A stretch of DNA of 46,907 bases from an uncultured Anaerolineae bacterium (lineage in GTDB: Bacteria > Chloroflexota > Anaerolineae > Anaerolineales > Villigracilaceae). The position numbers and the translations under genes were made by a program. The notes under the pieces are model-generated. The model saw nothing but the letters and a program-made list of their open reading frames with translations. It had not been told where the DNA came from and did not search any database. Location: assembly GCA_903910795.1 (NCBI GenBank), contig CAIWAX010000257.1, positions 1 to 46,907 on the forward strand, given 5' to 3'. Shown here in pieces: positions 1 through 46,907 of this stretch. Position 1 is the first letter of the stretch. Every line of letters begins with the position of its first letter.

Positions 1-179
1 ATCTGTGGGTAACCCCGCACGGCGGGCAGACGGTGCTGGATGAAGATGAATTTGAAGCCGCCGAGCTGGATGAGCCCACCCGCGCCAGGGCGTTGCAGGC
101 TATTCAAGAACTGCGCGAGTTGTTCCACTCGTCACTGCCAGGTGGTATGGAAAGTACCGATAAGTTCAGTATGGATTAA
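1..179 (+). CDS. DUF402-type protein, C-terminal end (partial)
   Basis: The open frame enters from the left edge and ends at TAA 177-179. The visible C-terminus has the pattern of DUF402 proteins: a short beta segment, then LDEDEFEAAELDEPTR and a helix ALQAIQELRELF. DUF402 proteins include nucleotide phosphatases and RNase-binding proteins; which function applies here cannot be judged because the catalytic part is outside the window. The last ten codons (MESTDKFSMD) are made by a 28-bp repeat that recurs at 5219 and 11386, so the C-terminal tail may have been added by the repeat. The family call rests on about 58 residues and is moderate. Confidence 0.5.
   Translation, partial: LWVTPHGGQTVLDEDEFEAAELDEPTRARALQAIQELRELFHSSLPGGMESTDKFSMD
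147..174 (+). repeat. 28-bp dispersed repeat, copy 1
   Basis: This copy starts ATGGAAAGTACCGATAAGTT and ends CAGTATGG. It matches 26 of 28 positions with the reverse complement of 11386-11413, and 24 of its first 25 positions match 5219-5243. It covers the last codons of the DUF402 gene. Confidence 0.7.
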
Positions 180-182
180 ATC

Positions 183-214
183 AAAACAGCTGAGAATCAT
201 CTCCGGGTTGTTTT
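183..214 (+). terminator. Probable terminator of the DUF402 gene
   Basis: Directly after the stop codon, AAAACA (183-188) pairs with TGTTTT (209-214) and GAGA (192-195) pairs with TCTC (200-203), with an internal loop between. The hairpin is followed by ATTTTAATATT. The stem is AT-rich and interrupted, so confidence is moderate. Confidence 0.4.
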
Positions 215-246
215 ATTTTAATATTCCAGTGGACCGAGCGCTGATT

Positions 247-375
247 TTAGATAGCGCCACTCTTAAAAATCTGCATCAACTGGTCTCCATACAGCCAGCC
301 CACGCCCAAGAACACCAAACAGCAGCAGCATAAAAGCAGTAAAACGATTGTGATGATCATTCCGCGGTTTTTCAT
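247..375 (-). CDS. 42-residue single-span membrane peptide
   Basis: This is a very short gene. ATG (375-373) follows a strong GGAGGAG Shine-Dalgarno at 7-nt spacing, and the frame runs 42 codons to TAA. The protein starts MKNRGMIITIVLLLLCCCC and continues LVFLGVGWLYGDQ, giving a positively charged N-terminus, one hydrophobic span (about residues 6-26) with four consecutive cysteines, and a short polar tail ending FKSGAI. It begins 26 nt after the DUF4126 stop and is probably cotranscribed with it. I do not recognise a family. The Cys run could be palmitoylation-like, metal-binding or simply hydrophobic filler; nothing here decides. Confidence 0.6.
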   Translation of the reverse strand: MKNRGMIITIVLLLLCCCCLVFLGVGWLYGDQLMQIFKSGAI

Positions 376-401
376 AGTGTTTCTCCTCCAGAGAAATAAG
401 G

Positions 402-965
402 TCAGGCGTTTGAATTAGATCGCCTCCAGCGCCAGCGCAGCAACAGGAGCGTAAGAATGATAACGAAAATGGCGAGCAGGGCGGGAAGGAGCAATGCCAA
501 TATGGATGTGGTGGCGGAGATCAGATCTTCTGTAAGGCTGACAGGGATGTTTCCCACGCCGCCGGTGGTAACGGTTACCGCCGGGCGTATCACCCCGGCT
601 TTGACCACATGCACGCCACCCGCCACCAGCAAGCCGCTGGCCAATGATAGTACCGGGTTGAGCCCGGTCAGCGCCCGTGCCGAGGCGGCAAAAACGATGG
701 CGCCCGCCAAAGGCCGGATGAATGTCTGAATCAGATCGTTCAGGTGATTGACAGCCGGTATTTTATCGGCCAGAAATTCAATGATGATCAGCACGCCCAG
801 CAGGATCATAATCCAGGGATTGCCAAGCGCGTCATAAGGCGGGTTGAGTTTAAACCAGTCTGTGTAATGGGAGATAACCGCGATGATAAACAGGGGAATA
901 TAAGCATTCAACCCGGCGCTGGCTGAAAGTCCAAATGCGGAGAAAATACCCTGCAATAGTTCCAT
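402..965 (-). CDS. DUF4126 family membrane protein
   Basis: The 187-residue integral membrane protein has about five hydrophobic segments, starting MELLQGIFSAFGLSASAGLNA. The N-terminal ASAGLNAYIPL motif and the later RPLAGAIVFAASARA and GLLVAGGVHVVKAG segments fit DUF4126, a family of unknown function with an internal repeat. ATG 965-963 is preferred over the GTG one codon earlier, because a TATAAT box lies exactly 7 nt upstream (978-973), suggesting a leaderless transcript; GAGG also lies nearby but only 2 nt from the ATG. The gene sits 43 nt downstream of DUF2085 and just upstream of the 42-residue peptide. The role is unknown. Confidence 0.75.
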   Translation of the reverse strand: MELLQGIFSAFGLSASAGLNAYIPLFIIAVISHYTDWFKLNPPYDALGNPWIMILLGVLIIIEFLADKIPAVNHLNDLIQTFIRPLAGAIVFAASARALTGLNPVLSLASGLLVAGGVHVVKAGVIRPAVTVTTGGVGNIPVSLTEDLISATTSILALLLPALLAIFVIILTLLLLRWRWRRSNSNA

Positions 966-972
966 CACCTCT

Positions 973-978
973 ATTATA
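973..978 (-). promoter_or_regulatory. -10 box TATAAT for DUF4126, leaderless-type
   Basis: On the minus strand TATAAT is followed by AGAGGTG and then ATG (965). Transcription starting about 7 nt after the box would begin at or next to the start codon. No good -35 is visible. Confidence 0.5.
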
Positions 979-1008
979 TCCAGCCCGCCTGAAAATGTAT
1001 CTGTGAGT

Positions 1009-1845
1009 TTAGCCGAGCGGGAAGCCGCCCCAAGTGTGCGTCAGCCAGAGCCGCACCACGTCGATGGTGGTGATTTGCAGCAGGGTGATCGTTAACCCAG
1101 CCAGGATAGGCAGCCAGGCCTGGCCCAAACGCATAAATTGGTTTTCCTGGCGCACGAACATTGTCCATAGCATACTGTAGACCATGGTCAACAGCAGCAA
1201 AACGCCGCCTGAACTCACCAGGGCGAGCGGATAAAGCGTCCAATCCCATTCTGGCAATACCAGCAAATCGATTCCTATCATCACCGCGATCAGGATCACG
1301 AAGTCCCATGGTTTGCCGAGGATGCGTTTGTCGTCCCAGTTCTGCCAGAAGGTCTGGTTAAAGGCTGAAAAAATTGCCACGGCCATGCCGAGCCCGACTC
1401 CCGAGCCCGTGAACAGGCGCAAAGTGTTGTTGGGTTGGTACAAATCGGGAATGAAGTTTAAACGCCCGCCGTAGACCGATTTCATCAGGGTCAGGTATGA
1501 ATTGGATCCATCCAGAGCAAAGGCCAGGAAGAACAGCACCAGGATGGCGATGACGCCTTTGGATGGCCGGCCCGTGCTGCGACCGTAGCGCAGGCTGAGA
1601 AAAACCAGCCCTATCACTGCGCCCAGGTACATGCCCGTGCAGCGCGCGCACAGCGGGAGCTGGCGGCCCGCGATGTCAAACGAGTGCGAGTCCAGCCGGT
1701 GGCACACCGCGTAACCGATGGCGTCGGCGTCGCTTAAAATCCCAGGTGGGGCGATATTCAGAAAAGCCACCAGGATCGCAACGGCGGCCAATGGTACGAG
1801 AAAGTTTGAAAGTTTTTGGGCGGCAAGCAACAATCGGTTTCGCAT
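1009..1845 (-). CDS. DUF2085 family membrane protein
   Basis: The 278-residue protein has about seven predicted membrane spans. It carries the DUF2085 signature: CHRLDSHSF at about residues 50-58, followed by LPLCARCTGMYLG, with conserved His and Cys residues next to a membrane span. The family has no established function; the His/Cys pattern suggests metal or redox chemistry, which is inference. The longer open frame adds 28 N-terminal residues of non-membrane sequence, but ATG 1845 is preferred because a TATAAT box lies 6 nt upstream of it and the next residues (MRNRLLLAAQKL) look like a true N-terminus. It heads the DUF2085, DUF4126 and 42-residue peptide cluster. Confidence 0.75.
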   Translation of the reverse strand: MRNRLLLAAQKLSNFLVPLAAVAILVAFLNIAPPGILSDADAIGYAVCHRLDSHSFDIAGRQLPLCARCTGMYLGAVIGLVFLSLRYGRSTGRPSKGVIAILVLFFLAFALDGSNSYLTLMKSVYGGRLNFIPDLYQPNNTLRLFTGSGVGLGMAVAIFSAFNQTFWQNWDDKRILGKPWDFVILIAVMIGIDLLVLPEWDWTLYPLALVSSGGVLLLLTMVYSMLWTMFVRQENQFMRLGQAWLPILAGLTITLLQITTIDVVRLWLTHTWGGFPLG

Positions 1846-1851
1846 GGCATC

Positions 1852-1857
1852 ATTATA
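1852..1857 (-). promoter_or_regulatory. -10 box TATAAT for DUF2085, leaderless-type
   Basis: TATAAT, then GATGCC, then ATG on the minus strand (6-nt spacing). There is no convincing Shine-Dalgarno for this start and no consensus -35. Confidence 0.5.
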
Positions 1858-2059
1858 CTCATCCCTATCACAAATTTGGAGATCAATAAGCCCCGCACGT
1901 TGTGCAAAGCATGGCAGCAGGAGAAGCATTTTGGAACGCAGGCAGCGGTGAATGATTTTGGAGTATCATCAATAAATGGGAAGCATGTAAACTGCATGTT
2001 TCCCGTCAAATTAAACTCGATCCGAATTCTGGATGCTATGGTTGGGAGGAGGTGCGCTT

Positions 2060-3142
2060 GTGAAACGTATTGGAGTTCTGACCGGCGGTGGTGACGCGCC
2101 CGGATTGAACGCGGTCATCCGCGCGGTGGTGAAAACGGCTGTCAACGATTATGGATGTCATGTGCTGGGTATTAAAAACGGTCTGGACGGTTTCCTGATG
2201 CCCGGCGGGGTTTTCCCGCTCACTCCCGCAGAAGTTCGCGGTATCCTGCCGCGCGGAGGCACCATCCTGGGCACCGCCAACCGTGGAAATGCGTATGCCC
2301 GCAAGGTTGTGCAGGATGGTAAGGAAGTGATTGTCGATGTATCCACTGACATTGTTCAGGCTATCAAGGAACAAAAGCTGGATGCCCTGATCATGATTGG
2401 CGGCGACGGTACGCTGCGTTTTGCGCATGATTTGTATCTGCGCGGCATTCCAGTGGTGGGCGTGCCCAAGACGATCGACAACGATATCCACGGCACCGAG
2501 GTTTCCTTTGGCTTCGATACTGCTTTGAACATTGCCACCGAAGCCATTGACCGTCTGCATACCACCGCGGAATCACATCAACGTGCCATGATCATCGAGT
2601 TGATGGGCCGCGATGCGGGCTTTATCACCCTGCATTCAGGTGTGGCGGGCGGTGCGGATGTAATTCTGATCCCTGAAATCCCCTTCAGATGGAACTCAGT
2701 CTTACAGAAGGTGCTGGATCGCAAGGCGCGCGGCAGTTCCTTCAGCATCCTGGCGGTTTCTGAAGGCGCCAAAGCTCAGGATGCTGACCCAATCTACAAC
2801 CGGCCCGGTGACCAGATGTATGTGCCGCGGCTGGGCGGGATTGGGCAAAAGCTGGGCGAATACCTGGAGGCAAACGGCATCGAGACGCGCGTCACCGTGC
2901 TTGGGCATGTCCAGCGCGGGGGCACCCCCTCGGCGTTTGACCGCTGGCTGGCTACCCGTTACGGCTCGGCGGCGGTGCGCGTGGCTGCCGCTCGGCATTT
3001 TGACCGCATGGTGACGCTGGCGGCTGGTCATATCACGGATATGCCGCTCCTGGATGCGATTGCCATCCCTAAACGTGTTGATCCCCATGGTGAAGAGGTT
3101 GTCACGGCGCGCAGTATCGGCATTTCTTTCGGCGACGAGTAA
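2060..3142 (+). CDS. pfkA: 6-phosphofructokinase
   Basis: It phosphorylates fructose 6-phosphate to the 1,6-bisphosphate in glycolysis. GTG 2060 is chosen: a strong GGGAGGAGG (2044-2052) precedes it and the protein then opens KRIGVLTGGGDAPGLN, the normal PFK N-terminus. The length is 360 residues. Visible motifs are the nucleotide site GGDGT (114-118), the catalytic loop PKTIDND (136-142), MGRDAGF (182-188), and the late HVQRGGTPSAFDR loop. The Gly in GGDGT with Lys in PKTIDND is the Gly/Lys combination of actinobacterial-type group III PFKs; known PPi-dependent enzymes carry Asp at the first site. ATP use is therefore the better guess. The gene is monocistronic as far as can be seen. Confidence 0.93.
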   Translation: MKRIGVLTGGGDAPGLNAVIRAVVKTAVNDYGCHVLGIKNGLDGFLMPGGVFPLTPAEVRGILPRGGTILGTANRGNAYARKVVQDGKEVIVDVSTDIVQAIKEQKLDALIMIGGDGTLRFAHDLYLRGIPVVGVPKTIDNDIHGTEVSFGFDTALNIATEAIDRLHTTAESHQRAMIIELMGRDAGFITLHSGVAGGADVILIPEIPFRWNSVLQKVLDRKARGSSFSILAVSEGAKAQDADPIYNRPGDQMYVPRLGGIGQKLGEYLEANGIETRVTVLGHVQRGGTPSAFDRWLATRYGSAAVRVAAARHFDRMVTLAAGHITDMPLLDAIAIPKRVDPHGEEVVTARSIGISFGDE

Positions 3143-3144
3143 CT

Positions 3145-3178
3145 TAAAATGAGAATGCCGCCCTTTCGGACGGCATTC
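3145..3178 (-). terminator. Terminator of the small minus-strand unit
   Basis: GAATGCCG (3153-3160) pairs with CGGCATTC (3171-3178), with two more G-C pairs inside around a short loop. On the minus strand the hairpin is followed by TCATTTTAAG, giving a recognisable though short U-tract. On the plus strand no T-run follows, so it serves pfk less well. It overlaps the last bases after the pfk stop. Confidence 0.5.
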
Positions 3179-3182
3179 AGTT

Positions 3183-3231
3183 GGCGCAATGGCTTCCTTA
3201 TCGGAGACCGAGGAGGGATGCCATTGCGCCG
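3183..3231. ncRNA. Large stable hairpin inside the small unit
   Basis: GGCGCAATGGC (3183-3193) and GCCATTGCGCC (3221-3231) form a perfect 11-bp stem. The inside continues as CCTTATCGG against CCGAGGAGG with two central mismatches and a 3-nt loop. On the minus strand the hairpin holds the 3' half of the 19-codon ORF and its stop codon, so translation would melt it. No known RNA family was recognised. Confidence 0.45.
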
Positions 3232-3257
3232 CGTTGGATACTACTGGAACTGTCCAT
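3198..3257 (-). CDS. Candidate 19-residue peptide with perfect Shine-Dalgarno
   Basis: ATG (3257-3255) is preceded at 7 nt by AGGAGGTGAT (3274-3265), the exact complement of the 16S rRNA 3' end. The frame gives MDSSSSIQRGAMASLLGLR and stops at TAA 3200-3198, inside a stable hairpin. A TTGACA promoter lies about 90 nt upstream and a terminator hairpin follows, so the unit looks like a complete short gene. The peptide has no signal peptide or membrane span and no recognised family. It could be a regulatory leader or upstream peptide, a small functional peptide, or chance within an sRNA. The strength of the ribosome site is the main argument for translation. Confidence 0.4.
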   Translation of the reverse strand: MDSSSSIQRGAMASLLGLR

Positions 3258-3322
3258 GCTAGACATCACCTCCTGTTATGAAAGGATAGCAATAAAAAAT
3301 ATTGTTTCCTGATGATGTTGAT

Positions 3323-3351
3323 AGTATTACATAATCTTAATCGGATGTCAA
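3323..3351 (-). promoter_or_regulatory. Promoter of the small minus-strand unit
   Basis: On the minus strand a perfect -35 TTGACA (3351-3346) is followed 17 nt later by AATACT (3328-3323), preceded by TG as in extended -10 promoters. It is the best sigma-70-type -35 I found in the window. The predicted RNA from about 3316 to the terminator is roughly 165 nt. Confidence 0.5.
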
Positions 3352-3396
3352 TAGTAGGATTAAGCCGTAAAGGGAATTCATATCATCAGATAGCTG

Positions 3397-3420
3397 TACC
3401 GATCCGGTAAAAATTTACCG
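3397..3420. promoter_or_regulatory. Alternating TACCG/CGGTA repeats, possible operator
   Basis: TACCG (3397-3401), CGGTA (3405-3409) and TTTACCG (3414-3420) lie in alternating orientation; CGGTAAA and TTTACCG form 7-bp arms around AA. It lies about 180 nt upstream of the DUF4173 start in a long gap. A regulator site is inference only. Confidence 0.3.
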
Positions 3421-3522
3421 AAGAGAAACAAAATGCGCCAGGAAAAGCGGCTTGGAATAAATAAACTTTGCATACCTCGTGCCTTGGCGGTTTGATTATT
3501 CGTCCCAATGGAAAAAATTCGT

Positions 3523-3549
3523 CTCTGATACTCTCAGAAGCTATCAGAG
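3523..3549. repeat. 8-bp inverted repeat upstream of DUF4173
   Basis: CTCTGATA (3523-3530) and TATCAGAG (3542-3549) are perfect inverted copies around an 11-nt spacer, ending 53 nt before the DUF4173 start. It could be an operator or an RNA hairpin in the leader. The remainder of 3352-3602 shows nothing else I can name. Confidence 0.35.
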
Positions 3550-3602
3550 AGAACTTGCCAGTTCGCCGGGACTATCCTGAAAAGAAAATCATGGAGGTTT
3601 TT

Positions 3603-5189
3603 ATGCAAAAGCAGCCTGCTCGTCTGTGGATCACGGCCCTGTTCCTGGGCTGGTTGTTGGATTTTCTTTTTTTCAAACATAGCCCCGGTCTTAATTTTGC
3701 CATTTATGCGCTGGTCACCCTGTTGGGCGGATTGATCCTGTTGTGGCTGGACGGTCTGCGCCCGGCGCGGGCTACCTGGTGGTTGTTCCCGTTGTTCCTA
3801 TTCTTTATCGTTTTCTCAGTCCTGCGCCAGGAACCGCTCAGCGCCGTGCTGGCACATGGTCTCACACTCTTCATGATGACGGGTGTGGCAGTCAGCTATC
3901 GCGGCGGCCAGTGGCCGCTTTACAGTCTGGCCGACTACTTTGTGCGCGGTCTGGATCTGGTTGGCAGCCTCGTTGCCCGTCCCATTCGTTTCTTCACCAG
4001 CCTGCGGCCTGCAAAGGATGAAGCGGGAAACGCTCCAAAAAGCATCACCCGCATTTTTCCGGTATTGCGCGGCGTGTTTTTCGCAGTGCCTGTGGTGGCT
4101 TTTTTCGCGGCTCTGCTGGCCTCGGCTGACTTGATCTTTGCGCAGCGGCTGGCGAGCATTACTGCCCTGTTCAGCATCGAAAACCTGCCGGAATATATCT
4201 TCCGTTTCACCTATATCATTGTCGCGGCTTATGCCCTGGCGGGAGTGTATCTGCACGCCGCGCAGCGTTCAACGGATGAGAAATTGCTCGGCCTGGAAAA
4301 ACCGCTCATTCCTGCCTTTTTGGGGTTCACCGAAGCCGGGATTGTGCTGGGCAGCGTGGTGCTGTTGTTTGCCGCCTTTGTCATGATCCAGTTCCAGTAT
4401 TTTTTTGGAGGTCAGGCCAATATCAATTTGAGCGGCTTCACCTATGCTGAGTATGTGCATAAAGGTTTTGGCGAGCTGGTTACGGTGGCCTTCTTTGCCC
4501 TGCTGCTCTTCCTGGGCCTTTCGACCATCACCCGGCGCGAAACCCTTTTGCGTCAGCGGTTTTTTTCGGGTCTCGGCGTAACCCTGCTGGCGCTGGTGGC
4601 GGTCATCCTGGTATCAGCCTACCAGCGGCTGGTGCTGTATGAGGATGCCTACGGCTTCACCCGCCTGCGCACTTATATTCATATATTTATGATCTGGGTC
4701 GGGGTTTTGCTGGCGAGCGTGGTGCTGCTTAACCTTTTCAAGCGCCAGCGCGCGTTTGCCCTGGCCGCTTTGCTGGCCGGGCTTGGTTTTTCCGCATCGC
4801 TGTTGCTGCTGAATGTGGATGCCTTCATTGTTCAGCGCAACCTGTCCCGTTTTGAACAGGGGCAGGCGCTGGATGTCGGTTACCTGGCGACTCTCTCGCC
4901 GGATGCAGTTCCGGCGCTGGTGAACGCCTACGCGGCTCCCGGCGCCCCTGCAGTTGCCCGCGACCGCGTCGGCGCAGTGCTGGCCTGCATCCAATTCGCA
5001 GATTCCAACCGCAGCGCCCGCGACAAATCCTGGCAGGCCTTCAACCTGTCGGATTATTGGGCCGCGAACGCCCTGGGGCCGGTCGTGGGTTCTCTGAGCG
5101 GCTATCAGATCGACAAAACCAACTGGCCGGCTTCGGTCACAACGCCCATGGATCTGAAGTTCGACTGTTACAGCAGTACGGGCGAGTGA
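3603..5189 (+). CDS. DUF4173 family multi-spanning membrane protein
   Basis: The 528-residue protein has about a dozen hydrophobic segments and a soluble C-terminal region of about 120 residues. The segment FTYAEYVHKGFGELVTVAFFALLLFLG, the following RRE/LLR basic stretch and YQRLVLYEDAYGFTRLRTYIH match the conserved core of DUF4173. ATG 3603 is preferred: GGAGG at 3593-3597 sits 5 nt upstream, and the start opens MQKQPARLWITALFLGWLLD, a typical membrane N-terminus; the 45 codons upstream are not protein-like. DUF4173 function is not established; relatives are found near two-component and cell-envelope genes. It converges with cydC. Confidence 0.8.
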   Translation: MQKQPARLWITALFLGWLLDFLFFKHSPGLNFAIYALVTLLGGLILLWLDGLRPARATWWLFPLFLFFIVFSVLRQEPLSAVLAHGLTLFMMTGVAVSYRGGQWPLYSLADYFVRGLDLVGSLVARPIRFFTSLRPAKDEAGNAPKSITRIFPVLRGVFFAVPVVAFFAALLASADLIFAQRLASITALFSIENLPEYIFRFTYIIVAAYALAGVYLHAAQRSTDEKLLGLEKPLIPAFLGFTEAGIVLGSVVLLFAAFVMIQFQYFFGGQANINLSGFTYAEYVHKGFGELVTVAFFALLLFLGLSTITRRETLLRQRFFSGLGVTLLALVAVILVSAYQRLVLYEDAYGFTRLRTYIHIFMIWVGVLLASVVLLNLFKRQRAFALAALLAGLGFSASLLLLNVDAFIVQRNLSRFEQGQALDVGYLATLSPDAVPALVNAYAAPGAPAVARDRVGAVLACIQFADSNRSARDKSWQAFNLSDYWAANALGPVVGSLSGYQIDKTNWPASVTTPMDLKFDCYSSTGE

Positions 5190-5218
5190 TTAGACTACAT
5201 GTCCCACGGGGCACCCCA

Positions 5219-5243
5219 ATGGAAAGTACCCATAAGTTCAGTA
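5219..5243 (+). repeat. Dispersed repeat, copy 2
   Basis: ATGGAAAGTACCCATAAGTT followed by CAGTA begins 30 nt after the DUF4173 stop. It differs from copy 1 at one position over 25 bases. It could encode MESTHKF as a short unlikely ORF. The remaining DUF4173-cydC gap shows no clear terminator. Confidence 0.7.
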
Positions 5244-5325
5244 AGAATGAAAATGCGCTGGAACGAGCGCTACCCAGGATACACAGTTTATTTTCATAAC
5301 AGTGGAAAACGGAAAATTAACCAAA

Positions 5326-7077
5326 CTAGAAGAACTGCAACCCCCACAGCTTCCAGTACAGCCCCTGCTGTGCAAGCAGCCCCGCGTGGGTGCCGCGTTC
5401 GACGATGCGGCCGCTGTCCATTACCAATATCTCATCCATCTCTTCCAAGCCCACCAGGCGGTGAGTGATCCATAGCACGGATTTGTCTTTGACCACGCGC
5501 TGCAGCGTTTCCACCAGGCGGCGCTCAGTGCTGGCATCCAGGTTGGCGGTGGGCTCATCGAAGATGAAGAGCGGGGCATCTTTCAACAAGGCGCGGGCGA
5601 TGGCCACACGCTGGCGCTCGCCGCCCGAGAACTGCACCCCACGCTCACCCACCAGGGTTTCATAACCTTTCGGGAGCGTGTTGACAAAATCGTGCAGTTT
5701 GGCCTGCTGGCAGGCGGACTCGATCTCTTCAGGAGTGGCGCTGGCGCGCGCCAGCCGCAGGTTCTCGCTCAGGCTGGCGTTGAACAGGTAAGTGCCCTGG
5801 CTGACCAGGCTGAACATGCGGCGTGCGTCAACCGGAGTGTAGGCGCGGATATCCTGACCATCCAGCAGAATATCGCCTTGCTTGAACTCCCAGAAACGCA
5901 TCAACAGATTGGCGATGGTGGATTTTCCGGCGCCACTCGGGCCCACGATCGCCATTTTTTTACCGGGGGGCAGGTCAAAACTGATCCCATCCAGCACAAG
6001 CCCGGTTTCGTATGCGAAGCTCAAATTTTGCACACAGAGGTTTGCCGTGGCGGGGCGCGCTAAGGGCGTGGATGGTTCCAGCACGGCTGGGGCGCTGTCG
6101 GCAATTTCAAACAGCCGCCGTGCGGATTGCAGGTTGGCTTCCAGCAATTGAGCGGCCTGGGGCAGGTTTTGGACCGCCTCAAAGCTGGCCATGGCGCCCA
6201 GTACAATGACTGCCAGGTAAACGCCGTTCAAGGCGCCGTTTGTGACCATTGGGATGGAAACCATCAGCAATACCCACACACCCAAACCCACCAGCAGGCT
6301 GTTCAACCCGGACTGGATGCCGCTCAGGCGTGCCATGCGTGTCTGCACGTTTCCCAACCGTTCGCTGGCTGCTTTGACCTTGCTCAGCCAGGTTTTGGCC
6401 TGACCGAAGGCTGCCAGGTCGGGCAGACCCTGAACTACATCCACCAATTCGGCGCGCAAGAGCGCGCGTTCATTCGTCAACATCTGACCGGGTTTATGGT
6501 TCAATCCCAGGGATAAAGCCGTCAGCCCCGCGCCGATTGCCAGCAGGAAGGCCGCCAGGATCAACCCCAGCCAGGGGGAAAAGCTGCTCATGAAAACGGC
6601 CATGCTCAGGATTACGATGACTGCCACCAACGGTGGCGCCAGCACCCGCACATATAAGTTGTCGAGCGTTTCCACATCGGAGATGATCCGGTTGAGCAAG
6701 TCACCCGAGCGCGAGGCCGTCAGGCGGGCCGGGGCCAGTGGTTCGATGGCCTGATAAAACCAGACCCGCAGCCGGGCCAGCACCTTGAAAGTCAGTGAAT
6801 GCGCGGCCAGCCGCTCCAGGTAGCGGAAAACGCCGCGCGAAATGCCGAAAAATCGCACGCCCACTACCGCCACGCTGATAGCCGCGATGGATGGATGCAG
6901 GGCAGCCATCGAGATCAGGTAAGCGGAGGTGGACATCAGGCTGATGCTGGCGCCGATGGTCAGCGCACCCAGCAAAGTCGAGAGCAGGACTTCGGGCCAG
7001 AAAGGAAGCACAAAGCCGAGCAAACGCCGCAGCGTTTTCATGTCAATCGCCTGGTTGTTATCCAATTTCGACCCCAT
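5326..7077 (-). CDS. cydC: Thiol reductant ABC exporter, CydC subunit
   Basis: It is half of the heterodimeric CydDC ABC exporter, which moves glutathione or cysteine-type thiols across the membrane and is needed for cytochrome bd assembly. The protein has six membrane spans (about residues 20-300) then an ATPase domain: Walker A GPSGAGKST (379-387), ABC signature FSGGERQR (483-490), Walker B LFIFDE (503-508) and the later switch His in ITHR. ATG 7077 is used, overlapping the cydD stop by 20 nt; ATG 7041 (MKTLRRLL), 17 nt after that stop, and 7113 are alternatives, none with a strong ribosome site. It is translationally linked to cydD. No cydAB genes are in view. Confidence 0.88.
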   Translation of the reverse strand: MGSKLDNNQAIDMKTLRRLLGFVLPFWPEVLLSTLLGALTIGASISLMSTSAYLISMAALHPSIAAISVAVVGVRFFGISRGVFRYLERLAAHSLTFKVLARLRVWFYQAIEPLAPARLTASRSGDLLNRIISDVETLDNLYVRVLAPPLVAVIVILSMAVFMSSFSPWLGLILAAFLLAIGAGLTALSLGLNHKPGQMLTNERALLRAELVDVVQGLPDLAAFGQAKTWLSKVKAASERLGNVQTRMARLSGIQSGLNSLLVGLGVWVLLMVSIPMVTNGALNGVYLAVIVLGAMASFEAVQNLPQAAQLLEANLQSARRLFEIADSAPAVLEPSTPLARPATANLCVQNLSFAYETGLVLDGISFDLPPGKKMAIVGPSGAGKSTIANLLMRFWEFKQGDILLDGQDIRAYTPVDARRMFSLVSQGTYLFNASLSENLRLARASATPEEIESACQQAKLHDFVNTLPKGYETLVGERGVQFSGGERQRVAIARALLKDAPLFIFDEPTANLDASTERRLVETLQRVVKDKSVLWITHRLVGLEEMDEILVMDSGRIVERGTHAGLLAQQGLYWKLWGLQFF

Positions 7078-8827
7078 TTGTTTGTCCGCCCCGCGTTCCA
7101 ACCAGGGCGGCATACAGCCCGCCCCGCGCTACCAGCGCGGCATGTTGGCCGGTTTCAATCACACGGCCGTTTTCCAAAACCAGAATCTGACCAGCCTGGT
7201 AAACGGTTGAAAGGCGGTGGGCGATCACCAACGCTGTGCGCCCGCGCAGCAAGTTCTGCACAGAGCCGCGTAATTCGGCTTCCAGGCCGGGATCAAGGCT
7301 GGAGGTGGGTTCGTCCAGCAGCAGAAAGTTGGCATTCTTCAGGAAGGCGCGCGCCAGGGCCAGACGCTGCGCCTGGCCGCCGCTCAGTCTTGCCCCGCGT
7401 TCGCCGATCACGCTCTCGAAGCCGCGCGGCAGGCTGGCGATGAAATCCATTAATCCGGCTTGTTGGCAGGCCGTGATCAACTCTGTCTCGGATGCGTCCG
7501 GGTTGGCCAGCCGCAGGTTGGCTGCCAGGCTGTCATTGAAGAGATAGGGGTTCTGCGGTACCCAGGCCACCTGGCTGCGCCACCATTCGACCGGGAATGT
7601 TGCCAGGGGCTGCCCATCCACGCGGATCAGTCCGGCGGCCGGGTCGATAAAGCGCAGCAGCAGGCTGGCGATGGTGCTCTTGCCAGCGCCCGATGCACCC
7701 ACCAGTGCGGTGATCTGGCCGGGTTTGATCTGGAAGGAGACTTCCCGCAGGGCGGGTGTGTCGCGCTCCGGGTACTGGTAGGTGATTTTTTCGAAGTTGA
7801 TCTCAAAACGCAGCGGGTTCGCGGGGACAGCCAGCGGTTGTGGTTGTTGCGTGGTGTTAATGCGTGCGTGGGCGGGCAGGGGCGTATCCAGGATTGTAAA
7901 GATGCGTTTGGCGGCGCTGGAGCCGGACATGCCGGCGTGGTATTTCAATCCCAGTTGGCGCAGGGGCAGGTAGAAATCTGGCGCCACTACCAGGATGAAA
8001 AAGGCCGGTAAAAACTCCATCTGCCCATACAGCAGCCGGATACCGATTTCGACCGCTACGATGGCGGTGCTGAGTGTGGTGAGCAGTTCAAGCGCCAGGG
8101 CTGAGAGGAAGGTGATACGCAATACCTGCAGGGTCATGTCGCGATAGCGTTCACTGACATCAGCGATCACCTTTGCCTGGCTTTTGGCCTGGCCGAGGGC
8201 CTTGAGGGTTGTAAGACCCTGGAGCACATCGTAAAAATGGGCCGAAAGGCGGCTCAGGCTGGCGAACTGCCGGCCAGTCAACGCCTCAGCATTCCGGCCG
8301 ATCATGATCATGAAGAAGGGCACGAGCGGTGCGGTCAGCAGGAAGACGGCACCGGTCAGGATATCAATCGGGAAGATCAGGATCAGAATGGTGAGCGGGA
8401 TGGAGGCTGCCAGCACCAACTGCGGCAAATACTGGCTGAAGTAGGCATCCAGGGCCTCCACGCCTTCCACGGCGGCTGTGGCCAATTCTCCGGTGCGCTC
8501 ACCCTGTGTGAAAGCCGGGCCCAGGGCGGTCAGGTGTTCGAGCAACCGCCCGCGCAGGTCGGATTTAACCCGCTGTGCCACCGCGTTGGCGCTAACCTCT
8601 GCGCCCCAGATGCTGAGCGCCTTGCCTGCCACGACCGCCAGCAAAATACCCAGCGGCAGCCAGAGCGCGTTGAGTGTTGCGCCCTTCAAGAAGACGGCAT
8701 TTACAATGGAAGCCAGATACCAGGCCTGTAGGATGGTCAGCACGCCTCCGATCCATCCGAGCAGGATGGTCAGGGTCAGGGCGATACCGGAGGAACGCGC
8801 AAAATTAAGCAAACGGCGGGAGAACAT
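7058..8827 (-). CDS. cydD: Thiol reductant ABC exporter, CydD subunit
   Basis: This is the partner of CydC in the inner-membrane CydDC exporter. The 589 residues show an N-terminal membrane domain (about 15-300; opening YLASIVNAVFLKG, as in CydD) and an ATPase domain with Walker A GASGAGKST (377-385), signature LSGGQAQR (481-488) and Walker B FLLLDE (501-506). ATG 8827 is the start; a TATAAT box lies 7 nt upstream and there is no Shine-Dalgarno, so the message may be leaderless. CydD-then-CydC order is the usual one. Substrate specificity cannot be read from sequence alone. Confidence 0.88.
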   Translation of the reverse strand: MFSRRLLNFARSSGIALTLTILLGWIGGVLTILQAWYLASIVNAVFLKGATLNALWLPLGILLAVVAGKALSIWGAEVSANAVAQRVKSDLRGRLLEHLTALGPAFTQGERTGELATAAVEGVEALDAYFSQYLPQLVLAASIPLTILILIFPIDILTGAVFLLTAPLVPFFMIMIGRNAEALTGRQFASLSRLSAHFYDVLQGLTTLKALGQAKSQAKVIADVSERYRDMTLQVLRITFLSALALELLTTLSTAIVAVEIGIRLLYGQMEFLPAFFILVVAPDFYLPLRQLGLKYHAGMSGSSAAKRIFTILDTPLPAHARINTTQQPQPLAVPANPLRFEINFEKITYQYPERDTPALREVSFQIKPGQITALVGASGAGKSTIASLLLRFIDPAAGLIRVDGQPLATFPVEWWRSQVAWVPQNPYLFNDSLAANLRLANPDASETELITACQQAGLMDFIASLPRGFESVIGERGARLSGGQAQRLALARAFLKNANFLLLDEPTSSLDPGLEAELRGSVQNLLRGRTALVIAHRLSTVYQAGQILVLENGRVIETGQHAALVARGGLYAALVGTRGGQTNGVEIG

Positions 8828-8834
8828 GCGCTCA

Positions 8835-8840
8835 ATTATA
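8835..8840 (-). promoter_or_regulatory. -10 box TATAAT for cydDC, leaderless-type
   Basis: On the minus strand TATAAT is followed by TGAGCGC and ATG (8827). No consensus -35 is seen at 16-18 nt. Confidence 0.5.
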
Positions 8841-9143
8841 CGGGAGGATTGGCTGTTGGCCTGATTCCCATAGGGCGTTTTGTAAAAGACTTTGTTCGCA
8901 GTTTTTAGGTGGATGTCTGGGTGGAAAATAACGACAGACTAAAAATCATAAAACAGCATCAATGGTTGTATACTCTGCACGCTCATCAATCCATAAGGAA
9001 CCATGCACAGCGCTGTGCGTTGCACTTTTTGTTTGTGCGGAGCATTTCGTTGGTGACTGGGGACGTTATATAAAGAATTCATCAGAATGATGGTCAGAAA
9101 TTCGCAAAATTTCTTAAGACGCAGTAAAATAGGCATACTATAC
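8841..9143. other. Divergent intergenic region between cydD and the BFN gene
   Basis: No gene is supported in about 300 bp. The region has a perfect 14-bp palindrome GCACAGCGCTGTGC (9005-9018), followed by GTGC-GTT-GCAC and TTTTT, which could be a weak terminator or operator. TACTAT at 9137-9142 may be the -10 box of the BFN gene, though it lies very close to its ribosome site. A 17-codon ORF from 9004 is not convincing. Confidence 0.3.
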
Positions 9144-9153
9144 AGGAGTGCTT

Positions 9154-9786
9154 ATGTCTGAAATGGTGGAAGTAACGATCGATAGCGTACGCGTAAGTCT
9201 AATGTCGCCACAACGGTTGGTGGTGTTGCGCGATTCGAACAACGACAGGTATTTACCGATATGGGTTGGGCCTTACGAAGCCGAGTCGATTACCGTAGCT
9301 TTGAATGAGATTGAGATTGTCCGACCATTAACCCATGACCTTCTCAAGAATTTATTTACAACCTTTGGCGCGCAGATCAAACGGGTTGAGATTGTGGCTT
9401 TGCGCGAAGATATTTTTTACGGTAACATCGTAGCCGAAGCAGATGGGCACATCATCAACATTGATTCGCGCCCGTCTGATGCGATTGCCCTGGCAGTTCG
9501 CGCACATGTGCCGATCATGGTGGATCCTTCTGTGATGACAACGGCTGGCATCGCTCCAGAGCAGGATTTGCGATCTCGCAAGCCACCCAAAACCTCTGCC
9601 CTGAATGATATTTCCCAAACCTCGGCGCCTGCCCCGATTGCACCCAGCGTCCCGGCTCCTTCCAAATCGACTGGCCCGGTCGAAGATATCGGCAGGCTCT
9701 CGGTTTTTGAAGATTTCCTGAGCAAGCTCGACAACAGCAAGCCGCCCAGTGAACCTGACGACCCCGATAAACCCAAGAATAATTAG
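9154..9786 (+). CDS. Bifunctional nuclease (BFN/DUF151) family protein
   Basis: The first 135 or so residues match the BFN domain: MVEVTIDSVRVSL, RYLPIWVGPYEAESI, RPLTHDLLKNLF, VVAEADGHIINIDSRPSDAIALAVRAHVPI. The domain is widespread in Chloroflexota, cyanobacteria and actinobacteria; plant members have reported DNase/RNase activity, but the bacterial role is not settled. The C-terminal 75 residues are Pro/Ser/Asp-rich and probably disordered. ATG 9154 is chosen over GTG 9148 because AGGAG (9144-9148) is then 5 nt upstream. A strong terminator follows, so the gene is its own unit. Confidence 0.85.
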   Translation: MSEMVEVTIDSVRVSLMSPQRLVVLRDSNNDRYLPIWVGPYEAESITVALNEIEIVRPLTHDLLKNLFTTFGAQIKRVEIVALREDIFYGNIVAEADGHIINIDSRPSDAIALAVRAHVPIMVDPSVMTTAGIAPEQDLRSRKPPKTSALNDISQTSAPAPIAPSVPAPSKSTGPVEDIGRLSVFEDFLSKLDNSKPPSEPDDPDKPKNN

Positions 9787-9807
9787 TACATCTGCACTGG
9801 TCACCAA

Positions 9808-9852
9808 GGACACGACGATCGTAAAATAAACATCGAGCGTGTCCTTTTTTTT
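9808..9852 (+). terminator. Strong intrinsic terminator after the BFN gene
   Basis: GGACACG (9808-9814) pairs perfectly with CGTGTCC (9838-9844); CGAT and ATCG extend the stem after a small internal loop. Eight Ts follow (9845-9852). Confidence 0.9.
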
Positions 9853-9996
9853 CAATAGTGAGAATTCAACCCCTGCGGTGTGTCAACTGGCCTGCTGGCG
9901 GTTTATTCGCGTCGATGGCAGGGTGGTTTATTTTGTTCGCGCTTAAGTTTGACTTTTTTTCGAAATTTATCCAGATACAGGCAAACGAGTATTTCC

Positions 9997-11379
9997 ATGG
10001 CTGATTTTGTTCCTCAAGAAGCCCCGTATGGGGAAGAAAAAACCAGCGCTTCCGGCGGCGGTCTGCCCCACAGTCGTGAGGCTGAAGAGGCCGTGGTTGG
10101 CGCTGTATTGATCAACCCGGAAGTCTTTTATGATCTGGCGCAGTTTTTGCAGACCGATGATTTTTATATCCACCGCCTGCGTTTTATCTGGGAAGCCTAC
10201 GTCCGTTTGCAGGAACGCCGTGTGCCGGTTGACAGCCTGACGGTCAGCGAGGAGCTGGAGGATATGGGCCGCCTGGAAGAGATCGGCGGCCCGGCTTACC
10301 TGACTGCGCTTCTGAATCAGGTTCCTACAACCCTGCATGCCGAAGCCTACGGCAAGATCGTTGAAGCCACATCCATCCGGCGCAAACTGCTGACAGCCGC
10401 CAATAGCATTGCCAGCCTGGCTTACGATGAAAAAGAAGCCATTGACACGGTTATGGGTGAGGCCGAAAAGGCTATTTTTAACGTTGGCGAACGCAAAATG
10501 CGTCACGATGTGGTACCCATTCGTGAAGTACTGTCGCTTTACTACGATCATGTTGAAGAACTGCACCGGCGGGGGGATGAAATTGTAGGCGTCCCGACCG
10601 GGTTTACCGATTTGGACAAGATGTTGGGAGGTTTGCAGCCTTCCGATCTGTTAATCACCGCTGGCCGCCCGGGTATGGGGAAAACCGCCCTGATGCTGAA
10701 CATGGTGCACAATGCCGCGCTGATCCATAAGAAACGCGTGGCAGTTTTTTCACTCGAAATGTCCAACGAGCAGGTGGTGCAGCGTTTGATTGCCCAACAA
10801 ACCGGCATTGATTCTCAGCGCCTGCGTTCGGGCAAGCTTCTGGAAAATGATTGGGAAGCCTTTAATCATGCCATTGAAGTGCTGGGTGATACGCGCATCT
10901 ATCTGGATGATACGCCCGCTCTGACGCCTTTGCAGCTTCGCACCAAGTGCCGCCGCTTGCACATGGAATTTGGCATCGATCTGGTCATTCTGGATTATTT
11001 ACAGCTCATGTCGTCCGAAACGCGCAATGACAATCGCGTTCAGGAAGTCTCTTACATTTCCCGTTCGCTTAAGCAGTTGGCGCGCGAGTTGAATGTGCCG
11101 CTGATGGCGGCCGCGCAGCTATCACGCGCGGTTGAGCAGCGCGCCGATAAAGAACCGCAACTTTCCGACCTGCGCGAATCGGGTTCGCTCGAGCAGGACG
11201 CGGATATTGTCATGTTCATTTATCGGGATGAGAAAGACCCCGACAAGACCAATTTGACCCATCTCAAGATTGCCAAGCACCGCAACGGCCCGGTCGGGCA
11301 GGTGGATTTGGTCTTCGTTCCCAAATTGACCAAATTTCAGAATGCTGCCACCCGCAATATTGATTTTTCGGGTGTCTGA
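9997..11379 (+). CDS. dnaB: Replicative DNA helicase DnaB
   Basis: The hexameric 5'-3' helicase of the replication fork. The length of 460 residues is normal. The N-terminal domain (about 24-130) begins LPHSREAEEAVVGAVL. The RecA-like domain carries Walker A GRPGMGKT (223-230), FSLEMS, Walker B LVILDYLQL (329-337) and the DR-ESGSLEQDADIVMF region. ATG 9997 is preferred, since the 39 upstream codons are unlike any DnaB; the ribosome site is weak. The downstream DnaD-domain and loader genes make this a helicase plus loading-factor cluster, as in the Bacillus DnaD/DnaI system. The preceding BFN gene is separated by a terminator. Confidence 0.93.
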   Translation: MADFVPQEAPYGEEKTSASGGGLPHSREAEEAVVGAVLINPEVFYDLAQFLQTDDFYIHRLRFIWEAYVRLQERRVPVDSLTVSEELEDMGRLEEIGGPAYLTALLNQVPTTLHAEAYGKIVEATSIRRKLLTAANSIASLAYDEKEAIDTVMGEAEKAIFNVGERKMRHDVVPIREVLSLYYDHVEELHRRGDEIVGVPTGFTDLDKMLGGLQPSDLLITAGRPGMGKTALMLNMVHNAALIHKKRVAVFSLEMSNEQVVQRLIAQQTGIDSQRLRSGKLLENDWEAFNHAIEVLGDTRIYLDDTPALTPLQLRTKCRRLHMEFGIDLVILDYLQLMSSETRNDNRVQEVSYISRSLKQLARELNVPLMAAAQLSRAVEQRADKEPQLSDLRESGSLEQDADIVMFIYRDEKDPDKTNLTHLKIAKHRNGPVGQVDLVFVPKLTKFQNAATRNIDFSGV

Positions 11380-11385
11380 GATTTT

Positions 11386-11413
11386 CCATACCGAACTTAT
11401 GGGTACTTTCCAT
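11386..11413 (-). repeat. Dispersed repeat, copy 3 (inverted)
   Basis: The reverse complement reads ATGGAAAGTACCCATAAGTT then CGGTATGG. It begins 7 nt after the dnaB stop and overlaps the start codon of the DnaD-domain gene (ATG 11412). It has 26 of 28 positions in common with copy 1. Confidence 0.7.
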
Positions 11414-12080
11414 GTCCAACTTCGCTGGTTTTACCGCATCTGAAACTTTTACCCCCCTGCCCGACAGCCTGTTCCGCATGCTGGCGGAGCTGGATGATTT
11501 AAACGAACTGCGCGTCACGTTGTATTTGTTGTGGCGGATTGATCACATGGAGGGCGCTTTTCGCCAGCTTTGCCGCAGTGAGATGATCGAAGATGAGCAG
11601 TTTATGCGCGGGCTGAGCGAACCGGAATTGGATTCCGGGCTGGAGAAGGCTGTCCAGCGCGGCACCCTGCTGCGAGTGGATAATCCAGATGGCGGCTTCT
11701 ATTTTGTCAATTCTCCGCGTGGGCGGGCCTCGGCCGAAGCCATGCAGAACGGTGATTGGCGCGCTTCCGGGCGTATCTCGCAGCCGCCTCGGGAAATACC
11801 AAACATCTACAAAATGTATGAAGAAAATATCGGGCCGCTGACATCGATCATCGCGGATGCCCTGAAAGATGCCGAAAAAACGTATGAGCCGCAGTGGGTC
11901 GCGGATGCGATTGATCTGGCGGTCAAGAAAAATGTGCGTAACTGGAAGTATATTGAAGCGATTCTGCGTCGCTGGAAGGAAGAAGGCCGTGCCGAGAAAC
12001 AGAATAGACGAGACACTCAAGCGAGTCGCGGAAGCGACGTCACCCGTAAAGCCGACGAGTTCTTCAAACGGAAACGCTGA
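11412..12080 (+). CDS. dnaD: DnaD-domain replication protein
   Basis: The 222-residue protein has an N-terminal part (about 1-110) consistent with a winged-helix region (SLFRMLAELDDLNELRVTLYLLWRI), then the DnaD/DnaB2 C-terminal domain (about 128-196): IPNIYKMYEENIGPLTSIIADALKDAE and the hallmark VRNWKYIEAILRRWKEEG. In Firmicutes DnaD helps load DnaB at origins. It lies between dnaB and the helicase loader, overlapping the loader, which supports that role. The start lies in a dispersed repeat and no Shine-Dalgarno is seen, so either translation is coupled to dnaB or the repeat replaced the original leader. Confidence 0.85.
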   Translation: MSNFAGFTASETFTPLPDSLFRMLAELDDLNELRVTLYLLWRIDHMEGAFRQLCRSEMIEDEQFMRGLSEPELDSGLEKAVQRGTLLRVDNPDGGFYFVNSPRGRASAEAMQNGDWRASGRISQPPREIPNIYKMYEENIGPLTSIIADALKDAEKTYEPQWVADAIDLAVKKNVRNWKYIEAILRRWKEEGRAEKQNRRDTQASRGSDVTRKADEFFKRKR

Positions 12081-13389
12081 TACAGGGATGATTGGTGATC
12101 CAAATTGCCCTCTGTGCGGGGGGGTAGGGTATCTGCGCCAGGATCTGCCAGTCGGCCATCCAGATTTCGGCAAGGCTTCCATTTGTGATTGCCGCCGCCG
12201 GGCCGTTACCGAACAGGTGCGTAACCGGTTGTTTTCGATCAGCCATCTGGATGAGCTGAAGGATTTGACCTTTGAGAGTTTCAAGCCGCGCGGCCGCCAG
12301 GGCCTGGGCCCGATGCAAGCCCAGTCGCTGGAGTGGGCCTATAATCACGCGCGCCAGTACGCATCCTCCATGAAAGGTTGGCTGCTTCTGCAAGGCAGTT
12401 ATGGCAGTGGTAAAACCCATTTGGCCGCCGCGATTGCCAATTTTGCCGTACAGATGGGTGTGCCGACACTGTTCTTAACTGTTCCAGATCTACTGGATAC
12501 CCTGCGCTTCGCGTATGACAGTGTCGATACTACCTTTGAAGAACGCTTTGACCAGATTCGCAATGTCCAACTGCTGGTGCTGGATGATTTCGGCACACAA
12601 AACACCACCGGCTGGGCCCAGGAAAAATTATTCCAGATTATCAATTACCGCTATATCAATAAACTACCGCTGGTGGTGACTACCAACCTGGTGCTGGATG
12701 AGATCGAATCCCGCATCCGTTCCCGTTTGCAGGATCCTGAACTGGTTACAAGCGTGCGAATTTCATCCCCCGATTATCGCCGTCCCATGGACGATATGGG
12801 ACATTCCGAGCTTTCATCGCTCGATCTGCTTTCAAACCGTACCTTTGCCACCTTTATGGAGCGGGATGATGAGGGGCTGCCGCCTGGAGAGTTCAAGTCG
12901 CTTCAGACCGCTGTCAAGGAAGCCCAGGCGTTTGCAAAAAAACCGCATGGTTGGTTGGTGCTGACCGGGCCTTATGGCTGCGGCAAAACTCACCTGGCGG
13001 CCGCGATTGCCAATTATCGCGCCGGGTTGGGCGATCCGCCGTTGTTTGTAATGGTGCCCGATTTACTTGATCACCTGCGCGCTGCCTTTAATCCCAATTC
13101 TGGCACGAGTTATGACCGCCGCTTTGATGAGGTCAGGATTGCGCCACTGTTGGTACTGGATGACATGGGTTCGCAGTCCGCCACGCCCTGGGCCAGAGAG
13201 AAACTTTACCAGTTATTGAATTATCGCTATAACCGCGATCTGCCAACCGTCATCACTGTGGCAGTTGATCTGTTGAAGGATGTGGATGAACGCATCCGTA
13301 CCCGCATAAGTGATGAGCGTATCTGCAATCGAGTCGTAATAACAGCACCGGCTTTTGTGGGCACAAAGAAAAGGGCTTCCAGAAAATAA
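11989..13389 (+). CDS. DnaC/DnaI-type helicase loader with two tandem AAA+ modules
   Basis: The helicase-loading ATPase is duplicated within one chain. After an N-terminal zinc site (C40, C43, C66, C68 in CPLC...CDC), module 1 has Walker A GSYGSGKTH (126-134), Walker B LLVLDD (175-180) and RIRSR; module 2 repeats the plan with GPYGCGKTH (307-315), LLVLDD (367-372) and RIRTR. Shared stretches such as KTHLAAAIAN, VPDLLD and YRYN show an internal duplication; usual DnaC/DnaI proteins have one module (about 245-310 residues against 466 here). Both ATP sites look intact. GTG 11989, after GGAAGGAAGAAGG, is the preferred start and overlaps dnaD by 92 nt; ATG 12088 is the alternative but would sit without a ribosome site. 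Confidence 0.85.
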   Translation: MPRNRIDETLKRVAEATSPVKPTSSSNGNADTGMIGDPNCPLCGGVGYLRQDLPVGHPDFGKASICDCRRRAVTEQVRNRLFSISHLDELKDLTFESFKPRGRQGLGPMQAQSLEWAYNHARQYASSMKGWLLLQGSYGSGKTHLAAAIANFAVQMGVPTLFLTVPDLLDTLRFAYDSVDTTFEERFDQIRNVQLLVLDDFGTQNTTGWAQEKLFQIINYRYINKLPLVVTTNLVLDEIESRIRSRLQDPELVTSVRISSPDYRRPMDDMGHSELSSLDLLSNRTFATFMERDDEGLPPGEFKSLQTAVKEAQAFAKKPHGWLVLTGPYGCGKTHLAAAIANYRAGLGDPPLFVMVPDLLDHLRAAFNPNSGTSYDRRFDEVRIAPLLVLDDMGSQSATPWAREKLYQLLNYRYNRDLPTVITVAVDLLKDVDERIRTRISDERICNRVVITAPAFVGTKKRASRK

Positions 13390-13646
13390 TAAAAAAAATC
13401 GCAGAGCAATTCTGCGATTTTTTGTAACTGCTCACGCGGTTGTGTCATCAGGAAAAATAAATAGCCAAATAGCTAAAATTCGATGGGTTGCCCTGCAAGT
13501 GGTGTTTCGCGCAGCGGCCAGAATTTGGCGCAAAAACGCCACGAAAAATGCTGTCTCCCCCTTCCCGTTTCGGGAAGGGGGTCGGGGGATGGGTTTCTGC
13601 CAAAAAGCACCCGCCCCGTGAGCAGTTACGATTTTTTTTATTTTCT
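13381..13646. mobile_element. MITE-like element with terminal inverted repeats
   Basis: Left arm: AGAAAATAATAAAAAAAATC (13381-13400), then a 23-nt hairpin insert (13401-13423), then GTAACTGCTCACG (13424-13436). The right arm is the inverse: CGTGAGCAGTTAC (13617-13629) and GATTTTTTTTATTTTCT (13630-13646). Between them is about 180 bp with no gene, including a 10-bp-stem hairpin (CCCCCTTCCC with GGGAAGGGGG, about 13556-13580) and TGGCG with CGCCA. The element starts inside the last codons of the loader gene and ends 14 nt from the MOSC stop. It has no transposase. An alternative is an unusually elaborate pair of convergent terminators. Confidence 0.5.
13391..13423 (+). terminator. Bidirectional terminator after the loader gene
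   Basis: TCGCAGA (13399-13405), loop GCAAT, TCTGCGA (13411-13417), then TTTTTT; an A-run on the left side gives the same on the minus strand. It lies inside the left arm of the MITE-like element. Confidence 0.85.
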
Positions 13647-13659
13647 GTAGTTTGGCGGC

Positions 13660-14250
13660 TTAAACCACTTCAAGCGCGCGCCAGGGTGCAGGCGGTAATT
13701 CCACCTGCACGGCATCGCCAGGTTTGACTTCGCCGCCCACCAGAACGACACTCATTACGCCGGCTTTGCGGATGACACGGCCGTATTCATCCTTTTCAAT
13801 ACAGGCTTGCAGCAAGCCATGCTGGAAGTTTTCGATTTGGCTGCAAGGCTCGCGCAGTCCAGTCAGCTCAACGATCGCGGCCGGGCCAAGGTGCAGATGC
13901 GTGCCGACCGGCAGGGCCAGCAGATCGATACCTCGCGTGGTGATGTTTTCGCCAATTTGTCCGGCGGTAACATGGAAGCCCTTGGCGTTCAGTTCATCAT
14001 GTAATTCGGCGTGGATGAGATGCACCTGGCGCAGGTTGGGGGCGTGTGGATTTATCTTGACACGCCCGCGGTGTTTAACGGTTTCGCCCAAATGGGCATC
14101 ATCTTCCACACCCAGACCGGCCAGCAGGGTGATACTGCCCTGGTTGGGTTTGCTGAAGGTGTAGGCCGGGCTGCGGCTGACGGCCGAAACAAGACCAGTG
14201 GAAGTTCCTGGCTGGTTGGGTTGTTCGTGAGGGGCTTGTAAGGTTGGCAT
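13660..14250 (-). CDS. MOSC domain protein
   Basis: The 196-residue single-domain protein fits the MOSC fold (molybdenum cofactor sulfurase C-terminal domain): VSRSPAYTFSKPNQGSITLLAGLGVEDDAHLG, RQVHLIHAELHDEL, GQIGENITTRGIDL, and the conserved Cys in REPCSQIENFQ. Stand-alone MOSC proteins (YiiM type) reduce N-hydroxylated compounds using molybdenum cofactor or transfer sulfur; the substrate here is unknown. Its ATG overlaps the stop of the M23 peptidase gene by 1 nt (TAATG), so translation is coupled. No molybdenum cofactor genes lie nearby. Confidence 0.85.
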   Translation of the reverse strand: MPTLQAPHEQPNQPGTSTGLVSAVSRSPAYTFSKPNQGSITLLAGLGVEDDAHLGETVKHRGRVKINPHAPNLRQVHLIHAELHDELNAKGFHVTAGQIGENITTRGIDLLALPVGTHLHLGPAAIVELTGLREPCSQIENFQHGLLQACIEKDEYGRVIRKAGVMSVVLVGGEVKPGDAVQVELPPAPWRALEVV

Positions 14251-15446
14251 TATGGCGGGGGCAGGTAGTTCCAGGGGTTGACTTTGCTGTAGAGAGTGTG
14301 CATTAATTCAAAATGGAGGTGGGATCCGGATGAATGGCCGGTGCTGCCGATTGTTCCAATAACCCAACCCTGGTCCACGCTCTGGCCGCAAACGACTGCG
14401 ATGCTGTTCATGTGCCCGTAGAGAGATTGCCAGCCGTTGCCGTGATCGATCATGACCATGTTTCCATATCCCCAATCGTTCCAGCCAGCATAAACGATAA
14501 CGCCCGCATCAACGGCGTAAATCGGCTCGCCGGTATTCCCGGCGATGTCAATGCCACGGTGGTTGGTTTCAGGGGAGTAGTCATAGCCTGAAAGGTAATG
14601 TTTGTTGGCGGGCCAGATGAAGGTTCCTGTTCCAATGGCGCCATCGGTGATTTTGCCGCAGGAACCGGCACCCATGACCCGGGCAATGGCCGGATTGGCG
14701 CGGGTTACGCCAACGGGGGCGCTCCAGGATGTGTAGGGGCGGGTGCCGCCGGGCACGATCAGCCAGGTGCCGGGTTTGATGTTGGGGTTGGAAAAGCTGC
14801 CGATGGTGGCCATGTCAAGATGGTTGAGAGGATAGTTGACGATATCCTCGGGTTTGACGTTCAGGCCTTTGGCCACGCCGTTCAGTCCGTCGCCAGCCTG
14901 CCATTCGTAATAATAGCCATCCAGGGGCAAGATGTTGAGAACCTGGCCGATGGAAAGGTTTTCGGGATCATCGCGCAAGGAGTAGTAATTGCCAAACATG
15001 ACGGTTTTTGGAAGAAGATTAAATTTGGCAGCGATGCCAATGATGGTGTCGCCTTTGGCTATGGTGTATTTAAGGATGTCCAGGCGGGGACGGTCTGGTA
15101 TGTTGGTGTGAAGCAGGGCGCTGCGAGCGACCCCGATGGTTTCAGATTTAAATTGGGGCAACGAAGCCAGATCGATGACCGGGATGGCGGTTGGTTCGAG
15201 GGCGCCTGCAGTCGAAGAAGAGGCAGTCTGGTTGGATTGAAAGACCGGGCGCATAACCCATACGACAGCAAGCACCAGCAAAAGGGTGAGGATGCCAGTG
15301 CCGATGCGGGCAACTGTTTCTCCCAACCCAAGATTGGCCAGCATTTCAAACCAGCCTGGGAAATTTGATTTAGTTACTTTCTGGTCGGGGGTTTTAGCGG
15401 AGGGCTGTTGAACCGGCTCGCCTAATTCATCAAATTCATTACTCAT
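14250..15446 (-). CDS. LysM and M23 peptidase, membrane-anchored
   Basis: The 398-residue surface protein probably cleaves or remodels peptidoglycan. It has a cytoplasmic N-terminus, one membrane span (47-66), a LysM domain (126-175, YTIAKGDTIIGIAAKF), a second LysM-like repeat (177-232), and a C-terminal M23 domain (about 270-398). The zinc ligands are intact: H296 and D300 (NHRGID), and H376-x-H378 (HLHFE), with H345 in YGHMNS. An AAGG-type ribosome site precedes ATG 15446. It lies in a minus-strand run between an MFS exporter and a coupled MOSC gene; the functional link to MOSC is not obvious. Confidence 0.9.
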   Translation of the reverse strand: MSNEFDELGEPVQQPSAKTPDQKVTKSNFPGWFEMLANLGLGETVARIGTGILTLLLVLAVVWVMRPVFQSNQTASSSTAGALEPTAIPVIDLASLPQFKSETIGVARSALLHTNIPDRPRLDILKYTIAKGDTIIGIAAKFNLLPKTVMFGNYYSLRDDPENLSIGQVLNILPLDGYYYEWQAGDGLNGVAKGLNVKPEDIVNYPLNHLDMATIGSFSNPNIKPGTWLIVPGGTRPYTSWSAPVGVTRANPAIARVMGAGSCGKITDGAIGTGTFIWPANKHYLSGYDYSPETNHRGIDIAGNTGEPIYAVDAGVIVYAGWNDWGYGNMVMIDHGNGWQSLYGHMNSIAVVCGQSVDQGWVIGTIGSTGHSSGSHLHFELMHTLYSKVNPWNYLPPP

Positions 15447-15514
15447 TCAAGTATCCTTGGAAAATGATGATAACATGTCCAAAAATAAGCGTCAAGCTGG
15501 CTATTAAGCATGGA

Positions 15515-16774
15515 TTAATACAAACGTTCGCGGATGTCTGGAACCAGAAAATGGATGACCCCAATCACAATAAAGCAGATCAAACTGCACACGAGGGCTG
15601 TCGAGAGAACGCCCCAGCCCTGCGCCATCCAGCCAACGAGCAAACTGCCGAAGGGAGCAATGCCCTGCAATCCCCACAGGTAGGTACTGAAAACCCGCCC
15701 GCGCAGATTATCTGGAACTTCGAGCTGAATCATGGTGTTCATGGAGGCCAGGGTGATCACAGAACCCCATCCTACCAGGACAAACAGGAATAATTCGATG
15801 GGGATGTTGTGCGTAAAAGCAATAACAAACAGGCTGGCAATAAAAACCACCTGGCCGGCTGCCAGCAGCCAGCCTTTGCGGCTGGGGTTGAAGGAAGCAA
15901 GCAGCAGCGAGGCGACAAGGGCGCCAACGCCCTGGGCGGTGTATAGTGCGCTGTTGCGGGCCGCGATGGCAGCCTCGCTGTCAAGTGATTGAGCCAGCAC
16001 GTCCCGCGCAATGACCGGGATGAAATTTAAAAGTGGAAATCCGATAAATCCCACCACGGCGGCCATCACGATGATCATGGCTACCGAGCGCGTCTGCCGG
16101 ATGTAATCCTGACCTTCCAAAAAATCAGCCAGCCAATCACGCGAGGCGTTTTTGGGCTCAGTTTTGAAGGGGGTTTGAACATAAAAGAGGCTGATGATGA
16201 TAAATAAGTAACTAACCCCGTTTGCAAAAAATGCCCAGCCTTCGCCGCTGCCTTTGATGAGAATGAGGAAGGGGGCTGCCAGGGATGGGCCAAGCACACG
16301 GGCAGCGTTGAAAATGGTGGATTGGAGGGCGATGGCGTTTGGGAGCGATTCTTTGCCTACCAGTTCAATCAACATAGCCTGGCGGGCGGTGATCTCAATG
16401 GCGCTGGCGGTACCGAGCAGGAAGGATAGGATGGCGATGTGCCAGATTTGGATTAGCCCGGTCAGCGCCAGGAAAGCCATCAAAAAAGCCTGCACGAGCA
16501 TGACGACCTGCATGGCGATGACCGTTTTGCGTTTGTCCAGGCGTTCCACCAAAACACCACCGGGCAGGGCCAGGATGAGGGTGGGCAGGGCCCCGGCGAA
16601 ACCAATCAAACCAAGGTCAAACGCGCTGCCGCTCATGCGATAGGCAAGATAAGGCTGGGTAACGCTTTGCATCCAGGTGCCGATCAGCGAAATGAATTGG
16701 CCAATCCAGAAGATCACGAAATTGCGGGAGGCCAGGGCTGGATAACGGAGGAGGATGGTTTGTTTTAAAGGCAT
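15515..16774 (-). CDS. MFS exporter, EntS-like
   Basis: The 419-residue protein has about twelve membrane spans and belongs to the major facilitator superfamily group that includes EntS-type and macrolide-type exporters: RNFVIFWIGQFISLIGTWMQSV at the N-terminus, GGVLVERLDKRK as the cytoplasmic loop 2-3 motif, and a second loop with RGRVFSTYLWG. The substrate cannot be deduced. ATG 16774 lies 10 nt after the SRAP gene stop, so the two are cotranscribed; a longer frame adds 28 residues that lie inside the SRAP gene and is less likely. Confidence 0.85.
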   Translation of the reverse strand: MPLKQTILLRYPALASRNFVIFWIGQFISLIGTWMQSVTQPYLAYRMSGSAFDLGLIGFAGALPTLILALPGGVLVERLDKRKTVIAMQVVMLVQAFLMAFLALTGLIQIWHIAILSFLLGTASAIEITARQAMLIELVGKESLPNAIALQSTIFNAARVLGPSLAAPFLILIKGSGEGWAFFANGVSYLFIIISLFYVQTPFKTEPKNASRDWLADFLEGQDYIRQTRSVAMIIVMAAVVGFIGFPLLNFIPVIARDVLAQSLDSEAAIAARNSALYTAQGVGALVASLLLASFNPSRKGWLLAAGQVVFIASLFVIAFTHNIPIELFLFVLVGWGSVITLASMNTMIQLEVPDNLRGRVFSTYLWGLQGIAPFGSLLVGWMAQGWGVLSTALVCSLICFIVIGVIHFLVPDIRERLY

Positions 16775-16784
16775 GGAAGATAGA

Positions 16785-17495
16785 TCAGGAGAAGTCTTTT
16801 TTTGGATCTCTGGTTGTCTTGTCGGCTGGTATGGGCGCGAGCAGTTCGGGACGGTCATTTGCGGGGCTGTTGACCAGGGTGGAAACCGGGTGGGCGGTCA
16901 TGTGTTCCGCGGGGTAAGGTACCAGGAGGTGTTGTAAGGTCTCGGGTTTTTGTGGCGAAGGGTCGAGCCATTCCGCGTAAGCTTCGGGTTGCAGTATCAC
17001 TGGCATACGGGTATGTAAGCTGGACATGAGCGCGTTGGGTTCGGTTGTGATAATGGCGCAGGATTTAATTTGTGAGCCGTCGGGGGAGAGCCACTCATCC
17101 CATAGGCCCGCGAAGGCAAACGGCTGGCTGGAGGCCAGCCGAATGTGGTATGGGATTTTTAACTTTGAACCAGACTGGGCCTTCCATTCGTAGAAGCCAT
17201 CCGAAAAAATGAGGCAGCGTTTATATTTATAGGCTCCGCGGAAGGATGATTTTTCGGCCAGGGTCTCGGCGCGAGCATTGATAAGATGAGATCCAATGGA
17301 TGGGTCTTTGGCCCAAACCGGGATCAATCCCCATACATAATAATCTGCAGTTCGCTGGCTGTTGTTGGGAAGCACGAGTACTGGCTGACTGGGGGCGATA
17401 TTGTAGCGAGGTTGAATGCCCGCGGGCATGGAAAAATCAGGAAAGGCTGCCTGCAAATCGGTAGGGTTTACACTGAGAGTAAAACGTCCGCACAT
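16785..17495 (-). CDS. SRAP family abasic-site processing protein (YedK/HMCES-like)
   Basis: Proteins of this family protect abasic sites in single-stranded DNA by forming a thiazolidine crosslink through Cys2. The expected catalytic residues are visible: C2 directly after Met in MCGRFT, N32 in RYNIAPSQ, N73 in LINARAE, E103 in FYEW and H161 in HTRMPVIL. The length of 236 residues is normal for the family. AGGAGAA precedes ATG 17495. No LexA-type GAAC-N4-GTTC box was seen upstream, so SOS control is not supported here. It leads a short operon with the MFS exporter. Confidence 0.93.
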   Translation of the reverse strand: MCGRFTLSVNPTDLQAAFPDFSMPAGIQPRYNIAPSQPVLVLPNNSQRTADYYVWGLIPVWAKDPSIGSHLINARAETLAEKSSFRGAYKYKRCLIFSDGFYEWKAQSGSKLKIPYHIRLASSQPFAFAGLWDEWLSPDGSQIKSCAIITTEPNALMSSLHTRMPVILQPEAYAEWLDPSPQKPETLQHLLVPYPAEHMTAHPVSTLVNSPANDRPELLAPIPADKTTRDPKKDFS

Positions 17496-17586
17496 TGAGG
17501 TTCTCCTTTTGCCTGCAAGCGTATTTCACTATTTATTTGAACGATAACCAATTACAGAGAGATTTTCTTAATCTTGTGGGCGGCGT

Positions 17587-18948
17587 TCACTTTTTAGATT
17601 TGCGAGGGGTGAGCGTGGGCGCAAAGTCAAATGGGGTTGGCGTAAGGGTGACTGTCCGGGGTGGGATCGAGAAGTAAAAATTCATAGTATCGGCGATTTG
17701 CTGGCTGGAACTCTCCGGGTCGATCACTTCGTAAAAAGTCACGCCCTGTTCCAGTGGCACAGGCTGGCCATTTTCATCTTCAAAGCGGATGGGCTGGTCG
17801 ACCAGATCGCGGATCCACTTTGCTTTTAACATGCGTCCATCACGAAATATATAGGCATCGCCACTGCCTTTCAAGCTGATGTCGATCAGTTCATCCCAGC
17901 GGTCAAATTCATTGTGAAAGATGTGCGGCACAACCAGCTCAATTATATTGCTTGAGGTGACCTGCTGGCCGGAGAGGTTATCGATATGCGGGGCGTATTG
18001 TTCGCCCACGGTGAAATCGGTGGCATCCGCCGCATCCGAAAAGCGTTTGTATATATGCATGCTTGGATCATATTCCCAATAATTGTAGCTGTAAATGGAA
18101 TAATGGGTGTAAATGCGGTTGATGAGCGGCATCGTCATTGGGTAAAGGAAGGGCCCAAACAAGGTGGCACGCAAATCCTGGCGGTCATTGCCTCCTAATT
18201 TTTCGCCGACCCCATCTGTGTTGACAAACAAGCGGGTTTCGGCGTCTTTGCTGCCACTATCCCAGAGCGGTGGGAAAAAAAATTCGTTTTCTTCAAACAA
18301 AAATGGGCCCAGGTCGCTGTTGTGGAGATAGTCTTCCACACGCTTGTCAGCGTGACCAAAGACAAGGTATGAACTGTACATACGCATGACATATTCATCG
18401 AAGTAACGACCGGATCGTACCGGGCCGGCATGTTCGGCATCCTGTGAATAGAAGACGGCAATAAAGCGGGTGAGATGGTCATCGCCAATGAAATATTCAT
18501 AGACCACATCTGCGCGGCTCAGTCCTCTCTCGACAGGGCGAACCATGCCGCGTGGGAATGCGCTGATTTTGACTGCCACAGGGCGGCGATTTAAGATATC
18601 TGGATTGGCAACTTTGAGGCCCGTCAATGGGTCAACATCGGAGGGGAGTGTCATATAATAGTTGAGACCCGGTATCAGAACGCCAAATGTAGGTGTGACT
18701 GTAACCGGCATAAGTGTCGCCGCGCGAGCGGTTGCGGACGGGAGGTAGATAACCGCCGGGCCGGGTGTCAGGGTGATGGTTGGGGGTGAAACTGCCAGAC
18801 TGGGTGATATTTGAAGATTATCTTTCCCTTGTTGGAAAAGGGAAGCGCTGCCCCGGCTGGCAAAAACGGTTGCGCCAAGTACAGCGAACAACAAAAGGAT
18901 TGTTCCCCACAGGATAAGAACCAGCTTCTTGAGATTGGAAACCTTCAT
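17587..18948 (-). CDS. DUF3048 (YerB-like) surface protein
   Basis: The 453-residue protein has an N-terminal membrane anchor (about 7-27), a Thr/Pro-rich spacer (about 45-95) and the DUF3048 domain: DPLTGLKV, RRPVAVKISAFP, RPVERGLSRADVVYEYF, HAGPVRSGRYFDEY. A C-terminal Thr/Pro tail follows. Bacillus YerB is a putative lipoprotein of unknown role; no lipobox Cys is seen here, so it is probably anchored by the signal segment. ATG 18948 (MKVSNLKKLVLIL) is chosen because a TATAAT box ends 7 nt upstream; the 43 codons before it are not a plausible N-terminus. Confidence 0.82.
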   Translation of the reverse strand: MKVSNLKKLVLILWGTILLLFAVLGATVFASRGSASLFQQGKDNLQISPSLAVSPPTITLTPGPAVIYLPSATARAATLMPVTVTPTFGVLIPGLNYYMTLPSDVDPLTGLKVANPDILNRRPVAVKISAFPRGMVRPVERGLSRADVVYEYFIGDDHLTRFIAVFYSQDAEHAGPVRSGRYFDEYVMRMYSSYLVFGHADKRVEDYLHNSDLGPFLFEENEFFFPPLWDSGSKDAETRLFVNTDGVGEKLGGNDRQDLRATLFGPFLYPMTMPLINRIYTHYSIYSYNYWEYDPSMHIYKRFSDAADATDFTVGEQYAPHIDNLSGQQVTSSNIIELVVPHIFHNEFDRWDELIDISLKGSGDAYIFRDGRMLKAKWIRDLVDQPIRFEDENGQPVPLEQGVTFYEVIDPESSSQQIADTMNFYFSIPPRTVTLTPTPFDFAPTLTPRKSKK

Positions 18949-18955
18949 CTTTGGG

Positions 18956-18961
18956 ATTATA
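18956..18961 (-). promoter_or_regulatory. -10 box TATAAT for DUF3048, leaderless-type
   Basis: On the minus strand TATAAT is followed by CCCAAAG and ATG (18948). The ATG has no ribosome site. Confidence 0.5.
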
Positions 18962-19098
18962 CCGCTTTCCCCAACAGAGTTTCTCCATTGTGAAGTATCT
19001 CGACCGGCATTTTTTTTATTGAGTGATATACCAGTTTGATGCCAGGTAGGATGAATCTTGGCTGATGACAAGGCCAAACCTGATAAAATAAATCAGCC

Positions 19099-20667
19099 AT
19101 GTATGTGATCATCACTTTTATTTTACTCTTCCTGGCGGCCGCGATTATTTTAGGATTGCGCCTGTCGCGTATTTCGGTTTCCTACTCCTGGCTGGCAGCT
19201 GCTCTCGGGGCGCTTTTTTGTTGGATCAGCATCCTGATCTGGCAGCTTGATCTTCCGCGTCATTTTTCTCCCAGTATCTGGGCGCCGGCCAGCCTTTTCA
19301 ATTCGTCACCAGACCTGCTGGCGGAACCTTATGCCTGGTTATACGCGGTCTGCCTGGCCGCTCTGGCGGCGGCCGTGATTTTTACTTCGCCTGCGCGTAC
19401 ATCCACCACTGTCAACCCGGCCGCGTGGGCTGGAACCCTGGCGCTGACTGGCCTGGGATTGCTGGCCGTGCTGGCTGATAATCCACTCACTCTGGTGCTG
19501 GGCTGGACTGCCATCGACTTGACCGAATTTATGAACACATTGCGTGCCTCCGATTCGCCATCCCTAAGCGAGAGGGCGGTGATTTCCTTTGCGATTCGGG
19601 CCGCCGGTACGGCTTTTGCACTGTATGCCAGTGTTCTCAGCGCTGCTAACGGGCAGACCTTCTTATTTGAGAAGGCCACCGCTCAAACAGGTGTTTTCCT
19701 GCTCCTGGCAGTTGGCCTGCGGCTAGGTGTCTTGCCGCTGCATCTTACTTATCGCAGCGAACCTGTGCTGCGCCGTGGTTTTGGCACAGTGCTGCGCCTG
19801 CTCACGGCCGCTACCAGCCTGGTTTTGCTGGCGCGTTTGCCGGTTTCATCTATTAACCCGGCTTACATTCCTTATCTGCTCATTTTTGTCGGGTTGGCGG
19901 CGTTGTACGGTGGTTGGCAGTGGCTATTTGCATCCGATGAATTGAACGGACGACCATATTGGATCATTGGGATGAGTGCGTTATCACTCGCCGCCAATCT
20001 GCGCGGCAGTTCAAGTGGCAGCGCGGCCTGGGGAGCAGCCCTGGTTTTATTCGGAGGCATTTCTTTTCTATATTCGGCCCGCTATATTTGGTTCACCCGG
20101 GTATTAACGGGGCTTGGTATCCTTCTTCTGGCTTTGCCATTCAGTCTGACCGCCACCGGTTGGAGCGGGGATTTTATGTGGCCCTATTTATTCTGGCCAG
20201 TTTTCCTGGCGGCGCATTTCATGCTGGCTGCCGGGTACGTGCGGCATCTGTGGCAGCCAGGCGAATCCCAATATTTGGAATTACCCACCTGGGCCCAGGG
20301 TGTCTATCCGATTGGGCTGGCCATCCTGGTGATCACTGCCATCGCTGCCAGTGTTTGGGGTTGGGCTGGTGCATTGAAATTGGGCACCTGGATGATCAGC
20401 GCAATTCTTTCAGTGCTCTGCTTGCTGGCCTGGCTGGCTGTCTGGCGCTTCCGCCAATTTGCACCGGCCGAATCACCCAGGCTGCCTTCTGTACAAAGAT
20501 CGCGCCTTGTTGATCTTCTTGAGTTTCTGGCCCGTTTTTTGTGGGGTGTTTACCGCCTATCGGGTAATCTTTTTAACCTGGGGAACAGTTTGCTGGAAGG
20601 TGACGGCGGGCTGCTCTGGACGCTTTTGTTGCTGGTCTTGTTTATTATCATTTATCGGGGCCGCTGA
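19099..20667 (+). CDS. NuoL/M/N- and HyfD-like proton-conducting membrane protein, divergent
   Basis: The 522-residue protein has about fourteen membrane spans and the plan of antiporter-like subunits of complex I and hydrogenase-4. The key charges are altered. The site of the conserved TM7 Lys reads AVGLRLGVLPLH (Arg). The usual TM5 Glu position reads LGWTAIDLTEF, with no Glu at the expected place. Proton pumping is therefore uncertain. It is the first of three overlapping genes, with the 3' end overlapping the next by 1 nt. TAAAAT lies 9 nt before the ATG. There is no nearby NADH-dehydrogenase or hydrogenase gene. Confidence 0.75.
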   Translation: MYVIITFILLFLAAAIILGLRLSRISVSYSWLAAALGALFCWISILIWQLDLPRHFSPSIWAPASLFNSSPDLLAEPYAWLYAVCLAALAAAVIFTSPARTSTTVNPAAWAGTLALTGLGLLAVLADNPLTLVLGWTAIDLTEFMNTLRASDSPSLSERAVISFAIRAAGTAFALYASVLSAANGQTFLFEKATAQTGVFLLLAVGLRLGVLPLHLTYRSEPVLRRGFGTVLRLLTAATSLVLLARLPVSSINPAYIPYLLIFVGLAALYGGWQWLFASDELNGRPYWIIGMSALSLAANLRGSSSGSAAWGAALVLFGGISFLYSARYIWFTRVLTGLGILLLALPFSLTATGWSGDFMWPYLFWPVFLAAHFMLAAGYVRHLWQPGESQYLELPTWAQGVYPIGLAILVITAIAASVWGWAGALKLGTWMISAILSVLCLLAWLAVWRFRQFAPAESPRLPSVQRSRLVDLLEFLARFLWGVYRLSGNLFNLGNSLLEGDGGLLWTLLLLVLFIIIYRGR

Positions 20668-21251
20668 TGCCAGACTTTGTTTTGTGGATCGCCGCCGTTA
20701 CTCTCGCGTTGACAACGATCAGCCTTCTGATCAGCCGTAGTTGGCGCTGGAGTATTGGGCTGCTGGCGCTTCAGTACTTTGCCACCTTCTGGCTGTTATT
20801 TGCACATTGGCCTCTGAATATGTCTGCCAGTGTTCTCGTTACTGGCTGGATGGCTGCCGCCGCGCTGGGTATGACACGCGTCAACATCAAGGAAGACCCT
20901 GACGCAGATACGTCCTGGCCTCAGGGCGGCCTCTTTCGTATTTTTGCCGCTGCCCTGGTTCTGATGGCGATTTCGGCGGCGACCGGCAGTCTAAGTGCCT
21001 GGCTGCCCAATATCCAACTGCCTATGGCATGGGGGTCGCTGATTCTAATCGGGCTGGGGCTTCTGCAGCTTGGTATGACTTTGCAACCGCTGCGGGTTAT
21101 TCTTGGGTTACTTACCATCCTGATGGGGTTTGAGGTTCTATACACCGTGATCGAAAATTCTATTCTGGTGGCAGGCTTCCTTTCGGTTATCACAATGGGG
21201 TTGGCGCTGGCGGGTTGTTATCTGCTTGTATTAGGAGAACAATCCACATGA
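20667..21251 (+). CDS. HyfE/NuoK-like membrane subunit
   Basis: The 194-residue protein has about six membrane spans. The segment LTILMGFEVLYTVIENSILVAGFLS resembles the NuoK/HyfE region with the conserved TM2 Glu; the second NuoK Glu seems absent, the aligned place reading GFLSVITMGLALAG. It is larger than NuoK (about 100 residues) and closer to HyfE (about 216), which has extra N-terminal spans. It overlaps the upstream antiporter-like gene by 1 nt and the next gene by 4 nt (ATGA), a sign of coordinated expression. The partner proteins of a working complex are not in the window. Confidence 0.65.
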   Translation: MPDFVLWIAAVTLALTTISLLISRSWRWSIGLLALQYFATFWLLFAHWPLNMSASVLVTGWMAAAALGMTRVNIKEDPDADTSWPQGGLFRIFAAALVLMAISAATGSLSAWLPNIQLPMAWGSLILIGLGLLQLGMTLQPLRVILGLLTILMGFEVLYTVIENSILVAGFLSVITMGLALAGCYLLVLGEQST

Positions 21252-22648
21252 GCGCTCCAATTGTCTGGATTGCTGTTCCGCTGGTCCTTGCAGTGATTTT
21301 GCTATGGCTGCCTGATGAGCGCTGGATTACTTTTCTGGGTACGGTGATCTCGTTGTCTCTGGCGGGGCTGGCTTATTGGCTGCCGCCTGACAGTGCCCAA
21401 CGTCTGTTTGGTCTTTCTTTGCGAATTGATTCAAATTTTGCCTTTTCGGGAAGAAATATCAGCCTGACTGCCGCAGATCAGGTCATTCTCATTATTGTTT
21501 ACGGCATCGGCGCGTTCTGGTTTTTTGGCACGCTTGCGACCGGCAGCGCCAAACGCATCATTCCACCGGGGCTGGCGATTATTGCATTGCTGGTGGCATC
21601 CCTGGCTGTACAGCCCTTCTTGTATGCGGCCTTGTTGATTGAAATAGCTGTGTTACTCTCCATTCCCATGCTGGCAGAAGCCGGTCAAAAAACTGGACGA
21701 GGACTGTTGCGTTTCCTGATCTACCAATCATTTGCCATGCCGTTCATCCTATTTGCAGGGTTTCTGCTTTCTGGCATTGAGGCCGGACCGGCGGATATTG
21801 CGCTGATCTCTCAGGCGGCCATCCTGCTGGGTCTGGGTTTCGCATTTTTACTTTCAACCTTTCCCCTATTTACCTGGGTGCCGATGCTTGCCAGTGAAAC
21901 TCTTCCCTATGCGGTTGGTTTCATCATGATCATCTTTCCAACTTTCAGCCTGGTTTTTGGGCTTAATTTTATTGACCGCTATTCATGGCTGCGCGATTCT
22001 GCCGATCTGGCGAATATATTGCGGCTGATTGGCATCCTGACACTGGTCAGCGCGGGAATATGGGCTGCATTCCAGCGTCAGTTGGGACGGATTTTTGCTT
22101 ATACGGCTGTTGCAGAAACAAGCCTTTCCCTGTTGGCGATGAGTCTGCCGGATCGCCAGGCGGGTTTGCAAATCGCCTTTTATTTGCTTGTACCGCGGGC
22201 GCTGGCATACGGTGTCTGGACAGTCTCAATTACCATCTTGAAAAGGCAGGCGCCTGATTTGAAATTTACCAGTTTGCAGGGTCTGGCCCGAAAATTCCCG
22301 TTGGCCAGCGCGGGATTGGTGCTTTCAAACCTGGCCTTGTCAGGAATTCCTTTACTTGCCAGCTTTCCTGTGCGGCAGGCGCTGTGGGAAAAATTGGCGG
22401 CACAATCGCCATCAACAGCGTTATGGTTCGGGTTAGCCACCCTGGGTTTGTGGGCAGCCTCTCTGCGCACGCTGGCTATCCTGACTATGGCGCCCGAACA
22501 TACCCTCTGGGAAGTGAATGAAAACTGGAGCCAGCGCCTGTTAATTGGGACTGGTCTGGTTGGGTTGCTTTTCCTGGGGCTGTATCCTCAATGGGCCCAG
22601 CCTTTTCTGGCAAACCTACCGCTCATGTTTACGCATCTGGGTAAATAA
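21248..22648 (+). CDS. NuoN/M- and HyfF-like proton-conducting membrane protein, divergent
   Basis: The 466-residue protein has about fourteen membrane spans. TM5 retains a Glu (LYAALLIEIAVLLSIPML), but the TM7 Lys is missing: the aligned segment reads FLLSTFPLFTWVPMLASETLP, hydrophobic where complex I subunits have Lys. The later NuoN-like segment LSGIPLLASFPVRQALW keeps the GIP and Phe turns. ATG 21248 is preferred over 21215, because AGGAGAACAATCC precedes it and the ATGA overlap with the previous gene is typical. A terminator follows at 22658. Confidence 0.75.
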   Translation: MSAPIVWIAVPLVLAVILLWLPDERWITFLGTVISLSLAGLAYWLPPDSAQRLFGLSLRIDSNFAFSGRNISLTAADQVILIIVYGIGAFWFFGTLATGSAKRIIPPGLAIIALLVASLAVQPFLYAALLIEIAVLLSIPMLAEAGQKTGRGLLRFLIYQSFAMPFILFAGFLLSGIEAGPADIALISQAAILLGLGFAFLLSTFPLFTWVPMLASETLPYAVGFIMIIFPTFSLVFGLNFIDRYSWLRDSADLANILRLIGILTLVSAGIWAAFQRQLGRIFAYTAVAETSLSLLAMSLPDRQAGLQIAFYLLVPRALAYGVWTVSITILKRQAPDLKFTSLQGLARKFPLASAGLVLSNLALSGIPLLASFPVRQALWEKLAAQSPSTALWFGLATLGLWAASLRTLAILTMAPEHTLWEVNENWSQRLLIGTGLVGLLFLGLYPQWAQPFLANLPLMFTHLGK

Positions 22649-22657
22649 AGTCTTCTC

Positions 22658-22677
22658 ACGGAAACCTTCCGTTTTTT
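22658..22677 (+). terminator. Intrinsic terminator of the antiporter-like operon
   Basis: ACGGAA (22658-22663), loop ACC, TTCCGT (22667-22672), then a T-run. The stem is 6 bp. Confidence 0.7.
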
Positions 22678-22684
22678 CCCGTGC

Positions 22685-22690
22685 TATAAT
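22685..22690 (+). promoter_or_regulatory. -10 box TATAAT for the coiled-coil gene
   Basis: TATAAT lies 38 nt before ATG 22729, giving a short leader of about 30 nt that contains GGAG. It follows the terminator directly, so the gene is independently transcribed. Confidence 0.45.
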
Positions 22691-22728
22691 TTGTGCGCAG
22701 ATCCGGCTGCGTGGAGAATGAAGATATT

Positions 22729-23916
22729 ATGGAACTTGAAGACCTCGCAAAAAAAATAGATTGGCTCGAAAGAGAGCATCGTAAAGACCGTGGAACCATT
22801 GCTGATCTTCAGGAAAAGTTGGCCGGGTATGAGGGAAATAACAGCCTGCTACAAAACCAGCTCAAAGAATTAAGCTCAGACCTTACGCGTTATAAATCCA
22901 CCGGGGCCCGGTTGGATCAATTTGATTCGATGGTGACCCAATATCGCGCTGAAATCACCAAATCCATCGATGAGATGGAAAAAAGACGAGTCAAACATGA
23001 ACGTGATATTGAAGAACGCCGCCGCATGGAAGTTGATGTGCTAAATAAATCCCTGATCGAAGTGCGCGCTGGGGTGGATGCTCTTCAGGATTTGCGGCGA
23101 GGTTTGCAGACCCGTGTTGAAGAAGATTTGCGGCTGGCACGTGTATTTGGCGATCTTGAAAAGAAACTGGTTGAGTTTACTCACGCAGATGAAGAAATTC
23201 GGCGCAGCGTGCGGAGCGTGGATGAAGCCCGCAGAAACGATATCAAACGGATCGCTGATGTGCAGGGCGAAATTGCCGCCATTCGCAAACGGGCGGAAGA
23301 TGCTCGCGAGAAATCGGACCTAAATTTTGATAGCCTGCACCAGCTTGACAATCGTATTAATGAACTGCTCGCCTCTGAAAGTGACCGGCGCCAGGTTCAA
23401 CTGGCTTTCATTGAACAGCAGAGCATGTCGACTGTGGAACGTGATCGCGGCTGGAAGGAAATGCAAACCCGTTTCGAGGGCTTTACCCGCCAGAATGTCA
23501 ATATAGACCTGCAACTTGTGGCCTTGGAAGACACACAGCGCTCTGTTAAACGTTCGCAGGAAGCTTTCGATGAAATGAACACCCGCATAGAACGGCGCAT
23601 CAATGAAATCACCGAAATTCAACGATTGACCGAGGAACGCTTCCGGCAGGAATGGGTGACGCTTAAGGCTGATGATCAAAAGCGTTGGACAAACTTTACA
23701 TTGACGCAGGATGACTGGGTGAAGGAACTGCGGGCCGAGTTGGAAAAACTAAACCAGCGTATCGCAGCGCTCGATGATGTTTACCAATCGCTGCAGGATC
23801 TGGTTGAACAAACCAGCGAGACAACCGAAACCCACCTCCAGGAACTGATGAACTGGGCCCATGAATTTCTTACCAACTACGAGCGCATCACAGGGCGCTC
23901 ACGACCAACCAGATAA
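22729..23916 (+). CDS. Long coiled-coil protein, unrecognised
   Basis: The 395-residue protein is almost entirely charged and helical, with heptad patterning from about residue 5 to 385 (for example [15 protein letters not shown], and later repeats such as [20 protein letters not shown]). There is no membrane span, signal peptide or enzyme motif. Such proteins act as scaffolds, tethers or SMC-like chromosome or division factors, but nothing specific can be claimed. ATG 22729 is chosen, because the 12 codons after the GTG at 22693 are unlike the rest. It sits alone between the antiporter-like operon and selB, with a 40-nt palindrome overlapping its stop. Confidence 0.7.
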
Positions 23917-23955
23917 ACTTCAGGGGCGACCAACAGGTTGGTCGCCCCTGAAGTT
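23916..23955 (+). terminator. Perfect 40-nt palindrome after the coiled-coil gene
   Basis: AACTTCAGGGGCGACCAAC (23916-23934) and its exact complement (23937-23955) are separated by AG. The 19-bp stem is very stable. Downstream is TGTACTCCTTTT, a weak T-tract. It may be a terminator or a dispersed palindromic repeat. Confidence 0.55.
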
Positions 23956-23993
23956 GTACTCCTTTTACTCGCCTATCCATCACAAGGAGCATA

Positions 23994-25877
23994 ATGCGCG
24001 TTATCGGTACCGCCGGCCATGTTGACCACGGCAAATCCACCCTCATCGCCGCCCTGACGGGCATCCATCCTGATCGTCTTAAGGAAGAGCAGGAGCGCGA
24101 GATGACGATTGAGCTGGGTTTTGGCTGGATGCTGTTGCCGGATGGACAGGAAATTGGGATTGTCGATGTTCCCGGTCACCGCGATTTTATCGAAAACATG
24201 CTGGCGGGCGTTGGCGGCATCGATGCCGCTCTGTTGGTCATCGCCGCGGATGAAGGTGTGATGCCCCAGACCAGGGAACATCTGGCTATCCTCGATTTGC
24301 TGCAAATCCAAAAAGGGCTGGTTGTGATCACCAAGGTGGATATGGTGGATGATAATGACTGGCTGGATCTGATAGAGACTGACATCCGCGCCACCCTGGC
24401 GGGTACAGTCATGGAAAACACCAGGTATGTGCGTGTTTCTGCCAGAAGCGGGCTGGGTCTGGATGAACTAAAAAACGCCATGGCTGAGCTACTGCGCGAT
24501 ACGCCCCCACGCCTGGACCTTGGACGACCGCGTCTGCCCATAGACCGGGTTTTCTCGATCGCCGGGTTTGGCACTGTGGTGACCGGAACATTGAGTGATG
24601 GGCATTTAGCCATAGGCGATGAAGTCGAAATCCTGCCATCCGGCGGTAAAGGCCGGGTGCGTGGGTTGCAAACCCATAAAAAGAAGGAAAACCTGGCTCT
24701 GCCTGGTAGTCGCACAGCCGTCAACGTTACCAACCTGGCGGTGGATGAAATTGGCCGTGGGGAGGTGCTGGTTACGCCCGGTCATTACCAGACTACCCGT
24801 CGCTTTGACGCGCGTCTGCGTCTGCTTAAGGATATTTCGGCGACGCTCAAACACGGCACTGAGTTAAAAGTTTTTGTTGGTACATCTGAAACCGTTGCAA
24901 ACCTGCGCATTCTCGGCGCGGAGAGCCTGAACCCCGGGGACGAGGGCTGGATCCAGTTGGAACTGCGTGACCCGCTTGTGCTGGTACGCGGCGACAGATT
25001 TATCTTGAGGCGGCCCTCGCCGGGAGAAACCCTGGGTGGGGGGCAGGTTGTAGATCCTAACCCCAAACAAAGGCACAAACGCTTTGATTTGAGCGTTCTG
25101 ATAGGGTTGGAATCTCTTTCCAAAGGCAGCCCGGCTGAAATTCTTTTCCAGGCCGCCCTGGCTATGGGAGCTGCTCCGGCCCGTGAAATTGTTGTCAAAG
25201 CCCGCCTTGAAGCAGACCCAGCCCAAGAAGCTCTTGATGAGTGCGTCAAATCCGGGATGCTGATACCGTTGGAAGGATTAACCCCGGCCTTCAATTCTGA
25301 TGAATTGATGATCCCTGCCCCGCAGTGGATGACATTAAAAGATAATATCCTGGAGGTGCTGGCAGCTTTCCACAAGACTTTCCCACTCAAACGCGGTATG
25401 CCGCGCGAGGAATTAAAAAGCCGTCTGAAATTGTCAGCGCGCCTGTTCAATGCGGCTCTCAAGCATGTCGATATTCAGGATGGCGGTGCCTGGCTGGCAC
25501 AAACCGGGCATGCTATCCGCTTTTCCCAAGCACAACAAACAAAAGCGACAAATCTCTTGAAAAAATTTTCCGCTGCGCCATATGCTCCTCCTTCTGTCAA
25601 GGAATGCCAGACTGAAGTTGGCGAGGATGTGTTTGCTGCCCTGCTGGAGTTGGGCGACCTGACCCTGGTTTCGCCGGAGGTGGTTTTCAGAAGCAGCGAT
25701 TGCCAGCAAATGACAGCCCGGGTGCGGTCGAGCATTGCTCAAAATGGGCAAGTCACAGCGGCTGAGGTGCGCGATCTGTTTGGGACCAGTCGAAAATTTG
25801 CGCTGGCCCTGCTTGAATATCTGGATGCGATTGGGGTTACAATTCGAGACGGCGATTTCAGGCGTTTGCGCCGCTGA
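23994..25877 (+). CDS. selB: Selenocysteine-specific elongation factor SelB
   Basis: SelB delivers selenocysteyl-tRNA to UGA codons with a SECIS element. The 627-residue protein has the GTPase domain with G1 GHVDHGKST (8-16), G3 DVPGH and G4 TKVD; EF-Tu-like domains follow ([41 protein letters not shown]), then a C-terminal winged-helix region (about 400-627) expected to bind SECIS RNA. AAGGAG precedes ATG 23994 by 4 nt. No selA, selD, tRNA-Sec or selenoprotein gene was recognised in the window, so Sec use by this organism is inferred from this gene alone. Confidence 0.93.
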
Positions 25878-25909
25878 GAACAACGCTGTGATCACCCGGA
25901 GAAATTTTT

Positions 25910-26380
25910 ATGGCGAATGATCCTACCTTTTTGAGCAGCGTGATATTGATCATGGTGGCTTATGGCGGCGCATTTTTGGCGGCGCTCTGGCTGGCCCTGG
26001 TGATCTGGACGTGGCGTGATATCCGCAATCGCAGCCGCGATCTGATTGTCCAGCTTCTGGCAGCGCTGGTTGTGGCAGTTCTCAATCTGCCAGGGGTGTT
26101 GGTGTATATGATCCTGCGGCCTGCGCTGACCATTGAAGAAGAATATCAGCGCACCCTGGAAGAAGAAGCCCTGCTGGTTTCTGTTGAGAATCAATCACTC
26201 TGTCCGGGCTGTGAGCGGCATGTTGATAAGGATTGGCTGGTCTGCCCAACTTGCCACACAAAACTCAAAATAAATTGCCAGCATTGCCAAAAATTGATGG
26301 AGCTTTCCTGGGATATTTGTCCATATTGCGATACGCCCGCCCCCGGCCTGAAGCTCCAGGTTGATCCGGTCGAAAACTAA
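25910..26380 (+). CDS. Membrane protein with C-terminal zinc ribbons
   Basis: The 156-residue protein has two N-terminal membrane spans (about 10-32 and 43-67) and a cytoplasmic tail with zinc-binding CxxC pairs: CPGC, CPTC, CQHC, CPYC (about 98-144), as in double zinc-ribbon (DZANK-type) proteins. The span-plus-ribbon layout suggests a membrane-tethered adaptor, but function is unknown. The start has GGAGAAA upstream. It lies 32 nt after selB and 20 nt before the GT-C-like gene. Confidence 0.72.
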   Translation: MANDPTFLSSVILIMVAYGGAFLAALWLALVIWTWRDIRNRSRDLIVQLLAALVVAVLNLPGVLVYMILRPALTIEEEYQRTLEEEALLVSVENQSLCPGCERHVDKDWLVCPTCHTKLKINCQHCQKLMELSWDICPYCDTPAPGLKLQVDPVEN

Positions 26381-26400
26381 ATCCAATCCAACATTAATTC

Positions 26401-28410
26401 ATGACGTTTATAGACTCACTTTCCTCGCGCGCCCGGAGAATTTACCAGAGCAAATGGGGTTTCCCTGCCTTCCTGCTTCTGGCCGGGTTTCTGACCATGC
26501 TCTATCCGCTTACCCAATTAGGCTATTATTGGGATGATTGGGAGGTGGTTTACCTTACCCGTCTTGCCAACCCGGCCATCCTGGAAGGTTACTTCTTTTT
26601 TGACCGGCCGCTGGCCTGGCCTTACCCAATTTTTGCCAGCCTGCTGGGGGCGCAGCCTTTTGCCTGGCATTTGCTGACTCTGCTGCTGCGCTGGGCTGGA
26701 ACCCTCTGTTTTTATCAGGCCTTGCTGGTGTTGTGGCCTGGCCGGCGCTCTGCCCTGCAGTGGGTTAGCCTCTTGGTACTGGTCGCCCCGGCTTTTTTGC
26801 AGCAATCCATTTCCACCGCTTTCAGCCGGCACTTCACCGCGTATTTGTTGTGCGGATTGTCTTTTTATTTTACAGCCCTGGCCGTGCGTACCCGGCACAA
26901 AAAACTGTTTTGGATGCTGGCCTGGCTGACAGGCGCTGCCCAAATTTTTACGATTGAATATTTTGCCGGTCTGGAATTGGCCCGCCCGGTTTTTATCTGG
27001 ATGCTGCTGGAACCGGCGCCTTTCTCCCAAAAACTCAAAAGAACTGCACAGTTCTGGCTGCCTTTCCTGGCTGTATTCCTGGTTTTTGGCTGGTGGCGCG
27101 TGGCTTATTACCCCAGCCTGTTAAGTACCCAGCAGTTTGCCAGCCGGGCGCGCTTTGTAACTGGCCTGATGAAAAACCCGCTGCAGACCATCATGGGCTT
27201 GCTGGTTTCCATCTGGCTGGATTCCTGGTACCTGGTTTCGCAATCCTGGCTGTCCCTGATCACTGATTCGGAGAAAATCGACTTGCTGGCATCTTCAGTC
27301 TGGTTTGCCCTCGGGCTGGGTGCTGTGCTAGGGCTGTTGGCGGTCTTCTTTAATCGAGCAGACGACGACCAACCGGATGGTTTTGGAAAACAGGCTTTCT
27401 GGCTGGGCCTGGCCGGTTTACTGGCCGGCGGCGTACCGGTCTGGATGATTGGGCGCCGGGCCTCCGCTGCAGGTAATTTCGATAGCCGTTTTGCGATTGG
27501 CATGTTGTTGGGGGCTGTTCTTTTGATGGTCAGCCTGGTTTGGACGCTGGTGCTGCCGCGCTGGCGCGGCTGGGTGTTGGCCTTTATGCTGGCTCTGGGG
27601 ATTTTTAGCCAGGTGTATGTTGTCAATACCTACCGCCGCGAGTGGTCAAACGAGCTTGATTATTTCTGGCAGCTATCCTGGCGCGTTCCGAACCTCAAAC
27701 CTGATACCGCGGTGCTGGGTGGTTATGTGCCATCCCCTATGTTGCCTGATTACGATGCCAGTTTTTCCCTGGCGCTGCTGTATTCCGGGCAAAACACAGG
27801 TACCCGCCTGCCTTACTGGTATTTCACCTGGGATGGAATGGGAGATGTCAAGCTCAAAGACGGCGCCCAGGCTGATGTAAACTTTCGCAACCTGAAATAT
27901 GCGGGCTTTATTGGTAAATCGGTGATGATCTTTCACCAGCCGCCGCCCGGCTGCCTGCGTGTGGCGGACAGCTTTTACAGCGGGGACCCGATCCTGGGCG
28001 CGCAAAACAATTTTCTGCCCTATTCCAACTTGAATCAGATTGAGACCGAAAGCAGCCATGTTCCCGATCCGGCTATTTTTGGAAACGAGCCGCCGCACGG
28101 CTGGTGCTATTATTACCAGAAGGCTGACCTATCCCGCCAGCTTGGGCAGTGGGGTAAGGTTCTCCAACTTTATAAACAGGCAGCCGCTCTTGGGTATTCA
28201 CCCAGTCAGGGTGGTGAATACCTGCCGCTTCTTGAAGCATACGCGCAAAACGGCCAGTGGCAGCCTGCTTACCAGCTTACCAAAAAGATCGCGGGTACGA
28301 CCCAGGAATTGAAACCCAATTTATGCGCTAAATGGCAGGGCTATACCGCCCTGCCTGGCCTGGATGCCGGGTTGGCAGCCAGCCTGCGCAGTGAATTAGC
28401 CTGCCCCTGA
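26401..28410 (+). CDS. Multi-spanning GT-C-like membrane protein
   Basis: The 669-residue protein has about twelve membrane spans and a soluble C-terminal third. Near the N-terminus, YYWDDWEVVY (D45, D46) in the first extracytoplasmic loop resembles the catalytic acidic motif of GT-C glycosyltransferases of the PMT/ArnT type, which use lipid-linked sugars; this is inference. The C-terminal region (about 560-640) has helical repeats, with YYYQKADLSRQLGQWGKVLQLYKQAAALG reminiscent of a TPR. No sugar-nucleotide gene is adjacent. The start ATG 26401 has a poor ribosome site. Confidence 0.55.
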   Translation: MTFIDSLSSRARRIYQSKWGFPAFLLLAGFLTMLYPLTQLGYYWDDWEVVYLTRLANPAILEGYFFFDRPLAWPYPIFASLLGAQPFAWHLLTLLLRWAGTLCFYQALLVLWPGRRSALQWVSLLVLVAPAFLQQSISTAFSRHFTAYLLCGLSFYFTALAVRTRHKKLFWMLAWLTGAAQIFTIEYFAGLELARPVFIWMLLEPAPFSQKLKRTAQFWLPFLAVFLVFGWWRVAYYPSLLSTQQFASRARFVTGLMKNPLQTIMGLLVSIWLDSWYLVSQSWLSLITDSEKIDLLASSVWFALGLGAVLGLLAVFFNRADDDQPDGFGKQAFWLGLAGLLAGGVPVWMIGRRASAAGNFDSRFAIGMLLGAVLLMVSLVWTLVLPRWRGWVLAFMLALGIFSQVYVVNTYRREWSNELDYFWQLSWRVPNLKPDTAVLGGYVPSPMLPDYDASFSLALLYSGQNTGTRLPYWYFTWDGMGDVKLKDGAQADVNFRNLKYAGFIGKSVMIFHQPPPGCLRVADSFYSGDPILGAQNNFLPYSNLNQIETESSHVPDPAIFGNEPPHGWCYYYQKADLSRQLGQWGKVLQLYKQAAALGYSPSQGGEYLPLLEAYAQNGQWQPAYQLTKKIAGTTQELKPNLCAKWQGYTALPGLDAGLAASLRSELACP

Positions 28411-28462
28411 TCCAGGGAATATCAACATCATTGAATTCAAAAATAAAAGAGAGAGAGAAAAA

Positions 28463-29572
28463 ATGAGACTTTCAAGAATTACCCTCTACCCGCTCAGCAT
28501 GCCGTTAATTTCGCATTTCGAAACATCTTTTGGCCGGATTTATAACCGTGAATGTGTACTGGTGAAAATTGAATCTGAGGGCCTGGTGGGTTGGGGTGAA
28601 TGCGCCGCCGACCGCGACCCCGGCTATTCTTATGAAACCACCGGGACAGCCATGCATATCCTGAAGGATTTTGCCCTGCCACTGCTGGTGGGTCAGGATG
28701 TGATCGACGCCGCCGATTTCCAGCGCCGGATTGGTTCAATCCGCGGGCATCACCTGGCCAAGGCCGGGGTGGAGATGGCGCTCTGGGATCTGCTCGGCAA
28801 GCGCGATGGAAAATCGCTCAAGCAAATGCTGGGCGGGGTCAGGGACCAGGTGGAAGTGGGTGTGTCGGTTGGCTTGCAAGACACAACCGCTGATTTGGTG
28901 CGTGCTGTGGATGGTTATGTTGCCAAGGGTTACCGGCGCATCAAGATCAAGATCAAGCCGGGGCGCGATGTCAGCGAAGCCCAGGCTGTGCGCGCAGCCA
29001 ACCCGGATATCCGGCTGCAGGTGGATGCCAATTCGGCTTACAGCCTTGAGACTGCTCATGTGCTCAGACCACTGGATGACCTGAACCTGTTGTTGATTGA
29101 GCAGCCACTGTTTGAAGATGATATTTGGGATCACCGTTTATTCCAGAAAGAACTGCGCACGCCCATCTGCCTGGATGAAAGCATCATTTCTGCGCGTCAC
29201 GCGCGTTATGCCATCGAAATGGAAGCCTGCCGGATCATCAATATCAAGCCCGGTCGTGTGGGCGGGTTGAGCCAGGCTGTCGAAATCCACAATCTCTGCC
29301 AGCCGGCCGGGCTGCCGGTGTGGTGCGGCGGTATGCTGGAAACCGGCATTGGCCGCGCTTCCAACTTGGCGATTTCTTCTCTGCCGGGCTTTACCCTGCC
29401 CGGGGATGTCTCGGCTTCTGACCGCTATTACACTCGCGATGTAACGCAGGAGCGCTTCACGCTCAATCCCGGCAGCACCATTGACGTGCCAACCGGCGCT
29501 GGTCTGGGTGTGACAGTCGATGAGCAGGCTGTGAAGGATTTCGCCCTGGGCGAAGTGATTGTTCAGGCATAA
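28463..29572 (+). CDS. menC: Enolase-superfamily enzyme, o-succinylbenzoate synthase / N-acylamino acid racemase type
   Basis: The 369-residue protein is of the muconate-lactonizing subgroup. The active-site residues are in place: K161, K163 and K165 (KIKIKPG), D188 (QVDAN), E213 (IEQPL), D238 (LDES) and K262 (NIKPGRVGG). The opening MPLISHFETSFG matches menaquinone-pathway MenC and N-acylamino acid racemases; the two activities overlap in this family. No other men genes are nearby, so racemase use is equally possible, and the symbol is tentative. The ribosome site is the purine-rich GAGAGAGAG before ATG. The next gene, a cyclase, starts 49 nt later and may be cotranscribed. Confidence 0.8.
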   Translation: MRLSRITLYPLSMPLISHFETSFGRIYNRECVLVKIESEGLVGWGECAADRDPGYSYETTGTAMHILKDFALPLLVGQDVIDAADFQRRIGSIRGHHLAKAGVEMALWDLLGKRDGKSLKQMLGGVRDQVEVGVSVGLQDTTADLVRAVDGYVAKGYRRIKIKIKPGRDVSEAQAVRAANPDIRLQVDANSAYSLETAHVLRPLDDLNLLLIEQPLFEDDIWDHRLFQKELRTPICLDESIISARHARYAIEMEACRIINIKPGRVGGLSQAVEIHNLCQPAGLPVWCGGMLETGIGRASNLAISSLPGFTLPGDVSASDRYYTRDVTQERFTLNPGSTIDVPTGAGLGVTVDEQAVKDFALGEVIVQA

Positions 29573-29621
29573 GCTGCCATTTGCCCAGACTGCGCGAGCC
29601 CTTTGATTGCGGAAGGATTTC

Positions 29622-30254
29622 ATGATGATTTACGACATTTCCATCCCGATTAGCGTGCAAACACCGGTTTGGCCGGGTGATCCCGATGTGGGTATCTTTC
29701 TGGACGCTTCAATGGATAAAGGCGATCCAGTCAATATTACACGCCTGGCAATGTCTGCGCATACAGGAACGCACGTGGACGCGCCGCAACATTTCCTGAA
29801 CGATGGCCGCAGCGTGGAAAGCCTGTCGCTGGATATTCTGAACGGGCCCTGTTATGTAGCTCAACTGCCGGACGAGGTGGACGAGATCAATGCCGGGGTG
29901 TTGGATCGTATCCCGATTGGCGCTGGCACAACACGAGTGTTGTTTGGAACACGCAACTCCAGGCTGTGGGCCAGCGGCCAAAAGGAATTCCGCCAGGATT
30001 ATGTGGCGGTCAGCCGGGATGGCGCCGAATGGCTGGTGGCGCACGGCATCCAGTTGGTCGGCGTGGATTATCTCTCGGTGGCGCCTTTTGGCGACCAGTT
30101 TTCAACCCACATCGTTCTGCTCAAGGCCGGTGTCATCATCCTGGAAAGCCTTGATCTTTCGCAGGTGCCGCGCGGCTTTTACAACCTGCACTGCCTGCCG
30201 CTAAAGCTGGTCGGCGCGGATGGTGCCCCGGCCAGAGCCATCCTGATAGGGTAA
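29622..30254 (+). CDS. Cyclase family (kynurenine formamidase-like) metal-dependent hydrolase
   Basis: The 210-residue protein has the family metal-binding signature HTGTHVDAP (H47, H51, D53) and H57, with LVGVDYLSVAPFG later. Such enzymes hydrolyse N-formylkynurenine or related amides or cyclise polyketides; the substrate here is unknown. The start is ATG 29622 or 29625 behind AAGGA. Pairing with an enolase-superfamily racemase-type gene suggests an amino-acid derivative or amide pathway, which is inference. No tryptophan-degradation genes are nearby. Confidence 0.8.
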   Translation: MMIYDISIPISVQTPVWPGDPDVGIFLDASMDKGDPVNITRLAMSAHTGTHVDAPQHFLNDGRSVESLSLDILNGPCYVAQLPDEVDEINAGVLDRIPIGAGTTRVLFGTRNSRLWASGQKEFRQDYVAVSRDGAEWLVAHGIQLVGVDYLSVAPFGDQFSTHIVLLKAGVIILESLDLSQVPRGFYNLHCLPLKLVGADGAPARAILIG

Positions 30255-30342
30255 ACAGCGCGGGTCATTCAGAAAACAACTCAGGGCTGTTATTTTATCG
30301 TGATGCTATCCAGGTCAGGCTTGAGATATTCATGAGGTTGAA

Positions 30343-31479
30343 ATGTCGTGGAGAAGAGTAATTTACGTTGCATTTGTGGCGATGGTGGCAATCTGCTCGG
30401 CCATGGTTGGGGCGCTGGCTGGCGGTCTGGGGGTGTACCGGGCGGTGCTCAGCAGCCCGACCCAGGCAGCAGTTTCCCCAGCCGCCACCCCCGCCAATAA
30501 TCAAACCTTTAATATCGATAACACAAGTATAGAGACTACCATTACACAGGCTGTTCAGAAAGTGGGGCCGGCCGTGGTTACTGTGGTGGGTACTATCCCG
30601 GGGCAGATGACCTTCTTTGGGCCAACCGGTGACCAGACAGTCAGCGGCAGCGGTGTGTTTATCTCCAAAGATGGTTACATCCTGACCAACAACCATGTGG
30701 TCGAAGGTGTCAGTCAGGTGAATATCGTGCTCTCGAATGGCAGCCAGGAAAGTGCCGAGCTGGTTGGCGCTGACCGGTACGCGGACATTGCGGTGTTAAA
30801 AACAAAGGAATCAGCGCCTGCTTCGGCTGCAATGGGCAATTCGGATGTACTCAAGCCTGGCGAAACTGCCATCGCGATTGGCTCGCCGCTGGGCGATTTC
30901 AAAAATACTGTCACGGTCGGCGTAATAAGCGCCACCGGGCGCTCGATCGATACCGGCAAGGGTTACCTGGTTGAAGGGCTGCTCCAAACCGATGCCGCTA
31001 TTAACCAGGGGAATTCCGGCGGGCCGTTGGTCAACCTGGCTGGCGAGGTGGTCGGCATCAATACCCTGATTGTGCGGAACAGTAATACCGGCACCGTAAC
31101 CGAAGGGCTGGGATTTGCCATCCCGATCAATACCGCCCGGGCAATTGCCGGTCAGATCATGGCCAAGGGTTATATTGCCCGTCCCTACATGGGGATACGT
31201 TCCCAACTGGTCACCCCCGAGATTGCCGCCGCGTATAACTTGCCGGTGCAGTGGGGTGTTTATGTAACGGCCGTGGATCCAAACGGCCCCGCCAGCCAGT
31301 CTGGCCTTCGGTCGGGCGATATCATCACCCATATCAACAATGTTGAGCTGGATTCAAGCCACTCTTATATCAACACCCTGTTTGTCTACAAACCTGGCGA
31401 TCAGGTTACAGTAGATTATGTTCGCCAAAACCAGGTTTACCATGTGAAAGTAACGCTGACGGAAGAGCCAAAACAATAG
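30343..31479 (+). CDS. HtrA/DegP-like S1C serine protease with PDZ domain
   Basis: The 378-residue envelope protease probably degrades misfolded proteins. It has an N-terminal membrane anchor (about 7-31), a trypsin-like domain with triad H118 (NNHVV), D148 (YADIA) and S225 (GNSGGP), and one PDZ domain (about 265-375; GVYVTAVDPNGPASQSGLRSGDII). GAGG sits 5 nt before ATG 30343. The upstream 88 bp contain a weak hairpin (AACAGC with GCTGTT) but no obvious promoter. Confidence 0.92.
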   Translation: MSWRRVIYVAFVAMVAICSAMVGALAGGLGVYRAVLSSPTQAAVSPAATPANNQTFNIDNTSIETTITQAVQKVGPAVVTVVGTIPGQMTFFGPTGDQTVSGSGVFISKDGYILTNNHVVEGVSQVNIVLSNGSQESAELVGADRYADIAVLKTKESAPASAAMGNSDVLKPGETAIAIGSPLGDFKNTVTVGVISATGRSIDTGKGYLVEGLLQTDAAINQGNSGGPLVNLAGEVVGINTLIVRNSNTGTVTEGLGFAIPINTARAIAGQIMAKGYIARPYMGIRSQLVTPEIAAAYNLPVQWGVYVTAVDPNGPASQSGLRSGDIITHINNVELDSSHSYINTLFVYKPGDQVTVDYVRQNQVYHVKVTLTEEPKQ

Positions 31480-31502
31480 ACACTCATTTCTGTGCGTTAA
31501 AT

Positions 31503-31534
31503 AAAAACAGGGCGGGTCTGGTGACCTGCCCTGT
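31503..31534. terminator. Bidirectional terminator between htrA-like gene and pgk
   Basis: ACAGGGC (31507-31513) pairs with GCCCTGT (31528-31534) and GGTC pairs with GACC inside, loop TGGT. On the minus strand a run of five Ts follows, so it serves pgk best. Confidence 0.8.
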
Positions 31535-31551
31535 CTGTTTATCCAGTTTCT

Positions 31552-32724
31552 CTACTTGTTGTTCAACGCTGCTACGCCGGGGAGTTCCTTGCCTTCCAGA
31601 AACTCGAGTGACGCGCCGCCGCCCGTTGAAACATGAGTCATTTGCTTGGCTACACCAGCCTTCTTGACTGCGCTGGCGCTGTCGCCGCCGCCAATCACGG
31701 TAGTCGCACCGGATTCGGCCAGCATTTTCGCCAGGGCAAAGGTGCCTTCGGCAAATTTGGGGAATTCAAAGACACCCACCGGGCCATTCCAAACGATCAG
31801 TTTGGCGCCAGCCAGGGTCTGTTTGTAAAGCGCCAGGGTCTTGGGCCCCACATCCAGCATACGCCAGCCAGCCGGGATATTCTCCACATCGACTACCTGG
31901 CTGTTGGCCTCGGCATCAAATTTGTCAGCCACAACCGCATCCACTGGCAGAACCAGCTTGTCTGCCACGCGGGACAGGATGGCCTTGGCGGTTTCGAGGG
32001 AGGCTGCTTCTACCAGGCTATCTTGCATGTTAATGCCCTGAGCAGCCAGGAAGGTATTGGCCATGCCGCCGCCAATGATGAGTTTATCGCATTTGGATAG
32101 CAGGGTTTCAACGACCAGGATCTTGTCGCTGATCTTGGCGCCGCCTAAAATGGCGATATAGGGATGCTCGGGGTTGCTGACAGCGCGTCCCAGATATTCC
32201 AGTTCCTGTTCCATCAGGAAACCGGAAACGGCTGGCAGGTAGCGGGCAATGCCCTCGGTCGATGAGTGCGCGCGGTGCGCAGAGCCGAAAGCGTCGTTGA
32301 CATACACATCACCCAGGGCCGCCATCTGTTTGGCCAGATCGAGATCATTTTTCTCTTCGCCAGCATGGAAGCGGGTATTTTCCAGCATCAAAACGTCGCC
32401 GGGCTTGAGCGCGGCAGCCAATTTCTGTACTTCCGGGCCAACGCAATCGGAAGCCATGGCAACCGGTTTGCCGAGCAAACCAGCCAGCACATCGGCAGCG
32501 GCCTTCAAGCTGAATTCGGCATCCGGCCCAGCTTTGGGGCGGCCCAGATGGCTCATTAACATCAAAGAAGCGCCCTGATCGAGCACATACTTGATGGTTG
32601 GCAGGGCGGCTTTGATGCGCTTATCATCGGTGACAACGCCCTTATCCATCGGGACGTTGAAATCGACACGCATGATAACGCGCTTGCCCTTCAGATCGAT
32701 ATCTTTTACAGTTTTCTTATCCAT
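31552..32724 (-). CDS. pgk: Phosphoglycerate kinase
   Basis: It transfers phosphate from 1,3-bisphosphoglycerate to ADP. The 390-residue length is normal. Diagnostic segments are [58 protein letters not shown], and the C-terminal [13 protein letters not shown] nucleotide loop. GAGGAAA precedes ATG 32724. It is downstream of gap with a 112-bp gap holding a hairpin, so expression from the gap promoter is likely. Confidence 0.95.
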
Positions 32725-32756
32725 AATTTCCTCGGGACATGAATAAATTGGCGCTT

Positions 32757-32802
32757 TGGTAAAGAGGTAAATTGGTGGATTGTGAGACCCACCAATCTAC
32801 CA
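32757..32802 (-). repeat. Hairpin in the gap-pgk intercistronic space
   Basis: ATTGGTGG (32771-32778) pairs perfectly with CCACCAAT (32789-32796), and TGGTA (about 32757-32761) with TACCA (32798-32802) closes an outer stem. No T-run follows. It could stabilise or attenuate the gap-pgk transcript. Confidence 0.45.
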
Positions 32803-32836
32803 GCATTCCAAATTTCCAATTTACTAATTTCTAAGC

Positions 32837-33895
32837 CTACAGGCTCTTCGCCATCAGCGCCGCAAGGTCAGCGGTGCGGCAGGAGTAGCCCCATTCATTA
32901 TCGTACCAGGTGACAACCTTGATGAAGTTGCTCTTTTCCTTGCCGAGCACGGAAGTGAAAGGCAGGTCAACCGAGGAGCTGTATGGGCTGCCCTTGAAGT
33001 CCATGCTGACCAGGGGCTCGTCCACAGCTTCCAGGATGCCCTTGAAGCGGGGCAGCTTGGCAGCGTCGCGGAAAGCCTGGCGCAGTTCTTCGGTGGTGGT
33101 TTCTTTTTCAAGCTCGGCAGTGAAATCCACCACAGAGACAGTGGGGGTTGGAACGCGCAGGGAATAGCCGTCAAATTTTCCCTTCAGGTCCGGGATTACC
33201 AGGGAGATAGCCTTGGCTGCACCAGTAGTGGTCGGGATAATATTCAAACCGGCGGCGCGAGCGCGGCGCAAATCTGAATGTGGCATATCCAGAACTTTCT
33301 GGTCGTTCGTGTAAGAGTGAATGGTGGTCATGAAAGCGCGCTTGATGACATAATTGTCATGCACGACTTTCGCGGCAGGGGCCAGGCAGTTCGTGGTGCA
33401 GGATGCATTCGAAACAACATGATGTTTGGTCGAGTCATACATTTCTTCGTTGACTCCCAAAACCACAGTCAGGTCTTCACCTTCAGCCGGGGCAGAAATG
33501 ATAACCTTCTTGGCGCCGCCAGCGGTGATGTGATTAACTGCACCCTTGACGGTCTTTCCCTTTTTGTTGACGCCGTCATTCTTGATCGTGAACAGACCTG
33601 TGGACTCGATCACGATGTCCACGCCCAGGCTGCCCCACGGGATATTGGACGGATCGGTTTCCTTGAAGACTTTGACTTTCTTGCCATCAATCAGAAGACC
33701 ATCGTCCAAGAAATCGACTGTGCCTGCGAATCGGCCGTAGGTTGAATCGTACTTGAGCAGATGTGCCATGGTCTTTGTGTCGCCGATATCATTGAAAGCG
33801 ACAACTTCCAGGGCATCCGGGTAATTATCGCGGATTGCCTTCAGAACCTGGCGGCCGATGCGGCCAAAACCGTTAATACCAACTTTAATTGTCAT
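32837..33895 (-). CDS. gap: Type I glyceraldehyde-3-phosphate dehydrogenase
   Basis: The 352-residue glycolytic dehydrogenase. Visible are the Rossmann start [12 protein letters not shown], the NAD-preferring Asp in VVAFNDIGD, the catalytic C166 in SNASCTTNC and the catalytic His in HSYTNDQ. CAGGAGG precedes ATG 33895. It is the first gene of gap-pgk and is preceded by a Rex-type operator, consistent with an NAD-linked redox-controlled enzyme. Confidence 0.95.
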
Positions 33896-33918
33896 TGCAA
33901 ACCTCCTGAGGTTTTTGA

Positions 33919-33936
33919 TTGTGAATTATTACACAA
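33919..33936. promoter_or_regulatory. Rex-type operator upstream of gap
   Basis: TTGTGAATTATTACACAA is an 18-bp site with TTGTG and CACAA half-sites in the spacing of the Rex consensus (TTGTGAA-N4-TTCACAA); the flanking A and T extend the palindrome to 20 bp. Rex represses when NADH is low and releases DNA when it is high. It lies 23 nt before ATG and covers a candidate -10 (TAATAA, with TTGTGG at 17 nt), as expected for repression. The rex gene is not in the window. Confidence 0.75.
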
Positions 33937-34183
33937 TTTGGGATTTTACCACAAGATCAACAGACTTGTAGTTTTTAAATGGGAAGGTACAACTGGAGCA
34001 AATATCCGCCTACAATTTTATCATCTTCTAACCCACCTGGTTTGAATACCGAAACTCTTTTTGTCTACACAAAGTAATCCAGGCTCGAGAAAATTGTGCA
34101 ACTGTCCGCGCTGAGCTTCGAATATTACGTCTCCCCCGTAATGGGCGGGAAAAAGCCTGAACACAAAGCGCACCAGTTACTTT

Positions 34184-35509
34184 TCACTCGCTCAGCGGGC
34201 CGGTACGCTCATTCAGGATATCTATGGTGGTTTTCGCCAATTTTTCAGAATCGTGGCGCCAGGGATGTTCAATATCCAGCAGATCGGTGCCATAAATCGG
34301 ATATTTTTCTGCTGCTGAATCGATGTTGACCCATCCAATGCCTTCCGGCAGCGTTCCTTCATAGCGGTTATTGCAAACGATCACATCGAATAATTCTGCG
34401 CCGGTGTGTTCTTCGAGAGCCGCGATATGGTCGCTGACGCTGTATGCGCTGGTTTCCCCGGGCTGGGTGGCAATATTGACCGCATAGATCTTCAGCGCCC
34501 GGCTTGAGCGCAGCGCTGCCAGCAGATCGGGAACAAGGAGATTGGGGAGAATACTGGTGTACAGACTGCCTGGCCCGATAATGATCATATCCGCTGCCAG
34601 AATAGCCTGGATGACAGGCGGGTATGCGGGAGGATTGTTTGGCTCAAGGTAAACGCGCCGCACACGGCCTGGCATTTCTGGAATACTGCTTTCGCCCGTG
34701 ACCCGTACCTGGTTAAGTGAATAAGGAACCTGAACATCCGCGACCAGTTTGATATCATGCAAGGTGGCCGGCAGTACCCGGCCGTGAACGGAAAGTACCC
34801 GCCCAGATTCGGCGACTGCTTCCTCAAAGCTGCCTGTCACATCCACCAGGGCCGAGATAAACAGGTTCCCAAAGGAGTGACCGCCCAGGCCTGAATCGTC
34901 ATTGAATCGGTACTGAAATAACTGCGCCAGAAGCGCTTCATCATTGGAAAGCGCCGCCAGGCAGTTGCGGATATCACCGGGTGGCAGGATGCCGAGACTC
35001 TGCCGCAGTTTTCCAGATGAACCGCCATCATCCGCCACTGTGACAACAGCGGTCAGGTTATATGTGTAGTTCTTCAAACCGCGTAACAGCGTTGACATGC
35101 CGTGCCCGCCGCCCAGCACTACCACACGCGCACCACGGTCGCGGCGGCGGTAATCGGCAATTTGATCCACCAGGCGGCGATCTTTGCGCAAGAATGGATT
35201 TAACAGGGCCCGGTTCAATCCCCATAAACCCCAAACAACCAGGCCTAAACCGATCGCCAGAAAAATGATCACCCGCACTGGACGGGGAAAAAAGCGCAGT
35301 GTGGCGACATCCAGCACCGGGATCAATTCATCGCCCGATGTGGTTCGGTAAACGTCCAGCAGGAAATAGGCCAAACCCAGCCCAAGCAGGGTGATCCCGG
35401 CCAATACCAACCCTACCCAGCGCTTGACACCCAACCCCGGTACCAGCCAACGGAACATACTCTCAAATTCCTGCTTGATAGAATCAATCCAATTCGGAGG
35501 TCGGCGCAT
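34184..35509 (-). CDS. yvcK: YvcK/CofD-like protein with N-terminal membrane spans
   Basis: YvcK proteins bind UDP-N-acetylglucosamine and control cell shape and carbon flow. The soluble domain (about 127-435) shows VVVLGGGHGMSTLLRGLK, VVTVADDGGSSGKLR, ILPPGDIRNCLAALS, GHSFGNLFI and GPGSLYTSILPN. An unusual N-terminal extension has two membrane spans (about 28-50 and 75-100), absent in B. subtilis YvcK, suggesting membrane tethering. TATCAT lies 6 nt before ATG, a leaderless-type start. Only an ATTACG/CGTAAT hairpin (34124-34142) was seen downstream. Proximity to gap-pgk and a sugar kinase fits central carbon metabolism. Confidence 0.88.
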   Translation of the reverse strand: MRRPPNWIDSIKQEFESMFRWLVPGLGVKRWVGLVLAGITLLGLGLAYFLLDVYRTTSGDELIPVLDVATLRFFPRPVRVIIFLAIGLGLVVWGLWGLNRALLNPFLRKDRRLVDQIADYRRRDRGARVVVLGGGHGMSTLLRGLKNYTYNLTAVVTVADDGGSSGKLRQSLGILPPGDIRNCLAALSNDEALLAQLFQYRFNDDSGLGGHSFGNLFISALVDVTGSFEEAVAESGRVLSVHGRVLPATLHDIKLVADVQVPYSLNQVRVTGESSIPEMPGRVRRVYLEPNNPPAYPPVIQAILAADMIIIGPGSLYTSILPNLLVPDLLAALRSSRALKIYAVNIATQPGETSAYSVSDHIAALEEHTGAELFDVIVCNNRYEGTLPEGIGWVNIDSAAEKYPIYGTDLLDIEHPWRHDSEKLAKTTIDILNERTGPLSE

Positions 35510-35515
35510 AAAGTG

Positions 35516-35521
35516 ATGATA
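35516..35521 (-). promoter_or_regulatory. -10-like TATCAT for yvcK, leaderless-type
   Basis: On the minus strand TATCAT is followed by CACTTT and ATG (35509). It is one mismatch from TATAAT at the same spacing as the other leaderless-type starts. Confidence 0.4.
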
Positions 35522-35627
35522 GCAGTCTTCAAACCAGACGTCAACGCCAAACGGCGGTTCTGGAAGTGTATTTCGTCATGTTCCCGGATGGTAATCCGGA
35601 TTTTAGCACGGGATTATGGCTTTAGGA

Positions 35628-35633
35628 TATAAT
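35628..35633 (+). promoter_or_regulatory. -10 box TATAAT for the ROK gene, leaderless-type
   Basis: TATAAT is followed by TAACAT and ATG (35640). There is no ribosome site and no recognisable -35. Confidence 0.5.
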
Positions 35634-35639
35634 TAACAT

Positions 35640-36572
35640 ATGTCCATGATCATTGTGGTTGATATTGGTGGAACCCAAATTCGCGGCGCAGCCTACCGGC
35701 GAGGTAGCCTTGAGCCAGTTGAGATGCTGCGCACTCCTACCAAAGGTGAAGGCGCTGCTTTTGAGCGCATGTGCGCATTGATCCAATCGCTCTGGCCGCA
35801 GCATGAGAGCGTTGAAAAGATCGTGGTTGGATCGCCCGGGCCTCAAAACCCCGAAACTGGTATTATTTATTCTGCCCCCAATATCAAGGGTTGGGATAAT
35901 TTTCCGATTGTACCCGAATTGGAAAAGCGCTTTGGGGTTCAGGTAAAGATCGGGAATGATGCCAACCTGGCTGCCCTGGGCGAATGGCGTTTTGGCGCGG
36001 GTCAGGGTCACCACCATGTGATCTATTTGACCATCAGCACCGGGATCGGGGGCGGGGTGATCAATGACGGCCATCTGCTGCTTGGCGCCCGCGGGCTGGC
36101 AACCGAAATGGGGCATGTTACTGTCCTGCCAGGTGGGCCGATGTGTGGCTGTGGCCAGCAGGGTCATCTGGAGGCACTGGCCTCCGGGCCAGCGATTGCC
36201 CGGTATGTACATGAGCGGATCGCCAGCGGAGAAATTTCCAGCCTTCAGCATAAAGAAAAAATAACAGCCCACGATGTTTCCAAGGCTGCAGAATTGGGTG
36301 ACGCGCTGTCCATTCATGCTCTTGAGCGCGCGGGGAATTACATTGGCCAGGCTCTGGCTTCTTTCTTACATTTGTACAACCCCACTATCGTGATCTTTGG
36401 CGGTGGTGTTTCGTTCAGCGGAAAATTCTTGCTTGATCCTGTTAAGGCATCCCTTGAAAAGCATGTGATGGATGCTTCTTATCTTACTGATTTGAAGATT
36501 GCGCATGCCGCCCTGGGCGATAACGCCGGATTGATGGGCGCCCTGGCGCTTGGACTGCTGCCCGACAACTGA
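35640..36572 (+). CDS. ROK family sugar kinase (glucokinase-like)
   Basis: The 310-residue protein probably phosphorylates glucose or an N-acetyl sugar. It has the ATP-binding DIGGTQIRG (8-16), catalytic D107 in GNDANLAAL, TISTGIGGG, and the ROK zinc site: H159 in TEMGH and the cluster CGCGQQGHLE. In that cluster the third conserved Cys is His (H176), so the zinc site has two Cys and two His. The expected H-x-GH placement around H159 is kept. The ATG is leaderless-type. The organism thus has ROK kinase plus pfk and gap-pgk in this window, but the exact sugar is not certain. Confidence 0.87.
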   Translation: MSMIIVVDIGGTQIRGAAYRRGSLEPVEMLRTPTKGEGAAFERMCALIQSLWPQHESVEKIVVGSPGPQNPETGIIYSAPNIKGWDNFPIVPELEKRFGVQVKIGNDANLAALGEWRFGAGQGHHHVIYLTISTGIGGGVINDGHLLLGARGLATEMGHVTVLPGGPMCGCGQQGHLEALASGPAIARYVHERIASGEISSLQHKEKITAHDVSKAAELGDALSIHALERAGNYIGQALASFLHLYNPTIVIFGGGVSFSGKFLLDPVKASLEKHVMDASYLTDLKIAHAALGDNAGLMGALALGLLPDN

Positions 36573-36614
36573 CGATGCGCCTGACTCCCCCAGGCCGTAA
36601 TTCCATTATGGTAG

Positions 36615-36703
36615 TCCCGGTTCTCGAACGGGATGGGGAGACATTGCAGCACGGCGATTTTCGATCACGATGATCAGGAATCGCTGCTTTCTTTTACCTC
36701 CCC
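36615..36703 (+). ncRNA. Structured leader upstream of the aminotransferase gene, unrecognised
   Basis: Two adjacent hairpins. The first is TCCCG (36615-36619) with CGGGA (36629-36633). The second is closed by GGGGAG (36635-36640) and CTCCCC (36698-36703), with AGC/GCT, CGATT (36655-36659)/AATCG (36679-36683) and GATC/GATC inside. It ends 90 nt before the ATG. I recognise no riboswitch class; it may be a regulatory leader or a chance fold. Confidence 0.3.
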
Positions 36704-36793
36704 AATCTGACATGCAGGCTCATTGTCATTTTCCTGACTTTGAAATATTGTCGTTTCTATTTATCCATCTCAACCCCCAAAAAGGAGCATCTT

Positions 36794-38119
36794 ATGGAAC
36801 CCATGAAACTTCCTGGCCCCAAAGCCCATGCGCTGGTAAAGCGTGATTCTGCCGTTGTATCCCCATCTTACCCACGCGATTATCCGTTTGTGATGGATTA
36901 TGGTAAAGGATGCTGGGTTTGGGATGTGGATGGAAATAAATTCCTGGATTTTATGGCCGGGATTGCAGTTAACTCTACCGGGCATGCGCACCCGGAAGTG
37001 GTGAAAGCCATCCAGGAACAGGCCGAAAAGTTCCTGCATATTTCACCTGATTTCTATCATCCCAAGATGGTTGAATTGTCTGAAAAGCTGGATGAAATTG
37101 CCCCCATGCAGGAAGCCGCAACCGTCTTTCTGACAAACTCGGGCACGGAAGCAGTTGAAACAGCGCTTAAGTTGGCGCGTTATCATACCGGGCGTACCAA
37201 TTTTATTGGTTTTACCGGAGCCTTTCACGGGCGCACCATGGGCGCCATCACCATGACTGCCAGTAAAGCCATATATCACAGCGGTTTTTATCCTCTAATG
37301 AATGGGGTGGTGCATGCGCCTTATCCCAACCCCTACAGGCCAATCCTGGAACGCAAGCAGGGTGAAGATTATGGCGAAACCGTGGTGAGGTACATTGAAG
37401 AGCAAATCTTCCATCAAATTGTACCTGCCAACGAAGTTGCGGGTATTCTTGTTGAGCCCATCCAGGGTGAAGGCGGTTACATCGTTCCACCGGCAGGTTT
37501 TTTCCCGGCTTTGCGCACCTTGTGTGATAAATACGGCATCCTGTTATTGGCGGATGAGGTTCAAAGTGGCATGGGGCGCACCGGCAAATGGTGGGCAATC
37601 GAGAATTTTGGTGTTGAACCGGATATTTTCACCACTGCCAAAGGCATTGCCAGCGGCATGCCGTTGGGGGCCTGTGTGGCCAGGCGCACGGTCATGGATT
37701 GGGGCAAGGGAGCGCACGGTAACACCTACGGTGGCAATCCGCTGGCCTGTGCCGCTGCATTAAAGACCATTGAGTTGATCGAAAATCAGTATATGCAAAA
37801 TGCGGCCGAAACCGGTCAGTATGCCATTGACGCTCTGGAAGAAATCGCCGCGCGACATTCTTCCATCGGACAGGTGCGGGGGATCGGTATGATGATTGGC
37901 GTGGAATTTGTCAAACAACAGGATAGCAAGGAGCCGGACAGTGAACTGCGCGACAGGCTGGTTCAGAATGCCTTTGAACGAGGCCTGCTGTTGCTGGGCT
38001 GCGCCAAATCTGTCATCCGGATTGCTCCGCCGCTCAGCATGACCAGGTCGGAAATTGATGAAGGTCTGCTGATCTTTGAAGAAGCTCTCAATCTGGCCGA
38101 AAAAGAAATCGAAAACTGA
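36794..38119 (+). CDS. Class III PLP aminotransferase (4-aminobutyrate / ornithine type)
   Basis: The 441-residue pyridoxal-phosphate enzyme has SGTEA (116-120), FHGRTMGA, ADEVQSGMGRTG (D254) and the Schiff-base Lys K283 in TTAKGIASGMPLGA. It belongs to the group containing GABA, acetylornithine and related aminotransferases and some amino-acid racemases; the specific substrate cannot be assigned. AAGGAG precedes ATG 36794 by 6 nt, so the upstream 18 codons are rejected. It has its own terminator. Confidence 0.88.
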   Translation: MEPMKLPGPKAHALVKRDSAVVSPSYPRDYPFVMDYGKGCWVWDVDGNKFLDFMAGIAVNSTGHAHPEVVKAIQEQAEKFLHISPDFYHPKMVELSEKLDEIAPMQEAATVFLTNSGTEAVETALKLARYHTGRTNFIGFTGAFHGRTMGAITMTASKAIYHSGFYPLMNGVVHAPYPNPYRPILERKQGEDYGETVVRYIEEQIFHQIVPANEVAGILVEPIQGEGGYIVPPAGFFPALRTLCDKYGILLLADEVQSGMGRTGKWWAIENFGVEPDIFTTAKGIASGMPLGACVARRTVMDWGKGAHGNTYGGNPLACAAALKTIELIENQYMQNAAETGQYAIDALEEIAARHSSIGQVRGIGMMIGVEFVKQQDSKEPDSELRDRLVQNAFERGLLLLGCAKSVIRIAPPLSMTRSEIDEGLLIFEEALNLAEKEIEN

Positions 38120-38125
38120 TTTTCC

Positions 38126-38162
38126 AAAAAGCTCTTCCTGAATGTTTCAGGAAGAGCTTTTT
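38126..38162 (+). terminator. Strong intrinsic terminator after the aminotransferase
   Basis: A 17-bp perfect stem: AAAAAGCTCTTCCTGAA (38126-38142) pairs with the arm 38146-38162, which ends in TTTTT; loop TGT. Confidence 0.95.
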
Positions 38163-38232
38163 CTTATAGAAAACTTATGGGTATATGATAAATTCGTGTA
38201 AGTATTTTTATCCGTTTAAACTGGAGAGAAAA

Positions 38233-38430
38233 ATGAAAACAGCTTTGAGCATTTTGGGTGGTTTCCTGGTGTTGATTGGCATTGTCTGGATACTGCAGGG
38301 TATCAATATTTTGCCCGGAAGTTTTATGACCGGACAGATAAAATGGGCCATTAATGGCGCAATCAGTTTTGTGATCGGAGCCGGGTTGCTGATCTTTGCA
38401 AATCGTTCCCGGTTTGGCAAATCGAAATAA
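38233..38430 (+). CDS. 65-residue two-span membrane protein
   Basis: The protein opens MKTALSILGGFLVLIGIVWI and has two spans (about 5-24 and 37-57) around a LQGINILPGSFMTGQ loop, ending in basic residues. The loop with span pattern is seen in a widespread unnamed small-protein family. GGAGAG precedes ATG 38233 by 5 nt. It ends 5 nt before the convergent BaiN-type gene. Function unknown. Confidence 0.7.
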   Translation: MKTALSILGGFLVLIGIVWILQGINILPGSFMTGQIKWAINGAISFVIGAGLLIFANRSRFGKSK

Positions 38431-38435
38431 GAACC

Positions 38436-39764
38436 TTATACGCGTTGGTTGATGGGTTCTGTCATGCCCGCGCCAGCCAGCCAACCGGTTGTCCAGGCGT
38501 TTTGAAAGTTGAAGCCGCCAGTCAGCCCGTCGATATCGAGCACTTCCCCGGCAAAAAATAAACCGGGAACGAGCCGGCTTTGCATCGTTTTAAAATTGAC
38601 CTCATCCAGATTAACTCCGCCGCAAGTTACAAATTCATCTTTGAAGATGCCTTTGGCTTCTATCTGGTAACGGCCACAGGTTAGTTCCTCTGCCAGGCGG
38701 CGCATATTTAATTTGGAGACATCCGCCCAGTTTTGAAGTTCATCAATCCCCGCCGCCTCAGTTAATCTTTTCCAAAGGCGGATGGGGATTTTTTCAAACA
38801 CAGGGTGCGCGCCGGGCTTTTTCCGGTTATTCCCGGGTATATCCCTGTACTTGCGCAAATCTTCCATGACTTTATCTACCGAAAGTGGGGGCAGCCAGTT
38901 TACAACCAACCCGGCCTGGTAATCGTGTTCAAATAACCAGCGCGCACCCCAGGCTGATAGTTTCAGCGCAGCCGGGCCGCTCAAGCCCCAATGTGTAATG
39001 AGCAGCGGCCCGTTTTGGGTTGGAATCGGAGCTTTTTCGGAAAAATCAGCTTTTTCGAGACGCAAACTGGTTTCGCTGACAGCCAACCCGGCCAGATCGA
39101 TAATCCGTGGATCGGTGATCTTGAATGTAAACAGGGATGGCACCGGAGGTTCAATGTTGTGACCGAAGCGCCGGATCAGCCCCTGGCAAAAGGCCTCGCT
39201 GCCCGTAGCGAACAAAACCGAATGAGCCGCAAGCACCTGTTCGCGTTCCAGCGCGTCGCGGCGCAAACGAACAAGAAAGCGCGCACCCTGTTCGTCAAGT
39301 TCGGGACTGTGTTCAATATCCAGCAGGCTGGCCTGATTCCAAACCACCACACCTGCCCGGCGGCCTGCTTCTTCCAGACAATTGGCAATGGTGGTTGATG
39401 TGTCTGTCACGGGGAACATCCGCCCATCTGGTTCTGTTTTTAACTGCACGCCGCGCTGTTCAAACCAGTTGACAGTATCACGCGGCTGGAAGCGGCTGAA
39501 TGGCCCGCGCAGGGCCGCCCCGCCGCGTGGATAATAGGTTACCAGCCGGGCCGGGTCAAAGCACGCATGTGTCACATTGCAACGCTCGCCGCCCGAGATA
39601 ATGACTTTGCCCAGCGAACGGCGCGCCCGTTCAATGATCAATACTTTGAAGGGGGTTCCGGATTGGTTCGCCAGCTCGGCGCAGCGGATAGCAGCAAAAT
39701 AGCCCGCCGGGCCGCCTCCAATCACGATTACATCCCAAAAGCTTTCGGCTGTTTGATCCAGCAT
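38436..39764 (-). CDS. BaiN/HI0933-like NAD(P)/FAD-dependent oxidoreductase
   Basis: The 442-residue flavoprotein has an N-terminal FAD-binding fold (VIVIGGGPAGYFAA, 13-26), ISGGERCNVTHA, the central LLFTHWGLSGPAAL-type segment (LLITHWGLSGPAAL), and a C-terminal FAGEVLDIDGLTGGFNFQNAWTTGWLAG. These are hallmarks of the BaiN/YhiN group, of which one member acts on bile-acid intermediates; the general substrate is unknown. A GGAGAGGTG ribosome site (39777-39769) and a TATAAT box (39802-39797) lie upstream. It is divergent from the histidine kinase. Confidence 0.9.
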   Translation of the reverse strand: MLDQTAESFWDVIVIGGGPAGYFAAIRCAELANQSGTPFKVLIIERARRSLGKVIISGGERCNVTHACFDPARLVTYYPRGGAALRGPFSRFQPRDTVNWFEQRGVQLKTEPDGRMFPVTDTSTTIANCLEEAGRRAGVVVWNQASLLDIEHSPELDEQGARFLVRLRRDALEREQVLAAHSVLFATGSEAFCQGLIRRFGHNIEPPVPSLFTFKITDPRIIDLAGLAVSETSLRLEKADFSEKAPIPTQNGPLLITHWGLSGPAALKLSAWGARWLFEHDYQAGLVVNWLPPLSVDKVMEDLRKYRDIPGNNRKKPGAHPVFEKIPIRLWKRLTEAAGIDELQNWADVSKLNMRRLAEELTCGRYQIEAKGIFKDEFVTCGGVNLDEVNFKTMQSRLVPGLFFAGEVLDIDGLTGGFNFQNAWTTGWLAGAGMTEPINQRV

Positions 39765-39796
39765 ATTTCACCTCTCCAGTAAATGGGTTCCAATTC

Positions 39797-39802
39797 ATTA
39801 TA
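39797..39802 (-). promoter_or_regulatory. -10 box TATAAT for the BaiN-type gene
   Basis: TATAAT on the minus strand lies 32 nt before ATG 39764, giving a normal leader with a strong ribosome site, unlike the leaderless-type starts. Confidence 0.45.
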
Positions 39803-39983
39803 TTATGCCCCTGGTCACAAACATAGTGCTGCGCATATACTTCGCCAGGCTCATTATTATTCGTTTCATTAACTTTGTTCCAACATCGTTCTAACAATCC
39901 TGAAGGTGCCAGGTGATAAAATACAACATGATTATCTTTTTTGTATTCAAACATTACCCTGGAAAATTACGATCTTAAAACAC

Positions 39984-41534
39984 ATGCTTCCTGACTTCCG
40001 CATCCGACAACGCGATTACTTGCTAGAGATTACCCGCGCCATTACCCAGGAGCTGGATCTGCAGAAGGTGTTGAAGCGCATTTTGCGCATTTCCATCGAG
40101 ATGCTGGCGGGTCAGGCCGGCCTGATTGCTTTAAAAGAAAACGATGTCTGGAAAGTGGCTGCTGCGCACGGCATCCCGGCCGCCTTTCTGCGTTATCTCG
40201 AGCCTTTACTGGAGGATGAGAGCGTTTCCAACCTGGATGTGGAAGAACTCAACCGCATGTTGAAGGAGTTGACCTATACAGCCAGCCAGGGCTTGCTTAA
40301 CGGCACTGCCATTTCGCTGGTTGCACACCGGCAGGTGATTGGCGTTATTTTTATCTTTCGCTCCTATACCGATCTTTTTTCCAGCAATGACCAGCAGCTT
40401 CTGCAGTCTTTTGCGGATCAGGCCGCCATCGCGGTTTTTAACGCCAGGCTTTATAGCCAGGTGATTATTGAAAAACAGCGCCTGGATGCCCTGATTGACA
40501 GTGCCGCCGATGGCATTATTATTTTGAACGCCGATCACAGCATTGAACGTGTCAACGATGCTTTTGAGCGCATTTCGGGTCAGACTGATGAAGAAGTGCG
40601 CGGCAAACACCATGACCAGGTCATCACTTGGGCTCATAAACCGGACGGCCTGACGTTGGAACAGGCCGAAGCCAATGGCTGGCCGCTTACAACTAACGCA
40701 CATCTGTATGTCGAAGGCGACCTGAAACGGGCTGAGCCGCGTAATGTGCCAGTGGGCATTACATACGCTCCGCTGCTGACCCCCGATGGACAGGTGCGTA
40801 ACATCATTGTGACCGTGCGTGATATCACGCATTTCCGTAACGCTGACCAAATGAAAGCTACCTTCATTTCGATTGTCAGCCACGAATTAAAAACACCTGT
40901 TGCCTTGATCAAAGGCTATGCATCCACTCTGCGGCGTGATGACGCCCGTTGGGATAAGCACATTGTTCAAGATAGCCTGGCCGTTATCGAAGAAGAAGCA
41001 GATCATCTGACTCACATGATCGAAGACCTGTTGGATGCATCGCGGCTGCAGGCGGGTGGCTTGACCATGGTGCGCACAGATTTTTCACTGCCAGCCCTGG
41101 CGCAGCGCCTGGCTGAACGCTTCCAAACTCAGACCAAAAAACATACCCTGGTGGTGGATTTCCCGGCAAAATTCCCTGTCATCATGGCTGATGAAACCCG
41201 CATCGGACAGGTATTATCGAATTTGATTTCGAACGCCATCAAGTACTCCCCGAAGGGAGAAATCCGCATCGGTGGTGATGTCCGGCCTGAACAAATCATT
41301 GTCACAGTCAGTGATGAGGGGCCGGGCATCGATCCGCACGACATGCCGCACATTTTCGATCGTTTCTACCGGGCCGATACAGCCGTGCGCAAAACCAAAG
41401 GCGCAGGTTTGGGCCTGTATCTGGCCCGCGCAATTGTTGAAGCGCACGGTGGCCGCATCTGGCTTGACCCGCAACATGGGTCTGGCGCGCGGATTTGCTT
41501 TTCCCTGCCGATCGATACTTTCAGGGTACAATAG
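39984..41534 (+). CDS. Sensor histidine kinase with GAF and PAS domains
   Basis: The 516-residue kinase has no membrane span, so it senses cytoplasmic signals. Order: GAF (about 10-155), PAS (about 160-285, IDSAADGIIILNADHSIERVNDAFERISG), HisKA with H300 in VSHELKTPVALIKGY, and HATPase (about 400-512) with N-box SNLISNAIKYSPKG, DEGPGI and GLGLYLARAIVEAHGG. Start ATG 39984 (MLPDFRIRQRDYLLEITRAI) is preferred; the 26 codons upstream are not domain-like. No response regulator is adjacent, so it is an orphan kinase. The start has no clear ribosome site. Confidence 0.9.
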   Translation: MLPDFRIRQRDYLLEITRAITQELDLQKVLKRILRISIEMLAGQAGLIALKENDVWKVAAAHGIPAAFLRYLEPLLEDESVSNLDVEELNRMLKELTYTASQGLLNGTAISLVAHRQVIGVIFIFRSYTDLFSSNDQQLLQSFADQAAIAVFNARLYSQVIIEKQRLDALIDSAADGIIILNADHSIERVNDAFERISGQTDEEVRGKHHDQVITWAHKPDGLTLEQAEANGWPLTTNAHLYVEGDLKRAEPRNVPVGITYAPLLTPDGQVRNIIVTVRDITHFRNADQMKATFISIVSHELKTPVALIKGYASTLRRDDARWDKHIVQDSLAVIEEEADHLTHMIEDLLDASRLQAGGLTMVRTDFSLPALAQRLAERFQTQTKKHTLVVDFPAKFPVIMADETRIGQVLSNLISNAIKYSPKGEIRIGGDVRPEQIIVTVSDEGPGIDPHDMPHIFDRFYRADTAVRKTKGAGLGLYLARAIVEAHGGRIWLDPQHGSGARICFSLPIDTFRVQ

Positions 41535-41577
41535 ACCCGCTTTGCCGTAAAATCTCAAATATAAAACTGGAAATCTT

Positions 41578-42942
41578 ATGCCTCAGACCAAAATCTCCTG
41601 CCCACGCTGTCGCCAGATAATCCCTGCTCAGGTTGAACAGCTATTTGATGTTACCGCCGATCCAGCCTCCAAGCAGCGCTTGCTCGGACGCGTTTCAAAT
41701 TATGCTCACTGTTCATTCTGCGGATTTGAAGGTCCGCTCGCCACGCCAATCGTTTATCATGATAATGAAAAAGAACTTTTGTTGACCTATTTTCCGAGCG
41801 AATTGGGGCTTCCGGTCAATGAGCAGGAAAAACTCGTTGGCCCGCTGATGACTCAGATTATGAACCGCTTGCCGGCTGAAAAGAGGAAAGGTTACCTGCT
41901 GCGCCCGCAGAGCTTTCTAACCTTCCAGAGTATGATCGAAAGAATTCTCGAAAAGGATGGCGTAACCAAGGAGATGCTCGATGAGCAGCAGCAGCGGCTG
42001 AGCCTGATCCAGCGTCTGATGACAGCCAGCTCTCCGGAAGTGCGTACCTCGATCATCCAGCAGGAATCAGCCCAACTGGATGAAGCCTTCTTCGCTCTGT
42101 TTAACCGTCTGGCGGAAAGTGCGGCTGCCTCTGGTCAGGAGCAAGCCATGCAGGCTATGGCCGCCCTGCAACAGGAATTGCTGGCTAACTCTGAATACGG
42201 CCGCAAGCTTCAGGCGCAGGTGGGCGAACTTGAAGCCGCCGTAAAAACGCTGCAGGATGTTGGACAGGGGCTCACACGTGAAAAACTGCTCGAGATATTT
42301 GTTGCCGCCCCCAGCGATGCCCGCCTGCAGGCGCTGGTCAGCCTGACCCACAATGGATTGGATTATTCCTTCTTCCAGATTTTGACCGATAAGATCGAAA
42401 AATCCAGCGGAGAAGGACGTAAAAAGTTGGAAGACTTGCGCGCCAAGATCCTGGAGCTAAACAACCAGATTGATAAGGCTCTTGAAGAACAGATGAAGCA
42501 GGCTGACAGGCTGATAGAGACTCTGCTTGAAGCGCCCGATATCGCTAAGGCAACCGCTGAAAATATCGCAAATTTCCAGAACGAAGTTGTGATTCAAGTT
42601 CTTGAAACCAAGTTGCGTGATGCCCAACAAAAAAATGATAATGCGCGCATGCAGAAACTTCAGCAAGTTGTAGGCGTTTTGCAGGAAGCCAGCACGCCAC
42701 CAGAATTGGAAATTGTCAATGAATTGGTGGATGCCGCCGGGGATGACATTTCCCTTGCGCAAGCCTTGAAAGCCCATGAACAAGATCTAACTGAAGAGCT
42801 CACTGGGGTGATTATTTCGCTCATGCAGCAGGTTGAACAGCAAGGCAACGCCGACCCCAATTCAAAAGAAATCATCCGGCGCCTGGAAAAAGTGTACCGA
42901 GCGATTTTGAAGCGCTCCATGCAGAAAAATATACTGCAGTAG
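41578..42942 (+). CDS. CpXC-domain coiled-coil protein
   Basis: The 454-residue protein opens with a CpXC-type zinc domain (CPRC at 8-11 and CSFC at about 45-48, with the LFDVTADPASKQRLLGRVSNYAHC spacing typical of the family). The remaining 350 residues are helical and charged with likely coiled coils (for example ERILEKDGVTKEMLDEQQQRLSLIQ, GRKKLEDLRAKILELNNQIDKALEEQ). CpXC proteins are of unknown function and common in Chloroflexota. It begins 43 nt after the histidine kinase. A strong terminator follows. Confidence 0.8.
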   Translation: MPQTKISCPRCRQIIPAQVEQLFDVTADPASKQRLLGRVSNYAHCSFCGFEGPLATPIVYHDNEKELLLTYFPSELGLPVNEQEKLVGPLMTQIMNRLPAEKRKGYLLRPQSFLTFQSMIERILEKDGVTKEMLDEQQQRLSLIQRLMTASSPEVRTSIIQQESAQLDEAFFALFNRLAESAAASGQEQAMQAMAALQQELLANSEYGRKLQAQVGELEAAVKTLQDVGQGLTREKLLEIFVAAPSDARLQALVSLTHNGLDYSFFQILTDKIEKSSGEGRKKLEDLRAKILELNNQIDKALEEQMKQADRLIETLLEAPDIAKATAENIANFQNEVVIQVLETKLRDAQQKNDNARMQKLQQVVGVLQEASTPPELEIVNELVDAAGDDISLAQALKAHEQDLTEELTGVIISLMQQVEQQGNADPNSKEIIRRLEKVYRAILKRSMQKNILQ

Positions 42943-42960
42943 CGTTGGTTTTTTGCAAAT

Positions 42961-42996
42961 AAAAAGCGGCATCCGGTTTTGCGGATGCCGCTTTTT
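42961..42996 (+). terminator. Strong intrinsic terminator after the CpXC gene (bidirectional)
   Basis: AAAAAGCGGCATCCG (42961-42975), loop GTTTTG, CGGATGCCGCTTTTT (42982-42996): a perfect 15-bp stem with an A-run and a T-run, so it also serves the convergent FHA gene. Confidence 0.95.
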
Positions 42997-43015
42997 CATG
43001 TTTGTGCCAGATATT

Positions 43016-43666
43016 TTATTCCGATCCGGGGTTTTTGAGCATAATACCATGCCCACGCACAGTGATAACATAACTATTTTCGGAATCCATTTCTGCCAAC
43101 CGGTCGCGCAGGCGCCGGATGAGCGCATCCAGCGCCTGATCTGTGACGCCAGCAGACTGCTCATCTCCCCAAACCGCGGCGATCAATTCCTGGCGTGTGA
43201 CCACCTTGCCCTCATTCTGGTAAAGCACCCAGAGCAATTGAAATTGCTGGGCAGAGAGAGCCGGGATCATCTGTTTTTGGTTGACCCACACCTGGCGCGC
43301 GCGCATATCCAGCATCAGGCGGCCAGTGCGGACAGGTTCGGCATCCAGCGGCATGGTCGCATCGGAATTCAGGAATTGAAATTCCTGGGCAACAGCGATT
43401 TGAAGCATGTCACCATCCTGTAAAACCACAGGGCCGGCCAGCGTATTGCCGTTATAGTGAGTTCCGTTCTTACTGCCCAAATCTTCAACCACAACACCAT
43501 TGGCACCGGGAGTAAGGCGCGCGTGGTATCGTGATACCTGTCTATCGGGGATAACCACATCGCAGCCAGGGTCACGTCCGACAACCAGGGGCCGAACGAG
43601 GGACCAGCGTTCACCTTTGAGAGGGCCATTTATCGCAACAAGAATGGGGGCATCTTTTTCGGTCAT
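43016..43666 (-). CDS. FHA domain and winged-helix DNA-binding regulator
   Basis: The 216-residue protein joins two domains. The FHA domain (about 8-95) has GRDPGCDVVIPDRQVSRYHARL and DLGSKNGTHYNG, including the Gly-Arg, Ser-x-x-His and Asn residues for phosphothreonine binding. An OmpR/PhoB-type winged helix (about 118-212) has LSAQQFQLLWVLYQNEGKVVTRQEL, IRRLRDRL and VRGHGI. The order is opposite to mycobacterial EmbR, which has the winged helix first. It is divergent from a Ser/Thr kinase gene 230 bp away, suggesting the kinase phosphorylates a ligand or the regulator itself. Confidence 0.87.
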   Translation of the reverse strand: MTEKDAPILVAINGPLKGERWSLVRPLVVGRDPGCDVVIPDRQVSRYHARLTPGANGVVVEDLGSKNGTHYNGNTLAGPVVLQDGDMLQIAVAQEFQFLNSDATMPLDAEPVRTGRLMLDMRARQVWVNQKQMIPALSAQQFQLLWVLYQNEGKVVTRQELIAAVWGDEQSAGVTDQALDALIRRLRDRLAEMDSENSYVITVRGHGIMLKNPGSE

Positions 43667-43896
43667 GGTCTATTTTTACGCATCGCAAGTTTTATTGAGC
43701 GGCAGAGAAACAACACTCGATTTGCTGATGTGTATACTCTCCTCTACGTTATAATATAGCAGAAAAATAAAAATCTGTGCAATAAACGCCGAAATTCATT
43801 TTGCGCAGCCTCAAAAATCTTTGCAACAGCCACTGATTGCTGCTGATTATTAAAAATTGGCAGAGTAAAGTGTATATGGATGAAGGAGAAAGTTTA
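43667..43896. promoter_or_regulatory. Divergent promoter region, FHA regulator and Ser/Thr kinase
   Basis: TATAAT at 43750-43755 (plus strand) may serve the kinase, although its leader would be long (about 140 nt). On the minus strand TAAAAA lies 6 nt before the FHA start. No clear operator was seen. Confidence 0.35.
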
Positions 43897-44886
43897 ATGC
43901 CTATCCCGCTCAAGACGGGGGAGGTCTTACGCGAACGCTATCACGTCCAAGAGCGCATTGGTCAAGGCGGCATGGGAAATATCTACCAGGCTGATGACTT
44001 GCGACTTGAAGGACGTAAGTGTGCGCTTAAGGAGGTCGAACATGACCGTAATCTCCCGGAAAAAGTTTTGCGCGAGGCCCGTGAACAATTTTTACGCGAG
44101 GCCACTGTCCTTGCGCGCCTTGACCATCCCAACCTGCCAAAAGTTTCCGATTTTTTTTCCATTGGAGAAAAAGATTATCTTGTCATGGATTTTGTGCCTG
44201 GCAAGGATCTGCGAACTTTGATCCTGGAGGCAAAGGCTCACAATACCTTCCTGGATGAACGTAACGTGCTGGATTGGGTTTCCCAACTTGCCGATGCACT
44301 CACTTATCTGCACCGGCAGACACCGCCGATTGTTCACCGTGACATTAAGCCATCTAATCTGAAGATTACACCAGACGGCTTGCTCAAGCTGGTCGATTTT
44401 GGATTGGTTAAGGTACTGGCTCCAGATGAAGAGACTATCACAATTATTCAGGGACAGGGTACAGTGTTGTATACTCCGCTGGAACAATACGGAGGGTCTG
44501 AGAATCATACCGATGTTCGTTCAGATGTCTATGCCTTTGGCGCAACGCTTTACCACCTGTTGACCTGCCAGCCCCCCACAGATGCGCGGCAGCGCTTTCT
44601 GCAGCCTGAAAGCCAGGTACTTCCTCGCCGCATTAACCCTTCAATCAGCATTCGCACAGAAAAAGCCGTTCTGTGGGCCATGGAACTGCATCCAGACCAA
44701 CGGCCCGACTCGATCGAAACGCTGCGTCAATATCTTTTCGGCACAAAAGAATTACCCCCACGGCCGATGTCCCGTTCTGTACGTGTGCACACTCTGGATG
44801 CATTGCTGGCCCCTCCAGAAAGCATCCTTTTTGGCGTTTCTGCAATCTTATTACTCCTAAGCCTGATTTCCACTTTCGGCCGCTAA
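43897..44886 (+). CDS. Ser/Thr protein kinase with C-terminal membrane span
   Basis: The 329-residue protein is a Hanks-type kinase. Visible are the glycine loop GQGGMG (22-27), K45 in CALKEV, HRDIKPSN (147-154, catalytic D149), DFG (167-169) and the late VRSDVYAFGATLYHLLT. A single membrane span (about 306-325) ends the protein with no extracellular sensor domain. AAGGAGAA sits 6 nt before ATG 43897, so the start 20 codons earlier is rejected. The last 30 nt overlap the 3' end of the convergent GH3 gene. The divergent FHA/winged-helix gene is a probable downstream partner. Confidence 0.9.
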   Translation: MPIPLKTGEVLRERYHVQERIGQGGMGNIYQADDLRLEGRKCALKEVEHDRNLPEKVLREAREQFLREATVLARLDHPNLPKVSDFFSIGEKDYLVMDFVPGKDLRTLILEAKAHNTFLDERNVLDWVSQLADALTYLHRQTPPIVHRDIKPSNLKITPDGLLKLVDFGLVKVLAPDEETITIIQGQGTVLYTPLEQYGGSENHTDVRSDVYAFGATLYHLLTCQPPTDARQRFLQPESQVLPRRINPSISIRTEKAVLWAMELHPDQRPDSIETLRQYLFGTKELPPRPMSRSVRVHTLDALLAPPESILFGVSAILLLLSLISTFGR

Positions 44887-46907
44887 ACGCCAGAACCAGC
44901 CAATTCCGAATCCCACACCCTGGCCGATTAGGACCGCCTGCAAGAATGCTGGCAGGCCTCTCCCATCCAGCCATAGCTCTCCCCACGGAAAACCCAGCGC
45001 CAGGTAGTTATACGTTATCAAGCCACCCGCGAGCACCAATAGTGCCCAGCGGACAGCCCAACGTGTTTCCACAATCTGGATTGCCATCCAATATGTCAAG
45101 CCAACACCAATCATCATGACCACAAAAACCAGCAGCCATCCAAAAAATGTTGGGTAACCCTTTACGGTTACCAACTGTGAAGGTGTAGGCGTTGGCGTTG
45201 GAGCGGGTTCTGTCGCAGTTGCTGAAGGGGTAACTGGCAGCGTGGTTGGCGTGATGATGATAATCGTGACGCCTTCATTTGTCACATCCAATTGGATGGG
45301 ATCTGAGACTTTGGCAGGTTCACTGCTCGCGCGGATTTCGATCAAACCGGGCCTGTCAAGACGAAAGGCTGCCACTGCCACTCCCTGGCTGGTGACCGAA
45401 TCAACCTGTTGGAACAAACCGCCCTCCCCCTGCGAAAAGGTAAACCGTACTGGTGTTCCATCCGGTACCTGGTGCTGGTTGTGATCAACAATCATGCCGG
45501 TACGAAGCGAAATCGTATCGCCCAACCGAAACAAGGGCGCAACTGTTGGAGTTGGAGTCAGAGTCGGTCCAACAGTAGAAAGAGGCTGGGCTGTTTGCCC
45601 GGGTTTGGCGGTTTGTTTTACGCCCGGTGTAGTTGTAGGTGTAGTTGTGGTTTTGGGTTGATCCAGGTTGAGGGTAATGATCTGTTTCGGGTCCGGCGTG
45701 GTTGCAGATATTAAGTCATAACCAATACCGGTAACAGAAACCGGCAGCGAACCTGCCGGAGAAACCTCTTTAAAGAGTAGGCGGGCAGCAACGTTCACAA
45801 ATGGATCGGCGGAATCGTATAGGCCGTAATAGGCTGTGAGTTTCGATATATCGGTTGCATCAAGATAGTAAGGGGCGCTAAATGAGAACAGAATTACCTT
45901 TTTGTTATTCAGCAGGGTCTGTTTATCAGATAAAAATCTTCGCAGAGTGACCACTTGCGGAGCGCCATCCGGCATATCCAGCGTGGAAATGATAATCCAA
46001 TTGGCCCGGTTGAGTGAATTTAGCAAATCGGTTGTGGGAGATTTGTCATCTAAAAATAAATCAAGATCGTCAAAGGAAAAAGATGATAGGTGACTGGGCG
46101 TCACCAGGCCGCTGGCCGTAGGACCGTATAAACGCTGTACGGTGCTTTGCAAGGCATCTTTGGCGATGATCGATTTGTCCGGGCAGGAAGAGCACTGCTT
46201 GGACATGCGTACGTCAGTAAGAAAAACGATATTGTCAGACAGGTTGGGAGGCTCTGGCAGCACTGTAGCCAGATCAGTTGTTGAAGGACTGATCAGCGTT
46301 GCAGAATGGCGCGCGATTGTATATACCTGATCATTGGCTGGTCCGGGGTTATTCGGGTTAGGTCCGAATGGTTTTACGTTGCTCCAATCGAAGGCCCCAT
46401 ACATTCGATATTTTGCTTTTAAAATGCGCAGTACTGACTGATCCACCAATCCAGCAAAGGCGGTATCTTCCCGGTAGCGTTGGGCAAAAAACTCAAGTGT
46501 GCGGGTCACGCTTGTATAGGTGTCAGGAACATCTGATGAAACAATATTCCCCATAAGAAGAAGGTCATTTCCGGCCAGAAATGCATCCCTGGCAACCAGG
46601 CGGGCTTGAAAATTTTTCAAGTCTGGATCATAGAAATGCCTTACCGCCTGGGTGCCAAGATTATCACTGACAATCAGGCCGCCACTCTGGCGCCAGCCTG
46701 CCAGCGCTGGTAGCGCCAGCACCTGGCTGAGGGCTTGCTGATCAAAGCTGATTGGCCGGGTTGTCGCGCGGATATTGCCCTGGAATCCTTGATAGCGGAT
46801 ATGTGAAACCAGCAAACCTTCAGCCGCCATGCTTGCATCTGGTGCATTACCAGTCACGGCAAAGAATGGGGCAAGTTCAATCGATTTCAACTCTTCCAGG
46901 GATCTGC
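44857..46907 (-). CDS. GH3-type hydrolase with Ig-like and membrane domains (partial)
   Basis: The gene runs past the right edge, so the N-terminus is missing; TTG 46890 is not the real start, because the frame stays open as ..SLEELKSIELAPFF. The visible part begins in the family 3 glycosidase fold (beta-hexosaminidase type): FFAVTGNAPDASMAAEGLLVSHIRY, the likely nucleophile Asp in GGLIVSDNLGTQAV, and LMGNIVSSD. A GH3 C-terminal-type region with a Cys pair (CSSC) and LPVSVTGIGYDL follows. Then come a Thr/Pro linker, an invasin/Big-1-like domain (VPDGTPVRFTFSQGEGG ... VAAFRLDRPGLIEIRAS), a second TPTPTP linker and three membrane spans. The substrate is probably a cell-wall or extracellular amino sugar (inference). 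It overlaps the kinase gene by 30 nt. Confidence 0.75.
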   Translation of the reverse strand, partial: RSLEELKSIELAPFFAVTGNAPDASMAAEGLLVSHIRYQGFQGNIRATTRPISFDQQALSQVLALPALAGWRQSGGLIVSDNLGTQAVRHFYDPDLKNFQARLVARDAFLAGNDLLLMGNIVSSDVPDTYTSVTRTLEFFAQRYREDTAFAGLVDQSVLRILKAKYRMYGAFDWSNVKPFGPNPNNPGPANDQVYTIARHSATLISPSTTDLATVLPEPPNLSDNIVFLTDVRMSKQCSSCPDKSIIAKDALQSTVQRLYGPTASGLVTPSHLSSFSFDDLDLFLDDKSPTTDLLNSLNRANWIIISTLDMPDGAPQVVTLRRFLSDKQTLLNNKKVILFSFSAPYYLDATDISKLTAYYGLYDSADPFVNVAARLLFKEVSPAGSLPVSVTGIGYDLISATTPDPKQIITLNLDQPKTTTTPTTTPGVKQTAKPGQTAQPLSTVGPTLTPTPTVAPLFRLGDTISLRTGMIVDHNQHQVPDGTPVRFTFSQGEGGLFQQVDSVTSQGVAVAAFRLDRPGLIEIRASSEPAKVSDPIQLDVTNEGVTIIIITPTTLPVTPSATATEPAPTPTPTPSQLVTVKGYPTFFGWLLVFVVMMIGVGLTYWMAIQIVETRWAVRWALLVLAGGLITYNYLALGFPWGELWLDGRGLPAFLQAVLIGQGVGFGIGWFWRLAAESGNQA

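Follow-up and report, generated by a model that had tools for sequence, protein, structure and literature searches.

A conserved stand-alone mini-mRNA of the Chloroflexota, probably a translation-gated RNA switch

On the minus strand of a 46,907-nucleotide stretch of DNA from an uncultured Anaerolineae bacterium (hereafter the window, meaning this whole stretch), I identified a gene that stands alone and specifies a short, structured mini-mRNA, probably a translation-gated RNA switch that reports initiation capacity and acts through RNA. Its central feature, a lock in which an anti-Shine-Dalgarno (anti-SD) segment encoded by the ORF closes the element's own Shine-Dalgarno (SD) sequence, is well supported by comparison of homologues; from the same comparisons I infer that the element is expressed and is actually controlled by ribosomes. 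More tentatively, it may represent a new kind of RNA gene spread across the phylum, in which translation of a micro-ORF is the signal, the peptide is dispensable, and the RNA acts in trans as a sensor of ribosome availability. The retention of a single-copy RNA gene, absent from Rfam, across a phylum this ancient makes a basic function likely, and the logic proposed here would make the element a natural sensor of ribosome supply, which is testable in cultured Chloroflexota. A further implication is that a perfect SD in front of a micro-ORF does not by itself mark a peptide gene.

Anatomy of the element

All coordinates below refer to the minus strand of the window, unless stated otherwise. A sigma-70-type promoter is found at 3351–3323, with TTGACA (3351–3346), a 17-nt spacer and a TG-extended AATACT (3328–3323), matching 10 of 12 consensus positions. 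With the start placed from the -10 element and the end from the terminator, the predicted transcript is ∼170 nt long (3316–3145). A conserved GCUAUCC (3290–3284; GC[CU]AUCC in homologues) precedes the SD, AGGAGGTGAT (3274–3265), which lies 7 nt before the ATG at 3257. The SD is a ten-base match, and is exceptional among the surveyed ORFs: in a set of 315 others, each 150 amino acids or longer and taken from the window and the flanks of homologues, only one has at least 9 SD-complementary bases. The extended SD, AGGAGGUGAUGUC (3274–3262, hereafter segment 1), has a core that is invariant in all homologues.

The 19-codon ORF, MDSSSSIQRGAMASLLGLR (3257–3198, with the stop TAA at 3200–3198), contains the 5' arm of a hairpin, GGCGCAATGGC (3230–3220), which forms 11 base pairs with a 3' arm located after the stop, GCCATTGCGCC (3193–3183). 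The anti-SD, GGCAUCCCUCCU (3222–3211, hereafter segment 2), is also inside the ORF, at the hairpin apex. An intrinsic-terminator hairpin with an 11-bp stem (3178–3153) follows, and shares no sequence with the switch hairpin. The folding of the element's RNA is well above chance (z of -6.7, equalled by none of 200 shuffles).

The sequence-only reading of this DNA had listed the promoter, the perfect SD, the 19-codon ORF, the hairpin and the terminator, and all were located on the minus strand where it had placed them. The terminator hairpin it described is present, but the tail that it called T-rich, TCATTTTA, contains T only in moderate excess. It had overlooked the anti-SD within the ORF, the upstream GCUAUCC, and the phylum-wide conservation described below.

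Distribution and homologues

As that reading had proposed, relatives were searched at the DNA level and the window was compared to Rfam. The DNA search, covering 101 relatives, identified strong homologues throughout the window's family, and 48 of these were used to build a first covariance model, which, in the class Anaerolineae, matches 224 of 396 genomes, at one place each. A second model, built from 59 divergent members of the class, matches 201 of 297 Anaerolineae genomes with a completeness of at least 90%, almost always in single copy. The carriers named by a genome scan are Anaerolineae and include Thermoflexus, Caldilineaceae, Levilinea and Villigracilaceae; in the third or so of class genomes with no match, the effects of strict filters, incomplete assemblies and real loss are inseparable. 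Across the phylum, the second model matches 121 of 400 genomes at E-values (which are rough) up to 0.05, many of them outside Anaerolineae, and the homologues in other Chloroflexota classes are weaker yet coherent. The ORF, the stem and the promoter, on whose conservation in relatives the sequence-only reading depended, are all three conserved.

Two clear copies are present in one genome and a weak second match in another, while the remaining genomes have one copy. In one further locus, on a single contig of a genome that is 77% complete, the ORF is broken by an apparent frameshift, possibly an indel error.

The Rfam comparison of the window returned no family at or above its gathering cut-off; matches at permissive thresholds are at chance level, as for BSR0602 (14.5 bits, against a cut-off of 191). 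The distribution outside Chloroflexota was judged from a pattern scan alone: among the matches listed, those to Akkermansia, Neoruminococcus, Microvirga, Christensenella and Leeuwenhoekiella have neither hairpin nor terminator and fail the model, and two viral contigs show no convincing match to it either. I found no description of the element in the open-access literature, although an earlier report may exist elsewhere.

A probable lock on the SD by an anti-SD within the ORF

The hairpin is 99% paired in 59 members of the class from outside the window's family, and 9 of its 10 pairs show compensatory double-sided changes in these same members. Each RNA has one anti-SD, in one hairpin, with an apex of AUCACCUC(C), or CCCUCCUC in the window's family, and this apex can base-pair with the SD region of the same element. 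The resulting SD:anti-SD helix is 94.9% paired in 59 sequences, with the outermost pair often open. One of its pairs is A-U in 45 sequences, G-C in 10 and G-U in 4, the G-C state occurring in eight families, and most other changes retain a wobble pair; the SD core being invariant, covariation can be read at few positions only.

I also compared the pairing of each SD with its own anti-SD to that obtained after swapping partners between homologues. Own pairing is stronger in the class set (-21.4, against -19.8 when swapped, sd 0.22) and in the set from other classes (-18.3 against -16.6, sd 0.27; -10.8 for shuffled ORFs), and in neither set was it equalled by any of 2000 permutations. In the window itself, the duplex between the SD region and GGCAUCCCUCCU has a predicted energy of -18.3 kcal/mol, equalled by one of 1000 shuffles. 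Taken together, the covariation, the swap tests and the window duplex show selection on the pairing of each SD with its own ORF. Covariation and energy predict that the anti-SD closes the SD; they would fit pairing within one molecule as well as between two, the former being the simpler reading. The conserved GC[CU]AUCC upstream is also predicted to pair weakly with the SD; with the SD core invariant, no covariation is seen for this pairing.

An alternative is that the element is a trans-acting anti-SD sRNA of the cuckoo type, whose apex (CCCUCCUC or AUCACCUCC) pairs with the SDs of other mRNAs, its own SD serving as a safety lock that is opened by ribosomes. It has in its favour that the Anaerolineae apex AUCACCUCC is identical to the 3' tail of the group's 16S rRNA (GGATCACCTCCTTT), and is displayed in a hairpin before a terminator; this canonical tail was confirmed in two genomes with a looser pattern, a strict pattern having been too specific and having found little. 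However, the anti-SD tracks changes in the element's own SD, which disfavours simple 16S mimicry for trans targets, and outside Anaerolineae it is often GGGCAUCACC, in which CCUCC is lacking and the match to the own SD region extends further than the 16S complement. I therefore consider this alternative unlikely.

Several minor features of the hairpin region were also observed. In Anaerolineae a small nested hairpin follows the anti-SD in the apex (for example CGGAUCCUCCG, CCGGUUAUCCGG and CUGGUUUCCAG in three loci); its changes look compensatory, and it would account for the frequent C-terminal arginine. Three other loci have an insertion of ∼20 nt between the stop and the 3' arm, with an additional or nearly repeated anti-SD-like CACCUCC or ACCUCC.

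Predicted alternative folds in other Chloroflexota classes

Outside Anaerolineae the SD, the micro-ORF, the terminator and the complementarity between SD and ORF are all retained, while the location of the anti-SD differs. In Anaerolineae it is in the hairpin apex, where its pairing to the SD would form a pseudoknot, whereas in several other classes it forms the 5' arm of the hairpin, as in GGGCAUCACC. Four of the homologues (L296, L301, L312 and L161) have a 3' arm that is an exact or near copy of the SD (GGUGAUGCCC), and the pairing of segment 2 to segment 1 and its pairing to the 3' arm (segment 3) are therefore mutually exclusive. Ordinary folding predicts one state or the other depending on the species: segment 2 closes the SD in L131 and L329, while in L296 and L312 the hairpin forms and the SD is open.

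The reading frame is maintained, but the peptide is not

Of the 131 homologues scored, 129 keep the frame of the ORF through the hairpin loop, ORF length varying by multiples of 3 nt, and the stop is usually 1–11 nt before the hairpin 3' arm. This agrees with the earlier suggestion that translation through the hairpin matters. In a few members, Thermoflexus and L158 among them, the loop is passed in another frame, and the stop is still correctly placed.

Conservation at the codon level, which had also been put forward as a check, gave the opposite picture for the peptide. In the part of the ORF that precedes the hairpin, closely related pairs show 172, 316 and 324 differences at codon positions 1, 2 and 3 respectively, with 105 synonymous single changes against 88.5 expected without selection, and 125 different peptides are encoded by 137 homologues. 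The peptide thus evolves nearly neutrally while start, frame and stop are conserved. The secreted or regulatory peptide envisaged by the sequence-only reading is therefore an unlikely product. Translation is conserved and its product is not, so that most simply translation is itself the signal; this suggests that the RNA responds to ribosomes instead of making a useful peptide.

A conserved functional micropeptide, toxin-like or regulatory, with translation merely kept low by SD occlusion, is a weaker alternative still than the trans-acting sRNA, and I regard it as improbable. The conserved start, frame and stop would fit it, as would the occlusion of the SD by an anti-SD, a design known from type I toxin mRNAs (PMC6733600), and the recurring N-terminal M-D-x-S-S. 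Against this, codon changes are near-neutral, other frames are used in Thermoflexus and L158, and the peptides are short, polar and not membrane-like, with no conserved hydrophobic character of the toxin kind. The conserved stretches are accounted for by RNA pairing, which also explains the portion of the ORF that does not vary (GCAUCCCUCCUC in the window's family). In addition, a consensus scan of the window detected no plus-strand promoter-like site overlapping the element that might drive an antisense antitoxin.

Partial conservation is seen for the N-terminal M-D-x-S-S / AGU pattern, which could still matter. At codons 3–6 of the homologous ORFs, AGU codons reappear across classes, as does a GUAGUA / AGUAAGCGUA stretch, even though the encoded residues are not the same; this suggests that the RNA itself is constrained in the loop that separates the SD from the hairpin.

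Genomic context

In the window, the element is flanked by a divergent DUF4153 membrane-protein gene and by a converging phosphofructokinase gene (Pfam PF00365) on the opposite strand. The latter has its stop at 3142, so that the element ends against it, as had been noted from the sequence alone. Within the window's family, 35 loci have this divergent arrangement of the element and a DUF4153 membrane-protein-like gene (3591–5189, plus strand, in the window). Further away, two tandem ABC transporter genes (5326–8827, minus strand), with permease and ATPase fused, have a cydDC-like arrangement.

Across homologues, the downstream neighbours are differing genes, which converge on the element in 77 cases and follow it in the same direction in 58. 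Most homologues are preceded by a near-consensus promoter (TTGACA-17-NATAAT), and together with the terminator this bounds a small, intrinsically terminated transcription unit. Because the neighbouring genes vary, the element is not a leader and stands alone, which bears out the earlier view of a complete unit with no downstream gene. An attenuator or leader controlling a neighbour by terminator readthrough, which the combination of a short ORF, an overlapping hairpin that can pair in alternative ways and a terminator might suggest, is thus very improbable and was rejected on gene context, as no co-directional regulated gene is shared, converging neighbours outnumber following ones, and the terminator hairpin has no sequence in common with the switch hairpin.

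A proposed mechanism

The features described above are consistent with a translation-gated switch operating as follows. A very strong ribosome-binding site (segment 1) could be closed by the anti-SD (segment 2) within its own micro-ORF, with hairpin formation and SD closure either combining as a pseudoknot or competing, depending on the position of segment 2. An initiating ribosome would have to unwind both segment 2 and the hairpin 5' arm, and would mostly terminate 1–11 nt before the 3' arm, so that translation itself would reset the fold. The functional event would then be the loading and passage of a ribosome, as a report of free initiation capacity, and the output would be carried by the RNA, through its stability or the binding of a partner, rather than by the peptide. 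Alternatively, the lock could be a permanent off-state instead of a switch.

Comparison with known systems

In the AapA and Hok type I toxin mRNAs, anti-SD segments keep the SD closed (PMC6733600). The element resembles these in having a small ORF, an SD closed by an anti-SD, and predicted stable, translationally inert states. It differs in that its peptide is polar and unconserved, that it is phylum-wide and in single copy, and that its anti-SD covaries with its own SD inside a conserved hairpin. The cuckoo / alpha-r14 (NfeR1) sRNAs of Alphaproteobacteria display CCUCCUCCC in each of three hairpins, with many mRNAs as their predicted targets (PMC10746234). Like them, the element is a small stand-alone RNA showing an anti-SD motif in a conserved hairpin; unlike them, it has a single anti-SD, in one hairpin, which is part of an ORF, fits the SD of the same RNA and often has no CCUCC in the classes other than Anaerolineae. 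The element lacks features that define type I toxin mRNAs and others that define cuckoo / alpha-r14 RNAs.

In leader-peptide attenuators of the trp and erm type, translation of a short ORF chooses between alternative pairings. Translation of the element's short ORF would similarly decide between pairings, but the element stands alone and has a terminator of its own, control codons are not conserved, and no downstream gene is common to the homologues. In translational riboswitches whose pseudoknot involves the SD, the SD supplies one strand of a helix that is alternative or pseudoknotted, and this is also the predicted situation of the SD here. The element differs from these in that no core resembling a ligand pocket was seen in it, that its closing strand is inside the translated ORF, and that the ORF being regulated is the micro-ORF itself.

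Follow-up and report, generated by a model that had tools for sequence, protein, structure and literature searches.

How the redox chemistry of complex I drives ion movement at a distance remains a matter of debate, and the minimal working parts are now being sought by dissecting single antiporter modules (PMC11496545). Redox-free work by such proteins has precedents: isolated modules conduct protons in liposomes (PMC11496545), and DabB2, a NuoL-like protein whose lateral helix is short, functions together with a partner that is not a redox protein. DabB2 is reported to retain the proton-path residues of NuoL and to lack the ion pairs of NuoL (PMC13144422).

Here we describe a locus in a 46,907-nucleotide stretch of DNA from an uncultured Anaerolineae bacterium (the window), where a two-antiporter module without an adjoining redox engine is encoded, an arrangement that evolution has retained in many Anaerolineae. 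The residues thought to carry or gate protons are changed, while one Asp and one Arg are fixed in 116 of 116 sequences of the first protein, p1. The trio may be a stand-alone membrane machine of an as yet unstudied type, and it could reveal what the antiporter fold is capable of when Lys is almost absent and no electrons are involved. No publication on the trio was found in the literature searched, which is no proof of absence. The features of the locus are as follows.

19099..20667, + strand: p1, 522 amino acids, antiporter-like, with a predicted NuoL/ND5-type fold and a short lateral helix (profile match and model)
19516..19518, + strand: p1 D140, invariant TM5 Asp, three residues past the lost Glu position T137 (116/116 rows)
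19720..19722, + strand: p1 R208, invariant Arg where NuoM has its TM7 Lys (K234; 116/116 rows)
20503..20598, + strand: p1 residues 469-500, predicted amphipathic helix, like the NuoL/DabB lateral helix but short (model helix; hydrophobic moment)
20667..21251, + strand: p2, 194 amino acids, seven predicted TM helices, with a weak hint of a NuoJ-like fold in residues 1-114
21132..21155, + strand: p2 E156 to E163, two conserved Glu, in and at the end of TM6 (row counts)
21248..22648, + strand: p3, 466 amino acids, PF00361 antiporter-like subunit
21641..21643, + strand: p3 E132, TM5 Glu position retained (Glu in 59/73 rows)
21848..21850, + strand: p3 L201 at the TM7 Lys position (Leu in 60/73 rows)
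22196..22198, + strand: p3 R317 at the TM11 His position (NuoM H348; 69/73 rows)
22373..22375, + strand: p3 R376 at the TM12 Glu/Lys position (NuoM E407, NuoN K395; 60/73 rows)
22729..23916, + strand: coiled-coil protein gene, 3′ of the trio in most near relatives, a possible partner
23994..25877, + strand: SelB, selenocysteine elongation factor (TIGR00475, 351 bits), a conserved neighbor that probably does not belong to the complex

Coding status, kinship and key residues

The three open reading frames overlap as an earlier note on this DNA had described: p1 and p2 share 1 nt (p1 TGA 20665-20667, p2 ATG 20667-20669), and p2 and p3 share 4 nt (p2 TGA 21249-21251, p3 ATG 21248-21250). We place the start of p3 at ATG 21248 and not at TTG 21215 because the family consensus starts with MSAP. 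Between the window and one relative (L080), codon positions 1, 2 and 3 are 31, 18 and 59% different in p1, 31, 15 and 63% in p2, and 26, 13 and 54% in p3. Because these differences show the pattern of purifying selection, we regard the coding of all three genes as real. Neither p1 nor p2 matches any Pfam or NCBIfam family at E ≤ 0.1 (p1 hence scores below the curated cut-off of PF00361), which would suit decaying or chance reading frames. That explanation has practically no chance of being right and is already refuted by the codon pattern, the 80 related loci (the best 80 of 172), the invariant residues and the confident models of p1 and p2.

Lys makes up 0.55, 0.69 and 0.84% of p1, p2 and p3 (2.8% in the nine antiporter subunits that this genome encodes besides the trio), a count in which base composition is only partly controlled because the trio rows were drawn from many genomes. 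Arg makes up 5.0, 3.4 and 4.4% (2.4% in the same nine subunits).

In hhalign comparisons, p1 gave no signal with single known subunits and matched only a 15-row profile of known antiporter-like subunits (probability 96-97%, E 4e-10; reversed control, 0.54); the narrower p1 alignment A4 matched this profile more weakly (48-95%). The AF2 model of p1 is confident (pLDDT 89.7, pTM 0.89), and NuoL/ND5 chains make up 36 of the 50 rows of its VIA list (Z 30.0-33.5, 467-507 residues aligned). Chain names in the VIA lists (L for NuoL, J for NuoJ) are our reading of the chain labels. The helix at residues 469-500 has a hydrophobic moment of 0.47, compared to 0.05-0.26 in the 15 other p1 helices scored, and in the model it is directly followed by the last TM helix (residues 502-520). 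By profile-profile match and predicted fold, p1 is a remote relative of the antiporter subunits with a NuoL/ND5 fold; it had been compared with HyfD, and the model is instead NuoL-like with a lateral helix.

The p3 protein exceeds the curated cut-off of PF00361 (Proton_antipo_M; 47.6 bits versus 21.5), and the NCBIfam models of NuoN/M/L, Hyf and Mrp-D score it below their cut-offs (NuoN, 59 bits). It is closest to NuoN (hhalign probability 98.8% with the NuoN of its own genome), and, as judged from its sequence, is a divergent PF00361 protein. In a tree that includes 8 of the 30 rows for p1 and 9 of the 31 for p3, p1 and p3 each form their own branch (100/100) apart from HyfB, HyfD and HyfF, with stems of 2.0 and 2.5 changes per column; their placement is unsure because long branches meet.

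The suggestion that p2 is NuoK/HyfE-like found no support in sequence. Against single E. coli NuoK, NuoJ and HyfE, the NuoK of contigs C348 and C493, an unassigned 104-aa C445 protein, and profiles of NuoK (33 rows) and NuoJ (32 rows), hhalign probabilities for the NuoK, NuoJ and HyfE comparisons were 0.1-3.8%, and only NuoJ (3.8%) scored above the reversed control (0.8-0.9%). The p2 model has no Foldseek match at E ≤ 0.001. In its VIA list, the best Z of 8.0 belongs to an unrelated V-ATPase chain, NuoJ chains reach 7.3-7.5, and an MrpA chain matches p2 residues 1-114 through its own residues 625-737 (Z 7.0). HyfE has no row in that list, which is therefore uninformative on kinship with HyfE. 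Conserved Glu residues occur at E156 (110/121 rows) and E163 (119/121 rows).

The alignments were A1 to A3 (30, 30 and 31 rows; rows below 75% of the length found in the window dropped), A4 and A5, both freed of short or X-bearing rows (74 of the 77 loci with p1 and 78 of the 80 with p2, respectively), and the deliberately thinned A6 (38 of 80 with p3). In the conservation counts, distant rows come from 20 of 20 distant loci for p1, 13 for p2 and 15 for p3. Residues were mapped via a 15-sequence profile of known antiporter-like subunits, in NuoM numbering. As a control, the TM5 column is Glu in 15/15 known subunits, and the TM7 column is Lys in 14/15, the exception being one NuoM of this genome. 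NuoM E144, K234 and K265 correspond to T137, R208 and A238 in p1 and to E132, L201 and T232 in p3. The replacement of the TM7 Lys by Arg in p1 and by a hydrophobic residue in p3, read earlier from this one sequence, recurs in all p1 rows and, as Leu, in 60 of 73 p3 rows, and no Lys occurs at p3 position 201 among the 71 of 73 rows with a letter listed. The p1 TM5 Glu, which had seemed lost, is indeed replaced by T137, but the invariant D140 three residues on has to be added to that picture. The TM8 position of p1 is mostly Ala across the family rows, with Arg at R233, one turn away, in 93 of 116; because of this and because the alignment has a gap at the TM12 position, the loss of the wire in p1 is partly an alignment statement. 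The key residues are not merely shifted, but in p1 D140 and R233 lie roughly a helical turn away from where the TM5 Glu and TM8 Lys would be. In p3, P206 and P368 are kept in 73/73 rows. On the evidence of these alignments, the residue changes in p1 and p3 are family traits. Calling the TM7 Lys essential was an overstatement: according to PMC13073174, E. coli NuoN K217R retains 57.7% of NADH oxidase activity and 88.4% of pumping, E133A is near wild type, and K247 and K395 are essential.

Distribution and gene neighborhood

The set of relatives consists of the best 80 of 172 loci with a gene for a p3 relative. Within it, the order p1-p2-p3 on one strand is kept in all 77 loci that have all three genes, and the other 3 have p2 and p3 and begin at a contig end. 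Among 20 more distant loci, of which 19 are of the class and one (L203) is of the same order, the trio is adjacent in 15; four of the remaining five have p1 unlinked, and one is ended by a contig edge. Seven genomes have p1 unlinked, with p2-p3 together elsewhere in 7/7 (in the one-contig genome G070, the positions are 2.47 Mb for p1 and 0.64 Mb for p2-p3). Because six of the seven belong to one genus, the unlinking represents about two independent events.

We found p1 in 50/61 relatives and in 36/150 genomes of the class Anaerolineae, and searches in class and phylum found the trio only in this class. We attribute two phylum-level matches outside the class (G231 and G275; E 2e-4 and 4e-4, over 84 and 58 residues) to chance, and p1 had no match in 72,556 plasmid records examined for mobile spread. 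Because p1 has this patchy presence and NuoH is found elsewhere in the genome in 61/61 relatives, complex I does not need p1.

At this locus no redox partner genes were found near the trio, in agreement with the earlier note. Apart from p3, none of the 10 window proteins scanned (16785-29572) is a subunit of complex I or of a hydrogenase, PF00146, PF00420 and PF00499 have no match on the contig, and besides p3 no relative of this genome's Nuo/Hyf-type proteins was found in the sequence flanking the best 80 of 172 loci (E ≤ 1e-8, single-sequence search that included the genome's own NuoH- and 49 kDa-type proteins). One of the 20 distant loci (L185) has a divergent NuoB-NuoCD-NuoI-like block beside the trio. 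A redox operon of this genome that lacks exactly these subunits was sought and not found: the three present each have antiporter subunits of their own, with NuoH, L, M and N plus NuoJ and NuoK matches on C493, NuoH, J, K, L, M, M and N (two NuoM) on C348, and H, two antiporter subunits, and MbhD/NuoJ-type, NuoK-type and catalytic-type subunits on C445.

The coiled-coil protein gene is present in 77 of the best 80 of 172 loci, mostly less than about 200 nt after p3, and two of the three exceptions are cut by a contig end. It occurs in 3 of the 20 distant stretches, directly after p3 in only 1 (L203). SelB adjoins the trio in 73 of the best 80 of 172 loci; of the seven without it, five have less than 1.2 kb of contig left and two have a full flank. 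Because SelB is far more common than p1 (it passes its cut-off in 124/150 class genomes) and is seen in only 1 of the 20 distant stretches, we read its adjacency as conserved gene order and not as function, and a selenocysteine link of the trio was rejected on these counts.

Candidate mechanism and alternatives

As the likeliest reading, though at somewhat less than an even chance, we tentatively propose that the trio is a stand-alone complex without redox parts that arose from the antiporter core of Mrp and complex I, has had its charge network rebuilt, and acts as an ion- or membrane-potential-coupled transporter or gate. The three proteins would assemble into one membrane complex without a redox module of its own. 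In it, p1 (NuoL/MrpA-like) would clamp along p3, the sole other antiporter subunit, via its short lateral helix and last TM helix, and p2, judging from weak fold hints, may sit at the end of the complex, in the place that NuoJ/NuoK or MrpA-C/MrpC occupy. The classical wire (TM5 Glu - TM7 Lys - TM8 Lys/His - TM11 His - TM12 Lys/Glu), unrecognisable in p1 and altered in p3, would be replaced by a conserved Arg/Asp/Glu set, formed by D140, R208 and often R233 in p1, by E132, E290 (or Asp), R317 and R376 in p3, and by E156 and E163 in p2; D140 and R208 of p1 could pair. Such a complex would move or sense ions instead of pumping protons in the manner of complex I. An existing ion gradient would drive the transporter or gate, perhaps coupled to the coiled-coil protein of the adjoining gene, a putative member. 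A bolder reading, to which we give a low probability, is that the trio is a naturally occurring, independent form of the complex I membrane arm with almost no Lys, whose Arg/Asp network takes the place of the proton wire, carries or senses a non-proton cargo (another cation, an anion or membrane potential) and passes this on to a non-redox partner. Between the two options offered by the earlier note, a stand-alone transporter and a redox-uncoupled module, we somewhat favor the former.

The trio could instead be a non-transporting membrane scaffold or sensor that uses the antiporter fold as a platform, with Arg and Asp in structural roles, and works with the coiled-coil protein. That neither p1 nor p3 has a proton wire recognisable as complete, and that the coiled-coil gene is present in nearly all of the best 80 of 172 loci, would fit this role, but the frequent TM5 Glu and unvarying prolines of p3, the several charges conserved across very divergent rows, and the rarity of the coiled-coil gene in distant stretches argue against it; we find it unlikely, and still the most plausible of the alternatives. 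Less probable is that p1 to p3 are supernumerary subunits, an extra antiporter pair added in trans to complex I or a group-4-type complex. NuoH in all relatives, three such operons in this genome, one of them with two NuoM, and the NuoB-CD-I block of L185 are consistent with an addition in trans; the antiporter subunits that the three operons already carry and the absence of redox genes from the flanks of the best 80 of 172 loci oppose it.

We consider a reduced Mrp-type Na+/H+ antiporter, with p1 as the N-part of MrpA, p2 as the C-part of MrpA plus MrpC, and p3 as MrpD, to be very improbable. The architecture does fit the Mrp core as described in PMC7419157, p2 aligns in part to the MrpA chain, and the trio's own genome (92% complete) has no match to MrpG (PF03334). 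However, no MrpB/E/F/G was seen beside the trio among the window proteins scanned, p1 lacks the TM5 Glu and TM7 Lys and p3 retains only the Glu, neither the NuoJ nor the NuoK profile matches the sequence of p2, and MrpG is present in 16/61 relatives searched, including the p1 carriers G002, G009 and G018.

Comparison with known systems

Hydrogenase-4 resembles the trio in its large-small-large order of HyfD-HyfE-HyfF and in the size of the middle protein (HyfE, 216 aa; p2, 194 aa), and the trio had been likened to it. That identity is not borne out: HyfC/G/H/I were not found among the 10 window proteins or in the regions around the best 80 of 172 loci, the C terminus of p1 is of predicted NuoL type, p1 and p3 branch apart from HyfD and HyfF in a tree whose long branches leave their placement unsure, and p2 matches neither HyfE nor NuoK by sequence. 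With complex I, p1 shares the predicted NuoL/ND5 fold and lateral helix, and p3 is homologous to its antiporter-like subunits, nearest to NuoN. In contrast to complex I, the trio has no redox subunits found beside it, Lys is scarce, and ionisable residues are replaced at TM7, TM11 and TM12 in p3 and at TM5, TM7, TM8 and TM11 in p1.

The redox-free Mrp core (MrpA, MrpC, MrpD) likewise combines a small multi-TM protein with a pair of antiporter-type subunits, of which one carries a lateral helix, whereas in the trio the accessory Mrp subunits B/E/F/G were not seen, the key residues are not kept, and p2 is unmatched by sequence. DabB of the DAB/MpsAB inorganic-carbon pumps is, like p1, redox-free and NuoL-like with a short lateral helix (PMC13144422). 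The trio differs from DAB in having two antiporter-type subunits and in that no DabA (PF10070) is found among the 10 window proteins in 16785-29572; compared to DabB2, p1 is without the proton-path residues and retains a TM5 acid and a TM7 base.

A conserved three-gene set of the Anaerolineae

Three same-strand genes, overlapping by 1 nt and 4 nt, lie at 19099-22648 (p1 to p3; the trio) in a genome of 5.0 Mb, 496 contigs and 92% completeness, of which the window is one complete contig. They are followed on the same strand by genes for a coiled-coil protein, SelB and a zinc-ribbon protein, and a gene for a DUF3048 protein lies upstream in divergent orientation.

Features of the window
19099-20667, +: p1, 522 aa
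20667-21251, +: p2, 194 aa
20832-20834: p2 position 56, Val in the window
21248-22648, +: p3, 466 aa
23994-25877: SelB, behind the trio and the coiled-coil gene in 73/80 loci, a conserved order
26401-28410: 669-aa ORF of the gene run holding the trio, for which neither Pfam nor NCBIfam gives a match at E ≤ 0.1

Among the best 80 of 172 loci encoding a relative, all titles name Chloroflexi, Anaerolineae or narrower groups of these, and the order p1-p2-p3 holds in all 77 loci having all three genes; of 20 more distant loci, 15 have the three genes side by side. p1 is present in 50/61 near relatives (NuoH, 61/61), and its profile finds matches in 36/150 genomes of the class and in 20/201 across the phylum (18 belonging to the class, two weak). 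Seven genomes have p1 unlinked from p2 and p3, which stay side by side in all seven: 1.8 Mb separate them on the one contig of G070, and p2-p3 are on a different contig from p1 in G105, G137, G160, G180, G198 and G157. Neither p2 nor p3 was next to p1 in the four such genomes inspected directly (L197-L200), and the surroundings of unlinked p2-p3 held no complex I relative but p3 in four stretches. Because the genes co-occur though unlinked, this distribution speaks for one functional unit, with six of the seven supporting genomes from one genus.

Identity of the three proteins

p1 has no match in Pfam or NCBIfam at E ≤ 0.1. Against a profile of 15 antiporter sequences (NuoL/M/N, HyfB/D/F and antiporters of the same genome), it reaches a probability of 96.2 to 97.3% (E = 2.5e−11 to 2.7e−9; reversed control, 0.1%). 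Its AF2 model (pLDDT 89.7, pTM 0.89) matches chain L of E. coli complex I in Foldseek (E = 1.1e−11), and the 50 rows of its VIA list (Z 30.0 to 33.5) comprise 36 NuoL/ND5 chains (467 to 507 residues aligned) and 14 NuoM/ND4- or MrpD-type chains (389 to 407 residues). p3 exceeds the PF00361 cut-off and reaches 99.3 to 99.6% against the same profile; its best named model, NuoN, gives 59 bits, far under that model's cut-off of 332.6 bits. p1 and p3 each form a 100/100 branch with a very long stem, and the tree leaves their placement unfixed.

The earlier note had taken p2 for NuoK/HyfE-like, a sequence kinship that Pfam, NCBIfam and hhalign profile comparison did not find. Its model has seven helices (pLDDT 88.3). 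Residues 1-114 score Z 7.3 (81 residues, 2.2 Å) and 7.5 (110 residues, 3.3 Å) against NuoJ chains and 7.0 against the stretch of an MrpA chain that resembles NuoJ, and the top fold score (Z 8.0) is to an unrelated V-ATPase chain, all values that helical bundles reach by chance.

Proton-path residues and scarcity of lysine

Residues were counted over 116, 121 and 73 distinct rows for p1, p2 and p3, respectively. The altered residues first read from the window stand at family level, without exception at TM7 of p1 (R208 for Lys; Arg in 116/116) and for the most part at TM7 of p3 (Leu in 60/73); the lost TM5 Glu of p1 is T137 in the window and mostly Ala in the family. Elsewhere in p1, Ala (A237/A238) occupies the TM8 Lys position, R233, a turn from it, is Arg in 93/116, the TM11 His position is Gly, the TM12 Lys/Glu position is an alignment gap, and D140, P347 and W507 are each found in 116/116. 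p3 retains the TM5 Glu (59/73) and has Thr or other uncharged residues, among the letters listed, at TM8, Glu/Asp at the TM10 His position (65/73) and Arg at TM11 (for His, 69/73) and TM12 (60/73). p2 keeps E163 (119/121), E156 (110/121) and K56 (106/121), the only column of the trio alignments with Lys in at least 70% of rows; its Val in the window is a lineage-specific loss.

Lys makes up 0.55%, 0.69% and 0.84% of p1, p2 and p3 versus 2.8% across the nine antiporter subunits encoded elsewhere in this genome, and Arg 5.0%, 3.4% and 4.4% versus 2.4%, the trio rows being drawn from many genomes with base composition controlled only in part. A NuoM-type subunit on contig C348 also lacks the TM7 Lys, and such loss is therefore not confined to the trio. 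This subunit, one of two NuoM in the genome's second complex I, has Tyr in the DIKR motif, where 14 other subunits compared have Arg/Lys.

Features outside the window
L072:12480-13964 (C348), −: NuoM-type subunit, Leu for TM7 Lys by profile alignment
L074:7257-15403 (C445): group-4/Mbh-like membrane complex with MbhD/NuoJ-type, two antiporter subunits, fused 30/49 kDa-type protein and NuoH
L185:10563-13763: NuoB, NuoC-D and NuoI-like genes, divergent to the trio, in a genome with 9% contamination

Redox partners and possible function

Besides p3, the genome encodes nine PF00361 proteins, spread over three contigs. C493 and C348 both have NuoH, NuoL, NuoM (two in C348) and NuoN; C445 has, beyond the complex listed, 20 kDa-type and 4Fe-4S subunits; and all three carry NuoK-type and NuoJ-type matches. 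An operon missing exactly trio-type subunits was sought, and these three lack nothing that the trio could supply. In flanks of up to 6 kb at the best 80 of 172 loci, a single-sequence search with genes from the C493, C348 and C445 stretches found no complex I- or hydrogenase-type relative except p3 at E ≤ 1e−8. Because these operons have their own such subunits and the search of the flanks found nothing but p3, the neighbourhood marks the trio as an orphan, and the proposal that no redox subunits accompany it is borne out; L185, whose stretch has no NuoH-like match, is the sole exception among the 20 more distant loci. That the trio is a part of complex I supplied in trans, as the L185 genes might suggest and the operons with their own antiporter subunits do not, seems improbable. 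A reduced Mrp, to which the MrpA chain in the fold comparison of p2 would point, is very unlikely.

The residues bear on whether the trio moves ions. Simulations in which the middle Lys was replaced showed a partly sealed path (PMC11496545). NuoN K217R is reported to retain 57.7% of NADH oxidase activity and 88.4% of pumping, E133A to be close to wild type, and K247 and K395 to be essential (PMC13073174). Because K217R and E133A stay active, p1's altered TM5 and TM7 positions would not by themselves stop pumping. A normal proton wire is nevertheless unlikely, though not impossible, because the TM8 position is uncharged, the TM11 position of p1 is Gly and p3 has Arg at the TM11 and TM12 positions. 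D140 and R208 of p1 vary in no row, even where identity to the window falls as low as 20%, which suggests a kept, predicted TM5-TM7 ion pair. A scaffold or sensor would fit the altered wire; we consider it a weaker candidate. Over these three rivals we tentatively favor a redox-free complex that would be coupled to a gradient or to membrane potential.

Residues 469-500 of p1 form its sole strongly amphipathic helix (moment 0.47), followed by the last TM helix. NuoL has a lateral helix and then a last TM helix (PMC3274701), and the lateral helix of DabB2 is described as short (PMC13144422). p1 thus has the amphipathic and final TM helices in common with NuoL and a short helix in common with DabB2; because of its length, the modeled helix could span one neighbor subunit. 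The three parts of the trio are of a known kind of fold or of none assignable; their combination, with hardly any Lys, did not turn up in the literature searched.
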